A stretch of DNA of 54,852 bases from a bacterium (lineage in GTDB: Bacteria; Babelota; Babeliae; Babelales; JABGSX01), in NCBI GenBank assembly GCA_018647505.1, contig JABGSX010000027.1, positions 1 through 54,852 of the forward strand. Reading direction: 5' to 3'. The notes beneath the pieces were generated by a model. It saw only the letters and a program-made list of their open reading frames with translations. It did no database searches and was not told where the DNA came from. The number at the start of each line of letters is the position of its first letter. Position 1 is the first letter of the stretch. Shown piece after piece: positions 1-54,852 of the stretch. The position numbers were made by a program, and so were the translations under genes.

Positions 1-304
1 AGGTGGTTCTGGAAGTCTTGGCGGCTCAAGTAGTCTAAACGCCTTGGGCAGCAATAGCACCAGTGGAAGTGGATTTGGAGGAACAACAGGAACAGAGCTA
101 AATTCCACCCCAGTTCAGCTGTCAACCTCTACCGGAAGCGATTATTCAGGCTTCGGTAGTGGAAGCCTGGGTGGCTCGGGATCTCTTGATGGCTCTGGAT
201 CCCTAGGTGGTTCAGGATCTCTCGACAGCTCCGGGTCACAAGGTGGAACAGGAAACTCCTTGGGTAGTAGCAGTCTAGGAAGTGGTGGAAGCTTAGGAAG
301 CTAA
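1..304 (+). CDS. 3' end of a Gly/Ser-rich low-complexity protein (partial)
   Basis: The reading frame is open from the window edge (codons in frame from base 2) to a TAA at 302-304, so the real start lies upstream. All of the roughly 100 visible residues are low complexity: Gly, Ser, Leu and Asp in repeats of the form GSLGGSGSLDGSG, with a short Thr-rich interruption. No domain, Cys or charged cluster is visible. Such tails are common as flexible C-terminal linkers of surface or secreted proteins, but that is only analogy. A strong hairpin follows the stop codon. Function unknown. Confidence 0.7.
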   Translation, partial: GGSGSLGGSSSLNALGSNSTSGSGFGGTTGTELNSTPVQLSTSTGSDYSGFGSGSLGGSGSLDGSGSLGGSGSLDSSGSQGGTGNSLGSSSLGSGGSLGS

Positions 305-313
305 CAAATAACC

Positions 314-341
314 GGCCCCAAAGAAAAATTTCTTTGGGGCC
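314..341 (+). terminator. Hairpin terminator after the Gly/Ser-rich gene
   Basis: A perfect inverted repeat GGCCCCAAAGAAA / TTTCTTTGGGGCC lies 10 bases after the stop codon, with a tiny AA loop. The following T-tract is weak (CCTATTAAAAT), but position and stem strength fit a rho-independent terminator separating this gene from uvrC. Confidence 0.65.
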
Positions 342-410
342 CCTATTAAAATAATTCTATTTTTATCCTATGATTATTTAATATGGATACAAAAAATTCA
401 GGGTAAAAAA

Positions 411-1649
411 ATGACCGAGATGTTAAAGAATCTTCCTTTGCTTTCCGGAGTTTACTTGTTTAAAGACAAGGCTGGGAAAATTATATATATAGGCAAGTCT
501 CGGTCAATCAGAAACAGAGTAAAAAGCTACTTTCAAAAAGATCAAGACTACAAAACAAAATCGCTGATAAAAGAAGCATGTGAAATTGGACACATTGTTA
601 CACACAATGAAATTGAAGCGTTTTTATTAGAAGCTAAGCTAATTTTCGAACACCAACCAAAATATAATATTTTGTTAAAAGATGGACAACCATTCGTCTA
701 CATAATTTTCACCCTCTCTACCCTGCCCAAAATAAAGATTGTACGAAACAAAAAAGAAAATGGAGTACATTTTGGCCCATTTTTAAAAAAACAAGAAGCT
801 AGAAAAATATACGACTTTCTGGTAAAAACTTTCCGACTAAAACTATGTAACAAACGCTTAGATAATGGATGCCTTGACTATCACCTTGATATTTGTGCTG
901 GAACATGCTTAAAAGAATTTGACACAGAGGGCTATCTTTTTAGGTTTTCCCTTGCAAAAAAAGCTTTGAAAGGAGAATACAAAAAAGCTACAAAACTTAT
1001 AAAAGAAAGTATCAAAAAACACAACGACTCTCTTGAATTTGAAAAAGCTAAATATCTACAAACAATTTTAATTCATTTCGAATCAATTCACGAAAACATT
1101 AAAACTCGCTTTTCAGAAAATAAATTCGAAAAAGAAATTTTAAAACAAACCCTATCAGTAGAGCCAGAAAACGTTGCCATTCAGCTGCAAAAAATTTTAG
1201 AATTAGAAAAACCCGCAAACACAGTTGACTGTTTCGACATCTCACATTTTCAAGGACACAACATTGTGGGCTCCTGTATAAGATTCAACAATGGAATACC
1301 TGAAAAAAACAAATTTCGTCGATTCAAAATTAAATCACTAACAAACCAAGATGATTGTAAAGCCCTTATCGAAATTGTATCTAGAAGATATAAAAATAAC
1401 GATTTTCCTGATGTAATATTAATTGATGGCGGCAAAGGACAAAGAAACGCAATAACATCGATTATAAAAAATAGGCCCATTATCAGCCTGGCAAAAAAAG
1501 AAGAAATCATTTTTAGCGATAATCACACAAAAGGATTTAAGTTAAATCTCGACAGTAGTACAGGTAAATTGTTAATACAATTACGCGATTATGCCCACCA
1601 CTTTGCAATAAGTTACCACCGAGCTTTGAAAAAAAAGGAATTAAAATGA
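411..1649 (+). CDS. uvrC: UvrC-like excinuclease subunit, lacking the C-terminal HhH domain
   Basis: UvrC makes both incisions around lesions in UvrABC nucleotide excision repair. The N-terminus has the GIY-YIG nuclease core (SGVYLF near residue 12, IIYIGKS near 25). A UVR-like helical stretch lies near residues 190-225, and the RNase H-like C-terminal nuclease domain shows FDISH (about 277), ILIDGGKGQ (about 340) and a final YHRALKKKE, which matches the region of the conserved catalytic His. The protein is 412 residues against about 600 in typical UvrC and ends directly after the RNase H-like domain, so the tandem helix-hairpin-helix DNA-binding module is absent. Its stop overlaps the clpB start (ATGA), so the two are translationally coupled. 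Identity is firm; repair activity of this short form is inferred. Confidence 0.9.
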   Translation: MTEMLKNLPLLSGVYLFKDKAGKIIYIGKSRSIRNRVKSYFQKDQDYKTKSLIKEACEIGHIVTHNEIEAFLLEAKLIFEHQPKYNILLKDGQPFVYIIFTLSTLPKIKIVRNKKENGVHFGPFLKKQEARKIYDFLVKTFRLKLCNKRLDNGCLDYHLDICAGTCLKEFDTEGYLFRFSLAKKALKGEYKKATKLIKESIKKHNDSLEFEKAKYLQTILIHFESIHENIKTRFSENKFEKEILKQTLSVEPENVAIQLQKILELEKPANTVDCFDISHFQGHNIVGSCIRFNNGIPEKNKFRRFKIKSLTNQDDCKALIEIVSRRYKNNDFPDVILIDGGKGQRNAITSIIKNRPIISLAKKEEIIFSDNHTKGFKLNLDSSTGKLLIQLRDYAHHFAISYHRALKKKELK

Positions 1650-4207
1650 ATATGGATATTTTTACAGATTCAAGCAAAGAACTATTAAACAACAGCGCAG
1701 CGCTCGCTGTTGGAAAACAAAATGCAACCCTTGTACCCCTTCACACAATTGCTTCAGGAATAGAAAATGAATTTTGTCGCTCCTTTTTTCAGGTATTAGA
1801 AATACCAATTGAAGAGTTACAAGAACTGGTAAAAAAAGAAGTCGCCATTCTTCCAAAAATACAAAACGGACAACTTTCCCTTGACCCAACCATGCAAAAA
1901 TTTATAGATGCGTGCAAAAAAGAAGCTGAGCATTTTGGGGATACTTATATAAGCCTTGAACTCTTTATATTGCAATGGGCAACAACAGAAAGTATGCCAA
2001 CTACAATTCGACATTTTTTTGCACAATCTAAATTTTCAAGAGAAGCGGTTTTAAAACAAATTACATCTTTACGCAATGGAAAAAAGGTAACAGAAAAAGA
2101 AGCCGAACAAAAATACCAAATTCTCGACAAATACGCACAAAATTTAACCGAACAAGCAAAAGAAGGAAAGCTTGATCCGATTATAGGCCGACATGAAGAA
2201 ATTCGCAGGGTGGTGCAAATTCTTTCACGCAGAACAAAAAATAACCCCGTGCTAATTGGAGAACCTGGTGTTGGAAAAACAGCAATCGCCGAAGGCATAG
2301 CACAACGAATTATCAACAACGATGTTCCGGAAAGTTTGCAAAATAAAAAAATCTATTCTTTAGACCTTGGGCTTTTAATTGCAGGAGCAAAATACCAAGG
2401 AGAATTCGAAGACAGGCTTAAAAGCGTTTTAAAGGCTGTAGAAGAAAGCAGCGGAGAAATTGTTTTGTTTATAGATGAGTTACACATGCTTGTTGGAACT
2501 GGAGCCTCGGGCTCAGGAGGAATGGACGCTTCAAACATTCTAAAGCCAGCATTAGCCAGAGGAACACTTCACTGCATTGGCGCAACAACATTGAAAGAAT
2601 ACAAACAATACATAGAAAAAGATGCAGCACTAGAACGAAGGTTCCAACCTGTGCTCATTGAAGAACCAACGCAGGAAGACGCCCTTTCAATATTGCGCGG
2701 AATTAAAGAAAAATATGAGTTGCACCACGGAATAAGAATTAAGGACCAGGCCCTTGTAGACGCAGTAAGAATGGCAAGCAAACATATAAGCGATCGCTTT
2801 TTGCCAGACAAGGCAATCGATTTGATAGATGAAGCCGCTGCAATGGTTAGAATGTCAATTGACTCACAACCAGAGTCTATAGACAAGCTCGATCGCAAAA
2901 TGAGACAACTTGAAATTGAAAAAGTCGCCCTTTCAAAAGAAAAAGACGAGGCCTCCAAAAAGCGATTAGGAGAACTGGACAAAGAACTCGCGAATCTTAA
3001 AGAGGAACATCAAAAACTTGCAACTCAATGGAAAGCCGAAAAGGTCCCTTTTGAAAAAATAAATGAACTAAAAGAAGACATAGAAGTAGCAAATTATGAA
3101 TACTCCCTAGCGGAAAGAGAAGGCGATTTTGCAAAAGCATCCGAAATAAAATATGGAAAACTTTCAAAACTAGAAAATGAACTAAAAAAAGAACAGGACA
3201 AGCTCTCAAAGTTGGACACAAAACTTATAAAACAAGAAGTTGATGAAAATGACATTGCAACAGTTTTATCCCGATGGACAAAAATTCCTGTCACAAAACT
3301 AAAAAAATCCGAAACGGAAAAGCTTCTTGGAATGAGAAAATATATGGAGGAGCACGTAATTGGCCAAGATGAGGCCGTTGAAAAGGTTAGCAATGCAATC
3401 CAAATTCATCGAGCAGGACTTTCTGATGCTAACCGACCAATCGGATCATTTTTATTCCTTGGGCCAACAGGCGTTGGAAAAACAGAAATCGCAAAAACTC
3501 TTGCCGACTTTTTATTCGACGACCAAAACAAGCTCGTTAGAATTGATATGTCAGAATATATGGAACGTCATGCTGTTGCCAGATTAATTGGTTCACCCCC
3601 AGGATACGTTGGTTATGAAGAAGGAGGACAGTTAACCGAACAAGTACGCAGAAATCCTTATAGCGTTGTTTTGTTTGATGAAATAGAAAAAGCCCATCCA
3701 GAAGTCTTTAACATTTTTTTACAAATTTTAGACGAGGGACATCTAACCGATGGGCAAGGCAGAAAAATTTCCTTCAAAAACAGCATAATTATTATGACAT
3801 CAAATATAGGATCCGACATCATTTTAGAATCAAAATCAATAACAGAAAAAGTCCGCTTAGAAATTGAAAAACTTCTAAACAAACACTTCCGACCTGAATT
3901 TTTAAACAGAATCGACGCAACAGTATTCTTCAAAATGCTAACAGAAAAAGATGTAGAAAAAATTGCACACATACAAATTGCTAGACTTATTAGAAACCTA
4001 AAAGAAAAGGAAATTGATCTTTCTGTATCAGATAAAGCGCTAAGCTTTATTGCAAAAAAAGGCTACGTAAAAGAATTTGGTGCCAGACCATTAAAAAGAG
4101 CGATTCAAGATTATATTAGTGTCCCATTATCCCAATACATTCTAAAAGATCAAAGCTCAAAAAAAATAAAAGTTGATATAGCCAAAGATAAAATATCGAT
4201 AAACTAA
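1646..4207 (+). CDS. clpB: ATP-dependent disaggregase ClpB
   Basis: ClpB is a hexameric AAA+ chaperone that pulls polypeptides out of aggregates together with DnaK. The 853-residue protein has the full layout: a diverged Clp-N region (1-145), AAA1 with Walker A GEPGVGKT (205-212) and Walker B FIDELHMLVG, a long charged coiled-coil middle domain (roughly 400-540), and AAA2 with GPTGVGKT (about 610) and the pore-loop region GSPPGYVGYEEGG. The middle domain separates it from ClpA, ClpC and ClpX. Length matches the family. It overlaps uvrC by 4 bp and is followed by a bidirectional terminator. The N-terminal domain is the least conserved part. Confidence 0.96.
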   Translation: MNMDIFTDSSKELLNNSAALAVGKQNATLVPLHTIASGIENEFCRSFFQVLEIPIEELQELVKKEVAILPKIQNGQLSLDPTMQKFIDACKKEAEHFGDTYISLELFILQWATTESMPTTIRHFFAQSKFSREAVLKQITSLRNGKKVTEKEAEQKYQILDKYAQNLTEQAKEGKLDPIIGRHEEIRRVVQILSRRTKNNPVLIGEPGVGKTAIAEGIAQRIINNDVPESLQNKKIYSLDLGLLIAGAKYQGEFEDRLKSVLKAVEESSGEIVLFIDELHMLVGTGASGSGGMDASNILKPALARGTLHCIGATTLKEYKQYIEKDAALERRFQPVLIEEPTQEDALSILRGIKEKYELHHGIRIKDQALVDAVRMASKHISDRFLPDKAIDLIDEAAAMVRMSIDSQPESIDKLDRKMRQLEIEKVALSKEKDEASKKRLGELDKELANLKEEHQKLATQWKAEKVPFEKINELKEDIEVANYEYSLAEREGDFAKASEIKYGKLSKLENELKKEQDKLSKLDTKLIKQEVDENDIATVLSRWTKIPVTKLKKSETEKLLGMRKYMEEHVIGQDEAVEKVSNAIQIHRAGLSDANRPIGSFLFLGPTGVGKTEIAKTLADFLFDDQNKLVRIDMSEYMERHAVARLIGSPPGYVGYEEGGQLTEQVRRNPYSVVLFDEIEKAHPEVFNIFLQILDEGHLTDGQGRKISFKNSIIIMTSNIGSDIILESKSITEKVRLEIEKLLNKHFRPEFLNRIDATVFFKMLTEKDVEKIAHIQIARLIRNLKEKEIDLSVSDKALSFIAKKGYVKEFGARPLKRAIQDYISVPLSQYILKDQSSKKIKVDIAKDKISIN

Positions 4208-4247
4208 TAATGGTTATTTAATTTAAGCTAAAACAACTAACTTTAAC

Positions 4248-4279
4248 CGTGCCCCGTGAAATCAAATTTACGGGGCACG
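4248..4279. terminator. Bidirectional terminator between clpB and the convergent gene
   Basis: A perfect 10-bp stem CGTGCCCCGT / ACGGGGCACG with a 12-nt loop is followed by TATTTTTATTC on the + strand. It sits between two convergent stops (4207 and 4285), so it can serve both transcripts. Confidence 0.8.
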
Positions 4280-4284
4280 TATTT

Positions 4285-6408
4285 TTATTCTTTATATTCG
4301 CGATGCTCTTCAACGGCAACAACCGGAGCCCCACGCATCTTCATAGCCTGTTTTCTGACTCCGCGAGTAATAACCTCTGATGGCAAAGAACTTTCCTCAA
4401 GTCTATACCATGCATCTGGGTCAAACCCTTTTGTTACCCAACACCAACGGTTAGGCCAAACTCCATCATTGTAAGAAGAAAAAGCACTAATCTTTTCAAA
4501 GTCTTCCTCTTTTTCTAGCTTTGACAACATAAACACCGGTGCGTGATAAGCAAATATACCACGATCCTCAAGCCACTTTTTATGAGAGTAAAAATCCCTA
4601 TTGAATGAGAAATAAAGCAACGGATTCCGTTGCGAACTTAAGCCTCTTAACAAGCCTAAGTAAAACCAATTTGTTGGTAGGCCAACATTGTAAACCCCAA
4701 CCATACAACCAGGAATAGCTTTTTTAAACTCTCTCAATAAATTCCTACCAATGCCAAAGGACGCACTTTTTAAATAATTGAAATAATCATCAAATAAACT
4801 TCTGTCGTATAGATAGTGTATTTTTTCATCAAATCCTACCGGTAAACGAACAGCTCCTCGCTTCATCTTTGAAAAAAGATTAAAACTATAATCAGAAAAA
4901 TCTGTAATACCTGTATAGTTGCCCAGGCTTCCAGATGGATACATTTCAAAGTCCAAAAACACTCCACACAATGGAATACCGTTGCCAACATCAGAGTTCC
5001 AAATATCAACAAACCTATTCAACGGTTCTACACACTCCTTTACCCACAACCGCTTGTAATCCAACGGGGAAGCTGCTTTGCCGTTATACTCAGACCCATA
5101 TATATCTTTTGCCTTTTCTGGAACCGGAGCCTTGTGAAAATTATTCATCAACTCCATACCCAAAAAGATTCTTGGAACAGGCCTATTCATACCATCATAG
5201 ACTTTTTTAAGATTAAACATAAACGTTCTTATTGTTTCAAAGTTTCTTTCTCTTGACCTTGTAGCATAACCCCTGTCGCCAAGAAATATAGAAGGATTAA
5301 AGTTAAACCAGAGGGCGTTTGCACCAGAATCAAAAACATCTTGAGCTGCTTTTTTCTCAATACCTCTGTACTGATAAATATCAGACCACAACGCAAAAAC
5401 TTTTTCCTCTTCAACCCACCTGTACCGAGGAGGCGCAGGCCTGGCCTTGGCTTCTCTAAACTCTTTTTTCATAAACTCAGAGGTGATAATTTCTGGAACG
5501 ACTACCTTTGTTGAAATTGCCTCTTTAAAACCATCTTTTCTATGTATTTCTATTGCATCATGAATTGTTGCAACAACAGCCCTTACAAACTTATCTTTTA
5601 CTCTCAAATCAAATGGGGTGTATCTCCACTCTTCCTCGGGATCCGCCCCTTTAAAAACACCAATTCTGCTAACTAAAAGGGTATTTGACATTTCCCGACT
5701 GTGCAAACAAAAACCAAAATTCATGTCCTGCATATATTCAAGCGGATAATTTTTTTCTTCCAACGGTAAAATTGCTGAAATAATTGTTTCATCCTCAATT
5801 GTTTGAACAGACCGATAAGGAGCAAGCTCTCTTTTAGCATTGAAAGGCAACAAAGCTGTGTCAAAATTTCGTATAAGATTAGCCGGCCTAAAAACTCCCC
5901 TTAAGTACTTATCCATTTCGTCTCGCACTCCTGGCTTTGTTCTTGATACAACAGGAAAAAGAATGTCTAAAGTTAAAGTCTTAAAAAAAGCTACAGACTC
6001 TTCAACAACACTTGCCCCCGGAATAAACAATCCAATAAATTTGTTTTTTCTTCTGGAAAATTCCGCTAACGTTTCCACAATTTTTTTCACCAGCCAATGT
6101 TCACGATTATCAACAAAGCTATTATTACAAACCAAATATATACCATCATATTTGCCCGCGATTTCTTCTCCACTCTCATGAACGTTGTAAAAATCAACAA
6201 AGTCAACCCTTACTCCCTGTGCTTTTGTAGCTTCGATGATCGTTCTATAAGCATACGGAGTTCTTGACCCCTCAGAGTCAATCATTAAAAATCGATACTC
6301 TCTTTCAAGCGATTTTTCTGGCAAAACAATTGGCGCATAAGCCGTTCTGCAGTAAAATAAACTAAAAACCAACAAAGAAAGCACAAGACTAAAATATAAA
6401 AACTTCAT
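4285..6408 (-). CDS. Large secreted protein, glycoside-hydrolase-like (unrecognised family)
   Basis: The preferred start is the internal ATG at 6408, preceded by a GGGGGG Shine-Dalgarno element 4 bases upstream and opening a clear signal peptide (MKFLYFSLVLSLLVFSLF, cut near TAYA). The longer frame from 6447 would put 13 charged residues in front of it. The mature protein of about 680 residues has alternating strand/helix segments. An early part resembles a Rossmann-like or glutamine-amidotransferase-like fold (YRFLMIDSEGS, YDGIYLVCNNS). A later part looks like a TIM barrel with acidic strand ends (ALWFNFNPS, IFLGMELMNNF, CGVFLDFEMYPSG). The DFEMY motif resembles acid/base ends of glycosidase barrels, but I cannot assign a family. 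Single gene, divergent from tpiA and convergent with clpB. Function inferred only. Confidence 0.75.
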   Translation of the reverse strand: MKFLYFSLVLSLLVFSLFYCRTAYAPIVLPEKSLEREYRFLMIDSEGSRTPYAYRTIIEATKAQGVRVDFVDFYNVHESGEEIAGKYDGIYLVCNNSFVDNREHWLVKKIVETLAEFSRRKNKFIGLFIPGASVVEESVAFFKTLTLDILFPVVSRTKPGVRDEMDKYLRGVFRPANLIRNFDTALLPFNAKRELAPYRSVQTIEDETIISAILPLEEKNYPLEYMQDMNFGFCLHSREMSNTLLVSRIGVFKGADPEEEWRYTPFDLRVKDKFVRAVVATIHDAIEIHRKDGFKEAISTKVVVPEIITSEFMKKEFREAKARPAPPRYRWVEEEKVFALWSDIYQYRGIEKKAAQDVFDSGANALWFNFNPSIFLGDRGYATRSRERNFETIRTFMFNLKKVYDGMNRPVPRIFLGMELMNNFHKAPVPEKAKDIYGSEYNGKAASPLDYKRLWVKECVEPLNRFVDIWNSDVGNGIPLCGVFLDFEMYPSGSLGNYTGITDFSDYSFNLFSKMKRGAVRLPVGFDEKIHYLYDRSLFDDYFNYLKSASFGIGRNLLREFKKAIPGCMVGVYNVGLPTNWFYLGLLRGLSSQRNPLLYFSFNRDFYSHKKWLEDRGIFAYHAPVFMLSKLEKEEDFEKISAFSSYNDGVWPNRWCWVTKGFDPDAWYRLEESSLPSEVITRGVRKQAMKMRGAPVVAVEEHREYKE

Positions 6409-6560
6409 ACGTCCCCCCTTTTCTAAAGCCCCTTTTTTCTCTATCACAATACCAAAATCATTGACAGCCTGTAAATAGTTTTAGTGTGCGAAATACACTT
6501 TATTTTGTTTTGGGTTGATTCTTAACAACTAAAAAATCGATATGGCTTTGATTAAAAACA

Positions 6561-6586
6561 CGCAAAATGGTAATTTTGCGCAAAAT
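6561..6586. promoter_or_regulatory. Overlapping palindromes in the divergent tpiA upstream region
   Basis: The heptamer GCAAAAT or its complement occurs three times in 26 bases, forming an 8-bp inverted repeat with a 4-nt spacer (6561-6580) and an overlapping perfect 14-bp palindrome ATTTTGCGCAAAAT (6573-6586). It lies in the 225-bp gap between the divergent secreted-protein gene and tpiA. This is the expected shape of a dimeric repressor operator, but no regulator is identified. Confidence 0.35.
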
Positions 6587-6633
6587 GTGATAAAACATGA
6601 TGACATACAAAATAGGGAGAATAAGGAAACATA

Positions 6634-7392
6634 ATGCAAAAAATGAGATCACATATCTTTGTAGCAAACTGGAAAATGTGTAAAAATCTAAAAAGCTCAG
6701 TCGACTTTGTAAAAAACAACCACAAAGAATTAAAAGAGCTTGGCGAAAAAAACATTCCAATCGTTCTATGCCCATCGCTTGCAGCGATCCCATTCGTAGT
6801 ACAAGAACTGGACAACGCGCAGACATTCATCGGTGCACAAAATTGCTCGGGCTTTGAATGTGGTGCTTACACAGGTGAAACATCTGTACAAACTCTAGCT
6901 GAAGTTGGTTGTACTTTTTGCATAGTAGGACATAGCGAACGAAGACAACTTTTTAACGAAACGATAGAAGAAGTTGTTTTAAAAACTAAGCAATTAATAA
7001 ACAATAAGCTTATTCCAATAATATGCATCGGAGAAACCGCAGCAGAGCACAAAGAACAACAAACTGTAAAAATATTAGAAAAACAGCTTGGGCCGGTATT
7101 GAATATGATAAAAGAAAACAGGTCCACAGAAAGACCATTTTGCATAGCATATGAACCAGTGTGGGCCATTGGAACAGGAGTAGTTCCGACAATAAAAAAG
7201 CTCGAAGAAACATTCAAGTGGCTTCAAACATTTATAGGAAAGTATAATATCGAAGATTATGCATTACTATACGGAGGAAGCGTCAACGCAAAAAATAGTA
7301 CAAATCTAAAAAGTATTGGTTTTCTTGATGGTTTTTTAGTCGGTGGTGCAAGCTTAGATTTTCAAGAATTGAAAAAAATTGTATTATCATAG
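6634..7392 (+). CDS. tpiA: Triosephosphate isomerase
   Basis: It interconverts dihydroxyacetone phosphate and glyceraldehyde 3-phosphate in glycolysis. The family signature is complete: FVANWKM with the substrate Lys, GHSERR with the electrophilic His, AYEPVWAIGTG with the catalytic Glu and the start of loop 6, and LLYGGSVNAKN plus VGGASL for phosphate binding. Its 252 residues match the usual length. Two ATGs (6634, 6643) lie close together after an AAGGAAAC element; the first is used. secG follows 48 bp downstream on the same strand, an association seen in many bacteria. Confidence 0.97.
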   Translation: MQKMRSHIFVANWKMCKNLKSSVDFVKNNHKELKELGEKNIPIVLCPSLAAIPFVVQELDNAQTFIGAQNCSGFECGAYTGETSVQTLAEVGCTFCIVGHSERRQLFNETIEEVVLKTKQLINNKLIPIICIGETAAEHKEQQTVKILEKQLGPVLNMIKENRSTERPFCIAYEPVWAIGTGVVPTIKKLEETFKWLQTFIGKYNIEDYALLYGGSVNAKNSTNLKSIGFLDGFLVGGASLDFQELKKIVLS

Positions 7393-7440
7393 ATATGGTA
7401 TAAAAATAAACAACCTAATTAACTCTCGGAGATTAAAATT

Positions 7441-7737
7441 ATGATGCTTCATGGTTTACTCACAACACTTTTTATAGTGTTATCAATTCTTTTGATACTA
7501 CTCATTCTAGTACAAAAGGGAAAAGGCGGTATGGGGCTAGGCTCAATGGGAGGCGGAACACAAATGTTATTTGGCGGCTCAGGCGGTCAAGACCTCTTCC
7601 AAAAAATAACGTGGGTCTTGGGAGGAATATTTTTATTTGGCTCCCTCACTCTTGCACTTATGAAAACGTCAGGTCTTGATGTATCTCGTTATGTAAAAAA
7701 AACACCAATTGAAAAACAACAGCAAATAAAGAGGTAA
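7441..7737 (+). CDS. secG: Preprotein translocase subunit SecG
   Basis: A 98-residue protein with two hydrophobic helices (about 5-24 and 58-78) around a Gly/Met/Ser-rich loop (LVQKGKGGMGLGSMGGG) typical of SecG, the accessory subunit of SecYEG in the inner membrane. A good ribosome site (CTCGGAG) precedes the ATG. It lies between tpiA and the Mla permease, closely spaced, and is probably cotranscribed with both. Confidence 0.92.
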   Translation: MMLHGLLTTLFIVLSILLILLILVQKGKGGMGLGSMGGGTQMLFGGSGGQDLFQKITWVLGGIFLFGSLTLALMKTSGLDVSRYVKKTPIEKQQQIKR

Positions 7738-7753
7738 TTAAAAAAGGAAGAAC

Positions 7754-8536
7754 GTGTTTCTAATAAATTTCGTTAATAAAATCGGAGAGTCCACAATACG
7801 GACATGTACAGCTCTTGGTGAATTTTCTGTGTTCTTTTTAGAAGCCGCAAAAACATTGTTCACAACAAGGCTAAGGTTTAAAAAACTCTTCTATCAAATG
7901 GAACACATTGGTGTTAACTCACTAAACATTGTAATACTTACTGGAACCTTCGCAGGAGCGGTTTTAGCTATACAATCTTATACCGGCTTTAAGCGCTTTG
8001 GCGCAGAAGGTTACTTGGGGCCAATTGTTGCATTAAGCCTAACCCGAGAACTTGGGCCTGTTTTGGCAGCACTAATGGTAACCGGACGGGCAGGATCTTC
8101 CATAACAGCCGAATTGGCAACAATGAGCATCACAGAACAAATTGATGCCTTAAGAACCTTGTGTATAAACACGTTTCAATACCTTGTTATCCCTCGCATT
8201 TTAGCTAGTACAATAATTCTTCCCCTTCTAACACTATTTGCAATGATTTGTGGAATTGCCGGGGGCTACGTCATATGTGTATATGTTCTTAGTTTGAACG
8301 GAGAACAATATATCACTGAAATACAGTCGTACATCGAACTGAGAGACATCGTTGGCGGCTTAATTAAAGCCGCTGTGTTCGGATTCATATTTTCATTGGT
8401 CGGAACATACAAAGGCTATACAACCCGAGGGGGAGCAAGAGGTGTTGGTCTTTCAACAACAAAAAGCGTTGTTATCTCCTCAATCTTGATCCTGATATCA
8501 AACTACTTCCTCGCAATTTTAATCTTTGGAGAATGA
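7754..8536 (+). CDS. mlaE: MlaE-family ABC transporter permease
   Basis: Permease of the Mla/MCE-type phospholipid transporter in the inner membrane. The 260-residue protein starts at GTG after AAAAAGGAAGAAC and shows the diagnostic MlaE core: TGTFAGAVLAIQ, SLTRELGPVLAALMVTGRAGSS and AELATMSITEQIDALRT, followed by hydrophobic helices. The next gene is its ATPase. No MlaD (MCE domain), MlaC or MlaB gene follows; dcd on the opposite strand ends the unit, so those partners, if present, are encoded elsewhere. Confidence 0.93.
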   Translation: MFLINFVNKIGESTIRTCTALGEFSVFFLEAAKTLFTTRLRFKKLFYQMEHIGVNSLNIVILTGTFAGAVLAIQSYTGFKRFGAEGYLGPIVALSLTRELGPVLAALMVTGRAGSSITAELATMSITEQIDALRTLCINTFQYLVIPRILASTIILPLLTLFAMICGIAGGYVICVYVLSLNGEQYITEIQSYIELRDIVGGLIKAAVFGFIFSLVGTYKGYTTRGGARGVGLSTTKSVVISSILILISNYFLAILIFGE

Positions 8537-8544
8537 GGAAGAAC

Positions 8545-9312
8545 ATGATAGAGCTTATAAACCTCAAAAAACAATTCGACGATAAAGTTGTTACCAAAGA
8601 CGTAACCCTTAAAATTAATAGCAATAAAATGACCGTAATAATTGGTCGCTCAGGAGAAGGTAAATCCGTACTGCTAAAACAAATCATAGGGCTTATACCA
8701 CCAACATCTGGAAAAATTCTTGTCGATGGGGTTGACACAACACACCTTACAAGACAAGAGCGTTTAGAAAATTTTCATAAGTTTGGCTATGTGTTCCAAT
8801 TTGCAGCCTTGCTAGACTCGCTAACTGTATTTGAAAATATTGGAATTTCTCTTTTTGAAAAAAACGTAGAACATGAAAAAATATACAAACAAGTGAAGGA
8901 AAAGCTCTCTCTGGTAGACCTGCCAGAAGATGTTATGAAAAAGTATCCATCGGAGTTGTCCGGAGGAATGAGAAAGCGAGTTGGCCTGGCAAGAACATTA
9001 ATACGAGATCCACAAGTACTACTTTACGATGAGCCAACAACCGGACTAGACCCCATCACAACTAAAATCATACACAAACTCATGAAATCTTTACAGGACA
9101 AGTTTAAGGTGACTTCAGTTGTTATTTCTCATGACCTTGAAGTTTTTAATTACGCAGACTACATTGCACTTTTGTATGATGGCGAAATAAAATACTTCGG
9201 AGATGCAAAAACGGTTCATAAATCAGACAACCCATACATTCAACAGTTTATAAGCGCAAGCACAACTGGACCAATTCAAACGGAAATACCACACACCTCA
9301 GAGGACAAATAA
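8545..9312 (+). CDS. mlaF: MlaF-type ABC transporter ATP-binding protein
   Basis: ATPase partner of the upstream permease. Walker A GRSGEGKS is at residues 34-41, followed by the Q-loop region (FGYVFQFAALLDSLTVFENI), the ABC signature LSGGMRKRVGLART, Walker B VLLYDEPTTGLDP and the switch His in VVISHDLE. The ATG at 8545 is chosen because GAGGAAG lies 5-6 bases upstream and it gives the usual MIELINL beginning. An ATG at 8533 would overlap the permease by 4 bp but has no spaced ribosome site. The stop is 4 bp from the convergent dcd stop. Confidence 0.93.
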   Translation: MIELINLKKQFDDKVVTKDVTLKINSNKMTVIIGRSGEGKSVLLKQIIGLIPPTSGKILVDGVDTTHLTRQERLENFHKFGYVFQFAALLDSLTVFENIGISLFEKNVEHEKIYKQVKEKLSLVDLPEDVMKKYPSELSGGMRKRVGLARTLIRDPQVLLYDEPTTGLDPITTKIIHKLMKSLQDKFKVTSVVISHDLEVFNYADYIALLYDGEIKYFGDAKTVHKSDNPYIQQFISASTTGPIQTEIPHTSEDK

Positions 9313-9316
9313 AAAA

Positions 9317-9838
9317 TTACTCAAGCTCTTTGTACAAAAGACTAGGCATTATTTTTTTTGCCTTATGATACACACTTTTTCCCCCTTCAAAATCACCATG
9401 CAACATTTGAAAGTAAATCTGACAAATTTCTACATCAGGATAAATTCTAATCGGCTTTACACATATAATCTCCAGCGTCCAACAACCAGATGATCCAACA
9501 TTTCCAAATCCAGCAGAAATATGCACCTGGACACCCAACCTAGCAATTGAAGAGCGACCCTCTAAAAAGGGAACAAATGTTTTTGTTTCCGTATATTCTT
9601 TTGTTCTTCCTAGGTACAGTTCACCAGGACGTATTACAAGCCCGTCCTCTGGAATAGTAATAACCCGTGTTTCTGCCGATTTCTTCATATCAAGAATTGG
9701 ATCTTTATAGACAAGAAGCTCACTATGCAGCCTTAAGTTGTAACTATTAGAGCCAAGCTGTCTCTCATTAAAGGGGTCTATTAAAATATTTTTTCCTAGT
9801 TCTTTTTTTATCTCTTTGCCAGACAAAATCACGGGCAC
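9317..9838 (-). CDS. dcd: dCTP deaminase (Dcd/dUTPase family)
   Basis: It deaminates dCTP to dUTP (some members also hydrolyse dUTP to dUMP), feeding dTMP synthesis. The 173-residue protein has the Dcd landmarks: PGELYLGRTKEY in the middle, the catalytic block EGRSSIARLGVQVHISAGFGNVG, the TLEI motif with the catalytic Glu, and a diverged C-terminal tail. Length is slightly below the usual 180-195. Lone minus-strand gene, divergent from the MoxR gene. Whether it is monofunctional or bifunctional cannot be told from sequence alone. Confidence 0.9.
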   Translation of the reverse strand: MPVILSGKEIKKELGKNILIDPFNERQLGSNSYNLRLHSELLVYKDPILDMKKSAETRVITIPEDGLVIRPGELYLGRTKEYTETKTFVPFLEGRSSIARLGVQVHISAGFGNVGSSGCWTLEIICVKPIRIYPDVEICQIYFQMLHGDFEGGKSVYHKAKKIMPSLLYKELE

Positions 9839-9990
9839 TCCTTATGACTTGAATTTTAAAATAAGGACCAAACAAATTGGGGAACAGAGGATAACAAAAA
9901 GCCTGCGGCATAGCAAATCATACAAACCAACTGTATGCACCTTTCTACATAAAAACGGAAATGCCTCTCGCGCCGTAAGAATCTTAGCCC

Positions 9991-10011
9991 TTTTTGCTTG
10001 AAAAGCAAAAA
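9991..10011. repeat. AT-rich hairpin in the dcd/moxR intergenic region
   Basis: A perfect 9-bp stem TTTTTGCTT / AAGCAAAAA with a 3-nt loop lies between divergent dcd and the MoxR gene. It could be an operator or a leader hairpin of the MoxR transcript; nothing in the sequence decides between these. Confidence 0.35.
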
Positions 10012-10076
10012 CATGGTAGTATATTTCATTGAAAAATTCGTAGTTAAAAAATGTAAAATGAAGAATTATTAGCCCT

Positions 10077-11087
10077 ATGGAAATCAAAACACAACAAGCA
10101 AAAAAAAGTCTGTTTTCTGATTCTGCAATCGAACAACTAAAAGAAGAAAGCGAATCGTTTCAAATATTGAAAAATGAGATTTCAAAGGCTATTGTCGGCA
10201 ACAAAGAAATCATAGATTTTATAATAATTGCTGTTTTATGCGATGGACACATTCTCCTTGAAGGGGTACCAGGCGTAGCAAAGACAACAATCATTAAAAC
10301 AGTTACAAAAGCCCTAGGCCTATCCTTTCAAAGAATACAATTTACTCCAGACTTGCTCCCAGCAGATTTGATTGGAACGTTGATTTACAACCCAAAAACA
10401 CAAGACTTTGAAACAAAAAAGGGGCCTGTTTTTTCAAACTTGGTATTGGCTGACGAGATCAACCGATCCCCAGCAAAGGTTCAGGCGGCACTACTAGAGG
10501 CCATGCAGGAGCAACAGGTAACCATTGGATCTACAACATATCAGCTTGATAGGCCTTTTTTGGTATTTGCAACACAAAACCCAATCGAACAAGAGGGAAC
10601 ATATAAACTGCCTGAAGCACAGGTTGACCGGTTTATGTTCAAGTTAATTGTAAACTACCTTTCCATAGACGAAGAAAAAGAAATTGTTGGTAAAAACATA
10701 GAACAACAAAACATTGAACAGGTTTTTACAAAAAAAGAAATTTTATCCGCGCAAAAACGAATTAAGGAGGTTTATGTCGACGAAAGAATTATTAAATATT
10801 TGATAGATATCGTTTTTGCAACACGAGAACCACAAAATTTTGGATTAAATGATTTATCAAAGCTAATTATGTACGGAGTTTCTCCTCGCGCCACACTTGC
10901 CCTCTACAAAGCCGCACAGGCACGCGCCTTTATCAAAAGAAGATACTTTGTCACCCCAGACGACATCAAAGCCGTTGCTCCCGTTGTAATGCGGCATAGA
11001 ATATTACTTTCCTACGAAGCTGAAGCTGAGGGAATTACCAGTGACATGATAATCCAAAAAATTCTAGAAACAATTCCTTCACCTTAG
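10077..11087 (+). CDS. MoxR-family AAA+ ATPase
   Basis: MoxR ATPases are chaperone-like AAA+ proteins that help mature or insert metal into partner proteins, usually next to DUF58 and VWA-domain genes. The 336-residue protein shows Walker A GVPGVAKT (about 62-69), Walker B ADEINRSPAKVQAALLEAMQE, sensor 1 FATQNPIEQEGTY and the lid domain with SPRATLALYKAAQA, all typical of MoxR. No DUF58 or VWA gene lies alongside; a type II secretion operon follows after 118 bp. The partner is therefore unknown. Confidence 0.9.
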   Translation: MEIKTQQAKKSLFSDSAIEQLKEESESFQILKNEISKAIVGNKEIIDFIIIAVLCDGHILLEGVPGVAKTTIIKTVTKALGLSFQRIQFTPDLLPADLIGTLIYNPKTQDFETKKGPVFSNLVLADEINRSPAKVQAALLEAMQEQQVTIGSTTYQLDRPFLVFATQNPIEQEGTYKLPEAQVDRFMFKLIVNYLSIDEEKEIVGKNIEQQNIEQVFTKKEILSAQKRIKEVYVDERIIKYLIDIVFATREPQNFGLNDLSKLIMYGVSPRATLALYKAAQARAFIKRRYFVTPDDIKAVAPVVMRHRILLSYEAEAEGITSDMIIQKILETIPSP

Positions 11088-11143
11088 ACAGACTTGTGTA
11101 GTACAATTGTGTTCTATGAATTTTTTTTATAAAGCAATCTGAC

Positions 11144-11172
11144 TTGACAAACTTCCACTAAGAAGGTTATCG
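11144..11172 (+). promoter_or_regulatory. Candidate sigma-70 promoter of the type II secretion operon
   Basis: A consensus -35 TTGACA (11144-11149) is followed after 17 bp by TTATCG (11167-11172), a poor -10. It lies about 35 bp ahead of the first gene, whose ATG has an AAGGAAG ribosome site. Suggestive only, because of the weak -10. Confidence 0.35.
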
Positions 11173-11205
11173 TGTGAAAGAACAATTTAAAAAGGAAGCG
11201 AGTAA

Positions 11206-12345
11206 ATGAGACCATTGCTCTGGATTTTAAATAGCGGGCTTGCCATTTTGTTGATAGGAACGGGTATGTTTGTTTACCTTACAAAAATTAGCATACCAGC
11301 AAAAGTAAGCATAAAACCGGAAACTCTTCATTTCGAGCAAGAGGAAGAACCTTCTGCTGATATTTCTGCCATTTACGAAAACGACTTGTTTAACACATAC
11401 ACAAAACCGACCCAAAAGACCGGACCAGAAAAAGAAGTGTCTACCCCAATACCAGAACCCCCAAAACCAAAGTCTGTTGTGGTTCCAAAAACACCGGAGC
11501 CCGAGATAAAACCACCGCTTGATATAGCACTAAAGGGAACAGTGGTATTTAATGACGACTCGAAAAACATAGCAATGATTTCTGACAACAAAAGCCATGA
11601 GGAAAAAAATTATAAGGTTGGAGACACTATAGAAGACGCCCAGCTTGTTAGAATTTTTCACAATAAAATAATTTTAATTCGATCAAACGGGCAACAAGAA
11701 ATTGTATTCTTCGACGAAAAAGAGGCCCAGCTAGAAACAAGTATAACGAAAAAAACGTGGGACCATGTTGTCAAAAAAGACTCTGAAGCTCACTACTTAG
11801 TCGATCCTAGCGCATTTGTAAGCACCATTCCAATGCTAAGTCAGTTTATAGACCTGCTAGATCTTACAACTGTGTATAAACAAGGACAAAGTATTGGCTG
11901 CAGAATAGGCAAATACCCAGACCACTCAATTGCACCAAGCATGGGGCTCACATCTGGCGATATTATAAAAACGATAAACAGCATAGAAATTGCAAGCAAC
12001 GAAGGAAGAGTAAGGGCTTACAATACAATAACAGCGATGAAGGTTGGTGACGAGATAACCGTAGAAATACAAAGAAGCGGAAGCAGCGTTAAAATAACAT
12101 TCACCTTAGCCAAGCTTAAGCAACCAGAAAAGAAGGAAAGCCTAACAATTGAAAAACAAGGCGAAGAAGAAATAATTATTCTAGGGAAAAAATCACAAGA
12201 ACAAATACAAGAACAAAAGGTTAAACTGCTAAAAGAAAGGTATCAGGCTGCTCCAACACTTGAAAAAATACGCAAAAAACTTAAAGAAAATATGGCAAAA
12301 CAAGGAAGTCACGATATAAGAAAAAGATTAGGGTTAGCACATTAG
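11206..12345 (+). CDS. gspC: Type II secretion inner-membrane protein GspC
   Basis: GspC links the inner-membrane platform to the secretin and helps choose substrates. The 379-residue protein has an N-terminal membrane helix (about 5-25), a Pro-rich linker (about 75-105), a homology-region domain (LKGTVVFNDDS, NYKVGDTI, the latter shared with PilP), and a PDZ-like domain near 225-305 (GLTSGDIIKTINSIEI, MKVGDEITVEIQR). A charged C-terminal tail follows. Five genes run in the same direction with gaps or overlaps of at most 15 bp, so this is the head of an operon. Confidence 0.85.
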   Translation: MRPLLWILNSGLAILLIGTGMFVYLTKISIPAKVSIKPETLHFEQEEEPSADISAIYENDLFNTYTKPTQKTGPEKEVSTPIPEPPKPKSVVVPKTPEPEIKPPLDIALKGTVVFNDDSKNIAMISDNKSHEEKNYKVGDTIEDAQLVRIFHNKIILIRSNGQQEIVFFDEKEAQLETSITKKTWDHVVKKDSEAHYLVDPSAFVSTIPMLSQFIDLLDLTTVYKQGQSIGCRIGKYPDHSIAPSMGLTSGDIIKTINSIEIASNEGRVRAYNTITAMKVGDEITVEIQRSGSSVKITFTLAKLKQPEKKESLTIEKQGEEEIIILGKKSQEQIQEQKVKLLKERYQAAPTLEKIRKKLKENMAKQGSHDIRKRLGLAH

Positions 12346-12359
12346 CTTGAGAAAAAAGT

Positions 12360-14888
12360 ATGAAAAGAATGGTTCGCTTTTTAAAAGTTTTTATCAATGT
12401 TTACGTTTTTCTGCTACTGGCAATCTCGTATACAGTTAGCACTAACACCGACGGCGGTCTTTTAGGGTTTTTCGATGATGATGGAATCGATCAAAGCTCT
12501 ATAGCTGTTCCAACCGCCAGCGCTTTATCTTCACATCACACAAAAATTCCAAAACAAACAGAGAGCAAAAAAAAGATTTCAAAGTGGGAAAAAGCATCAA
12601 ACAAAAGGCGAAAAAGCAAAAACGAAAAAGCGTTAACATTCATCGAGGAGCTACCGACCAAAGAACATATTGTCAACAGCGACCAAACACTTCAACAAAA
12701 CAATCGGCCAGCACCCCCGCTAGAAATAAGGGTTGAATCCGCAGAAAAGCTTCTTGGCAACATCAAAGAAAAAGACATAAAGTATCCTTTCACAGAAGAA
12801 AATGAAACATCGCAAACAGTTGAGTTTAATTTCAACAATGTTGAGCTTAAATCTCTAATCGATTACATTGCAGGACTATACGATGTAACATTTTTAACAA
12901 ACGACGCAGTAAAACCAATGCCTCAGGGCAGAACAGGCGTAAGCGGAATTAAAATAACATTCAAAACACAAGTTCCACTTACCAAAAAAGAAGCCTGGTT
13001 TGTATTCATCAAATTTTTGAGTATGGCAGGGTTTACTCTTGCTCCAGGAACAATTCCACGACTTTATAAAATTATTCAACAAGAACCTGCAAACAATAAC
13101 CCCCTTCCGTCATACATTGGAATCGATTACAAAGACTTACCGGAAGATGACAACAAAGTTAGATATGTTTATTTTGTTACAAACAGCAAGCTCGAAACTA
13201 TTCACGCAATAGCTACTCAGCTGATTAGCCCACACGCCAAAGTAACTCCATTTTCAGACTTTAACGCATTAATATTCACAGACAAGTCAAGCAATATAAA
13301 GTCGGTAATGGAAATTATTAGCGAGCTTGACAAAGAAATGCCAGAGAGTATGTCTGTTATAAAGTTAAAACAATCCGACGCTGACGATGTAAAAAAATTA
13401 TACAAATCTCTTACCATGGCAGAGGAACAACAGGGTCTTGCTGCACGCCTTTTTGGAACGGGAAAGCGAACATCATCCGCATACTTCCCTGACGACACAA
13501 GAATAATCTCAGAGCCAAGAACTAATTCTCTTATTTTGCTCGGAAACAGAAAGTCTATTAAGCGCATAGAAGACTTTATTAGGGAGCATGTCGACTTAGA
13601 AATCAACTTGCCATATTCTCCTCTTTATTCATACCAATTGCAATATGCTAAAGCGAGTGAGGTTGCCCAATTGCTTAAAACGGTTACCAACTTTGATCCT
13701 AGTAGCCCAGCAGCAAAATATGGTAGCGTTAGAGGTGGAGATAAATTCTTCAGACCAATGCAAATAACAGCAGAACCAACCACTAATACAGTTGTGGTCA
13801 AGGCCGAAAAGGAAGATTATCTAAAGGTCCGAGAACTTATTGAAAAGCTCGACGTTATACAGCCCCAGGTCGCAATTGAAATATTAATTGTTAGCGTAAC
13901 AATCTCTAACACAAAACAACTAGGCTCTCAAATTCACAATAAAACAGAAGGCCTTTTTAACCAAAACATAGATTTTCAATCGGCCCAACTTTCCAACATT
14001 GTCACAAAAGCTGCATCGTCTGGTGGATCCCCTCAAAGCCTCCTTGGGAATCTTATAAGCTTAGCCAAAGGAGCGGCGCAAGGATCAACAATATTGTCAG
14101 TAGGCAACGCAGTTGACGGCGTTTGGGGTATATTTACTGCACTCCAAAAACACCTCGACACACGGGTTGTCGCTAATCCGTTCTTGGTCACAACAAACAA
14201 TACAATGGCAACGGTATCTCTTGGAAACTCAAAGTATGGCTCAACTGGCTTTGTACAAGGGGTCAATAAAACCGGAACAAAGTCTGATGTAGATGCAATG
14301 CTAACTGTTAAAGTTCGTCCACAAATTAGCTCAGCCAGCACTATTCAGCTTGACCTTGACATATCAATTGATGAATTTGTTTTGCCTGCAAATCCTGACG
14401 ATCTAAACAAATCAACAAAAAATCTTCAAACTATCGCAACCGTTGGAAATGAAGAGGTATTGGTTTTGGGAGGAATGGTAAAAAATTATATCTCCGACAC
14501 GAACAGTCAAGTACCAGGACTTGGAAGCGTGCCAGTTTTAGGGTGGCTTCTTAAGAACAAAAGCAAAACAAGGTATAAAGACAGCATTCTGATTTTTGTT
14601 TCACCAAAAATTTTAAACCCTGGTAGCAAGAAAGGCTTTTATGATTACACCTTAAACAAGGCTGATCATGTAAAGAGTCTTGTCGACACAGGAAAAAGAA
14701 AAGAAGAAAAACGAGACCCAATTCACAGGTGGTTCTTCGATTCAACAGGCTTTTTAAAGCACGAAGCAAAAACCATAGATAAGTTTTTACAACAAAAAAT
14801 ATGGAAAGAAGAAGGAAAAGCAGAGGCAATGCAAAAATCTACAGAAGTCTTTTCTACTCCTGCTAATAATAGCGGAGTTGGCAAATGA
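12360..14888 (+). CDS. gspD: Type II secretion outer-membrane secretin GspD (first copy)
   Basis: Secretins form the multimeric outer-membrane channel of type II secretion. The 842-residue protein has an N-terminal hydrophobic segment (signal or anchor), a charged linker, an N0-like domain (about 155-235), two or three N1-N3 repeats (VRYVYFVTNSKLETI, MSVIKLKQSDADDVK, YQLQYAKASEVAQLL), and the C-terminal secretin domain from VAIEILIVSVTI (about 505) through VPGLGSVPVLGWLL to ILIFVSPKIL. After it comes a tail with RDPIHRWFF near residue 785. The stop overlaps the next gene (ATGA). A second, diverged secretin closes the same operon, so this copy is one of two. Confidence 0.94.
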   Translation: MKRMVRFLKVFINVYVFLLLAISYTVSTNTDGGLLGFFDDDGIDQSSIAVPTASALSSHHTKIPKQTESKKKISKWEKASNKRRKSKNEKALTFIEELPTKEHIVNSDQTLQQNNRPAPPLEIRVESAEKLLGNIKEKDIKYPFTEENETSQTVEFNFNNVELKSLIDYIAGLYDVTFLTNDAVKPMPQGRTGVSGIKITFKTQVPLTKKEAWFVFIKFLSMAGFTLAPGTIPRLYKIIQQEPANNNPLPSYIGIDYKDLPEDDNKVRYVYFVTNSKLETIHAIATQLISPHAKVTPFSDFNALIFTDKSSNIKSVMEIISELDKEMPESMSVIKLKQSDADDVKKLYKSLTMAEEQQGLAARLFGTGKRTSSAYFPDDTRIISEPRTNSLILLGNRKSIKRIEDFIREHVDLEINLPYSPLYSYQLQYAKASEVAQLLKTVTNFDPSSPAAKYGSVRGGDKFFRPMQITAEPTTNTVVVKAEKEDYLKVRELIEKLDVIQPQVAIEILIVSVTISNTKQLGSQIHNKTEGLFNQNIDFQSAQLSNIVTKAASSGGSPQSLLGNLISLAKGAAQGSTILSVGNAVDGVWGIFTALQKHLDTRVVANPFLVTTNNTMATVSLGNSKYGSTGFVQGVNKTGTKSDVDAMLTVKVRPQISSASTIQLDLDISIDEFVLPANPDDLNKSTKNLQTIATVGNEEVLVLGGMVKNYISDTNSQVPGLGSVPVLGWLLKNKSKTRYKDSILIFVSPKILNPGSKKGFYDYTLNKADHVKSLVDTGKRKEEKRDPIHRWFFDSTGFLKHEAKTIDKFLQQKIWKEEGKAEAMQKSTEVFSTPANNSGVGK

Positions 14889-16507
14889 TAAAAAATATTC
14901 TTGTGCCAGAAAGAATAGGGCAATACAACATTTTTCCAAAGAGAGTATTGGGCTTCTATGTTGGAAAAACTCGTGTCTCAGCTGCACAAATACACATTTC
15001 GGGAAAAAACACGATAATCGAAAAGCTGTTTTCAGAAACAATAAGCCCAGGGACTACAGCCACACACGACCAACGTGTAAGCAAAGCCATAAAAAACATT
15101 TTGTCGCATGCCAGCCCATACGATGAGATAAGGGCGACCATATCAAGCGCCTCTGTTTTATTTAAAGAAGTCAGCTTTCCATTTTCCAATCCAAAAAAAA
15201 TCCAAATGGTTTTAGAGTATGAAATAGAGTCTTTTATACCATTTCCAACAGAAAACGCATTGGCCGACTTCATAATAACGAAAACAGAACAAAACAACAC
15301 CTCTATAATGACAGCGGTTGTACAAAAAAACCAGGTGTCTAACCTAATGTCTCTTTTTAAAAACGCAGGGGCAACCCCATCTGTTATTTCCGTTGACATG
15401 TTTGATCTATATTCTCTTTACATGCAGATTCCAGAATACAAAGAGGCAAACAAAACAACCGTAATATTAGATCTTGGATTTTCAGAAACCAAGCTCGCGT
15501 ACATCTTAGATGGAAAATTACAATTAATCCGAACAATTCCAAAGGGAATTCTTTCAATAGCAAAAGAATTCGCAAAAAAAGAAAAACTCGAACTAAATGA
15601 TGCAATAGAATTTACTCTGCGTTTTGGAATAGAAACATGCGACAAGCCAAAACAAACAAAGGCCTTGCAAGAAATTTTTAAAACTTTTTGGCAAACAATC
15701 GGTCTCACAATTGAATCATTCGTCACCCAAAAAAAAGAATGCAAAAAAGTCCAACAAGTCCTTGTCATAGGAGAAGGCGCAGACATCAAAGGTGTGATAA
15801 GCTTCACACAAAAAGAATTAAATGTTGAGACCAAGCTGTTCAACGCTCAGCTTTTAGCGAAAGACAAACGTTTTTCTATTGCCAAACACAAACACATTTC
15901 TCAAGTAAACATCAAAAGCCTTGCTATTGCACTAGAAACACCAATAACAGACAAATTTAGCCTCAGAAAGAAAGAGTTTTTCCCTGGACACACATCCCTT
16001 ATTATTAAGCAAGTGACAACCACAACCATTTTAATTCTGTCAATTCTTGCAATCTTTTTTTACCACACACACAAACAAATTAACCGGCTTCAAAAAGTTC
16101 TTGATGATTCTAAGCGCGAAGTTGTCGCCACCCTTTCAAAAGAGTTTAAGGTGTCAAAATCAGATAAAACGTTCAAAAAAATTGTTAAGTTTGCAAAAGA
16201 AGAAGTTATAAAAGACAGAAATATTTGGTTTGCATTTTCTGGACAAACAAAAACTTCTTTCCTAAAATATTTAATTGCATTAAGCGACGCTATCGACAGG
16301 GATGGGCTTGGTCTGGAATTAGAGAAAATGGTAATGACAAATGACAAAATAACACTTACGGGAAAAGTCCGCGAACACGACTTTGAAGCTCTGCAAATTC
16401 TTGAAGAAGAGCTAGAAAAAACAAAGCTTTTCCATCAAATTGGTCGCCCTCAAGATACACAATTTTCAATAGACCTTGAAATCGTCAAGAAGGATGAGGA
16501 GCTATAA
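14885..16507 (+). CDS. gspL: PilM/GspL-like actin-fold assembly protein
   Basis: This is the cytoplasmic actin-like platform protein of type II secretion and type IV pilus systems, with a membrane anchor as in GspL. The 540-residue protein starts with GFYVGKTRVSAAQI and has FKEVSFPFSNPKKIQMVLEYE and TTVILDLGFSETKLAYI, a PilM/GspL-type nucleotide-binding fold. A membrane helix lies near residues 377-397 (TTILILSILAIFFYH), followed by a coiled coil and a ferredoxin-like periplasmic domain. In many type IV pilus systems these parts are split between PilM and PilN; here they are one chain, as in GspL. It overlaps gspD by 4 bp and the next gene by 1 bp. Confidence 0.8.
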   Translation: MIKNILVPERIGQYNIFPKRVLGFYVGKTRVSAAQIHISGKNTIIEKLFSETISPGTTATHDQRVSKAIKNILSHASPYDEIRATISSASVLFKEVSFPFSNPKKIQMVLEYEIESFIPFPTENALADFIITKTEQNNTSIMTAVVQKNQVSNLMSLFKNAGATPSVISVDMFDLYSLYMQIPEYKEANKTTVILDLGFSETKLAYILDGKLQLIRTIPKGILSIAKEFAKKEKLELNDAIEFTLRFGIETCDKPKQTKALQEIFKTFWQTIGLTIESFVTQKKECKKVQQVLVIGEGADIKGVISFTQKELNVETKLFNAQLLAKDKRFSIAKHKHISQVNIKSLAIALETPITDKFSLRKKEFFPGHTSLIIKQVTTTTILILSILAIFFYHTHKQINRLQKVLDDSKREVVATLSKEFKVSKSDKTFKKIVKFAKEEVIKDRNIWFAFSGQTKTSFLKYLIALSDAIDRDGLGLELEKMVMTNDKITLTGKVREHDFEALQILEEELEKTKLFHQIGRPQDTQFSIDLEIVKKDEEL

Positions 16508-17076
16508 TGGAATTTTTACGAAAAATAACAGATGCCATCTCTTCTCTTGATGAAAGAGAAACAAAAAATTATGCGTATATGGCCTGGATATTGGTTTTCT
16601 TGACCCTTTCTTTTGGGGTATACAAATATTACAGCAAAACATCATATATTAAAGCGCAAATAGAAGATGTTAATTCCAAGCGTAAAGAAATACAAATCTT
16701 ATTAAGCCAGTTTGACCAAACAAAAAAGCAAAAATCCAAAATTGAAGATCTTATAAAACAAGATAAAAAATTTAGAATTAAACAGTATTTTGGCGACACA
16801 ATTAAAAAACTGGACATTGAACACCTTGTCACAAAGGATCCTGACATAAAAGATAACGAACTTAAAGAAAGCTACACAGAAATTACACTAACAGCCAAAG
16901 TCACACGAGCAAATACCAAGCAGCTAGCCCAACTACTAAATGAGATTGAACAGGAAAAAAGAATATATGTTAAAAAGCTTGATATAAACAAGGGAAGACA
17001 TAGTAAAACTTTAAACTTTGTGATTGTAATTGCCACATTACAATTCCCTGCAGACAATTCAGAAACGACGGGGTAA
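16507..17076 (+). CDS. gspM: GspM/PilO-like inner-membrane protein
   Basis: A 189-residue protein with one membrane helix (about 20-37, YMAWILVFLTLSFGVYKYY), a Lys-rich coiled coil (about 45-90) and a C-terminal strand-helix domain (about 110-180). This layout and its place right after the GspL-like gene fit GspM or PilO, which pair with GspL or PilN to form the inner-membrane platform. Sequence conservation in this family is low, so the assignment rests on architecture and position. Start and upstream stop share a base (TAATG). Confidence 0.65.
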   Translation: MEFLRKITDAISSLDERETKNYAYMAWILVFLTLSFGVYKYYSKTSYIKAQIEDVNSKRKEIQILLSQFDQTKKQKSKIEDLIKQDKKFRIKQYFGDTIKKLDIEHLVTKDPDIKDNELKESYTEITLTAKVTRANTKQLAQLLNEIEQEKRIYVKKLDINKGRHSKTLNFVIVIATLQFPADNSETTG

Positions 17077-17081
17077 CGTGA

Positions 17082-19409
17082 ATGGAAAAAAGAAAAAAAT
17101 ATTTTCTTTTAATAACAAGTATTTATCTTGCTAATGCAATATTCGGCGCCACTACTTTTGCACACGCCAACAAAAAAGATACCAATGGGAAGGTTTCTCA
17201 AAAAAACGAGCCCAAACAAAATATATATATAAATTTTGAAGAAGAAAGTCTTACAGAAATAATAAACCAGCTAGCGAAGCTTAAAAATGTAAATATAATC
17301 CTTCCACAACCAAACACAATCACACAAAAAGTAACATTCTTCAAAGAAAAACCAGTAACAAAAGAAGAAGCTTTTAATCTTTTGTATTCCATTTTAGATT
17401 ATGCTGGATACAGTTTAATTGAACAAAAAGGAACATTTGTTGTCATTAAAAATGATAAAAATATAACCAAAGAAAGCTTAAAGATATTCATTGGCACGCA
17501 CTATGACGCCCTACCCTCAACAGACGAAAGAATCCGCTATATTTGCACCCTAGAAAACATACAGGTACCAAAACAAAACCCACAAAACGATCCGCTCGCA
17601 GTTATTCTTAAAGATATATTGTCAAAACCTCCAGAATCACTAATTATTTTTGACAGCAAAACAAACAGCATTATTCTCACAGACAAAGCATACAACATAA
17701 AAATGGCCATGAAAATTATACACGAAATGGATCACACAGGCTTTAGAGAAGCAATAGAAATTATTCCGCTTTATCATACACAAGCATCGTTCATAACAAA
17801 CGGAAAAGACGGCATTCTTGATAAATTAATCGGAAAAGATGTAAAACAAGTTGGCGCGAGAAGCATATTAGTTACAAAGCCAAGCTCTTTGTATTTTTCC
17901 CCAACAACAAAGGTTGTACCAGAAGAACGTACAAATTCTCTAATTATCATGGGAAAAAAAGAAGACGTACAGCGAATAAAAAATTTTATACTCAAATACA
18001 TAGACCGACCAATGGAAGACGGCAACTCCATTTTGCACATTTATCATCTAAAACACCTCACGGCTGAAACGTTTGGACCGATTCTATCAAAAATTTTAAA
18101 ACCATCTGGATCGGCACAACAATCATCAGGAGGCTCCACGGCGCCACAAAACTTTAAAAACGTTGTTATTGTAGGCGAAAAACAAGAGGCAAAAAGCACC
18201 GCTGGACAATCAAGTGGCGGGGCCGGAACAAAATACAGCGGAAACAGGCTTGTAATAGCCGCAAGAAAAAATGACTGGCTAAGAATAAAAGAGCTTATAG
18301 ATGAGCTTGATAAACCACAGCTGCAGGTTGCTTTAGAAATTTTAGTTGTCGACATTAGCACCAATTTAGAAAAGATTTTGGGTTCGCAAACACGCAATCG
18401 ATCAGACTTTGGGCTATATGATGGGGTTAACTTCCAGGCGGCAAATAGCGCACCGGCAATAACAAAATCGACTACCGCTGTAGATGCGCTAAAAGCAAAC
18501 ATGCTCGATTCTAGTATCGTTGGAACTAGCGCAACAAAGTCAGGGGCAGCAATATTTACATTAAAAGATTCCACAGATAACACTATGTGGTCAATTTTTA
18601 AATTAGTTGATCGATCAAAAAGTACAGATATTTTATCCCATCCGTTTTTGATAACTAAAAACACAAACAAGGCAACCTTATCTGTTGGTGAAACAAGAAT
18701 AACTGATTCTGGTAGCCCAACAGTAAAAGACGGCGGAACAAGCGTGAGCTTCGATACACTTGAAGCAAGTTTAACAGTAAATATAACACCTATTATTAGT
18801 CCAAAATCTAAGATGATTAATCTTGACATCGATATAGAGGTCACCAATTTTGTTACAACATCGAATCAAACCCGCGCAAAAAGATCAATATCGACAAACG
18901 CAAACATTCGAAACAAGGAGGTTCTTGTTCTTGGCGGACTTACTAAAACAAGCAATGAAACAAATAAAATTCCAACACCCATCCTTGGACAAATTCCAAT
19001 TTTAGGCTGGATGTTTAAGCACAAGTCAAACGTATTTACAAAAAGCAACCTTACCGTATTCATCTGTCCAACAATTTTAAATGTAGGCGAAGACGCTCAC
19101 AAAAGTATGTTTACGAAGGAAAAGCTCGCATACTCTAGACAAGTATTTGGCGAAGCCAACATTTTTTCAGATCTGCGAGACCCAATCTCTAGATGGTTCT
19201 TTAAGTCCCCAGTCAACGAGGAAGAACACGTAAAAAGCTTTTTCGAAGACAGGTTTAAAAGCAGAGAAAAAAAACAAGAAAAAGCTGCTCCAATAAAAGA
19301 AGATAGCTTCAAACAAAAAAATACTAATGATCAAAAGATCATCGAACTTTTTAAAGACGAAAAAAGTCCCGTCCCCAAAAATGAGACGGGACAGCAAATA
19401 AAATCTTAA
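17082..19409 (+). CDS. Second secretin of the operon (GspD paralogue)
   Basis: A 775-residue secretin with its own signal peptide (ends near FAHANKK). It has an N0-like domain (about 48-125), N-repeats (IRYICTLENIQV, IEIIPLYHTQASF, LHIYHLKHLTAET) and a Ser/Gly-rich loop near 345-380. The secretin domain runs from LQVALEILVVDIS (about 420) through ILSHPFLITKNTNKATLS and VLVLGGLTK to LTVFICPTIL. Like the first copy it carries a post-secretin tail with the motif RDPISRWFF (about 700), then a Lys/Glu-rich end. The two are clearly homologous but strongly diverged, not a recent duplication. It may form a separate or mixed channel; its role is not visible from sequence. The last codons contain the terminator hairpin of convergent eno. 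Confidence 0.9.
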   Translation: MEKRKKYFLLITSIYLANAIFGATTFAHANKKDTNGKVSQKNEPKQNIYINFEEESLTEIINQLAKLKNVNIILPQPNTITQKVTFFKEKPVTKEEAFNLLYSILDYAGYSLIEQKGTFVVIKNDKNITKESLKIFIGTHYDALPSTDERIRYICTLENIQVPKQNPQNDPLAVILKDILSKPPESLIIFDSKTNSIILTDKAYNIKMAMKIIHEMDHTGFREAIEIIPLYHTQASFITNGKDGILDKLIGKDVKQVGARSILVTKPSSLYFSPTTKVVPEERTNSLIIMGKKEDVQRIKNFILKYIDRPMEDGNSILHIYHLKHLTAETFGPILSKILKPSGSAQQSSGGSTAPQNFKNVVIVGEKQEAKSTAGQSSGGAGTKYSGNRLVIAARKNDWLRIKELIDELDKPQLQVALEILVVDISTNLEKILGSQTRNRSDFGLYDGVNFQAANSAPAITKSTTAVDALKANMLDSSIVGTSATKSGAAIFTLKDSTDNTMWSIFKLVDRSKSTDILSHPFLITKNTNKATLSVGETRITDSGSPTVKDGGTSVSFDTLEASLTVNITPIISPKSKMINLDIDIEVTNFVTTSNQTRAKRSISTNANIRNKEVLVLGGLTKTSNETNKIPTPILGQIPILGWMFKHKSNVFTKSNLTVFICPTILNVGEDAHKSMFTKEKLAYSRQVFGEANIFSDLRDPISRWFFKSPVNEEEHVKSFFEDRFKSREKKQEKAAPIKEDSFKQKNTNDQKIIELFKDEKSPVPKNETGQQIKS
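19360..19392 (-). terminator. eno terminator embedded in the 3' coding end of the second secretin
   Basis: On the minus strand the perfect stem GTCCCGTC / GACGGGAC is followed by TTTTTTC. Because eno ends at 19413 and transcribes leftwards, this is its natural terminator, yet it lies wholly within the last 50 bases of the oppositely oriented secretin gene. Confidence 0.75.
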
Positions 19410-19412
19410 CTT

Positions 19413-20666
19413 TTATTCTTTATCAGCATCGACAAGCTCCAGCTCTATTTGTAAAAGACGGTTATATTTTGCTATGCGCTCAGAACGAGAGCAACCACCA
19501 GCTTTTATATACCTAGAGTGTGCTCCAACAGCCAGGTCTGCTATAAAAGTGTCACACGTTTCCCCTGACCTATGAGAAATAACCGTTTCAAGTCCATACT
19601 CTTTACATAGAGCAACGGCTTGTAAGGCCTCCGAGACTGTTCCAATTTGATTTGGCTTAATGATGGAGGCTGTAGCAGTATTTTTTTCTATTGCTTGGGC
19701 AAGCTTTTCTGCATTTGTAACAAAAATATCATCGCCAACAATCATAATTTTTTCTTTTAATAATTTAGTCATGAGAGCCCACCCATCCCAATCATTCTGA
19801 TCAATACCATCCTCTATTGAATAAATAGGATAGTGTTGAACAAGCTGAGTATAAAACTCGATTAAATCTTCAGAGGAAAGATATTTACCATGCCATTTGT
19901 ATAGCTGTTTTGAAGGGTCATAAAACTCTGAAGCCGCAACATCTAGAGCTATTGCACACGTAACATTGTGAGAGACATAAACTTTGTTTATCGCCTCCAT
20001 TAAACAATCCAAAACTTCAACTTCGTCTGAAAATCTAGGAGCAAATCCGCCCTCATCTCCTAGAGACACCGACTTTCCCTGCTTTTGCAGCAAACGCTTG
20101 AGCTCATAAAAAACAGCAACCGCCACCTCCATAGTCTGTGAAAAACTGCCAGCATCGGTAGGGATTATCATAAATTCTTGAATACACAAATTATTGTCAG
20201 CGTGGGCACCACCATTAATCACATTAAACATAGGATATGGTAACGATACTGTTTCTGCGCCCATCATGTACGCAACAAGCTCAAATAGTTGTAACTTTTC
20301 TGAATATGCCTGCGCCTTAAATAACGACATGCTTGCAGCAAGAGTCGTGTTGGCACCTAAGTAAGATTTGTTTTGTGTTCCATCAAGCTCGATAATCATC
20401 CTGTCTAGCTCCAGTGCCGCAGGTTCTTTATCCAATAATTCTGGGGCAATTATCCTTTCAAGGTTGCTAATCGCTTTCAAAACCCCTTTTCCCATAAGCC
20501 TTTTTCCACCATCGCGCAACTCAAGAGCCTCGTACTGCCCACAAGATGCTCCCGATGGCACAGAAGAAGAAATAACCATTCCGTCATCAAGAAAAATGTC
20601 GCATGCTATCGTTGGCATCCCTCTAGAATCAAAAATCTCTCGGCCTTTAACTTTTACTATCTTCAT
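19413..20666 (-). CDS. eno: Enolase
   Basis: It converts 2-phosphoglycerate to phosphoenolpyruvate in glycolysis. The 417-residue protein has FDSRGMPT, the mobile loop SGASCG (usually SGASTG), QEFMIIPT, the catalytic Glu in GDEGGFAP, Mg ligands in ALDVAASEFYD, SIEDG and GDDIFVTN, the catalytic Lys in IIKPNQIGT, SHRSGET and the C-terminal GGCSRSERIAKYN. All key residues are present; the Cys in the mobile loop is an oddity but not at a catalytic position. Slightly shorter than the usual 430. The gene is followed by its own terminator inside the neighbouring secretin gene. Confidence 0.97.
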   Translation of the reverse strand: MKIVKVKGREIFDSRGMPTIACDIFLDDGMVISSSVPSGASCGQYEALELRDGGKRLMGKGVLKAISNLERIIAPELLDKEPAALELDRMIIELDGTQNKSYLGANTTLAASMSLFKAQAYSEKLQLFELVAYMMGAETVSLPYPMFNVINGGAHADNNLCIQEFMIIPTDAGSFSQTMEVAVAVFYELKRLLQKQGKSVSLGDEGGFAPRFSDEVEVLDCLMEAINKVYVSHNVTCAIALDVAASEFYDPSKQLYKWHGKYLSSEDLIEFYTQLVQHYPIYSIEDGIDQNDWDGWALMTKLLKEKIMIVGDDIFVTNAEKLAQAIEKNTATASIIKPNQIGTVSEALQAVALCKEYGLETVISHRSGETCDTFIADLAVGAHSRYIKAGGCSRSERIAKYNRLLQIELELVDADKE

Positions 20667-20745
20667 AGCAACATCCTAAACAAACATAAAGCGCTATTAA
20701 TCTTATAATCGGTAACACCCTAACATAAAAAAATTATAAGCTGAA

Positions 20746-20764
20746 GTCCCCGCAATGCGGGGAC
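20746..20764 (-). terminator. aspS terminator
   Basis: An 8-bp stem GTCCCCGC / GCGGGGAC with an AAT loop lies 55 bases after the aspS stop. On the minus strand a run TTTTTTTA appears 15-20 bases beyond the stem. Plausible rho-independent terminator with a displaced T-tract. Confidence 0.55.
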
Positions 20765-20818
20765 CAATCTTAAACCAAAAACAATAAAAATGCTGACAAC
20801 GCCACACAGGCTATAGCT

Positions 20819-22597
20819 TTACTTTTTTTCTTTCCCCTTAACAAGAGAAAGCCCATATTCTTTGAGCAATTCTTTATCGACATGGGTAGGAGCATTCATC
20901 ATCGGATCATACCCTCTCTGCGTTTTTGGAAACGCAACAACCTCTCGCAAAGACTCAGAGCCCGTCAACAACATAACAACACGATCAAGCCCTAACGCTA
21001 TTCCTCCGTGTGGTGGAAAACCATACTTCTGAGCCTCTAATAAAAACCCAAACCTCTCATTCATTTGCTTCTTATCCAACCCAAGCAAATCAAACACTTT
21101 TTTTTGAACATCCGCATCATGTATACGAATTGATCCTCCACCAAGCTCAACACCATTCAAAATAACATCGTAGGACTTGGATTTAATATCAGATACATCC
21201 ATATTCTCCCATCCATCCTGCGGAGATGTAAACGGGTGGTTAACCGATTCCCAACCTTTTGTGTTTTCGTCATACTCAAACAATGGAAACTCGGTAACCC
21301 ACAGAAAGTTCATCTTGTCTTTTGGGATCATATTCAACGCTTTAGCAACCTCTAGTCTCAACCGTCCAAGTTGGTCCCAAGTTTTTTCGTACTTTCCTGC
21401 AATAAAAAATGCAATGTCGCCACAGCTTAGCGCCTTATTTTCAATTTTTTCTATCTGTTCGATGAAGTTGTCGGGTAAAAATTTTGATACGGGAGACTCC
21501 AGTTTTCCGGCCTCTAAAACCCTAGCCCATAAAAGGCCCTTAGCGCCAAATCCTTTTGCCACGTTCTCCCATTTTGCAATTCCTGCACGAGTAACCCCAG
21601 AGTCACGCAAGACAAATCCCCCAATTTTACCATCATTTTTTAGAGTATCCTGTAAAAACCGCAACTCAGTGTTTTTGAATGTCGACGTGAAGTCTTTTAT
21701 TGTCATATCAAATCGAGTATCAGGTTTGTCAGAACCATAAAGACCAAAAGCGTCTTTATATAACATTCTTGGAAATGGAACTGTAACATCCACATTGCAG
21801 GCCGTTTTAAGCGTGTAATGCAACAAGCCTTCAATAACGCTTATAATATCTTCTTCGTCCACAAAAGACATTTCTACGTCTAGCTGGGTAAATTCTGGCT
21901 GCCTATCTGCCCGCAAATCTTCGTCTCTAAAGCAACGTGCAACTTGAAAGTACTTCTCGAATCCTGCTGCCATAAGAAGTTGTTTATAAAGCTGTGGGGA
22001 CTGTGGCATTGCATATACATATCCATGATGAATCCGCGATGGAACAAGAAACTCCCTCGAGCCCTCGGGTGTGTTTTTTGTTAAAATTGGAGTTTCAACC
22101 TCATAAAACTCTTCTTTCATGAAAAACTCGCGCATAGCAAAGATTATTTTGTTGCGCATAACTAATTTTTCGCGTGGGCCCTTGCGCCTTAGGTCTAAAT
22201 AGCGATATCGAAGCCTTAGCTCTTCTTCAACACCTTCGGCCTCGTCTAAAATAAATGGCAAAGTTTCTGCCGAACTTAAAATATCTACTTCATCAACCTT
22301 CAACTCTAGTGCGCCTGTTGACATGTCCGGGTTTATATTTTCCTTCGAGCGATCAACAACCATGCCTGTCACAGAAACAACAAATTCACTCCTAAGGCTT
22401 TCTGCTTTTTTGTGTGCATCATTTGATATTTCTGGATTAAACACAAGCTGCATAACCCCACTGCGATCGCGCAAATCTACAAAAATTAACCCTCCATGGT
22501 CTCTTCTTTTGTTTACCCAACCACACAGGCTTATTTTTTTGCCCTTAAAGGCCTCTGCAACAAGGCCACAACCAGTTGTCCGCTCAAGCTTTTTCAT
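20819..22597 (-). CDS. aspS: Aspartyl-tRNA synthetase (bacterial type)
   Basis: It charges tRNA-Asp with aspartate. The 592-residue protein has the N-terminal OB-fold anticodon-binding domain (VAEAFKGKKISLCGWVNKRRDHGG), class II motif 2 (FRDEDLRADRQPEFTQLDVEMSF), a bacterial-type GAD insertion (about 300-410) and motif 3 (GIALGLDRVVMLLTGSESLREVVAFPK). Length and insertion fit the bacterial enzyme. Because the downstream region also holds gatB, a non-discriminating AspRS that also charges tRNA-Asn is possible, but that cannot be decided here. Confidence 0.96.
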   Translation of the reverse strand: MKKLERTTGCGLVAEAFKGKKISLCGWVNKRRDHGGLIFVDLRDRSGVMQLVFNPEISNDAHKKAESLRSEFVVSVTGMVVDRSKENINPDMSTGALELKVDEVDILSSAETLPFILDEAEGVEEELRLRYRYLDLRRKGPREKLVMRNKIIFAMREFFMKEEFYEVETPILTKNTPEGSREFLVPSRIHHGYVYAMPQSPQLYKQLLMAAGFEKYFQVARCFRDEDLRADRQPEFTQLDVEMSFVDEEDIISVIEGLLHYTLKTACNVDVTVPFPRMLYKDAFGLYGSDKPDTRFDMTIKDFTSTFKNTELRFLQDTLKNDGKIGGFVLRDSGVTRAGIAKWENVAKGFGAKGLLWARVLEAGKLESPVSKFLPDNFIEQIEKIENKALSCGDIAFFIAGKYEKTWDQLGRLRLEVAKALNMIPKDKMNFLWVTEFPLFEYDENTKGWESVNHPFTSPQDGWENMDVSDIKSKSYDVILNGVELGGGSIRIHDADVQKKVFDLLGLDKKQMNERFGFLLEAQKYGFPPHGGIALGLDRVVMLLTGSESLREVVAFPKTQRGYDPMMNAPTHVDKELLKEYGLSLVKGKEKK

Positions 22598-22684
22598 AGC
22601 AACCCTTTTGTGTAAGGTTTTGTGTTATAAAAATACCTTAAAAATATAGCGTATTACACATAAATACACAAACACGCCAACCTT

Positions 22685-22720
22685 TAAAAAGTTAAGGCCG
22701 GGATTTTTTCCCGGCCTTAA
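22685..22720 (-). terminator. Terminator of the outer-membrane protein gene
   Basis: A perfect 12-bp stem TTAAGGCCGGGA / TCCCGGCCTTAA with a 5-nt loop lies 22 bases after the stop at 22742. On the minus strand it is followed by CTTTTTAAAGG. Confidence 0.8.
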
Positions 22721-22741
22721 AAAATTGCACGCTTGTTTAAA

Positions 22742-24742
22742 CTAGAATGTATATTCTACACTAAAGCCAAAGGTGAAAGCTATTGCGTCACCCATGGTTA
22801 TTGAGCTGTCTGCTCCAGGCAGAGGCAACCCCTTGATATCTTTATAATATGTACCAGGAAAGAAAACAGAGGTTGAACCAGAAGCTTTTATGTTTTTGAG
22901 AAGCTCAAAACTCACAGTTGTGTTTGCTTCTACGCCCATAAACTTACTTGCCAATTCATCTGTTGACTGACCAGCAGATGCATCATACTTATTTGTATCA
23001 AAATCATCCCAGTATGCAACCAAATTTGGCTTTACAGAAAGGTTTCGCTTGCTATCAGCGGGAGTCCATTCTGCACCAAGACCAAGATATCTAATATCGG
23101 TAAACCCTGTAATAAACGTTGCATGTTTGTCCCTTGTTGCATTGTTATTAGGGATCGTTAATGGCCGAGAATGCTGCCCTGCGCCACCCAAAACAAACAT
23201 ACTACTTATTTTTTTACCCGAAAAGAAAAGATTTTGTAGGCCAATAAACCCTTTATAGTTTCCATCAACATCACTATCATTGGGGCTGTCTATGTCTTGA
23301 TTTGGATTTTTGTCTCCAGAGGCTAATCCAAATTCAGCAGAAAGGCATAACTCTTTTTCTATTGCCCAGTACGAGGCATTTGTAACAAAAGCCCAACCAC
23401 CGTATGTATTTTTATATGCATCACGGAAACGATATTGGCCATTGTAAGCCGCATGTGAACCAACTCGCTCTAAATTTTGATCAGACGTCCTTGTTACACC
23501 ATCAATGTCACCTTGTGTTACTGCTGCATCATTATATTTGATCTTTGTTGTGCTATCTTGTGAAGCAGCATCAACAACACTAAACACATGGCTGTTAACA
23601 ACAATCATGCTTCCATCTCTGTTTATTATTTCAGCCACATTCCTGTCCCAACCTCTTACATTTTGGCGACCAAGGTTTGCGGCGCATTCAACCCCAAAGC
23701 TTAGGCGATTGTACTGAAAGTCTGCCGACAGGCCTATTGTTGACAACATGCTTTCGGCATCAGCCGTGAACTCAACCTTTTGTTCTTTTTCACGATTAAA
23801 AAAGAAATAAGGCTCAACATTTATGCTCTTCTCGTCTTTTTTAAATATTTCCCACTTTGCACGTGTCGCAATTACGTAATCTGTAAGCCCAAAGCCTCTG
23901 TAAGGGTTGTCGCTGCCGGTATAAGCAGAAGAATAAATTTTTTCACTCACTGACGACAAGGAGTCAGACTTGTTTTCTAAAAGCGCAAAGTATATATCCA
24001 ACTCGACAGCCTTCTCTTCCCTGTCTGGAGAAAGGCTCAATAAAACACCATAGGCATATTGATCAATAGAAGCTTCAGAGTAAGAACCCAAAACTCCTGG
24101 GGCTAGGGCAAACGCCGGCCCAAAAGACATTCCGCTACCAAGTTGAAATGGAAATGCCCCAAGCTTTAAAGAAATGCTTTTATCTGTTTTTATTCTAAAG
24201 CATTCTGCCACATCTAATTCTGCCCACAATTCTCTGACCCAAAGGATATTTCGCGGAATATAGTGATTATGGCTACCAACAGATGTTACCCCCGCTATGG
24301 TTGAAGGTGTTGATGACGTTTTTGAAACACTTTCAGGATTACCCCATTTGGCACGGGTACGAAGAGAGGCTTTTGACTGTATAATGTCATGCCCATATTC
24401 CTTTTTGCCAAAAAATGACTCTACGTTCAAATCAAAAGTGTGACGAACAAAGAACATTTTGCCATAGTCGCTTGTACCGTTAAAGGTTCTTAAATTTGAA
24501 CCAAAAGCAACCTCAGGCCTATATGATCCACCAAGCTTTATTTTTAAGTCCCCCTTCTGGAATGAAAGCTCCGAACTTTCTTTTTTATCCAGCTCTGGAA
24601 CAACCTTTTTTTCCTCAAAAATATTATTTAAATGTTTCTCCGAAACATCTAGGTCCATTGGCCGACCCGTCTTTGTAGTGCTATTTAGCCCCACAAAAAA
24701 CAAAAGAAAATATACAGACAATGACAACTTGTTTTGTCGCAT
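22742..24742 (-). CDS. Outer-membrane beta-barrel protein (porin-like)
   Basis: A 666-residue protein with an N-terminal signal peptide (KLSLSVYFLLFFVGLNS) and a C-terminal FSVEYTF ending in Phe, the signature recognised by the BAM machinery. Most of the length is made of amphipathic strands rich in aromatic residues (KAKWEIF-type and YNRLSFGVEC segments), consistent with a large barrel. A stretch KLGAFPFQLGSGMSFG recalls strands of alginate-export-type barrels, but I cannot name the family. The ATG follows a GAAGGGAG ribosome site and a strong hairpin lies further upstream. Probably a nutrient-uptake or structural porin; substrate unknown. Confidence 0.8.
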   Translation of the reverse strand: MRQNKLSLSVYFLLFFVGLNSTTKTGRPMDLDVSEKHLNNIFEEKKVVPELDKKESSELSFQKGDLKIKLGGSYRPEVAFGSNLRTFNGTSDYGKMFFVRHTFDLNVESFFGKKEYGHDIIQSKASLRTRAKWGNPESVSKTSSTPSTIAGVTSVGSHNHYIPRNILWVRELWAELDVAECFRIKTDKSISLKLGAFPFQLGSGMSFGPAFALAPGVLGSYSEASIDQYAYGVLLSLSPDREEKAVELDIYFALLENKSDSLSSVSEKIYSSAYTGSDNPYRGFGLTDYVIATRAKWEIFKKDEKSINVEPYFFFNREKEQKVEFTADAESMLSTIGLSADFQYNRLSFGVECAANLGRQNVRGWDRNVAEIINRDGSMIVVNSHVFSVVDAASQDSTTKIKYNDAAVTQGDIDGVTRTSDQNLERVGSHAAYNGQYRFRDAYKNTYGGWAFVTNASYWAIEKELCLSAEFGLASGDKNPNQDIDSPNDSDVDGNYKGFIGLQNLFFSGKKISSMFVLGGAGQHSRPLTIPNNNATRDKHATFITGFTDIRYLGLGAEWTPADSKRNLSVKPNLVAYWDDFDTNKYDASAGQSTDELASKFMGVEANTTVSFELLKNIKASGSTSVFFPGTYYKDIKGLPLPGADSSITMGDAIAFTFGFSVEYTF

Positions 24743-24768
24743 AGAACTCCCTTCGAAAACAATTATGC

Positions 24769-24799
24769 GTATAGATAGCCACCTCGAGGCTATCTATAC
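24769..24799. promoter_or_regulatory. Hairpin or palindrome upstream of the outer-membrane protein gene
   Basis: A perfect 12-bp stem GTATAGATAGCC / GGCTATCTATAC with a 7-nt loop lies 27 bases before the outer-membrane protein start, in the divergent gap to nfo. There is no T-tract, so it is more likely a 5' UTR stabilising or regulatory hairpin, or a DNA operator, than a terminator. Confidence 0.45.
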
Positions 24800-24868
24800 C
24801 GACAACGAAAAATTAACTTCTCACCAATAGTGATCAATTTCTATTTTTTGTCAACGCACAACAAAGCT

Positions 24869-24897
24869 TTGTACTAATTTTGTCGTAAATATATAGT
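24869..24897 (+). promoter_or_regulatory. Candidate nfo promoter
   Basis: TTGTAC (24869-24874), a 17-bp spacer and TATAGT (24892-24897, one mismatch to TATAAT) lie about 40 bp ahead of the nfo ATG. The -35 is poor; the -10 is good. Confidence 0.3.
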
Positions 24898-24935
24898 ATA
24901 AAAAAGGCCTAATCCAAAACAAAGAAAAGGTAAAA

Positions 24936-25781
24936 ATGTTATTAGGAGCACATAATTCAATATCGGACGGACTTGCAGGAGCTATAAAAAAGGGAGAATC
25001 CACAGGATGTACATGCATCCAAATTTTTACAAAAAATAACAGACAACTGTTTGCAAACCCTCTAAAAAAAGAAATCATAGAGGAATTTAAAAACACATTA
25101 AAAAAATCAAAAATTGAAGTTGTTGTTGCACATGCCGGATACCTTATTAATATCGCCAACCCTGATGAAAAAAAACGAAATGACGCAATAAAAGCTCTAA
25201 TCTTTGAGCTAGAGCGTTGCAACGCGCTTGGAATACCCTTTTTGGTTTTTCACCCAGGAGCCTGTCTTGGAACAAAAGAATCTGAATGCATAGAAACTGT
25301 TTCTAAAAGCATCGACAAGGTTTTAGACAGCTTTAAAGGAAGCACAAAACTTCTCTTAGAAAATGTTGCAGGAGAAGGCAGCAAAATTGGGCATTCTCTT
25401 GAGCAGTTAGGGTCAATAAAAAATCTAACCAAAAATAGCAAACGAATTGGCATATGTTTTGATACATGCCATGCATTTGCAGCCGGATATAATTTTTGCA
25501 ACAAAAAAGAATATATAAAATTTTGGAAATTATTTGATAAAACAGTCGGGATCGAAAATCTAAAAACTATTCACCTCAATGACTCCGTTGAAAAGCTTGG
25601 ATCAAAAAAAGATAGACATGCTGGAATAGGAGAGGGTAAAATTGGAGTAAAGGCATTTGAACTTATAATGAACGATCCGAAACTCAAAAGCATTCCCAAA
25701 ATCCTAGAAACTCCTAAATCAAAAAGCCTCTCGGAGGACATAAAAAATCTAGAAACCCTTAAAAAACTTATTAGATATTGA
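24936..25781 (+). CDS. nfo: Endonuclease IV (AP endonuclease)
   Basis: It cleaves the backbone 5' of abasic sites in base-excision repair, using a trinuclear zinc centre in a TIM barrel. The 281-residue protein shows the family motifs in order: LLGAHNSISDGLAGAI at the N-terminus, VVAHAGYLINIANP, FLVFHPGACLG, LLLENVAGEGSKIG, GICFDTCHAFAAGYN and KTIHLNDS...DRHAGIGEG, which contain the expected His, Asp and Glu zinc ligands. Length is typical. Single gene on its strand. It complements the uracil-DNA glycosylase at 31 kb, which would generate its substrate. Confidence 0.96.
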   Translation: MLLGAHNSISDGLAGAIKKGESTGCTCIQIFTKNNRQLFANPLKKEIIEEFKNTLKKSKIEVVVAHAGYLINIANPDEKKRNDAIKALIFELERCNALGIPFLVFHPGACLGTKESECIETVSKSIDKVLDSFKGSTKLLLENVAGEGSKIGHSLEQLGSIKNLTKNSKRIGICFDTCHAFAAGYNFCNKKEYIKFWKLFDKTVGIENLKTIHLNDSVEKLGSKKDRHAGIGEGKIGVKAFELIMNDPKLKSIPKILETPKSKSLSEDIKNLETLKKLIRY

Positions 25782-26103
25782 AGATTGGAAATCCAGAAGA
25801 ATGGTCTTGCTAAAAAAAACAATGATGAGACCCTAAATTAACCAAGGAGTACGGAAGGCTAATTCAAAATCCCTTCATTGTTATATCAACTTTGAGCAGT
25901 GCCTCTAACCATACTATCATAAATAACCACACTAAAGAGGTATACTTGCTCAACTGTCTAACCATTTTCGGTGATATTTATAAAAAAAACAAAACTTTTT
26001 TTCCATGGCAAAACGCAACAACAAAAAAAGGCTAAAAATTCAGGAAAATTGCGCTTGCGCAACAATGTTTAATTTGAAAGCAACAAGAACGCAACAGAAG
26101 TTG
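25782..26103. other. Gene-free interval of 322 bases
   Basis: No open frame with a ribosome site, tRNA or strong hairpin is seen between nfo and the convergent transferase gene. The only structure is a short stem TTGCGC-TT-GCGCAA near 26047-26060, followed on the minus strand by TTTTCC and later TTTTT, which could be a weak terminator for the transferase gene. The interval may hold decayed sequence. Confidence 0.5.
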
Positions 26104-27129
26104 CTAGTTCTGTTTTTTGTTTTTTGTCGCCACAGTTCTGGCGAAACACAGCACCAAAAACCATATTAACAAAAACATCCCGCCGGAAAAAACAACAACT
26201 CCAAAAGAGATAAGGTTTAGAACAAAAAGAAGCGCAACAGCTCCCTCGACCAACGAAAGCAACAAAACATAAAGCAAGACTCGCATTTTTCTCCACCCTT
26301 TTCTCTGTAAATACTGCGAAAAATGATCGTGGCTACCGATATAAAAAGGAATCCCTTTGTATGTTCTAATAACAACCAAGGTAGCAACCTCTAAAATGGG
26401 AATTCCCAAAATTATAGCCGGCGCAAAAAACCCCAAAGGCTGAAATTCGCCCCAATGGAAAAAAAATGGAACAGCAGCAAAAAAACCACCAATAAATAGG
26501 GAACCCGCGTCTCCTAAATAAATTTTTGCCGGAGGACGGTTGTATACAAAAAAACCAAAAACACCCCCTATAAATGAAGCCAATATAATAGCGATTGCCC
26601 ATTGCTTAAAAATAACAGCCAAAACAAAAAAGCTAAAGGCTGCAGACGTTGCTGTTATTGCCACAAGCCCATCCATGACATCTATCAAATTAAATGCATT
26701 TATGACAAGAAGAATCCAAAAGGCAGAAAAAGCAACATTAAAAAAACTATGAAAAAAAACGGCCTTCAAGTGAAAACCACCCTTTATAAAGCACAGGGCA
26801 GCAATAAATTGGCCAAAAAATTTTTGGTACGGAGCCAATGTAATAAGGTCATCCACAAAGCCCAAAAAAAGTAGAAAAGTGATACCTATTATCAAAAAAT
26901 TAAAACTACTCTCAAACGGACATGTCAAGGCCAAGGCGCTTATAAAACCCCAATAAACAGCTATCCCCCCCAGAGAAGGCGTAGCCTTTTCATGAAGCTT
27001 AATTTTTCCGTCTGGCAAATCAATAGCACCTATTTTTACTGCAAGACGACATAAAAAAGGAATTAGATAACACGAAACAAGAAACGAAAAGATAAAAGAG
27101 AATAAAAGCTTAATCGCAACAACACGCAC
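26104..27129 (-). CDS. MraY/WecA-family polyprenyl-phosphate sugar-1-phosphate transferase
   Basis: A multi-pass membrane enzyme that moves a phospho-sugar onto undecaprenyl phosphate. Motifs are clear: PSLGGIAVY, the Asp pair in GFVDDLITL, NAFNLIDVMDGL, NRPPAKIYLGDAGS and the loop SHDHFSQYLQRKGW. The HDHFS form is typical of WecA-type (UDP-GlcNAc) rather than MraY (UDP-MurNAc-pentapeptide) members, so O-antigen or glycan initiation is more likely than peptidoglycan. The start is uncertain: the frame opens at TTG (27156) without a ribosome site, whereas GTG at 27129 has AAGGGTGAG just upstream and leads straight into the first membrane helix. It is the last gene of the nusA-infB unit. Confidence 0.87.
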   Translation of the reverse strand: MRVVAIKLLFSFIFSFLVSCYLIPFLCRLAVKIGAIDLPDGKIKLHEKATPSLGGIAVYWGFISALALTCPFESSFNFLIIGITFLLFLGFVDDLITLAPYQKFFGQFIAALCFIKGGFHLKAVFFHSFFNVAFSAFWILLVINAFNLIDVMDGLVAITATSAAFSFFVLAVIFKQWAIAIILASFIGGVFGFFVYNRPPAKIYLGDAGSLFIGGFFAAVPFFFHWGEFQPLGFFAPAIILGIPILEVATLVVIRTYKGIPFYIGSHDHFSQYLQRKGWRKMRVLLYVLLLSLVEGAVALLFVLNLISFGVVVFSGGMFLLIWFLVLCFARTVATKNKKQN

Positions 27130-27196
27130 AGACTCACCCTTTTGAAGCAAGAACAACTGTTACTTTTTAATCAAATATCGCGCCCTACTCTCTATC

Positions 27197-29122
27197 TTAT
27201 TTTTCTGGAACCTCTATTACGCACTCCACGGTATCATCAACCTGCCAATCTGTAAAGTCCGAAATTAAAAATGCACATTCAAAACCTTTATGGACTTCTT
27301 TTACAATTTTCCTATCCCTTTGAAGGCTTTGTATTTTACCCCCACCAAGACGCTTTCCTCTGCGAAAAGCAACAACTTCGCCGTTGCCAGTAAATATGCC
27401 ATCTTTAACATATACGCCCGCAATAACTCCCGACCCTTTTATGTCGAAAACCTTTCGAACAACAGCTTCCCCAATTTTTTTCTTGATCAATTTAACTTTT
27501 TTGCGCCTATCAAACAAAATCTCAAGCTCTTCTAGAAGCTTGTAAATAATTTCTGACAAAAGAATGGAAACGTTTTTCTTCCTAGCCAAAATAGATACGT
27601 TTTGGTCGGCCTTAACATGCAGCCCTAATATAGTTGCCCCAGTACCTGAAGCTAAAAGAATGTCGCTTTCATTTATAGCGCCAACACTCGCCTGAACAAT
27701 ATTCACGCAGCGCTCTTTGTCTTTGCTTATTAGCTTGTTTATAGACTCCAGGAGCGCCTCTTTAGTAGAATTTGTATCAGTCTTAACGATAAGAACAAGT
27801 TCTTCCTCTGTTCCAGCTTGGCGGCAATCGCTAGAGGCTTTACCGCTTAAAGAAGCAAAATCTTTCGCCTGTCGAAGCCCCTCTGAAGAAACAACCTCAA
27901 AAAGTGTACCAACCTCTGGAACTGCAGAAAATCCTGCAACAACAGCTGGTATTGACGGCCCAACAGAATCAACCCGCTCTCCACTAGAACTAACCAAAGA
28001 ACTTACCTTGCCAAAAACCTTGCCACAAACAAAAAGATCGCCAACCCTAAGAACTCCATGCCGACCTATAACCGTTGCAACGGCTCCACGGCCCTTTTCT
28101 AGGCGACTCTCCAAAACGTAACCCTGTGCCTGGCGAGAATCATCAGCTTTGAGCTCAAGCAACTCAGCTTGTAGGGCTATAATCTCTAATAAATGGTCTA
28201 CCCCCTCGCCTGTCTTCGCCGAGACAGGAACACAAACAATGTCTCCGCCCCACTCTTCCGGCAAAAGATCATATTGTGCTAGCTCTCTCTTTATAATTTC
28301 AATCTTTGAAGCCTCAGCCCTGTCGATTTTGTTAATCGCTACAACAATCGGAACTTTCGCGTCCTTGGCATACTTGATCGCCTCAACGGTTTGCGGCATA
28401 ATGCCATCGTCGGCGGCAACAACAAGCACAACCAAATCTGCAACTCCAACACCGCGCGCCCGAATTCTAGAAAAGGCCTCGTGCCCTGGAGTATCTAAAA
28501 AAACAATATGGCCGTGATCTGTTTTCGCCTCATATGCACCAATGTGTTGCGTGATTCCACCTTTTTCTTTGGATACAGCACGAGTTTTTCTTATAAAATC
28601 TAAAAGCGTTGTTTTTCCATGATCAACATGCCCAACAACAACAACAACAGGAAGGCGAGAGTCGCTCCCCTCTTGAGGGCTAATAGCTTCCCCTAAAACA
28701 GCCTCCTTCTCTGCTGCGCTTTTTTTTGCAACCACCAGCTCATAATGCTTCGCCAAGCTTGCAACAACGTCTTTCGATAAGGCCTGATTTTTTGTGCTCA
28801 CAACACCCTGTCGAAGCAGTGTCAAAATAACGCCTCCAGAGGGAACCCCTAAATAATCAGCAAACGCCGCAACAGTCATAGGACGAATAATAAAAGGGGG
28901 CTTTTCGGACCGCTTTTCTCCACCCTTCTTGCGATGCGCCACCGCAGTCGATTTTTTACCGATAGCATCACCTCTCTTCTGCAGCTCAGAGCGCACAAGA
29001 GCCTCTTGCTCATCTGTCAACGAAGACATATGCCCGGAGACAATTTCGCCACACCCATGAAGAACACCCAAAACCTCTTTGTTGGTAACGCCCAATTTTT
29101 CGGCTATTTCATAAACTCGCAT
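27197..29122 (-). CDS. infB: Translation initiation factor IF-2
   Basis: IF-2 is the GTPase that brings initiator tRNA to the ribosome. The 641-residue protein begins with an IF2-N helix domain (MRVYEIAEKLGVTNKEVL), has a second IF2-N-like segment (MTVAAFADYLGV, about 80-130), then the G domain with VVGHVDHGKTTL (about 160), DTPGHEAF and NKIDRAE, and C-terminal domains ending in the initiator-tRNA-binding barrel (FTDWQVDDTVECV). It lacks the long low-complexity N-terminal extension of enterobacterial IF-2. It follows nusA by 41 bp in the classic nusA-infB order, but without rimP upstream or rbfA downstream. Confidence 0.96.
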   Translation of the reverse strand: MRVYEIAEKLGVTNKEVLGVLHGCGEIVSGHMSSLTDEQEALVRSELQKRGDAIGKKSTAVAHRKKGGEKRSEKPPFIIRPMTVAAFADYLGVPSGGVILTLLRQGVVSTKNQALSKDVVASLAKHYELVVAKKSAAEKEAVLGEAISPQEGSDSRLPVVVVVGHVDHGKTTLLDFIRKTRAVSKEKGGITQHIGAYEAKTDHGHIVFLDTPGHEAFSRIRARGVGVADLVVLVVAADDGIMPQTVEAIKYAKDAKVPIVVAINKIDRAEASKIEIIKRELAQYDLLPEEWGGDIVCVPVSAKTGEGVDHLLEIIALQAELLELKADDSRQAQGYVLESRLEKGRGAVATVIGRHGVLRVGDLFVCGKVFGKVSSLVSSSGERVDSVGPSIPAVVAGFSAVPEVGTLFEVVSSEGLRQAKDFASLSGKASSDCRQAGTEEELVLIVKTDTNSTKEALLESINKLISKDKERCVNIVQASVGAINESDILLASGTGATILGLHVKADQNVSILARKKNVSILLSEIIYKLLEELEILFDRRKKVKLIKKKIGEAVVRKVFDIKGSGVIAGVYVKDGIFTGNGEVVAFRRGKRLGGGKIQSLQRDRKIVKEVHKGFECAFLISDFTDWQVDDTVECVIEVPEK

Positions 29123-29163
29123 TATCTATTTAAAATCTCCGTACTAACCCTTAACACAAAAAA

Positions 29164-30282
29164 CTATTCTTCGTTTTTATCCTTGTTGTCGCTCTTATCA
29201 TCTTTATCGTTGTTGTCGCTCTCATCGTCGGCATCATCACCACCAACAAAAACTCCTGAGCCAGAAACCGACTCTATAGAAGCAAGCGATATTGGAATTC
29301 CAACAAGCCGCGACGCCAATGCAATGTTTTGCCCCATTTTTCCTATGGCCAATGATCGCTGGTCCTTGTCGACCCAAACAACTGCGGCCCCATCGTCTTG
29401 AATCAGCACCCTATTTACCTCAGCAGGCTTTAGAGCGTCCCGAACCAAGTCCTCTCTCGATGACCCCTCGGAGATAACATCAATCTTTTCGCTTCCGATT
29501 TCTTTCAAAATAGGCTTTATTCTCGCCCCTCCAACACCAACACACGTCCCAACCGGGTCAATGTTAGCGTCGTTAGAAGAAACAACCATTTTTGCTTTAT
29601 AGCCAGGAATCCGAACAACCTTTTTGATATCAATAAGGCGCTCAAAAACCTCTGGGACCTCAAGCTCAAACAGCTTCTTTAAAAATTCTGGTGAAGCCTG
29701 ATCCAAAATCAGCTGACTGTCGTTTCTCGGCTCAAGCAAAACCTCCTTTAAAAGCGCCCTCATGTGCCCTCCAGCCACACAATTTACTCCGGGAGATGAA
29801 GCCGACCTCGGCATAAAGGCAAGCGCGTCTTGAATTTTAACAATAACACCATTGCGCTCACACTTGTGAATAACACCGTAAACAATCGAACCCTCTTTAT
29901 CCTTAAATTTATTGCAAACCGCTTCGGCTTCGACAGCACGAATCATTCCAGCTATAATTTGTTTGGCTCTAAGAATTTCTATTCTGCCAATAGGAGAATC
30001 AAACGGCACCCAGACTTCGTCCCCAAGCTTAGCTTTTGGCTCTTCCGTATGCGCTTTCCTGAGGCCAATCTCGATTTCTACATCATCAACATGAGATACA
30101 ACCGTCTTTTTGGCCATTACGCGAACTTCGTCACTTTTTTTCTCGTAGCTCACCTTCAAAGAAGCCTCTGGATAGCGCTTTTGGTAAGCTGCCATAATAC
30201 CATCACAAATAATTTCGCTTAGAACTTCTCGGCTTAACCCGCGCTCTTCAACAAGCTCATCTATTACATCAGAAAGATTCAC
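29164..30282 (-). CDS. nusA: Transcription termination/antitermination factor NusA
   Basis: NusA binds RNA polymerase and modulates pausing, termination and antitermination. The 372-residue protein has the NusA N-terminal domain (about 1-125), an S1 domain (SIVYGVIHKCERNGVIVKI, about 133-200) and two KH domains (VRIPGYKAKMVVSS, GVGGARIKPILKE, VNRVLIQDDG...IGKMGQNIALASRLVG). The C-terminus ends in a 25-residue Asp/Asn/Lys tail instead of the acidic repeats of gammaproteobacteria. The start codon is GTG at 30282, supported by AAGGGG 5 bases upstream. It is the first gene to the left of the putative replication origin. Confidence 0.95.
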   Translation of the reverse strand: MNLSDVIDELVEERGLSREVLSEIICDGIMAAYQKRYPEASLKVSYEKKSDEVRVMAKKTVVSHVDDVEIEIGLRKAHTEEPKAKLGDEVWVPFDSPIGRIEILRAKQIIAGMIRAVEAEAVCNKFKDKEGSIVYGVIHKCERNGVIVKIQDALAFMPRSASSPGVNCVAGGHMRALLKEVLLEPRNDSQLILDQASPEFLKKLFELEVPEVFERLIDIKKVVRIPGYKAKMVVSSNDANIDPVGTCVGVGGARIKPILKEIGSEKIDVISEGSSREDLVRDALKPAEVNRVLIQDDGAAVVWVDKDQRSLAIGKMGQNIALASRLVGIPISLASIESVSGSGVFVGGDDADDESDNNDKDDKSDNKDKNEE

Positions 30283-30368
30283 AGCACCCCTTGCTTTCCT
30301 AAAAAATCAAAAACCAACGGCCCTGGCTCACCTGGCTTGCGCCCTTCGCCTTGCTGGCCCGCCGACAT
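30279..30368 (-). CDS. Possible 29-codon leader ORF overlapping the nusA start
   Basis: An ATG at 30368 opens a 29-residue frame rich in Gly, Gln, Pro and Arg (begins MSAGQQGEGRKPGEPG) whose TGA overlaps the nusA GTG start in the arrangement GTGA, as in coupled genes. The stretch is GC-rich compared with its surroundings. There is no good ribosome site before its ATG, so it may simply be nusA leader sequence. Low confidence. Confidence 0.25.
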   Translation of the reverse strand: MSAGQQGEGRKPGEPGPLVFDFLGKQGVL

Positions 30369-30596
30369 ACAACTGAATGTTTAGTGTACCATAAATTCTA
30401 GAAAAGAAAATCGCACAATAAAAACCACTCCCAAAAGAACGTGCTCTAATAAAAATGTCTGAATGTGCACCCACAATAATGCCATTGCTCTTTTTTCATG
30501 CACACTGAAAAGAAAATGGGGTTAAGGTTTTTAAAAGTTTTCCCAAAGAAACAGAAACGAAGTGTTATTGACACTAATTCCGGTTTTTGGGGTTTC

Positions 30597-30645
30597 CCCA
30601 TTATTATACTCTTAGATAATATATTATATATATAATAATAATGGG
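30597..30645. other. AT-rich tract framed by an 11-bp inverted repeat (candidate DNA unwinding element)
   Basis: CCCATTATTAT (30597-30607) is mirrored by ATAATAATGGG (30635-30645). Of the 43 bases 30600-30642 only three are G or C, the most AT-pure stretch in the origin region. Such a tract next to DnaA-box arrays is the expected place for strand opening. Confidence 0.6.
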
Positions 30646-30658
30646 CTAAGGGTATAAT

Positions 30659-30767
30659 TGTCGATAACTTTGCTTTTGGCCTTTGGATAGTCGCTTTTGC
30701 TCGCCGCATCCTCTTGAAAAACGATTGTCGATAACCTGTCGATAACCTGTCGATAACTTGTCGATAA
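30659..30767 (-). repeat. Left array of TTATCGACA 9-mers (minus orientation)
   Basis: The sequence TGTCGATAA occurs at 30659-30667, 30726-30734, 30737-30745, 30748-30756 and 30759-30767. The last four start exactly 11 bp apart, about one helical turn, so they would present the same face of the DNA to a binding protein. Confidence 0.9.
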
Positions 30768-30877
30768 CTTTTTGGCTGGAGCCCTGTTTTTCTTAAATGT
30801 GGCTGTCGGGAGGGGTATTCAGCGAGTCGAAGGGCTAAACGTTGGCCCAGAAGGGGAATGCGGCTTCATGAAAAAAG

Positions 30878-30930
30878 TTATCGACAGTCTGTCGACAGGT
30901 TATCGACAAGTTATCGACAAGTTATCGACA
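30878..30930 (+). repeat. Right array of TTATCGACA 9-mers (plus orientation)
   Basis: TTATCGACA occurs at 30878-30886, 30900-30908, 30911-30919 and 30922-30930. The 11-bp register is filled at 30889-30897 by a degenerate copy (CTGTCGACA) that is part of the palindrome CTGTCGACAG. The array faces the left array across a spacer of about 110 bp. Confidence 0.9.
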
Positions 30931-31065
30931 ATTTTCTATATGAAAAGACATGCTTTTTGTTGTTTTCTATCTGGAATTTTCTATTGTCATCCATTGTGCC
31001 AGTTTTTATTTTCTGGTTGTCGGATGTGGCTTTTTGCGTACCTTGCACAAGGTGGCCAAAGGCCT

Positions 31066-31641
31066 TTATTTGTTTTTTATGTTTTGAGCTGCAAGCCTTA
31101 GGTCTTCAAATAGGTCGGGCATTTTTTTTGGATTACGCAGGATGTAGGCTGGGTGGAAGGTTGGTATTGTTACGATGTTGTTCCATTTGAATAATTTTCC
31201 GCGGGATTGTGTTATTTTTTTGTCATTGCCAAGGAGAGTTCTTGTAGAACATGAGCCGAGTGTGCAAATAACCTTAGGCCGAATAATTTTTATTTGTTTT
31301 TCAAGAAGCGGCAGACATTCGGCTATTTCGTTAGGGAGCGGTAGCCTGTTGTTTGGTGGGCGGCATTTTACGATATTGCCAATGAATATATCCCCTCTTT
31401 TTAGGTTTGCGGATTCTAGCAGTTCATCCAAGAGTTTGCCAGCTCTTCCGACGAATGGTTTTCCTTGAAGGTCCTCATTGCGCCCGGGCCCTTCTCCGAT
31501 AAGCATCAGGTCTGCATCGGGATTTCCATCGCCAAACACAATGTTGTTTCTTTCTGCTTGTGCAAGTGGGCAGCGCTGGCAGTTTTTGTATTGAGTATAA
31601 ATTTCTTCAAGAAGTTTTTGTTTATATTTTTTTTGATCCAT
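31066..31641 (-). CDS. Family 4 (Fe-S) uracil-DNA glycosylase
   Basis: It removes uracil from DNA, the first step of base-excision repair. The 191-residue protein has the four Cys expected to hold the 4Fe-4S cluster: C21 and C24 in CQRC, C93 in VKCRPP and C109. Motif 1 is IGEGPGRNEDLQGKPFVGRAG and motif 2 is TFHPAYILRNP. This pattern distinguishes family 4 from the classic Ung family 1. It is the first gene to the right of the putative origin. dcd (producing dUTP) and nfo (processing the abasic site) lie in the same window. Confidence 0.94.
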   Translation of the reverse strand: MDQKKYKQKLLEEIYTQYKNCQRCPLAQAERNNIVFGDGNPDADLMLIGEGPGRNEDLQGKPFVGRAGKLLDELLESANLKRGDIFIGNIVKCRPPNNRLPLPNEIAECLPLLEKQIKIIRPKVICTLGSCSTRTLLGNDKKITQSRGKLFKWNNIVTIPTFHPAYILRNPKKMPDLFEDLRLAAQNIKNK

Positions 31642-31729
31642 GGCTTTAATTCTTTATATGTTTTGTTTCTGCATAGTGTACCCAAAAAAGAGCCTAGAGC
31701 AAGCTAGAGTTTTAGAATATTTTAGGTGG

Positions 31730-31756
31730 CTGGTGGCACAGCAGTTGTGCCACCAG
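31730..31756 (-). terminator. Hairpin after the C11 protease gene
   Basis: A perfect 11-bp stem CTGGTGGCACA / TGTGCCACCAG with a 5-nt loop begins 12 bases after the stop at 31768. The T-tract on the minus strand is weak, so termination may be partial. Confidence 0.6.
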
Positions 31757-31767
31757 TCGTTGTAGTC

Positions 31768-33312
31768 TTAGTATTCTCTGCTGTTTAGGAGTGTGCTAAG
31801 CATGTGAATCCAGCTTGTTTCATGTGCAAAAATAGTTCGCCTGTATGAGCTGTGAATGCGCCTTTCTGGGAAGTATATAGATATCCCTTGTGCGCGAGAT
31901 AGTTTTTCTCCTGCGTGGTTTATTATTACAGCTTCTTTTATGAGACTTCTCCCCTTAGTTATAGTTTTTTTCAGGGCTGTTCTTGTTTTTTCGCCCTCTT
32001 TTTTGTTGGAAAATGTGCAGCGATCGACGTTTGAGTATAGGTTTGAATAAAAGTGGTCTAGGTCTATATAGCTTGGCTCGTCAAAGCTTGTGCAGAGTTT
32101 TCTGTTGCGACTTATGCTTATCGCTTTTGCGACGGTGTTAGCCTTTTGGTTAAACAGTGCGGAAAGAAGGTGTTGTGATGTTATATCAATGTTTTCAATT
32201 AGCGGACTAATCTTAGACAAGTCTATTGCAGCAAGAGTAAAGTCTGGGAAGAAGCCTTGATAAGTTTCTTCGTAGACATTAACGATATGTTTTACAAAGT
32301 CTTCTTTTGAAATATCGTGATCTTTGATTGGGCTAAGAACCTTTGCATAATTCCATCCTGCTCCAAGCTCTACTTCTTGTGAGCCGACCATTAATTCCGC
32401 ATGTTTGTGCAAATAAGCCATAATTTCAATCATTGACATCAAGCAGGCGTCGAATGCAACGAAAGACAGCTTCTTGTTGTTGTTTTCTCGAATAATTTCT
32501 GTAAGCGCCATGTCTAGATCGTCGTTTGTCAAATAGTTTCCTGTTGAATCGTCAAAGCAAACTCCGCGCTCTTTTTCTTGTTGCATTTTTGATCCGATAA
32601 AATCAAGAAACCCTACAGAGCGATCAAGTTCAACCAAGTTTGTTGAGGTGTTAAAGCTAAACAGGTCAGATGGATTTATTCCGCGGTGTAATACAGGATC
32701 AATTACGCCGATTCCGTGGTTCCACAGGATAAGTCCAATTTTTTCTGCGGGATAGTTTTTTATTGCCCATGTGCAAAAATCAATTAGTGTTGATGGATCT
32801 CCGCTGTCTATTTTGTCGTCTGGAGTGCTGAGGCTTTTTGCTAAAATGAGATCGTCTTTTTCGATGATCATTCTATGTAAGGTCTTTTTGTGTTTTGATT
32901 GGCTCGTGTGTAGCTCAACGATAATGTTCATTTTGTCCGATGAGCCAATTCGCTTCATCTGCTTTATGTTGTAATATGCAAATGTATTGAGATCGTTGTC
33001 TGCTGCTATATAAACAAGAATGGTCCACTTCTTTTTTGGTGCCGCTTTTGTTTGTATGCCCCTGTGCTCTTCTAGTGTTTTTGTTATAAGTGAGTCTATG
33101 TCGAAAAATGTTGGGATATTATCATAAATTGCGCGTATATATGGAGGGTTTTGGAAGCTGAGTTTTTGCGAAATGCTTTTGGTTGCTTGGCTTTCTAGTG
33201 ATTGAAGTTTTTTCTTGGCAAGTATAGCATTTCCGGCTGTTAGGACGCACAACAAAGCTGTGAAAGCTGTAATTTTTGCGTAAAGAAAAGGACACTCTTT
33301 TTTGTGTCTCAT
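31768..33312 (-). CDS. Clostripain-type (peptidase C11) cysteine protease, exported
   Basis: C11 peptidases are caspase-fold cysteine proteases, usually secreted and often cleaving after Arg or Lys. The 514-residue protein has an N-terminal hydrophobic signal or anchor (about 12-32), then the caspase-like domain starting at KKKWTILVYIAADNDLN. The catalytic His is H199 in LILWNHG and the catalytic Cys is C290 in VAFDACLMSMIE; GSQEVELGAGWNYA follows as in the family. The remaining C-terminal part fits the usual C11 accessory region. Likely acts in the periplasm, at the surface or on host proteins; the target is unknown. Confidence 0.9.
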   Translation of the reverse strand: MRHKKECPFLYAKITAFTALLCVLTAGNAILAKKKLQSLESQATKSISQKLSFQNPPYIRAIYDNIPTFFDIDSLITKTLEEHRGIQTKAAPKKKWTILVYIAADNDLNTFAYYNIKQMKRIGSSDKMNIIVELHTSQSKHKKTLHRMIIEKDDLILAKSLSTPDDKIDSGDPSTLIDFCTWAIKNYPAEKIGLILWNHGIGVIDPVLHRGINPSDLFSFNTSTNLVELDRSVGFLDFIGSKMQQEKERGVCFDDSTGNYLTNDDLDMALTEIIRENNNKKLSFVAFDACLMSMIEIMAYLHKHAELMVGSQEVELGAGWNYAKVLSPIKDHDISKEDFVKHIVNVYEETYQGFFPDFTLAAIDLSKISPLIENIDITSQHLLSALFNQKANTVAKAISISRNRKLCTSFDEPSYIDLDHFYSNLYSNVDRCTFSNKKEGEKTRTALKKTITKGRSLIKEAVIINHAGEKLSRAQGISIYFPERRIHSSYRRTIFAHETSWIHMLSTLLNSREY

Positions 33313-33354
33313 GCTTCTCCCTTTTTTTGTGGGTTAAAGAATAATAGTTAGCCT

Positions 33355-34485
33355 TTACCGATGGCTATGTCCAACGAAAAAACTTAGCCATGCAAGAGCA
33401 CAAGATAGCGCAAAGCTCAATTGAAAGTCAAGAAAGAAGAGGGTTATGGGGTTGTATAGCAGCACGATTGTAGCTATTAGCGAAATGATATGAAATAGGT
33501 TTGTTTGAAGTCCGGTAAATGAATTGATTTTGCATATGATAAATACGCCAAAGGCGCGAAAAAAAGATATGCTTGTCCAGCTTAGACAAAAATATGAAAC
33601 ACATATTAGTATGAAAATTGTTTCTCTAATCCTCCATGGTATGGGGATTAGGTGTAGAAAAAATGACCACAATAATAAAAAAATAACCAGGTGGAGCCCT
33701 GAGCGCGCAAGGTAGTGGGATATCCCCCACAGAAGGAACGAACGTTTTATAGGGTTTGTGTATTTTGGGGCAGCGTGTTTGTAGCCTAAAAAAATGGATG
33801 CAAAAACAGAAAAAACAAATGGGGATATTTTTTGTTCTATTTTTTTTAAAATTGTGTTTTTTGTGTGCCATATATATCTGGATAGGGAGTGTGCTGGCTT
33901 GCCTGTGACTGATATATTTGCTTTTTTTGTAAAAACTGTTCCGTAAATATTTTCTTTCTCTAGGTAGCGGTTGAATGATTTGTTTCTGCTCTGTGAAAGT
34001 TGTGAATTTGTCAGGTGCACAAAATCTCCAACATCTACATTTGGGTTTTCCTGTGAAAAAAGTAGGATTTTTCTACTGACGTTTATGTTTTCTCCAGATG
34101 TCTGAATGGTTGATGTTTCTATAAGGGTTTTGTACTTAAATTGTTTGTGCGGGTCTTTATTTACATCTTTTATGACCCCATATATTTTTTGAACTTTTTT
34201 CCCTGAAAACAGCTCTTGAAAGTTTTTAAAGCCTTGATCTTGTATTGAATAGGCCAATCCGCCTGCAATAAACGAGGCTAAAAATAAAATAAAACATGTT
34301 TTACAGTTTTGGTTTGATAGCACAAATGCCAGCATGGCCAATACGGAAAGCGATATTGTCAGACAGCCTGTATAAGATGTTGTCCAGATACCGAAAGCCA
34401 CAAAAATGGCGATGGCAAAAAACGGTGGGATATTTCCGCTTAGGAGGTGTAAGAGTGGTTGCTCGCTGTGTTTTGTAGGATTCAT
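33355..34485 (-). CDS. ComEC/Rec2-like membrane protein, truncated
   Basis: ComEC forms the inner-membrane channel for transforming DNA. The 376-residue protein has N-terminal membrane helices, a DUF4131-like soluble segment (about 100-205, with VQKIYGVIKDV and KILLFSQENPNVDVGDFV), and the start of the Competence domain including ASIFLGYKH and GISHYLARSGLHLVIF, the counterpart of the family SHLLAISGLH motif. It ends after about 170 residues of that domain, so the later helices and the C-terminal metallo-beta-lactamase domain of a full 650-800 residue ComEC are missing. No frame continues it before the next gene. Either a reduced functional form or a decaying gene. Confidence 0.75.
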   Translation of the reverse strand: MNPTKHSEQPLLHLLSGNIPPFFAIAIFVAFGIWTTSYTGCLTISLSVLAMLAFVLSNQNCKTCFILFLASFIAGGLAYSIQDQGFKNFQELFSGKKVQKIYGVIKDVNKDPHKQFKYKTLIETSTIQTSGENINVSRKILLFSQENPNVDVGDFVHLTNSQLSQSRNKSFNRYLEKENIYGTVFTKKANISVTGKPAHSLSRYIWHTKNTILKKIEQKISPFVFSVFASIFLGYKHAAPKYTNPIKRSFLLWGISHYLARSGLHLVIFLLLWSFFLHLIPIPWRIRETIFILICVSYFCLSWTSISFFRAFGVFIICKINSFTGLQTNLFHIISLIATIVLLYNPITLFFLDFQLSFALSCALAWLSFFVGHSHR

Positions 34486-34605
34486 AATAATTAGTCTAAC
34501 ACAGACATTTTTTTTGTTTACATTGAGATTGTTGTGTGTTATAAGTTTTCGTTAGGAAAGAGTGCCAACGATTGCCCAAGATCGTTATTTACAAAGGGGA
34601 GTGTT

Positions 34606-35496
34606 ATGAAGTACTCTGTTTTTTTTAGTCTTTTCTTTATGCTTTTTGCTGGCTTTTCTTTTTATCCTAAAGAATATACTTTTTCATTTGTTATTCCGAA
34701 AAAAAAGAATCTGGCGCATTGTGCTATGGGTTTACAAAATAAGCTTTTGTCGTCGTCCCCAGATTTTTTGGTTGATGGAAAAACGTTTCAAAAAGACTCT
34801 TATTCTTTTGTTCCAAGCAAGGCGGAGCCGGTTTTCGATATAGTAAGTTCATTTTTTGAGGGAATTCTTGCTGGGTGTAAACATATTGCGCATGTTGTTT
34901 TGCATCCAGATGAAACAATAGCGGGAATTGCTAGGTTGTTAGGCGGTTCTATTTTAGTTTTTTTCAGAATTGTTGCCGGAACGGATACGGATTGTTGGGG
35001 AGAGCGATCAGTTAGTCGGCTTGAGACAAATACAAAAGCTTATGCAAAATTTATTATGACCCACGTTTTAGCCGCCTGGGGGGCTCTCAGTCAACTTAGA
35101 GCGAGAGACCTTGTTAAGCATTCGATTGCGTTGTTAGTCGAATTTTATATTACAGGAAAAATTTTGAGCGCGGCTGAAGAGTTTGCGTATATAGTTCGAA
35201 TGAGAAAAATTATACAAAGCGAGCGAGCTCTTACACCTGTTGGAGTTGCTGTTCGCTCTGGGCACTCCTCCTTCTCGCATGCAACAGAAGTTGCGAAATT
35301 TTTTGCGAATCACGGGAGAAATGCTATGCATGCTGCTTTGCGCTCCTCTGGTTTTTCAGCGGGTTATTATCCAATTGTAAGAGCTTCGTTGCCCGTTGAA
35401 TATACCTTGGCGGAGTCGCCGCTGAGAACGCAGTACAATATTGTAATAAGGCGAAGTCTCAGATTTATGCCCAAAAGGTTGCCTGCTTCAGCATAA
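34606..35496 (+). CDS. Secreted protein of unknown function
   Basis: The start at 34606 is preferred: AAAGGGGAGTGTT precedes the ATG and it opens a signal peptide (MKYSVFFSLFFMLFAGFSF). The longer frame from 34534 adds 24 residues in front. The 296-residue product has two moderately hydrophobic helices (near 100-135, HVVLHPDETIAGIARLLGG; and near 170-205) and a basic C-terminus (RRSLRFMPKRLPASA). No family recognised. It converges with the next gene, with stops 6 bases apart and no clear terminator between them. Confidence 0.65.
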   Translation: MKYSVFFSLFFMLFAGFSFYPKEYTFSFVIPKKKNLAHCAMGLQNKLLSSSPDFLVDGKTFQKDSYSFVPSKAEPVFDIVSSFFEGILAGCKHIAHVVLHPDETIAGIARLLGGSILVFFRIVAGTDTDCWGERSVSRLETNTKAYAKFIMTHVLAAWGALSQLRARDLVKHSIALLVEFYITGKILSAAEEFAYIVRMRKIIQSERALTPVGVAVRSGHSSFSHATEVAKFFANHGRNAMHAALRSSGFSAGYYPIVRASLPVEYTLAESPLRTQYNIVIRRSLRFMPKRLPASA

Positions 35497-35502
35497 TTTA
35501 AG

Positions 35503-36387
35503 TTAGTGTGTTGTGCTTTTCTTTATGGATTCATGGTTAGATTTTCTTAAATATTCTGAAAAGCTAAACATATTTTCCCATGACCTTGGAGGGTCGATAT
35601 ACATTCCCAAATTTATTAAGTTTTTTGAAACAGGAAGGTCAGCATTGGATCTTATAGGAACAAAATGCTCAAGATAAAATCGAATACTATTTCGCAATTT
35701 ACTTAGTGCTGCGTATAGGTCGTGTTCTTGATATGTGGTTTCCGCCGACTTTGCATTAGCAAAAATAAGTTCGGATGTTTGAGCCACGGATTGTATTTTT
35801 ACTATATTATGCTTTTGGTCGTTCCTTAGCTCGTTTAAAGCATTATTTTTGGCGCTTTCCAATGACTCCAGCTCTTTTGGTTGATTTCCCTCGACTGACT
35901 CAAGCTTTTTTTGTATAGAATACAGAATGTCCTTCCTTTGCTTGATAAGTATATCTAGCTTATTGGTGTATTTGTTTTTGTGTTCACTATTATCTATGTG
36001 CTCGCTGTCATTGCACAGTTTTTTAAAGTGAGACAAGTTCTCTTCTATCTGTTTATCAATTACATTGAGTTTTGGTATGATGGTTTTTTTTTCTTGTTTT
36101 ATTTCATCGGAATATTTTTTTTGGTAATACAAAAATTCTCGAGCGATCGCTTCGTACAGATTTTCTAATTTTACCTTGTCAATTGATGCAAGAACCCTTT
36201 TCTTGCTTGAAGCATAACTTTTAAGTCTTTGCTCACCAAGATTGCCAACACTCGCTTCTTCGCTCAAAATAACAGCTTCTGTCAGTCGTTTTATCTCGCT
36301 TGCCATTTTTTTAACTTCTACAGAGCTTTTACCAGAGGCCCTACAAAAAAATGCAAGGAACAAAAGGATTGGAATATATTTTCTCAT
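35503..36387 (-). CDS. Exported coiled-coil protein of unknown function
   Basis: The start is placed at 36387 because AGAGGAAAAGCA precedes that ATG and the product begins with a signal peptide (MRKYIPILLFLAFFC) that could be a lipoprotein signal at Cys15. The roughly 295-residue product is almost entirely charged helix (KKMASEIKRLTEAV, EIKQEKKTIIPKLNVIDKQI, KELESLESAKNNALNEL), so a periplasmic coiled coil is likely. No enzymatic motif is seen. It follows the small basic gene by 14 bp, in the same transcript. Confidence 0.65.
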   Translation of the reverse strand: MRKYIPILLFLAFFCRASGKSSVEVKKMASEIKRLTEAVILSEEASVGNLGEQRLKSYASSKKRVLASIDKVKLENLYEAIAREFLYYQKKYSDEIKQEKKTIIPKLNVIDKQIEENLSHFKKLCNDSEHIDNSEHKNKYTNKLDILIKQRKDILYSIQKKLESVEGNQPKELESLESAKNNALNELRNDQKHNIVKIQSVAQTSELIFANAKSAETTYQEHDLYAALSKLRNSIRFYLEHFVPIRSNADLPVSKNLINLGMYIDPPRSWENMFSFSEYLRKSNHESIKKSTTH

Positions 36388-36401
36388 TGCTTTTCCTCTG
36401 G

Positions 36402-36590
36402 TTAATCCCAGTGATTGTCGTCCCATTTTTTATATGTTTTTACTAGTTTTTGATTCCTTCGGCCGTTTTTTGCTTTATCTTGGAAGTATTCTTTTTTAAG
36501 AAGGTTTTTCTTTGCTAATTTTTTCCGGCGGATATTTTTAAAGTTATTTAAATCTTTGTAAACCTCTTTGTCAACTTTTGAGTTTGCCAT
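36402..36590 (-). CDS. Small basic protein, 62 residues
   Basis: The ATG at 36590 follows AAAAAAGGAGAATAATA, a strong ribosome site, so the 62-residue form (MANSKVDKEVYKDLNN...) is preferred over the longer frame. About one third of the residues are Lys or Arg, and the middle (FKNIRRKKLAKKNLLKKEYF) looks like an RNA-binding helix. The pattern of an aromatic pair followed by Arg/Lys-rich helix faintly recalls ribosomal protein bS21, but the match is too weak to name it. A ribosome- or RNA-associated role is a guess. Confidence 0.6.
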   Translation of the reverse strand: MANSKVDKEVYKDLNNFKNIRRKKLAKKNLLKKEYFQDKAKNGRRNQKLVKTYKKWDDNHWD

Positions 36591-36686
36591 TATTATTCTC
36601 CTTTTTTGGTGAAAATAAAAACTACTATTTTTTTTCTCTATTTTAATCATAACGAATGTTTTATATAAAACGCAATGGTTTTTGGG

Positions 36687-36716
36687 TTGTCGTTTTTTGT
36701 TTGCACTCTGTACAAT
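36687..36716 (+). promoter_or_regulatory. Candidate promoter for the M16 peptidase pair
   Basis: TTGTCG, an 18-bp spacer and TACAAT (36711-36716, one mismatch to TATAAT) lie about 70 bp before the first M16 gene, in the divergent gap to the small basic gene. Moderate match only. Confidence 0.3.
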
Positions 36717-36786
36717 AACTTAAAATTAAGTACCATAAAAACCAATATAATTATAAGTTTTTGAAATTACTTGAAAGTGTTGCAAT

Positions 36787-39414
36787 ATGACGAAGCAGAA
36801 GAATGTTTTTACATATACGTTGAAAAATGGCCTTAATGTTTTAATTCGCCCATCCCACCATGTGCCAAAAGTTTCAGTTCAGCTTTGGTATAACGTTGGG
36901 TCAAAAGACGAAAAATCTGGGGAAAAAGGCTTAGCTCATCTTATTGAACACATGATTTTTAAAGGCACAGAAAAATTATCTGAGTCTGACATCAACATGA
37001 TTACGCATAAGCTTTCTGGCTCTTGCAATGCTTTTACTTCATATGACTATACAGGGTATTTGTTTAATTTTCCTAGTCACCATTGGCATGAGGCCTTGCC
37101 AATTATGTCAGATTGCATGAAAAATTGTACGTTTAAAGAAGAGCTTTTGAATTCGGAGTTAAAGGCCGTAATTCAAGAGTTAAAAATGTATAAAGACAGC
37201 TTTAGTTCATGTTTGGTAGAAGAGTTAGTAACTCAAGCTTTTCCTGGTCATCCATATCAAAGTCCTATAATTGGATATAAACATGACCTGTTTAATGTGA
37301 CGAGAGAAGATTTATTACGTTTTTATCAAAAACACTATATTCCAAACAACGCAACGCTTATTATTGTTGGAGATGTTGACCCGTCAGAGGCAATTAAAGA
37401 GGTCGAAAAAAACTTTTCAAAAATTGAATCTAACTTTGATTATAAAAAGGATAAGTTTTACATAAAAAAAGATCTGGCGGCTCGTTCTGTTTCTTTATTT
37501 AGGGATATAAAACAATCATCGTGTATGTTTCTTTTTTCTGTCCCTGGTGCAAAAGAGGGGTGCGATTATGCACTAGACACCCTTTGCTCTGTTTTGGGCT
37601 CAGGAAAAAGCTCTCGTTTGTATAAAAAACTTGTTGATGATCATGGGCTTGCTGTCAGTGTTTCATCTTTTGTTTACGACCTTTTTGATGGAGGGCTTTT
37701 CTTTATTTGTGTTCAGCCAAAGGATGATAAGAGTTTCGAAAAAATTAGAAAAATAATTTTTGAAGAAATATCTGATATTGTAAAAAATAAATTTAAAAAA
37801 GATGAGCTTGATCGTGCTGCAAGGCAGGCCAAAAATAGTTTGATTACAATGCTAGAAAACAATCAACAACAGGCTTATCTTATTGGAAAGTTTTATTTAG
37901 CAACTGGTGATCCAGAATACCTGTTTACATATTTAGATCAGACAATTGAAAGCGCTGGAGAGCAGGCTCATAAGATTGTTAAAGATAATTTTTTGCCATC
38001 TATTATGCTGAGCGGGCAGGTTTTACCGCTTGTGGATAATGACAAAGATTATCAACTAAGTGTCCAGGCCCTTTCTGATGAGCAAGATAAGACAATTCTT
38101 TCTAGAAAAACAAGGGAGTCTGGGGTAGAAAAGGGAGTTAGGGTTGATAAAATTAATATACAGAAGCCAAAGCCATTTAAGTTTCCTAAGGCTGAGAAGT
38201 TTGTCATGGACAATGGGCTTACGGTTTTACATTATCATAATCCAAATATTCCTCAGGTTTTTATGAGTTTGGATCTTGAGGCTAAGCATTTTTTTGATCC
38301 GAATGAACAGCAAGGGCTGTATAATTTTATGACAAAAATGATTGGAGAGGGGACTAAAAAGTATCCTGGCAAAAAGCTTTCAGAGGCTGTAGAAGGTCGA
38401 GGGATGACCTTGAATGTTGTCCCGGGATATTTTGCATTAAACATGCTAAAAGAAGATTTTGGAGCAGGCCTTGATATCTTTAGTGACATTGTATCTGCAG
38501 CGGAATTTTCAAAAAAACAGCTACAAAAAATACAGCTTAATGTTTTGACGGAGATTAAAAGTTTTTGGGATAATCCATCGTATTTTTCCGGGTTATTGCT
38601 AAAAGAGATGGTTTACAAAAAACATCCTTACAGTAAAGACTATTTTGGGTCAAAAGATGTTATAAAAAAAATAACTCAAAAAGACTTATTTGAGTTTTAT
38701 GGAAAAGTTATTTCACCTCAAGACTCTATTTTGTCCGTTGTTGGTGATCTCTCTGGAAATGACATTGAAGCTGAAATTAGAAAGGCCTTTGGCTCTTGGT
38801 CCGGTCCTGAGGTTTTAGATCCGTTTTTTCCTGTTCTTACAAAAACACAAAACAAAGAAAAACTTTATAAAATTTCGCGAGATCAAGTTGTGCTCGCATT
38901 TGCTGGGTTGTCTGTTGAAATGAAAGATCCTGATTTTGACAAGCTTCTTGTTTTTGATCAAATTTTTGGTGGCGGAGCTCTTGGCTCCATGAGTTCTCGC
39001 TTGTTTCAAATAAGAGAAGAGACTGGCTTATTTTATGGTATTTCTGGGTCTCTTTTGGCTTTATCTGACAAGCAACCAGGAATGGCTATTGTTAAAACTC
39101 TTGTATCTTTGGATCGTCTAAAAGAGGCAGAAGAAGTAATTACAAAGACAATTAACACGGCAGCAGACAATGTTGCGCCAAATGAATTTGAGCAGGCGCA
39201 AAATGCCCTGGCTTTAAGCCTTATTGGTAACTTTGAGTCAAACAGAATGATTGCAGCATCATTTTCTTATTTAGAGCGTTATGGTTTCCCAAAAGACTTT
39301 TTTGATAACAGAGCGCAAAATCTAAGAAAGATTACGTGTGAGCAGATGCAGGAAGCGGCGAAAAAAATACTTGATACAAATAACATGTGTGTTTTGAAGG
39401 TCGGAAGAGTTTGA
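36787..39414 (+). CDS. M16-family zinc metallopeptidase (first of a pair)
   Basis: M16 peptidases are pitrilysin/insulinase-like enzymes with a clam-shell of four repeats. The 875-residue protein carries the inverted zinc motif HLIEH (51-55) and the downstream ligand Glu in AVIQELKM (about 125-132), then a second half (from about 455, KFPKAEKFVMDNGLTVL) that lacks the zinc motif, as usual for one-chain members. There is no signal peptide, so it would act in the cytoplasm unless exported another way. The paralogue lies 15 bp downstream. Start at the ATG without a strong ribosome site. Confidence 0.93.
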   Translation: MTKQKNVFTYTLKNGLNVLIRPSHHVPKVSVQLWYNVGSKDEKSGEKGLAHLIEHMIFKGTEKLSESDINMITHKLSGSCNAFTSYDYTGYLFNFPSHHWHEALPIMSDCMKNCTFKEELLNSELKAVIQELKMYKDSFSSCLVEELVTQAFPGHPYQSPIIGYKHDLFNVTREDLLRFYQKHYIPNNATLIIVGDVDPSEAIKEVEKNFSKIESNFDYKKDKFYIKKDLAARSVSLFRDIKQSSCMFLFSVPGAKEGCDYALDTLCSVLGSGKSSRLYKKLVDDHGLAVSVSSFVYDLFDGGLFFICVQPKDDKSFEKIRKIIFEEISDIVKNKFKKDELDRAARQAKNSLITMLENNQQQAYLIGKFYLATGDPEYLFTYLDQTIESAGEQAHKIVKDNFLPSIMLSGQVLPLVDNDKDYQLSVQALSDEQDKTILSRKTRESGVEKGVRVDKINIQKPKPFKFPKAEKFVMDNGLTVLHYHNPNIPQVFMSLDLEAKHFFDPNEQQGLYNFMTKMIGEGTKKYPGKKLSEAVEGRGMTLNVVPGYFALNMLKEDFGAGLDIFSDIVSAAEFSKKQLQKIQLNVLTEIKSFWDNPSYFSGLLLKEMVYKKHPYSKDYFGSKDVIKKITQKDLFEFYGKVISPQDSILSVVGDLSGNDIEAEIRKAFGSWSGPEVLDPFFPVLTKTQNKEKLYKISRDQVVLAFAGLSVEMKDPDFDKLLVFDQIFGGGALGSMSSRLFQIREETGLFYGISGSLLALSDKQPGMAIVKTLVSLDRLKEAEEVITKTINTAADNVAPNEFEQAQNALALSLIGNFESNRMIAASFSYLERYGFPKDFFDNRAQNLRKITCEQMQEAAKKILDTNNMCVLKVGRV

Positions 39415-39429
39415 TAGGTTAAAATTTAT

Positions 39430-42120
39430 ATGAAAACTTTGAAAATTAAATTATTAATATTTTTAAGTTTATCGTTTGGGGTTTTGTTTTGTAAGCAAGA
39501 AGTAAAAAACATTGTTCATAAAAAGGTTTTGGACAACGGGCTAACGATTCTTGTTTATTCCGCTAAGCATTTTCCAAAAGTTACTTTGCAAATGTGGTAT
39601 AACGTTGGCGCAAGGGATGAGGTAGATGGCAAAAGAGGAATCGCTCATTTTACTGAGCATTTAGTTGGGAGCGGAACAAAAGAAATGTTGTCAGCGGCCG
39701 ATGTTTCAGCTTTAGCAGGGCGGCTTTCTGGTTGTGAAAATGCTTTCACATCGCATGACTATACCACCTACAGTTTCTCTGTTCCAAGTTGTCACTGGAA
39801 AGAAACGTTGCCAATTTTTTCTGATTGCATGGAAAATTGTTTATTTTCTCAGGATGTTATGACCTCTGAATTGAATGCGGTCATACAAGAATTGAAAATG
39901 AAAAAAAATAACCCCGCCACTGCTATTGTGTGGGGTTTAAGTTCGGCCACGCTTTCTGGGACTTGCTATGCGCATTCTCTGATTGGATATAAGGACGACC
40001 TGATTAACATGAAGCGCGAAGATATTCAAGAATTTTATGACCAGTTTTATGCACCAAATAACGCAACGCTTGTTGTTGTTGGCGATGTCTGTGTCGACGA
40101 TGTTTTTGATTGTGCATGCGAGGAGTTTTCGAGTCTTTCGGCAAAAACAGGCCTTGAAAGGGGTCTGTTTTTTAACAAGGAGGAAAAAGAGATTTCTTCC
40201 CGTTCGCTAATGCTTTATAGAGACGTGAAAAGGCCTTTAGTGGGATGCTCTTTTATTGTTTCTCTGGATTCTTGTAGGGATGACTTTGCTATTGATGCAT
40301 TAGGCAAAATATTGACAGACGGTAAGGGGTCAAGGCTATACAAAAAACTTGTTAGCGAACTCAGCCTTGTTTCAAGCGTTAGTTTTTTCTCCTGGGGTAA
40401 TTTTGGGGCTCCTGTTGCGTTTATATTTTTTGAGCCTCATGATGAAAATGATATAGAAAAAATTTTCGTAATTATTCAAGAAGAACTTAACAAAATTGCA
40501 GAAAATGGACTTAGTGCTGACGAAGCTCTAAGAATAAAAAGCCAGTCTAAGATAGATTTTTTTTCTGCTTGTGAAGATGATTTTGGTCTTGCGGTAGAAA
40601 TAGGCCGTTCTTTCTTGTGTTTTGGCAGAGAGAACCATGTGTTTGAAAAGTTTAACTATGATGCAGAACTTCTATGTGGCAATATAAAAAATCTTGTTAA
40701 AGAAAACTTTAGAAAAACTTGTATGAATAAAGGGGTGGTGCTTCCTTTGCCGGATGATGAAAAGAGCCGGTGGTTAAGAATGCAAGACGAGACAGACACG
40801 GCGGATGCAAAGCGCTTGGAGGGAATAGAAAAAAATAACAAAATTTCTTTGCCAAAATACGCTTTAACCGTAAAGCCAAAGAGGCCTGAAAGCTACAGTT
40901 TTCCTCGTGCTGAAACATTTTATTTAGAAAATGGTATGAAGATTTTGTATAACAATAGCAATGATCTGCCAAAAGTTTGTGTTTTTCTTTGTTTAAAGGC
41001 GGAATGGTTTTTCGATTCAGAGAGTCTTCCTGGAATTTATAGCTTTTTGTCGGAGATGTTGCTTGAGGGTACAAAAAATTATACATCAACAAACTTGGCT
41101 AGAGAGCTTGAAATTCGTGGTATATCACTAAGCATTTCTCCTGGGTCAATATCATTAGAATGTCTGAAAGAGGACTTAGAGTTTTCTCTTGAAATAATAG
41201 AAGAGATTCTATCAAGGTCTTTGTTTGATGATGATTGCATAGAAACAATAAGAAAAAAGATGCTTACAGGCTTAAAGGCTTTTTTGGACTCACCATCTAG
41301 GGTTGCGTATAGTATGGCCTTTAAGCATATCTATGGTAAACACCCTTATGGAAAAAATATTTTTGGAACAAAAGAATCCATAGAAAAAATAAACAAAAAA
41401 GATCTAATAAGTTTTTACAAAAAATATATAACCCCTGATGGTGCTAAATGTGCAATTGTTGGAGATCTTGATGGTATTAATCTGGAAAAGATTGTTATAA
41501 AAACAATTGGAAAATGGTCTGGTCCAAAGGTTGATAATATTGATTTTCCAAAAATAGAAAATATTCCTACAAAAAATATAGATTGTCATATGAATGTTGA
41601 CCAAGTAGATCTTGTTTTTGTTGGTCCTTCTGTATCAAGGGAACATTCAGATTTTTACAAGTTATTTCTGTTTAATTACATATTCTCGGGAGGCCTTGCA
41701 TCAAAGCTTTACCAGCTAAGGAGGGAGTCGGGGCTTTTTTATGTTGTTCACGGGGATTCTTTGATAATGTCTGACAAAGAACCTGGAGTTGTTACAATTT
41801 ATACCCAAGTTTCAAAGAGTCGGATGGAAGAAGCCGAACAGTCGATAAAGGAGTTAGTTAGAGGTGTTGCGGATACAATAACGCAGCAAGAGCTAGATGA
41901 TGCCAGAAACCAGGTTATTTTTAGTTTGCCGAGCTATTATTCGACAATTACCAGTACTGCAAAATCCTTTTTGCGTATTGATAAGTTTGATTTTTCGTCG
42001 GATTATCACAATTTTTTACCTCAAAAGCTTTTTAAAATAAGCCTGGTTGATGTTAAGAACGCTGTGAAAAGATGGATTGGAGCTGGCGCCTTAAGTTTAA
42101 TACGGGTAGGAAGAGTATAG
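39430..42120 (+). CDS. M16-family zinc metallopeptidase (second of a pair, exported)
   Basis: Paralogue of the upstream gene, 896 residues, with HFTEH (73-77) and the Glu ligand in AVIQELKM (about 148-155). Unlike its neighbour it begins with a hydrophobic signal (KIKLLIFLSLSFGVLFC) that could be a lipoprotein signal with Cys21. Both share unusual features such as SDCM-NC before the Glu ligand helix and a C-terminal RVGRV. The catalytically silent second half begins near 490. The pair could act in two compartments, or on different substrates. Confidence 0.93.
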   Translation: MKTLKIKLLIFLSLSFGVLFCKQEVKNIVHKKVLDNGLTILVYSAKHFPKVTLQMWYNVGARDEVDGKRGIAHFTEHLVGSGTKEMLSAADVSALAGRLSGCENAFTSHDYTTYSFSVPSCHWKETLPIFSDCMENCLFSQDVMTSELNAVIQELKMKKNNPATAIVWGLSSATLSGTCYAHSLIGYKDDLINMKREDIQEFYDQFYAPNNATLVVVGDVCVDDVFDCACEEFSSLSAKTGLERGLFFNKEEKEISSRSLMLYRDVKRPLVGCSFIVSLDSCRDDFAIDALGKILTDGKGSRLYKKLVSELSLVSSVSFFSWGNFGAPVAFIFFEPHDENDIEKIFVIIQEELNKIAENGLSADEALRIKSQSKIDFFSACEDDFGLAVEIGRSFLCFGRENHVFEKFNYDAELLCGNIKNLVKENFRKTCMNKGVVLPLPDDEKSRWLRMQDETDTADAKRLEGIEKNNKISLPKYALTVKPKRPESYSFPRAETFYLENGMKILYNNSNDLPKVCVFLCLKAEWFFDSESLPGIYSFLSEMLLEGTKNYTSTNLARELEIRGISLSISPGSISLECLKEDLEFSLEIIEEILSRSLFDDDCIETIRKKMLTGLKAFLDSPSRVAYSMAFKHIYGKHPYGKNIFGTKESIEKINKKDLISFYKKYITPDGAKCAIVGDLDGINLEKIVIKTIGKWSGPKVDNIDFPKIENIPTKNIDCHMNVDQVDLVFVGPSVSREHSDFYKLFLFNYIFSGGLASKLYQLRRESGLFYVVHGDSLIMSDKEPGVVTIYTQVSKSRMEEAEQSIKELVRGVADTITQQELDDARNQVIFSLPSYYSTITSTAKSFLRIDKFDFSSDYHNFLPQKLFKISLVDVKNAVKRWIGAGALSLIRVGRV

Positions 42121-42232
42121 ATAAAAAATGATTTTTTTTCCTTGAAAAATTCTGGAATCGGGCATAGAGTCTATAAAAATTAGTTGGCGAATTTGTGTAA
42201 CAATTTTTAAATATTACGAAAGGAGTGACCAC

Positions 42233-42259
42233 GTGCTTTTGAAAGTATTGATATTTTAA
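42233..42259 (+). other. Possible 8-codon leader peptide
   Basis: AGGAG at 42221-42225 with 7-base spacing precedes a GTG that opens an 8-codon frame (MLLKVLIF) ending in TAA at 42259, upstream of the 125-residue gene. It has the geometry of a leader peptide but no attenuator hairpin follows. Could be chance. Confidence 0.2.
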
Positions 42260-42294
42260 CTGTTTGGTTTTAGGAATTAAGAAAGGGTAAGGAA

Positions 42295-42672
42295 ATGGAA
42301 ACCTTTAAGCTTGTCAAAAATGATGATGGTCGTTATCAACAAATCTCTGATGAAAAAAATGAAATTCTCGATATAATAAGTGCTGTGTTGGAAGATGGCG
42401 GAATAGACTTCGACTTTGTATTCGACTGGCTACATAACACTAGATTTTCTACGCTTTATAGTAATAGTTGTGCTTTTGTAAAAGTTGGAGCCGACAAAGT
42501 GGTTGTAACAAGCCAACAGTTGTCATCTGGCGCGATGTCACCTTATTTTGAGGTGTCAACGTCAAAGCTTTTAGACCTGATAGATCAGTGGAAAAAAATT
42601 TACGAAGAAAAGCCGGATGAGATAGTTGTTTCCAATTTGGGTGGTGACATACATTTAGAGTATACGTATTAA
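42295..42672 (+). CDS. Small acidic protein of unknown function
   Basis: 125 residues, starting at an ATG after AGAAAGGGTAAGGAA. No signal peptide or membrane helix. Predicted mixed strand/helix: an N-terminal helix (EKNEILDIISAVLED), a central strand pair (CAFVKVGADKVVVTSQ) and a C-terminal helix (LLDLIDQWKKIYEE). No family recognised. It sits between the M16 pair and a small lipoprotein gene, with gaps of 174 and 43 bp. Confidence 0.6.
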   Translation: METFKLVKNDDGRYQQISDEKNEILDIISAVLEDGGIDFDFVFDWLHNTRFSTLYSNSCAFVKVGADKVVVTSQQLSSGAMSPYFEVSTSKLLDLIDQWKKIYEEKPDEIVVSNLGGDIHLEYTY

Positions 42673-42715
42673 CGACAGTTACATTTTTGATATTAATTCT
42701 ACCAAGGAGTTTTAC

Positions 42716-42967
42716 ATGAGAAAGTTCTTATTAGGGGTATTAGCAATTGGGCTTTTGGTCGGCGTTTCTAGCTGCAAACGGGGTAAAAGAAAAAGCATTT
42801 GTAAAAGCTGTAAAAAAGACTCAGCCGCAAAGTTTATTCCAGAAGAAGTAAAGCCCGTAAAGCGTATTGCGAAAAAAAGAAAAAAACACACAACGCGCGA
42901 TGACGACTATATAACTCTGCGCGACGAAGAAGAAAGAATAGATAATATTTTTGGCGCAAAGTTCTAA
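42716..42967 (+). CDS. Small basic lipoprotein
   Basis: 83 residues with a lipoprotein signal (LLGVLAIGLLVGVSSC, Cys at residue 20) and a Lys/Arg/Cys-rich mature part (CKRGKRKSICKSCKKD), then a charged tail. The ATG follows CCAAGGAGTTTTAC. A bidirectional terminator follows. The CxxC in the mature part could be a disulfide or metal site. Function unknown. Confidence 0.7.
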   Translation: MRKFLLGVLAIGLLVGVSSCKRGKRKSICKSCKKDSAAKFIPEEVKPVKRIAKKRKKHTTRDDDYITLRDEEERIDNIFGAKF

Positions 42968-42986
42968 CCGAAAAACCTATCATAAA

Positions 42987-43019
42987 ACAAAAGGCTCTGT
43001 TTATATCAGGGCCTTTTGT
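42987..43019. terminator. Bidirectional terminator
   Basis: A 13-bp stem ACAAAAGGCTCTG / CAGGGCCTTTTGT (one G-T pair) with a 7-nt loop, followed on the + strand by TTTTG and flanked by A-runs for the minus strand. It separates the lipoprotein gene from the convergent mini-secretin gene. Confidence 0.8.
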
Positions 43020-43044
43020 TTTGCTCAAAATTATTTTGTAATAC

Positions 43045-43560
43045 CTATAAAGTAGGGCAAATGAAGACCGTTATGTTTCTTCCGTGGTTTATTCCCTCGA
43101 CAATAGCAATCTTCTTGTTTGATGTTATTAGATTTTTGCACACTGTGGTTTTGGACTGCTCTGTTGTATTTTGTGAGATCTGTTCTAAAAATCCAACATT
43201 AACATCAAGCCCTATTAAGTTTTTTTCTTTTAGGTCTGGCATTATTTCTAGCTCAAGGTATTGTTCGTTTGAGTTTCCAGAAATAAACAGGGAAACTTTT
43301 TGTTTGTCTGTAGTTGTAAAAAATGGATGAGAAATCAATGAGCAGGCTTCAGAAGAGCTTACAAATTTTAGTATGTCTATAATTGAGTTTTGTGTTTTTG
43401 AAAGGCTAGCGAGCTCTTGGCCCTTAGCCTCCTCAATAACCAGAACCTCAAGTTCAATTTGTTTTCCATTGTTGTTTGTTAGAGCTCCTATGCTTTGTTT
43501 TGTTTGTGCAGGTTGTGTGATACAGAGTACAGTAAAAAAAATAAAAACAATTTTTTTCAT
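43045..43560 (-). CDS. Stand-alone secretin-like domain protein (mini-secretin)
   Basis: 171 residues with a signal peptide (MKKIVFIFFTVLCITQPAQT). The mature part lines up by eye with the C-terminal secretin domain of the two GspD proteins in this window: IELEVLVIEEA matches VALEILVVDIS, SLISHPFFTTTDKQKVSLFISG matches ILSHPFLITKNTNKATLSVG, LELEIMPDLKEKNLIGLDVNV matches LTVNITPIISPKSKMINLDI, and NITVFICPTL matches LTVFICPTIL. All N-domains are absent and the segment with GLGxIPxLGW is missing, so about 150 residues remain. It is a closed gene, not a fragment in a longer frame. Its role (accessory to a secretin, or its own pore) is unknown. Confidence 0.75.
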   Translation of the reverse strand: MKKIVFIFFTVLCITQPAQTKQSIGALTNNNGKQIELEVLVIEEAKGQELASLSKTQNSIIDILKFVSSSEACSLISHPFFTTTDKQKVSLFISGNSNEQYLELEIMPDLKEKNLIGLDVNVGFLEQISQNTTEQSKTTVCKNLITSNKKIAIVEGINHGRNITVFICPTL

Positions 43561-43647
43561 AAAGAACCTTATTTGTTGTTATAAGCCTGTCTTAAAGTAT
43601 GTGCAGGTATTTTAGACATTTTGTTGCAAAAAGGCAAGCCGGCTGGC

Positions 43648-44289
43648 TCAATTGGGCTGTGTTGTTAAGATCGCTTCAAATGAGTTGTAAAAATCAAAAA
43701 CTGTGTCTGCAATTTGTGGTGTTTTTTCGAACATAGAAAACGCGTTTTCTATGTTTTTTGTTGGGTTGATCTGCTTATGTGTCTCTGGAAAAATTATTTT
43801 TGAGAAAACAGATAGCGATTTAGGGGATGGCTTTTTGCTTGAGTATAATTTTAAAATGTTATGCCATTCATAAATATATTTTTCCTCTATTCCAAAACAT
43901 TTTTCTTGTGGCAGAATTGTGTCAAAGTACCCCGATATTTCCTTCCAGCTCTGTGCTTTGTCGTACAAGAGCATATCTTCGTAGTTATTCATTAGCGTTC
44001 GTGCTCGTGTAATATCAGGAAGCTGGTCATAAACTCTGGCTGATTTGCGATAAGCTTTACTTAGAATATCTACAAGAGAGTGGAACAATAGCCCAGCCTG
44101 AAAAGAATCGTTCTCCTTTTTTACCATATCCCATGTGACAGAGCCAGAATGAGTTTCGTTTTTTTCTATCGGTACCAAAAATCGGATGTCTGGAAAACTA
44201 GTGCCAAGAATAAACTTTTTGGTATTAATCTTTGGGATAAGCTGTATAACTTTTAGGGCAAACACAATGTGTGTTAGTGGGGCTGGCAT
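43648..44289 (-). CDS. Putative metal-dependent hydrolase of phospholipase-C-like pattern
   Basis: About 213 residues. The frame opens at TTG (44295), but the ATG at 44289 is the more likely start. His and Asp residues lie in the order PLTHIVFALK, LGTSFPDIR, THSGSV, SFQAGLLFHSLVD, which resembles the metal-binding pattern of zinc-dependent phospholipase C and related alpha-helical hydrolases. No catalytic proof is visible and the similarity is only in spacing. The start lies inside the end of the upstream membrane-protein gene (16-bp overlap), so it belongs to the gatB transcript. Confidence 0.5.
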   Translation of the reverse strand: MPAPLTHIVFALKVIQLIPKINTKKFILGTSFPDIRFLVPIEKNETHSGSVTWDMVKKENDSFQAGLLFHSLVDILSKAYRKSARVYDQLPDITRARTLMNNYEDMLLYDKAQSWKEISGYFDTILPQEKCFGIEEKYIYEWHNILKLYSSKKPSPKSLSVFSKIIFPETHKQINPTKNIENAFSMFEKTPQIADTVFDFYNSFEAILTTQPN

Positions 44290-44696
44290 AAACAAATCTT
44301 TGTTAGTTTTTTCTTAAATTCTTTTTTATGTAAGTTTTTCCATGCTTCAAAATCGTAGAGAGGTGCGATGTCATTTTTAAAGTATTGAGCTATTTTTTCA
44401 GATGAGTACCCGCCAATGGTAATTGCTATCGTACCACCATCAAGCCCAGTAAAAAAGAGCTTATAAGCACAAACAAGTAGGCCAATTCTTTTTGTCCATT
44501 TTCCTACCCATTCTAACGGGGAGAAGACTTTTCTAATTACCTGCAATTTAAATATTCTTTTTGTCATGTCTGCTGCATCTGCTGTTGTGCAGGCCTGCTC
44601 ATTATCCGCGGTTGTGTTAGTTTGTTTGTTTGGAAAAAGAGCTGTAAAGATTGCTATGCTTGCTACAAACATAAAAATTACTTTTTTAGTTTTCAT
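44274..44696 (-). CDS. Small exported or membrane protein, duplicate A
   Basis: 140 residues with an N-terminal hydrophobic signal (VIFMFVASIAIFTALF). Shares with its neighbour RIFKLQVIRKVFSP, the EW-GKW-KRI block and the C-terminal KKLTKICLCQP. A second hydrophobic stretch (GLLVCAYKLFFTGL) may span the membrane. It lacks about 25-30 residues present in the longer copy. Ribosome region GAAGGATCACCCAT matches that of the neighbour. No known family. Confidence 0.7.
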   Translation of the reverse strand: MKTKKVIFMFVASIAIFTALFPNKQTNTTADNEQACTTADAADMTKRIFKLQVIRKVFSPLEWVGKWTKRIGLLVCAYKLFFTGLDGGTIAITIGGYSSEKIAQYFKNDIAPLYDFEAWKNLHKKEFKKKLTKICLCQPH

Positions 44697-44750
44697 ATGG
44701 GTGATCCTTCAGGGTTGTATTTAAAACTTTTACAGAAAGCAGAATCAGTT

Positions 44751-45230
44751 TTATTGTGGTTGGCATAAACAAATCTTTGTTAGTTTTTTTTCAAATTCTT
44801 TTTTGTGTAAGTGTTTCCACGCTTCAATATCATAAAGAGGGACTATCTCATTTTTTAAGAATTTTGCAGCTTTTTCAGCGAAATATCCCATGAGTGTCAC
44901 TGCTATAAGAACGCCCTCTGCCCCAAAACGAAAGTCATCGAAAGTTTGTTTTGGGAAAAAATCACACTGCAGTCCTGTTATGAGCGAGTCAGGTGTTGTA
45001 ACTGGACGCAAATTAAACAATCGTGATACAAGAAAAATAGGCGCTATTCTTTTTGCCCATTTTCCCGCCCATTCTATCGGAGAAAACACCTTTCTAATTA
45101 CTTGCAGCTTAAATATTCTTTTTTCCATCTTTGCTTCATCTGCCACCGTGTCTACTTGTTCACCTGGAAGGAGTGTTGTAGAGATAGTAATACACGCTAC
45201 AACCATAAAAAACATTTGTCTGATTTTCAT
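44751..45230 (-). CDS. Small exported or membrane protein, duplicate B
   Basis: 159 residues, paralogue of the downstream gene, with a hydrophobic signal (FFMVVACITISTTLL) and the shared RIFKLQVIRKVFSP and KKLTKICLCQP blocks. Between them it has an insertion (TTPDSLITGLQCDFF region) not found in the other copy. The start lies 11 bp after the gatB stop, so the two copies are in the gatB transcript. Function unknown. Confidence 0.7.
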   Translation of the reverse strand: MKIRQMFFMVVACITISTTLLPGEQVDTVADEAKMEKRIFKLQVIRKVFSPIEWAGKWAKRIAPIFLVSRLFNLRPVTTPDSLITGLQCDFFPKQTFDDFRFGAEGVLIAVTLMGYFAEKAAKFLKNEIVPLYDIEAWKHLHKKEFEKKLTKICLCQPQ

Positions 45231-45241
45231 ATGGGTTATCC

Positions 45242-46702
45242 TTATGAAAGATGCTTATAAAGCAGTTTTGTGAGAATTTTTGGATTTCCCTTGCCTTTTG
45301 TTTTTTGCATGGCTTGTCCAACAAAAAACCCAAAAATATTTGTTTTACCTGATTTATATTGTTCAACCTGTCGTTGATTGTTTTTTAGAATATCTAAAAC
45401 AATCTTTTCAAGGTCGTCTTCTGATCCAATTTGCTCTAGGCCAAGTTCTTTTACTAGTTCGGACGGCGTTTTGCCGCTTTGTGCCGCTTGTGTAAAAATT
45501 TCTTGTGCGCCCCTGTTGTTAATTTTTTCATTTTCTAGCATTTGTGCAATTTCTGCCAAATGGATTGGCTGAATTTTGAATTGGTTTATAGTTATTTTGT
45601 TTTCTTTTAAAAATCCAATAACATCACGTAAGATCAGATTTACAACATGTTTACTCTTGTTGTGTTTTGCGGCTTCTTCAAAGTATTTGGCCAGACCAAG
45701 ATCGCCAACTAAGATTTCGGCTTCGTATTCTGACAAGTTAAAACGTGATTGATAGCGCTCAAGCTTTTCAATTGGCATTTCTGGCAAGTGGCTTTTTATT
45801 CGCTTAATCCAATCTTTGTTTATTTCAAGAAGTGGCAAGTCCGGTTCTTGAAAATATCTATAATCAGCCGCCTCTTCTTTTGACCTTAGGGAAACACTTT
45901 TTTTGTTTTTTGTGTCCCATGTTAAAGTCTGTTGCTCAATTTTTTCTCCGCGCTTAAGAGTCTCTATTTGGCGTTCAATTTCATATTCAACAGCATCGCA
46001 AATGAATTTAAACGAATTTATATTTTTCAACTCACAACGAGTTCCAAGCTCTTGAGAATCTTTTTTTCGCACAGAAATATTAGTGTCGGCCCTAAAAGCT
46101 CCCTCTTCCATGTTGCCAGACCCTATTCCTAGATATTGCACAATCGAGTGTACCATTTTCAGGTACGCACGTGCTTCGTATGTGCTTGCAATGTCTGGAT
46201 AGCTTACAATTTCTATCAATGGAGAGCCTGTTCTATTTAAATCAACAAAGCTTTCGTTGCTAATTTTAGAGTGTATGTTTTTTCCTGCGTCCTCTTCCAT
46301 GTGAACTCTTACAAGACGTATCTTTTTAATTGTTCCATCTTCTTTTTTTATTGGAATAAAGCCTTCCTGGCAAATAGGGATATCAGATTGAGAAATTTGA
46401 TAATTTTTTGGAAGGTCAGGATAAAAGTAGTGCTTTCTTGCAAAAGAGCAGGATGGATTGATTTTGCTATTGGTCGCTAGCCCCATCAAAATAGCATTGT
46501 TTACAACGGCTTTATTAAGGATCGGTAAAACTCCTGGGTATCCTGAACATATCTGACAAATGTTTTTATTTGGCTCTTTTGCCATTCCATTTACACAAGA
46601 GCAAAAAATTTTGCTTTTTGTAGAAAGTTGTACGTGAACCTCAATTCCTATGTTTACGGCGTAATCAGGATATTTTTCTATAATCGAATTTGTTTTTGAC
46701 AT
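45242..46702 (-). CDS. gatB: Aspartyl/glutamyl-tRNA(Asn/Gln) amidotransferase subunit B
   Basis: GatB is the kinase-like and tRNA-binding subunit of GatCAB, which converts Glu-tRNA-Gln or Asp-tRNA-Asn to the amide form. The 486-residue protein has the diagnostic YAVNIGIEVHVQL at the N-terminus, Cys residues in IFCSC and CQICSGYPGVLP for the zinc site, RVHMEEDAGKNIH, DLNRTGSPLIEIVSYPD, and the C-terminal YqeY-like tail ending PKILTKLL. gatA and gatC are not adjacent and must lie elsewhere. Confidence 0.96.
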   Translation of the reverse strand: MSKTNSIIEKYPDYAVNIGIEVHVQLSTKSKIFCSCVNGMAKEPNKNICQICSGYPGVLPILNKAVVNNAILMGLATNSKINPSCSFARKHYFYPDLPKNYQISQSDIPICQEGFIPIKKEDGTIKKIRLVRVHMEEDAGKNIHSKISNESFVDLNRTGSPLIEIVSYPDIASTYEARAYLKMVHSIVQYLGIGSGNMEEGAFRADTNISVRKKDSQELGTRCELKNINSFKFICDAVEYEIERQIETLKRGEKIEQQTLTWDTKNKKSVSLRSKEEAADYRYFQEPDLPLLEINKDWIKRIKSHLPEMPIEKLERYQSRFNLSEYEAEILVGDLGLAKYFEEAAKHNKSKHVVNLILRDVIGFLKENKITINQFKIQPIHLAEIAQMLENEKINNRGAQEIFTQAAQSGKTPSELVKELGLEQIGSEDDLEKIVLDILKNNQRQVEQYKSGKTNIFGFFVGQAMQKTKGKGNPKILTKLLYKHLS

Positions 46703-46766
46703 GGTATATACCTTATGGCCTTGCTTGTAAGCAAAGTTTCTATAAGTCGGGCGAGCATCGTTATTT

Positions 46767-48281
46767 TTACTTTTGTTCTAACATAAACTGATCAATTGGC
46801 ATATTGTCTACGCTTAAAAACGTGATTGTGCAGGTAAAGAGCTTTTCTAGCTCTAAGATTGAATTATACTCAATATTTGTTATGTGATCAAAGTTTCTTG
46901 GATTAACACCAACGGTTATATTCTTTTTAGGGTCGTCGTTTGTGTTAAGAATGTCCTTAACCTTGCTTAAAATAGTATGGCTTTGGGTTGTGATTGATTT
47001 TACAAAGCCAAATCCGTTGCAGCATGAGCAGTTTTCTGTCAATTGTTGAATTAAAGTTTTTCCGGATCGCTTTCTGGTCATTTGTAGTAGGCCAAACTCT
47101 GAAACCTTAAGCACCACAGACTGAAACTTGTCATGCTCTTTTAGCATTTTTTCGAACGTTTTATAAAGTTTCTGTCTATTGGCATGGGCCATCATGTCTA
47201 TAAAGTCGATAACAATGAGGCCGCCGATGTTTCGTAGTTTTAATTGCCTAACAATTTCTTCTGCGGCGTCAAGATTGGTTTTTAATATTGTATCTTCCAT
47301 TGTTGTTTTTCCGGTGTATCTTCCGGTGTTAACATCTATAACTGTCATTGCTTCTGCGGTCTCTATAATTATTGATCCGCCAGATTTTAAAATAACTTTT
47401 TTTTCAAGACTATCTTCAATCTGTTGGGTAATATTATATTCAGAAAAAATATTAGGAGGCTCTTGAAAATATGTAATTTTATTGCTGTATTCTGGTGCGA
47501 TATTTTTTATAAATTTGTATAGCTTTTTCTGTGACTCTTTGTTGTTAACAATTATTTGCTCAACAGTATCGTCTAGATGGTCTCTGACAACCTGAAATGA
47601 TAGATCTAAATCTTCGTGAAGCTTTTCTCCGGCCTCGGCTGTTTCAAACTTCTTTTTGATTGTGTTCCATGTTTTTACCAGATATTTTAGATCCTGAGCA
47701 ATCTCTGATGATGATTGTCCTTCTGCGCTTGTTCGTATTATTGCGCCCATTCCTTCTGGCAGACACTTTAGTGTTATTTCCTTTAATCGGTCTCGTTCTT
47801 CACGCTCTTCAATTTTTTTAGAAACGCCTATTCGTGGTATATTGGGCATCAAAACTGCAAATCTTCCTGGAAGCGTAAAGCATGTTGTTAATTTTGCCCC
47901 TTTTTCATAAACAGGCTCTTTGTTGACCTGGACCAAAACAGCCTCTCCCTCTTTTAGAATTTTGCCCATTTCCATTGTGTGGCGAATTTTTCTTGGGGAG
48001 ACCTTTGTTTTAATTTCCTCCATTGGAGTGGCCTTGCTCATACGCTCTATGGCCAGTTCGCGGTCAATTTCTGAGATGTGTAAAAAGCCTGCTTTTACTT
48101 GTCCAATTTCGACAAAAGCGGTTTGTATTCCTGGCAACACAGTTGTTACTATTCCGCGAAAAAAACACCTTTCAAGAGGTCTTGAGGTGTGTGATTCAAA
48201 ATATAAATTTTGCAACGATCCGTTGCGTGTAATTGCAACCTTCGTTTGCCAAGGGTTGTCACTTATTAAAATTTTTTTCAT
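46767..48281 (-). CDS. rng: Ribonuclease G (RNase E/G family)
   Basis: Endoribonuclease of rRNA maturation and mRNA decay. The 504-residue protein has the S1 domain (FFRGIVTTVLPGIQTAFVEIG, KAGFLHISEID), the DNase-I-like catalytic part with MTVIDVNTGRYTG and GGLIVIDFIDM holding the Mg-binding Asp residues, and the Zn-link cysteines in CSCCNGFG. It has no long C-terminal scaffold, so it is RNase G rather than RNase E in size. ATG start after ATGGGGAAAAC. Confidence 0.95.
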   Translation of the reverse strand: MKKILISDNPWQTKVAITRNGSLQNLYFESHTSRPLERCFFRGIVTTVLPGIQTAFVEIGQVKAGFLHISEIDRELAIERMSKATPMEEIKTKVSPRKIRHTMEMGKILKEGEAVLVQVNKEPVYEKGAKLTTCFTLPGRFAVLMPNIPRIGVSKKIEEREERDRLKEITLKCLPEGMGAIIRTSAEGQSSSEIAQDLKYLVKTWNTIKKKFETAEAGEKLHEDLDLSFQVVRDHLDDTVEQIIVNNKESQKKLYKFIKNIAPEYSNKITYFQEPPNIFSEYNITQQIEDSLEKKVILKSGGSIIIETAEAMTVIDVNTGRYTGKTTMEDTILKTNLDAAEEIVRQLKLRNIGGLIVIDFIDMMAHANRQKLYKTFEKMLKEHDKFQSVVLKVSEFGLLQMTRKRSGKTLIQQLTENCSCCNGFGFVKSITTQSHTILSKVKDILNTNDDPKKNITVGVNPRNFDHITNIEYNSILELEKLFTCTITFLSVDNMPIDQFMLEQK

Positions 48282-48510
48282 GTTTTCCCCATTTTAAATT
48301 GTGCCTCTAAAAGCACGTGTATAAAGTTATGATGTTACCATTATACATAAGATTATGCCCAAATAATAGAAATAAATATTAAAAGCGGCGACGTCTTGGC
48401 TGTGTAGATGCATACGAATTCTAAGTGTCGCTCGTTCTGCTTGTATTCTGAAAAATTCTATGGTAGTTTTTCAGCAAATTGTTATTTGCTCTTTTGTAGG
48501 AAGGGAGATT

Positions 48511-49191
48511 ATGTTTCACAAGAGGTTTATCATTTCACTGCTTTTTCTTGTTCCGTTTCTTTTGGTGTTAACTTGTTGCAAAAAGAAAGCAAAGTCGGAA
48601 AAACCAATAAAAATTCAACAACGCTCTGTGGGCAAAGGTAAAAGGTCTAGCAGCCGCGATATAACAAGTTTTTTTGACGAAGACTTGGGAGAGTTTTTCT
48701 TGGATGATGATACTCGTGATTTAAGAAAAGATGTTAAAAAATCCGACACAATAATTCTAAATGATGGAGAAGGTCCATCATTTGATTTGACAGGAGAAAA
48801 TGCGCTGGGCCAACCAGAAGACGATGAGTTGTTCTGGGAAGATAGGCCTGAGGATGGGGAAGATTTTGAGCCCATTTACTATAACTTTGACAAGCATGAC
48901 ATTCGAGCTGACCAGCGAGAAACACACAAAAGAAATATAGAGCGAGCAAAAAAAGTTTCAAAAAAAAGAAAAAAAATAGTGGTTGAAGGGCACGCATGTA
49001 GCTCTGCGGGTTCAGAAACATATAATTTATTAAAATCACAGGACAGGACAAAAACGGTTGGAAGAGATCTTGGTGATGAGGGTGTTGAATACACAGCTGT
49101 TGGAAGAGGAACATCAATGCCGAAGGTTAGTGGAGATCGCGACCAACAAGCACCAAATAGAAGAACGGAAATGTTTGCAATTTCTACATAA
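48511..49191 (+). CDS. Pal/OmpA-domain lipoprotein
   Basis: Start at the ATG 48511, after GGAAGGGAGATT; the frame upstream to 48460 lacks a ribosome site. A lipoprotein signal (LLFLVPFLLVLTC, Cys near residue 22) is followed by an acidic, low-complexity linker (about 45-120) and a C-terminal OmpA/Pal peptidoglycan-binding domain: YYNFDKHDIRADQ, VVEGHACSSAGSETYN, AVGRGTSMP and NRRTEMF. Such lipoproteins anchor the outer membrane to peptidoglycan in the Tol-Pal system; no tol genes are adjacent. The extended acidic linker is unusual for Pal. Confidence 0.88.
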   Translation: MFHKRFIISLLFLVPFLLVLTCCKKKAKSEKPIKIQQRSVGKGKRSSSRDITSFFDEDLGEFFLDDDTRDLRKDVKKSDTIILNDGEGPSFDLTGENALGQPEDDELFWEDRPEDGEDFEPIYYNFDKHDIRADQRETHKRNIERAKKVSKKRKKIVVEGHACSSAGSETYNLLKSQDRTKTVGRDLGDEGVEYTAVGRGTSMPKVSGDRDQQAPNRRTEMFAIST

Positions 49192-49278
49192 AACTTATTT
49201 GTTGCTTTTGCTAAAAAGAGATTGTTGGAGCATGTTATAAGCCTCCGCATGAAATTAAATTAAAAACGGCAAATGTTA

Positions 49279-49322
49279 CAAATAAAAAGAGACCGAATAA
49301 TTATTCGGTCTCTTTTTATTTG
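49279..49322. terminator. Bidirectional terminator, perfect 44-base palindrome
   Basis: Bases 49279-49322 form a perfect 22-bp inverted repeat centred on GAATAATTATTC, with GAGACCG/CGGTCTC in the stem and A/T-runs at both ends. It lies between convergent genes (stops at 49191 and 49349). Confidence 0.9.
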
Positions 49323-49348
49323 TGCTTTTTAGATTTATTAAGCGTGAA

Positions 49349-50029
49349 TTACCCTTCAATAGGTATAATTTTTTCTTGAATAACTTTCTTACCGGGTGAG
49401 AGATTTTGGTAAAACCCAATGGTTTCAAGATTTGGATTTTTTACTTTTTCAAGAACTTCTCGTATGTAATCAGGTATATCAGTGCCACCATCTAGTTTAA
49501 TTTCGTTCATTGGAATATTCGTAATTTTGGCAATAGGTTTTGTAAAGTACGCACTTATTGTTGTGTAGCCGGTGCTTCCACTAATTTGGTGACCAATGGC
49601 GATCAAAGGGTTTTTGTTAAATTTTGGATTAGGATTAAATTTTGGATGGTAAACCTCTACCGTGTCAGATTTCCAAGGTGCGAATGTTATGGTGTAGTTG
49701 AATAATTTTTTGTTTGCAACGTACTTTGCCAATTCTTCCTCTGTTGCGGGAGTATTAGCCTTGTGCCCGTCAAAATCTTTTTCAAAAACATATGTCATTG
49801 TCACTGGCGTACCTGGAACTGTCAAGTTGCGAGGTATACTTAAGACACCGACCGCTGTACCATTGACTGTAGTAAGAGGACTTGTAATAACAGATCCTCC
49901 AAGGTACTGTCCAGGATTAATATGTGCTGGGTTTTCCCCTGCTAGGGTAGTTTGGTCTAGGCTTACAGTCCCTTTACAGGCTGTTCCTGCAATAAATAAA
50001 ACAGACAATAATAAAAATTTAGTTTTCAT
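49349..50029 (-). CDS. Lipoprotein of unknown function
   Basis: Start at 50029, where AAAAAAGGAGAAGCTC precedes ATG; the longer frame adds 8 residues. A lipobox IAGTAC (Cys at 18) follows a hydrophobic signal. The mature protein of about 208 residues is rich in Asn, Pro and Thr with mostly strand-like segments (VSLDQTTLAGENP, VTMTYVFEKDFDG, NYTITFAPWKSDTVEVYHP). No family recognised. It is the first gene after the Pal lipoprotein terminator, read towards it. Confidence 0.7.
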   Translation of the reverse strand: MKTKFLLLSVLFIAGTACKGTVSLDQTTLAGENPAHINPGQYLGGSVITSPLTTVNGTAVGVLSIPRNLTVPGTPVTMTYVFEKDFDGHKANTPATEEELAKYVANKKLFNYTITFAPWKSDTVEVYHPKFNPNPKFNKNPLIAIGHQISGSTGYTTISAYFTKPIAKITNIPMNEIKLDGGTDIPDYIREVLEKVKNPNLETIGFYQNLSPGKKVIQEKIIPIEG

Positions 50030-50142
50030 GAGCTTCTCCTTTTTTAAAGCCATTAAACAATTAAGATACTACCTACAATGTTATCAGAAAATTGTTACAA
50101 ATAGCAATAGATTGAAAGGGGAAGTTTGTAGTTTTGTTTTTT

Positions 50143-51519
50143 TTATTTTCCAACGCAGAAGTTTTCAAAAATTAAGTCGAGATTCTTTTTTTCTATAGTT
50201 CTTCCAGAAAGCTCGGTTAGGCTTTCAAGGGCTAGGCGTAAGTGAAGAGAAAGTAGCTCATGCCCTGTTTTTTTTGTGAGCATTTGTTTGATTTTTTTAA
50301 CTTCTTGCTCGAGTTTGAGCAGCAAATTAAATTGTCGTTGGTTTATTAAAAATGGTAGCTCTAGTGATCCAAGAAGCTTTGCTACTTTTTTTTCTACTGC
50401 TCTTTCAATAGCCTCGATTCCAGCTTTGTTTTTTGTAGATATTTTTAATATAGGTTTTGATTTTAGTGGAATATTTAGGCTTTGTTTAAGGTCTGTTTTG
50501 TTTTGAATCAGAATGACCTTGGAGCTCTGTTCATCAATGATTTGTTTGTAGGTGGCAACATCCTCCGGTGTCATTTTTTCAGATCCATCAAAAACAAGTA
50601 AAATAACATCGGCGTTTTTGGTTTCTTTTTGTGATCTTTCTATGCCTTCTTTTTCTATTGCGTCGCTAGTTTTTCTAAGGCCTGCGGTGTCAACAAAGGT
50701 CCAGTAGTTGCCGTTGCGGTATACCCCTGCTTCTATTATGTCTCTGGTTGTGCCAGGTGTTTGTGTTACAATGGCCCTGTTTTTGCTTAGCAATGCATTT
50801 AGCAGTGATGATTTTCCTGCATTTACTTTGCCTATAATTGCAATTCGAATGCCCTGCCGAATGTGTTGTTGTTGGTCAAAAGTTTTTTTAAGCTTTTCAA
50901 TTGTTTGCTCAACGCTTGTTAGTCTTTCTTGAATTTGGCCATCAAACTCCATGTCTTCTTCGTCGATAAATTCGAAACTGACTTCGCACAATGACAATGC
51001 TTTTAAAAGCTCCTCTTCCAGGCTTGTTACCCAGTTTAAAAGGCTTCCTTCAACTTGGCACAAGGCCTGTTTTAATGTTGTTTGTGTGTTTGCGTGAATT
51101 AATTCGTTAATTGCTTCCGCTTGTGTAAGGTCAATTTTTTTGTTTAAGAACGCTCTTTTTGTAAACTCTCCTGGACCAGCAGGACGGGCCCCTGCCGCAA
51201 TTGCTTGTTGAATAATTTTTTCAATAATAAATGGATTGTTATGGCAGGTAATTTCAACTGTGTTTTGGCCTGTAAAAGTTTTGGGTGCTTTCATTAATAA
51301 AAACAAAACTTGGTCGATGTGTTTTTTGTTGTCGTCAACAACCCAACCATAATGAATGGTGTGTGTTTTTTGTTTTGATAATGCTTGTTTTGATGCGAGT
51401 TTTGAAAATTTTTCTGCAACATTGATAGCGTCAGGTCCAGACATTCTCAAAAGAGCAACCGCCCCACTTCCACGGGGAGTGCATTGAGCAACAATTGTTT
51501 CTTCATCAGTGATAAACAT
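50143..51519 (-). CDS. mnmE: tRNA modification GTPase MnmE
   Basis: With MnmG it makes the carboxymethylaminomethyl group on U34 of tRNAs. The 458-residue protein has the N-terminal folate-binding domain (IVAQCTPRGSGAVALLRMSGP, GQNTVEITCHNNP), the G domain with IGKVNAGKSSLLNALL (about 230), TPGTTRDIIE and DTAGLRKT, and the conserved C-terminal FCVGK with its catalytic Cys (usually FCIGK). Full length; ordinary in all respects. Confidence 0.96.
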   Translation of the reverse strand: MFITDEETIVAQCTPRGSGAVALLRMSGPDAINVAEKFSKLASKQALSKQKTHTIHYGWVVDDNKKHIDQVLFLLMKAPKTFTGQNTVEITCHNNPFIIEKIIQQAIAAGARPAGPGEFTKRAFLNKKIDLTQAEAINELIHANTQTTLKQALCQVEGSLLNWVTSLEEELLKALSLCEVSFEFIDEEDMEFDGQIQERLTSVEQTIEKLKKTFDQQQHIRQGIRIAIIGKVNAGKSSLLNALLSKNRAIVTQTPGTTRDIIEAGVYRNGNYWTFVDTAGLRKTSDAIEKEGIERSQKETKNADVILLVFDGSEKMTPEDVATYKQIIDEQSSKVILIQNKTDLKQSLNIPLKSKPILKISTKNKAGIEAIERAVEKKVAKLLGSLELPFLINQRQFNLLLKLEQEVKKIKQMLTKKTGHELLSLHLRLALESLTELSGRTIEKKNLDLIFENFCVGK

Positions 51520-51576
51520 TTTTATTTAATCCATTTAATTTATTTAAAAATGTTCTTACGTATTATTTTATTGTGC

Positions 51577-52446
51577 TTATTTATCAGTCAAAAAAACACT
51601 AAAACCGTAAAATTCTTTTTTGTGCCTTGTCCTTAGTGATTGCATGATAAGCGACGCAAAGCTTTTGAATAAAAGAACCTCTTCTTTTGCATCGTTCAAA
51701 ACAGGACGGTCCAGCTTAATTGTTAATTTTTTATCTTCGATTTTTGTAGAAACATTAATTGTGTCCTTTTTGAGGATTGTTAATGATTCTTTAACCCATT
51801 TCTGCGCAGTGTCAGCCATTTCTGGGGTCCAAGCCTTCATGTTTTTTATTGTATTTTCTTGTTTCTGTGGAGCCTCTTGTTTCTGCGGAGCTTCTTGTTT
51901 TGGCCGAATCTCTTTTTTTGCTATTTTTTTCTGTGGTCGAGTGGTTGGTTGAGTTTTTTGTTGTATCGGTTTTGCTTGAGAGTTTTGTATAGGCTGTTGT
52001 GTTGGCCGGCTTTGTTGTGTTGGTTTTGTTTGCTGATTTTGTATTGGTTGCTGTACAGGTCTGTTTTGTTGTGTTGGTTTTGTTTGTGGATTTTGCCTTG
52101 GTTGTTGTGTTGGTCTTGTTTGCGTGTTTTGCATTGGTTGTTGTACAGGTCGGCTTTGTTGTGTTGTTTGTTGGCCTTGTCTTGGTTGCCTTGTCTGCGT
52201 CATAGGTCTTTTTTGTTGGCGTGGAGCCTGTGGTCGTTTTTTTTGATTAGCTGTTGGCCTTGTTCCAAATGGTGCTCTATCAGAAAAAGTTATTCCAATT
52301 TTTGCCATTTTTTTTGTTAGACCAAAGAAGTTTGTTTCTGGCTCTTCAAAAATTTTTACTGAAAATTCTTTTGGTTTTCCTGCTTTTTCCCACCCAGACT
52401 CAATTGCTTTAAGGATTGTAGAAGCTTCTTGTACTATTGACTTCAT
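51577..52446 (-). CDS. Jag/KhpB-like RNA-binding protein with Gln/Pro-rich middle
   Basis: The start at 52446 is chosen because it gives the Jag N-terminal domain directly (MKSIVQEASTILKAIESGW...FGLTKKMAKIGI, about 1-55). From about 65 to 205 there is a Gln/Pro/Thr/Arg-rich repetitive region with units such as RPVQQPIQNQQTKPTQQ repeated four or so times. The last 70 residues (ESLTILKKDTINVSTKI...KLTIKLDRPVLND) resemble a diverged KH domain; the R3H domain of Jag is not visible. Jag/KhpB proteins bind RNA and often neighbour yidC or mnmE; here it lies 57 bp upstream of mnmE. Function inferred. Confidence 0.65.
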   Translation of the reverse strand: MKSIVQEASTILKAIESGWEKAGKPKEFSVKIFEEPETNFFGLTKKMAKIGITFSDRAPFGTRPTANQKKRPQAPRQQKRPMTQTRQPRQGQQTTQQSRPVQQPMQNTQTRPTQQPRQNPQTKPTQQNRPVQQPIQNQQTKPTQQSRPTQQPIQNSQAKPIQQKTQPTTRPQKKIAKKEIRPKQEAPQKQEAPQKQENTIKNMKAWTPEMADTAQKWVKESLTILKKDTINVSTKIEDKKLTIKLDRPVLNDAKEEVLLFKSFASLIMQSLRTRHKKEFYGFSVFLTDK

Positions 52447-52587
52447 AAAAAACGCACCCTTCGATTTTTTTTGATTATATTTGTTTGGCATGATTTTTAA
52501 GGATAACATAATAATTTGATTTTTTTTGCTTGAAATTTATTTTGATGTGTACTGAATTTTTCCATTTAAAGTGATTGGATAATAAAA

Positions 52588-52664
52588 TGGAGCGGAAAAC
52601 GGGATTCGAACCCGCGACCTTTGCCTTGGCAAGGCAACGCTCTAGCCAACTGAGCTATTTCCGC
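52588..52664 (-). tRNA. tRNA-Gly (anticodon GCC)
   Basis: On the minus strand a complete cloverleaf: acceptor GCGGAAA pairs with TTTCCGC, D-arm GCTCAGTTGGCTAGAGC, anticodon stem TTGCC/GGCAA with loop TTGCCAA (anticodon GCC), T-arm GCGGGTTCGAATCCCGT, then discriminator T and an encoded CCA. 77 bases including CCA. Confidence 0.96.
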
Positions 52665-52705
52665 ACAACGAATTATGGATAGGATTACGAATTTTCGTTC
52701 CTTTG

Positions 52706-53083
52706 TCAACTTTTTATGCGGCCTGCAGCAACTTCATATTCTAGTTCTTTTGCGGCCATTATGAGTAGGCTGGAGTCTTCTACTTTGCCCGCTGATTTTC
52801 TTATTGCTGCATTTATTTTGATTTCTAAAATAGCGCATTGCATGTACAACTCAAAATATTCTTCCCTTATTGTCTTTTGTCCGCGATTAAATACAAAATC
52901 TTTGGGTGCGGTGGATTCCAGAAAAACCATTTGTCTGGCAAAATGTTCTGCTTCTTTCCCTGAGAGGCCTTGGCCTATAAGTTCTAGTGTGCGGGTTTCT
53001 ACTGTGGATGTTATTCTTTCGTCTGCGCCCATAAGATTTACAGATAAAAAAAGAGTAGATACCAAAAAGAAAATTCTCAACAT
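52706..53083 (-). CDS. Small exported protein of unknown function
   Basis: 125 residues with a signal peptide (MLRIFFLVSTLFLSVNLMGA) and a helical, charged mature part (TRTLELIGQGLSGKEAEHFARQMV, REEYFELYMQCAILEIKINAAIRK). ATG after CAAGGCATTTT. No family recognised. Divergent from ruvA. Confidence 0.65.
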   Translation of the reverse strand: MLRIFFLVSTLFLSVNLMGADERITSTVETRTLELIGQGLSGKEAEHFARQMVFLESTAPKDFVFNRGQKTIREEYFELYMQCAILEIKINAAIRKSAGKVEDSSLLIMAAKELEYEVAAGRIKS

Positions 53084-53200
53084 AAAATGCCTTGCGTTTT
53101 TTCCATTTAAATCAAATTTATTGTTTTATTTATGAGGTTACATATTATTAATAATATCAATTTGATAAAAAAAAGAAATGTGCAGAAAAAAGGTGCTTTT

Positions 53201-53797
53201 ATGATTAACCAGCTCAAAGGTTTTGTTTCTGAAGTACAAGAATCGTGCATCGTCTTAGTTGTTTCTGGAATTGGGTTTGGTGTTTTTGTTTCGCTACCCT
53301 CTTCGTTTTCCAAAAATCAGGAAATTTTGCTATATACGGTTTTGCATTGGAGCCAGGATAATGGCCCTTCTTTGTACGGATTTTCAACCTCAACAGAAAA
53401 GGCGCTATTTGAGTTGGTTACAGGGTGCTCGGGAATTGGTCCCAAAATGGGTCTTGCGATTTTAAGAGACCTTACGCCCCAAGAGATTGTTGAGGCTGTT
53501 GACCAGGAAGATTCTTCAATTTTAAGCAAGGTAAGTGGAATTGGGGTTAAAAAGGCGGAGCACATGATTGTTTATTTAAAACATAGAATTGCGTCAAAAG
53601 GAATTTTTCTTGGAGATACTGTGTCTGGTGGGGTTTCTTTAAACTGGAAAGAGGTTGGCCAAGCTCTACGATCACTGGGTTATTCGCAAGCTGAAATTCA
53701 GGGTGCGCGAGCCTTTGTGCAAAAGCAAAATGTTGATAAGCCGTCGTTTGATGAGCTTTTGCGTGCCGCCCTATCTTTTTTGTCCAAAAAAGTATAG
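53201..53797 (+). CDS. ruvA: Holliday junction branch-migration protein RuvA
   Basis: RuvA binds four-way junctions and loads the RuvB motor. The start at 53201 is preferred (AAAAGGTGCTTTT upstream; it gives the normal beginning MINQLKGFV). 198 residues: N-terminal OB fold (residues 1-60), two HhH motifs (CSGIGPKMGLAILRDL, VSGIGVKKAEHMIVYL) and a C-terminal UBA-like domain III (WKEVGQALRSLGYSQAEI). The longer frame from 53132 would add 23 residues with no family counterpart. ruvB and ruvC are not in the window. Confidence 0.94.
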   Translation: MINQLKGFVSEVQESCIVLVVSGIGFGVFVSLPSSFSKNQEILLYTVLHWSQDNGPSLYGFSTSTEKALFELVTGCSGIGPKMGLAILRDLTPQEIVEAVDQEDSSILSKVSGIGVKKAEHMIVYLKHRIASKGIFLGDTVSGGVSLNWKEVGQALRSLGYSQAEIQGARAFVQKQNVDKPSFDELLRAALSFLSKKV

Positions 53798-53961
53798 GAT
53801 ACCAGAGAGTCATACTGTTTTAACCACAAATAATAATATCTTAAAAAAAACCACACTTAAGTAGTAATTTTTGTTTGGCGTTGTTTCGTCGAAGCAATGG
53901 AGTATTTTGTTTCTCAGGGAGTACACAGTTTATCGAAATTTTATTTTGAAGAAAGAATATT

Positions 53962-54852
53962 ATGGACTTTTATCCATTCCTGGTTTTATTGAGGGATACA
54001 CTGGCTTTTCCAGTTGCGTTGTTGTTTTTGTTTGTCGCCGTATTTTTGACTATTAAAACTCGTTTTATACAGTTTCGGGCTGGCAAAAAATTTATTCAGT
54101 TGGTTACCAAGGGCCCGGAAAGTCACGGTTCTGACGATATAGAAACAATTAATCCTTTTCATGCACTTTTTACGTCCATGTCCACAACAATAGGAATGGG
54201 TAATATTATTGCGCCACCGTTGGCAATAATTACTGGTGGTCCAGGCGCCCTTTTTTGGCTTGTTGTTTATTGTTTTTTTGCCTCTGCTACAAAATATGTC
54301 GAGGTTACGCTTGCGGTAAAATTTAGGTCAAAAGCAAAAGACGGTGCAATTCTTGGTGGCCCAACAGAATACCTTAAAAAATTAAACCCGTTCTTGGGTA
54401 GAAGTTATGGATTTATAACAATTTTTTTGTTTGCAGCTTGGGCGGCTTTACAGGCTAATTCATTGGGTGAAATTTTTTCTAAGCACCATGTTCCAACATG
54501 GGCTACTGGGGTTGGCCTTGCGATTTTAATCTTTTTTGTTCTTAAGGGTGGAGCAAAGCGGGTTGGAATAATTTCCAGTCGCTTGGTCCCTGTTATGTTT
54601 GTAATATATGTTAGCTGTAGTCTTTTTATTTTACTAAAAGATCCGTCTTCTCTTTTTAATTCTGTTTCATTGGTATTGTCTTGCGCTTTTTCGCCCGCTG
54701 CTACAGTTGGTGGATTTTTGGGTGCAACGGTTATGGCCGCGTTGAGAGATGGCGTTGCGCGTGGTGTGTATATTACTGAGTGTGGAATAGGAACATCATC
54801 GGTTGCTCATGCTGTTGCTGACGTAAAAAAACCAACAGATCAAGGGGTTTTG
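53962..54852 (+). CDS. Alanine/glycine:cation symporter (AGCS family), 5' part
   Basis: The ATG at 53962 opens a frame that stays open to the window end (297 codons so far). Family signatures: FHALFTSMSTTIGMGNIIAPPLAIITGGPGALFW near residue 70, ATKYVEVTLAVKFR, GGPTEYL, and ECGIGTSSVAH near the end of the visible part. These fit the AGCS sodium/alanine symporters of the inner membrane, normally about 450 residues, so roughly a third is missing beyond the edge. No strong ribosome site; an AAGAAAGAATAT element precedes it. Confidence 0.9.
   Translation, partial: MDFYPFLVLLRDTLAFPVALLFLFVAVFLTIKTRFIQFRAGKKFIQLVTKGPESHGSDDIETINPFHALFTSMSTTIGMGNIIAPPLAIITGGPGALFWLVVYCFFASATKYVEVTLAVKFRSKAKDGAILGGPTEYLKKLNPFLGRSYGFITIFLFAAWAALQANSLGEIFSKHHVPTWATGVGLAILIFFVLKGGAKRVGIISSRLVPVMFVIYVSCSLFILLKDPSSLFNSVSLVLSCAFSPAATVGGFLGATVMAALRDGVARGVYITECGIGTSSVAHAVADVKKPTDQGVL

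Follow-up and report, generated by a model that had tools for sequence, protein, structure and literature searches.

The window analysed here, a stretch of 54,852 nucleotides, is contig 4 of a MAG of 57 contigs (1,075,752 bp, 89.8% complete) from the phylum Dependentiae. Within it we find an intergenic region flanked on one side by nusA (29164–30282, minus strand, 372 aa, with the Pfam domains NusA_N and KH_5), which is followed by infB (27197–29122), and on the opposite side by the uracil-DNA glycosylase gene ung (31066–31641, minus strand; Pfam UDG, 4.6e-37). An exact-match search of this region returned nine perfect copies of TTATCGACA within 30659–30930 (272 bp), five in minus and then four in plus orientation, phased at 11 bp. 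The first is an isolated minus-strand box (30659–30667) with the place and polarity of R1 in E. coli, which is followed after 67 bp (65–69 bp in most relatives) by a left array of four minus-strand boxes (30726–30767) starting at 30726, 30737, 30748 and 30759. A spacer of 110 bp (30768–30877) separates this array from the facing one on the right (30878–30930, plus strand), with TTATCGACA at 30878, 30900, 30911 and 30922, and a degenerate copy, CTGTCGACA, at 30889–30897 with two mismatches. The search thus reproduced the copy number, array coordinates and phasing given in an earlier note on this DNA, which had also rightly called the copy at 30889 degenerate. Adjoining the isolated box, an AT-rich stretch (30593–30645, 86% AT in its richest 50 bp) found at the same place in relatives is inferred to be the DNA-unwinding element (DUE), and fulfils, on sequence only, the oriC criterion that such an element should adjoin the boxes. 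Within it, the putative DnaA-trio-like element TAATAATAA (30633–30641, plus strand), 17 nt from the isolated box, meets the criterion of repeated 5′-TA(G/A)-3′ beyond the proximal box. The E. coli DnaA box consensus TTWTNCACA (PMC7561715) is not met by TTATCGACA, where position 6 is G and not C.

A search for the 9-mer throughout the genome, as the earlier note had advised, found 20 exact copies in 1,075,752 bp (13 for the same sequence written backwards), and the 11 outside the cluster are scattered singles. One further exact copy lies inside the window, at 20874. No second pair of TTATCGACA within 30 bp was detected elsewhere in the genome by a two-box pattern search, and at the genome background the chance of at least nine copies in 272 bp is P ~3e-29. 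The criterion of a cluster of DnaA boxes is therefore met by a cluster unique in this genome, and in relatives the orthologous site is occupied by canonical boxes.

The strand-composition switch expected of an oriC was also found. The cumulative G–C curve of the window reaches its minimum at 30505 and the A–T curve its maximum at 30561, both beside the AT-rich element, with a GC skew of −0.113 in the left half of the window and +0.115 in the right half; the genome being a MAG of 57 contigs, its skew is known from the window only and that of the whole genome was not seen. In this regard, the oriC of Chromulinavorax destructans was published at 651641–652233 from skew and TTATCCACA (PMC6561590), and in that genome (1,174,272 bp) the published origin is the nusA-flanking locus, where the sampled skew flips. 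In Babela massiliensis (1,118,422 bp) the sampled skew changes sign at 652 kb, where the box arrays on the nusA side lie. The origin of this species was published 152 nt upstream of dnaA (PMC4378268), a place that is not at the switch of the sampled skew, and the published assignment looks misplaced.

Comparison of the nusA-flanking regions of related genomes, also advised by the earlier note, was done with 101 genomes of the sole order of the phylum sampled. Of 88 such regions, 77 have facing arrays, the minus-strand boxes being nearer to nusA and the plus-strand boxes farther away, and nusA borders oriC in nearly all Dependentiae examined. The shared anatomy begins with an AT-rich DUE containing TAA/TAG trios and a lone minus box; about 67 bp further on come about four minus boxes in 11-bp steps and, after a spacer of about 100 bp, about four plus boxes. 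Across relatives, 338 of 422 box-to-box steps measure 11 bp, and the median spacer length is 102 bp (middle half 100–113). Among 62 relatives, 47 have runs of at least three TA[AG] on the left side of the isolated box, with 1.7 expected after shuffling, and by their sequence these runs resemble a DnaA-trio, a function which is inferred. The layout is therefore standard for the phylum, and the view of the earlier note that facing 11-bp arrays are unusual for an origin was mistaken, the polarity being also that of R1 and R4 in E. coli. As a separate observation, one origin of a relative (L173) carries 25 copies of TTATCCACC, most of them in a single long run.

The skew minimum, the unique cluster, the synteny with the Chromulinavorax oriC and the conserved anatomy make it very probable that the region is the origin of chromosome replication in this uncultured Dependentiae bacterium, with replication start, unwinding and DnaA binding inferred. 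The earlier proposal of a candidate oriC is thus supported; of the findings that would have refuted it, such as similar clusters scattered across the genome, none of those that could be tested was met.

The letters of the box vary among Dependentiae at the orthologous site. Most relatives have TTATCCACA and one large family, f14, has TTATCCACC, whereas other types are TTATCAACA, TTATGAACA, and TTATGCACC together with TTATCAACC; TTATCGACA was found there only in the studied genome, in G031 (mixed with TTATCAACA) and as one copy in G046. Examination of DnaA domain IV, which the earlier note had recommended, showed that the single copy in the genome has the motif RKNHST instead of the usual G-R-D-H-T/S-T, reading QRKNHST where E. 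coli has GGRDHTT, so that Asp433 (E. coli numbering) of the recognition helix is replaced by Asn. Asp433 has been termed highly conserved and assigned to box position 7 (PMC8235120). Position 7 remains A here, and the covariation falls on positions 5–6.

Among 65 Dependentiae genomes with both box and DnaA data, residue 433 is not Asp (Asn or Ser) in 8 of 10 with non-CC boxes and in none of 55 with CC (p = 9e-9). Non-CC boxes associate more strongly with it than with any other of the 168 DnaA columns, the next one, 404 (3.6e-4), lagging by more than four orders of magnitude. Two genomes (G010 and G069) pair Asp433 with CA boxes, and in a third (G004), whose Asn433 predicts non-CC boxes, the array was not found in the draft assembly. 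A DnaA tree from which the recognition columns had been left out shows about six changes at residue 433 and seven in the box, and three to four of four independent pairs are concordant, with none discordant. The independent changes on well supported branches are few, three to four per phylum, so neither tree test alone reaches 0.05. Other box variants were noticed in the phylum. In f14 relatives (such as L166 and L173) position 9 of the box is C (TTATCCACC), associated with Arg at 423, Arg at 432 and Met at 438 of DnaA. This may be a second change of specificity, but family membership is a confounder. One genome (G070) shows an 11-bp repeat array with TTCTCCAACA in place of the normal box (L178), possibly a far more divergent box, and its DnaA motif reads GGRDHTCVVYA.

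The pairing was also found outside the phylum. A scan for TTATCGACANNTTATCGACA across 84,980 species gave 41 loci, among which multi-copy ones in an intergenic or origin-like setting belong to one member of Poribacteria, one of Aquificota, one of Lentisphaeraceae and two Anaerolineae. In the Poribacteria genome the locus reads rpmH, dnaA, boxes, recF and DnaA has Asn433. In the phylum Poribacteria, whose origin lies beside dnaA, the 44 scored loci comprise 25 with non-Asp and non-CC boxes, 3 with non-Asp and CC, 0 with Asp and non-CC and 16 with Asp and CC (p = 2.3e-9); this count drew on the 30 top-scoring loci and 20 picked further down the ranking, so that sampling was not random, and box letters were tallied along each locus in full. 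The three exceptions (L351, L352 and L382) have Asn with mostly CC boxes. In Aquificota, 1 of 61 genomes has CG arrays and its DnaA has Asn, whereas A. aeolicus has Asp. The clusters of the Lentisphaeraceae genome (Asn433) and of the two Anaerolineae (Ser433) are less securely origins, being without skew or synteny evidence. Asp433 with CG boxes at an origin was not seen among the loci compared. A lineage-specific DnaA box with C6 changed to G, as the earlier note had suggested, is accordingly supported by a DnaA residue that covaries here and independently elsewhere, DnaA binding itself being inferred.

Several matches were discarded. The TTATCGACA clusters of Bacteroidales and Colicola (L210, L223, L232, L236, L243 and L244) were rejected as origins, their DnaA having Asp and the clusters lying in or beside genes mostly of SLFN_AlbA_2/RecG-C type, with repeats unlike those of oriC. 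A Dysgonomonas (L231) has Asn433 and was left out of the count because its copies lie within a coding gene, and single pairs in Nitrospinota, Spirochaetales and UBP16, where DnaA has Asp, were taken as chance. Other observations emerged from these comparisons. Tandem repeats resembling TTATCGACAAT are present at one end of SLFN_AlbA_2/RecG-C-type genes in Bacteroidales (L210, L236, L243, L232), and an Aquificota origin candidate (L224, 5165–5517) sits between rimP–nusA and obg, with nusA as neighbour as in Dependentiae. In the phylum of L211, DnaAs with an NHRT motif go with TTATTAACA boxes (L365, L366, L373, L376–L379) and one DnaA with Val433 goes with TTATACACA boxes; judging from sequence, these may be more specificity variants.

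Three other explanations deserve attention. An operator role, in which a regulator of nusA or ung binds the arrays, would fit their intergenic position upstream of nusA, but is very unlikely given the skew switch in three Dependentiae genomes, the conserved DUE and trios, the canonical DnaA box at this place in relatives and the assignment of the Chromulinavorax locus as oriC in the literature. Still less credit can be given to iterons of an integrated plasmid, or sites of a non-DnaA initiator; regular 11-bp direct repeats do look iteron-like, but the repeat unit is a DnaA box, 77 of 88 regions keep the arrays in a core gene context and a Rep gene was absent among the neighbours scanned. The least weak of the three accepts both oriC and DnaA binding, and holds that the change of Asp433 to Asn is incidental, with other domain IV residues or shared ancestry explaining the letters. 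The association of column 404, the Poribacteria pairing Asn with CC and the small number of independent changes speak for it, and we nevertheless consider it improbable, residue 433 being far ahead of every other column and forming part of the recognition helix, and its pairing with the box letters recurring in several phyla.

With location, anatomy, conservation and covariation observed, we remain highly confident that the region is an oriC whose box change of C6 to G is partnered by Asp433 to Asn; binding, oligomers, unwinding, contact and the order of changes are inferred. DnaA monomers on TTATCGACA boxes would form two facing head-to-tail oligomers, one per array; the isolated box would anchor the left oligomer, which would reach the AT-rich element, leading to its opening and to helicase loading. 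The box would have changed at position 6 from the C of the prevailing, probably ancestral, TTATCCACA/TTATCCACC to G, with Asn as the partner change in the domain IV recognition helix. Where a base presents an amino group in the major groove, as C and A do, Asp can accept a hydrogen bond from it; Asn is able, in addition, to donate one to G. Applied to this case by inference, Asp433 would bind the amino group of C (or A) and Asn would also serve G, leaving positions 5–6 free to drift. Contact of one side chain with position 7 and with 5–6 is plausible, since these positions are adjacent, but unproven. Asn is permissive, as three Poribacteria keep CC, and Asp also occurs with CA. This asymmetry, Asn with CC existing and Asp with CG at an origin not being seen, suggests that the change to Asn preceded that of the boxes. 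Altogether, we think it likely that residue 433 is a recurrent specificity switch, where Asp holds positions 5–6 at CC (sometimes CA) and Asn or Ser allows CG, CA, GA, GC or TA, lineages in several phyla having passed through a CC-tolerant Asn intermediate. We found no text in the open-access literature linking TTATCGACA or residue 433 to a change of box letters, which is no proof of being unknown.

Most elements of this origin have counterparts in known systems. The Chromulinavorax oriC (PMC6561590) shares the nusA-side locus, the skew switch and the box clusters, but combines TTATCCACA/TTATCCACC boxes with Asp433, against TTATCGACA with Asn433 here. The E. coli oriC (see also PMC10316083) likewise has an AT-rich DUE, an R1-type minus box and facing plus boxes (R4) of the same polarity; it differs in its fewer sites of mixed affinity, irregularly spaced beside mnmG, in contrast with the strong boxes (binding inferred) at strict 11-bp steps beside nusA. 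As in the DUEs with DnaA-trios of B. subtilis and H. pylori (PMC8235120), a trinucleotide run lies between the DUE-proximal box and an AT-rich stretch, whereas the Dependentiae trios, of inferred function, are mostly TAA with a gap of 13–17 nt. Boxes departing by lineage from that of E. coli also occur in cyanobacteria (TTTTCCACA), Thermotoga (a 12-mer) and Epsilonproteobacteria (a TTCAC core), but there positions 3, 5 or the whole motif are altered, while here the altered position is 6, a single residue covaries with it and the switch has happened repeatedly.

The origin itself is ordinary, and the interest lies in the repeated paired switch. Origins of this kind will escape origin finders that search for TTATCCACA. 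DnaA is essential and conserved, as is its box, and their joint change has been a long-standing puzzle, requiring some nine sites and one protein to change at once. A CC-tolerant Asn intermediate would allow a whole array to change its letter without losing initiation, and the repetition of the paired change in distant bacteria points to a simple recognition rule. Moreover, since nature offers repeated replicates and matched relatives, together with a permissive intermediate and only one candidate residue, the question can be tested by a single substitution and short oligonucleotides.
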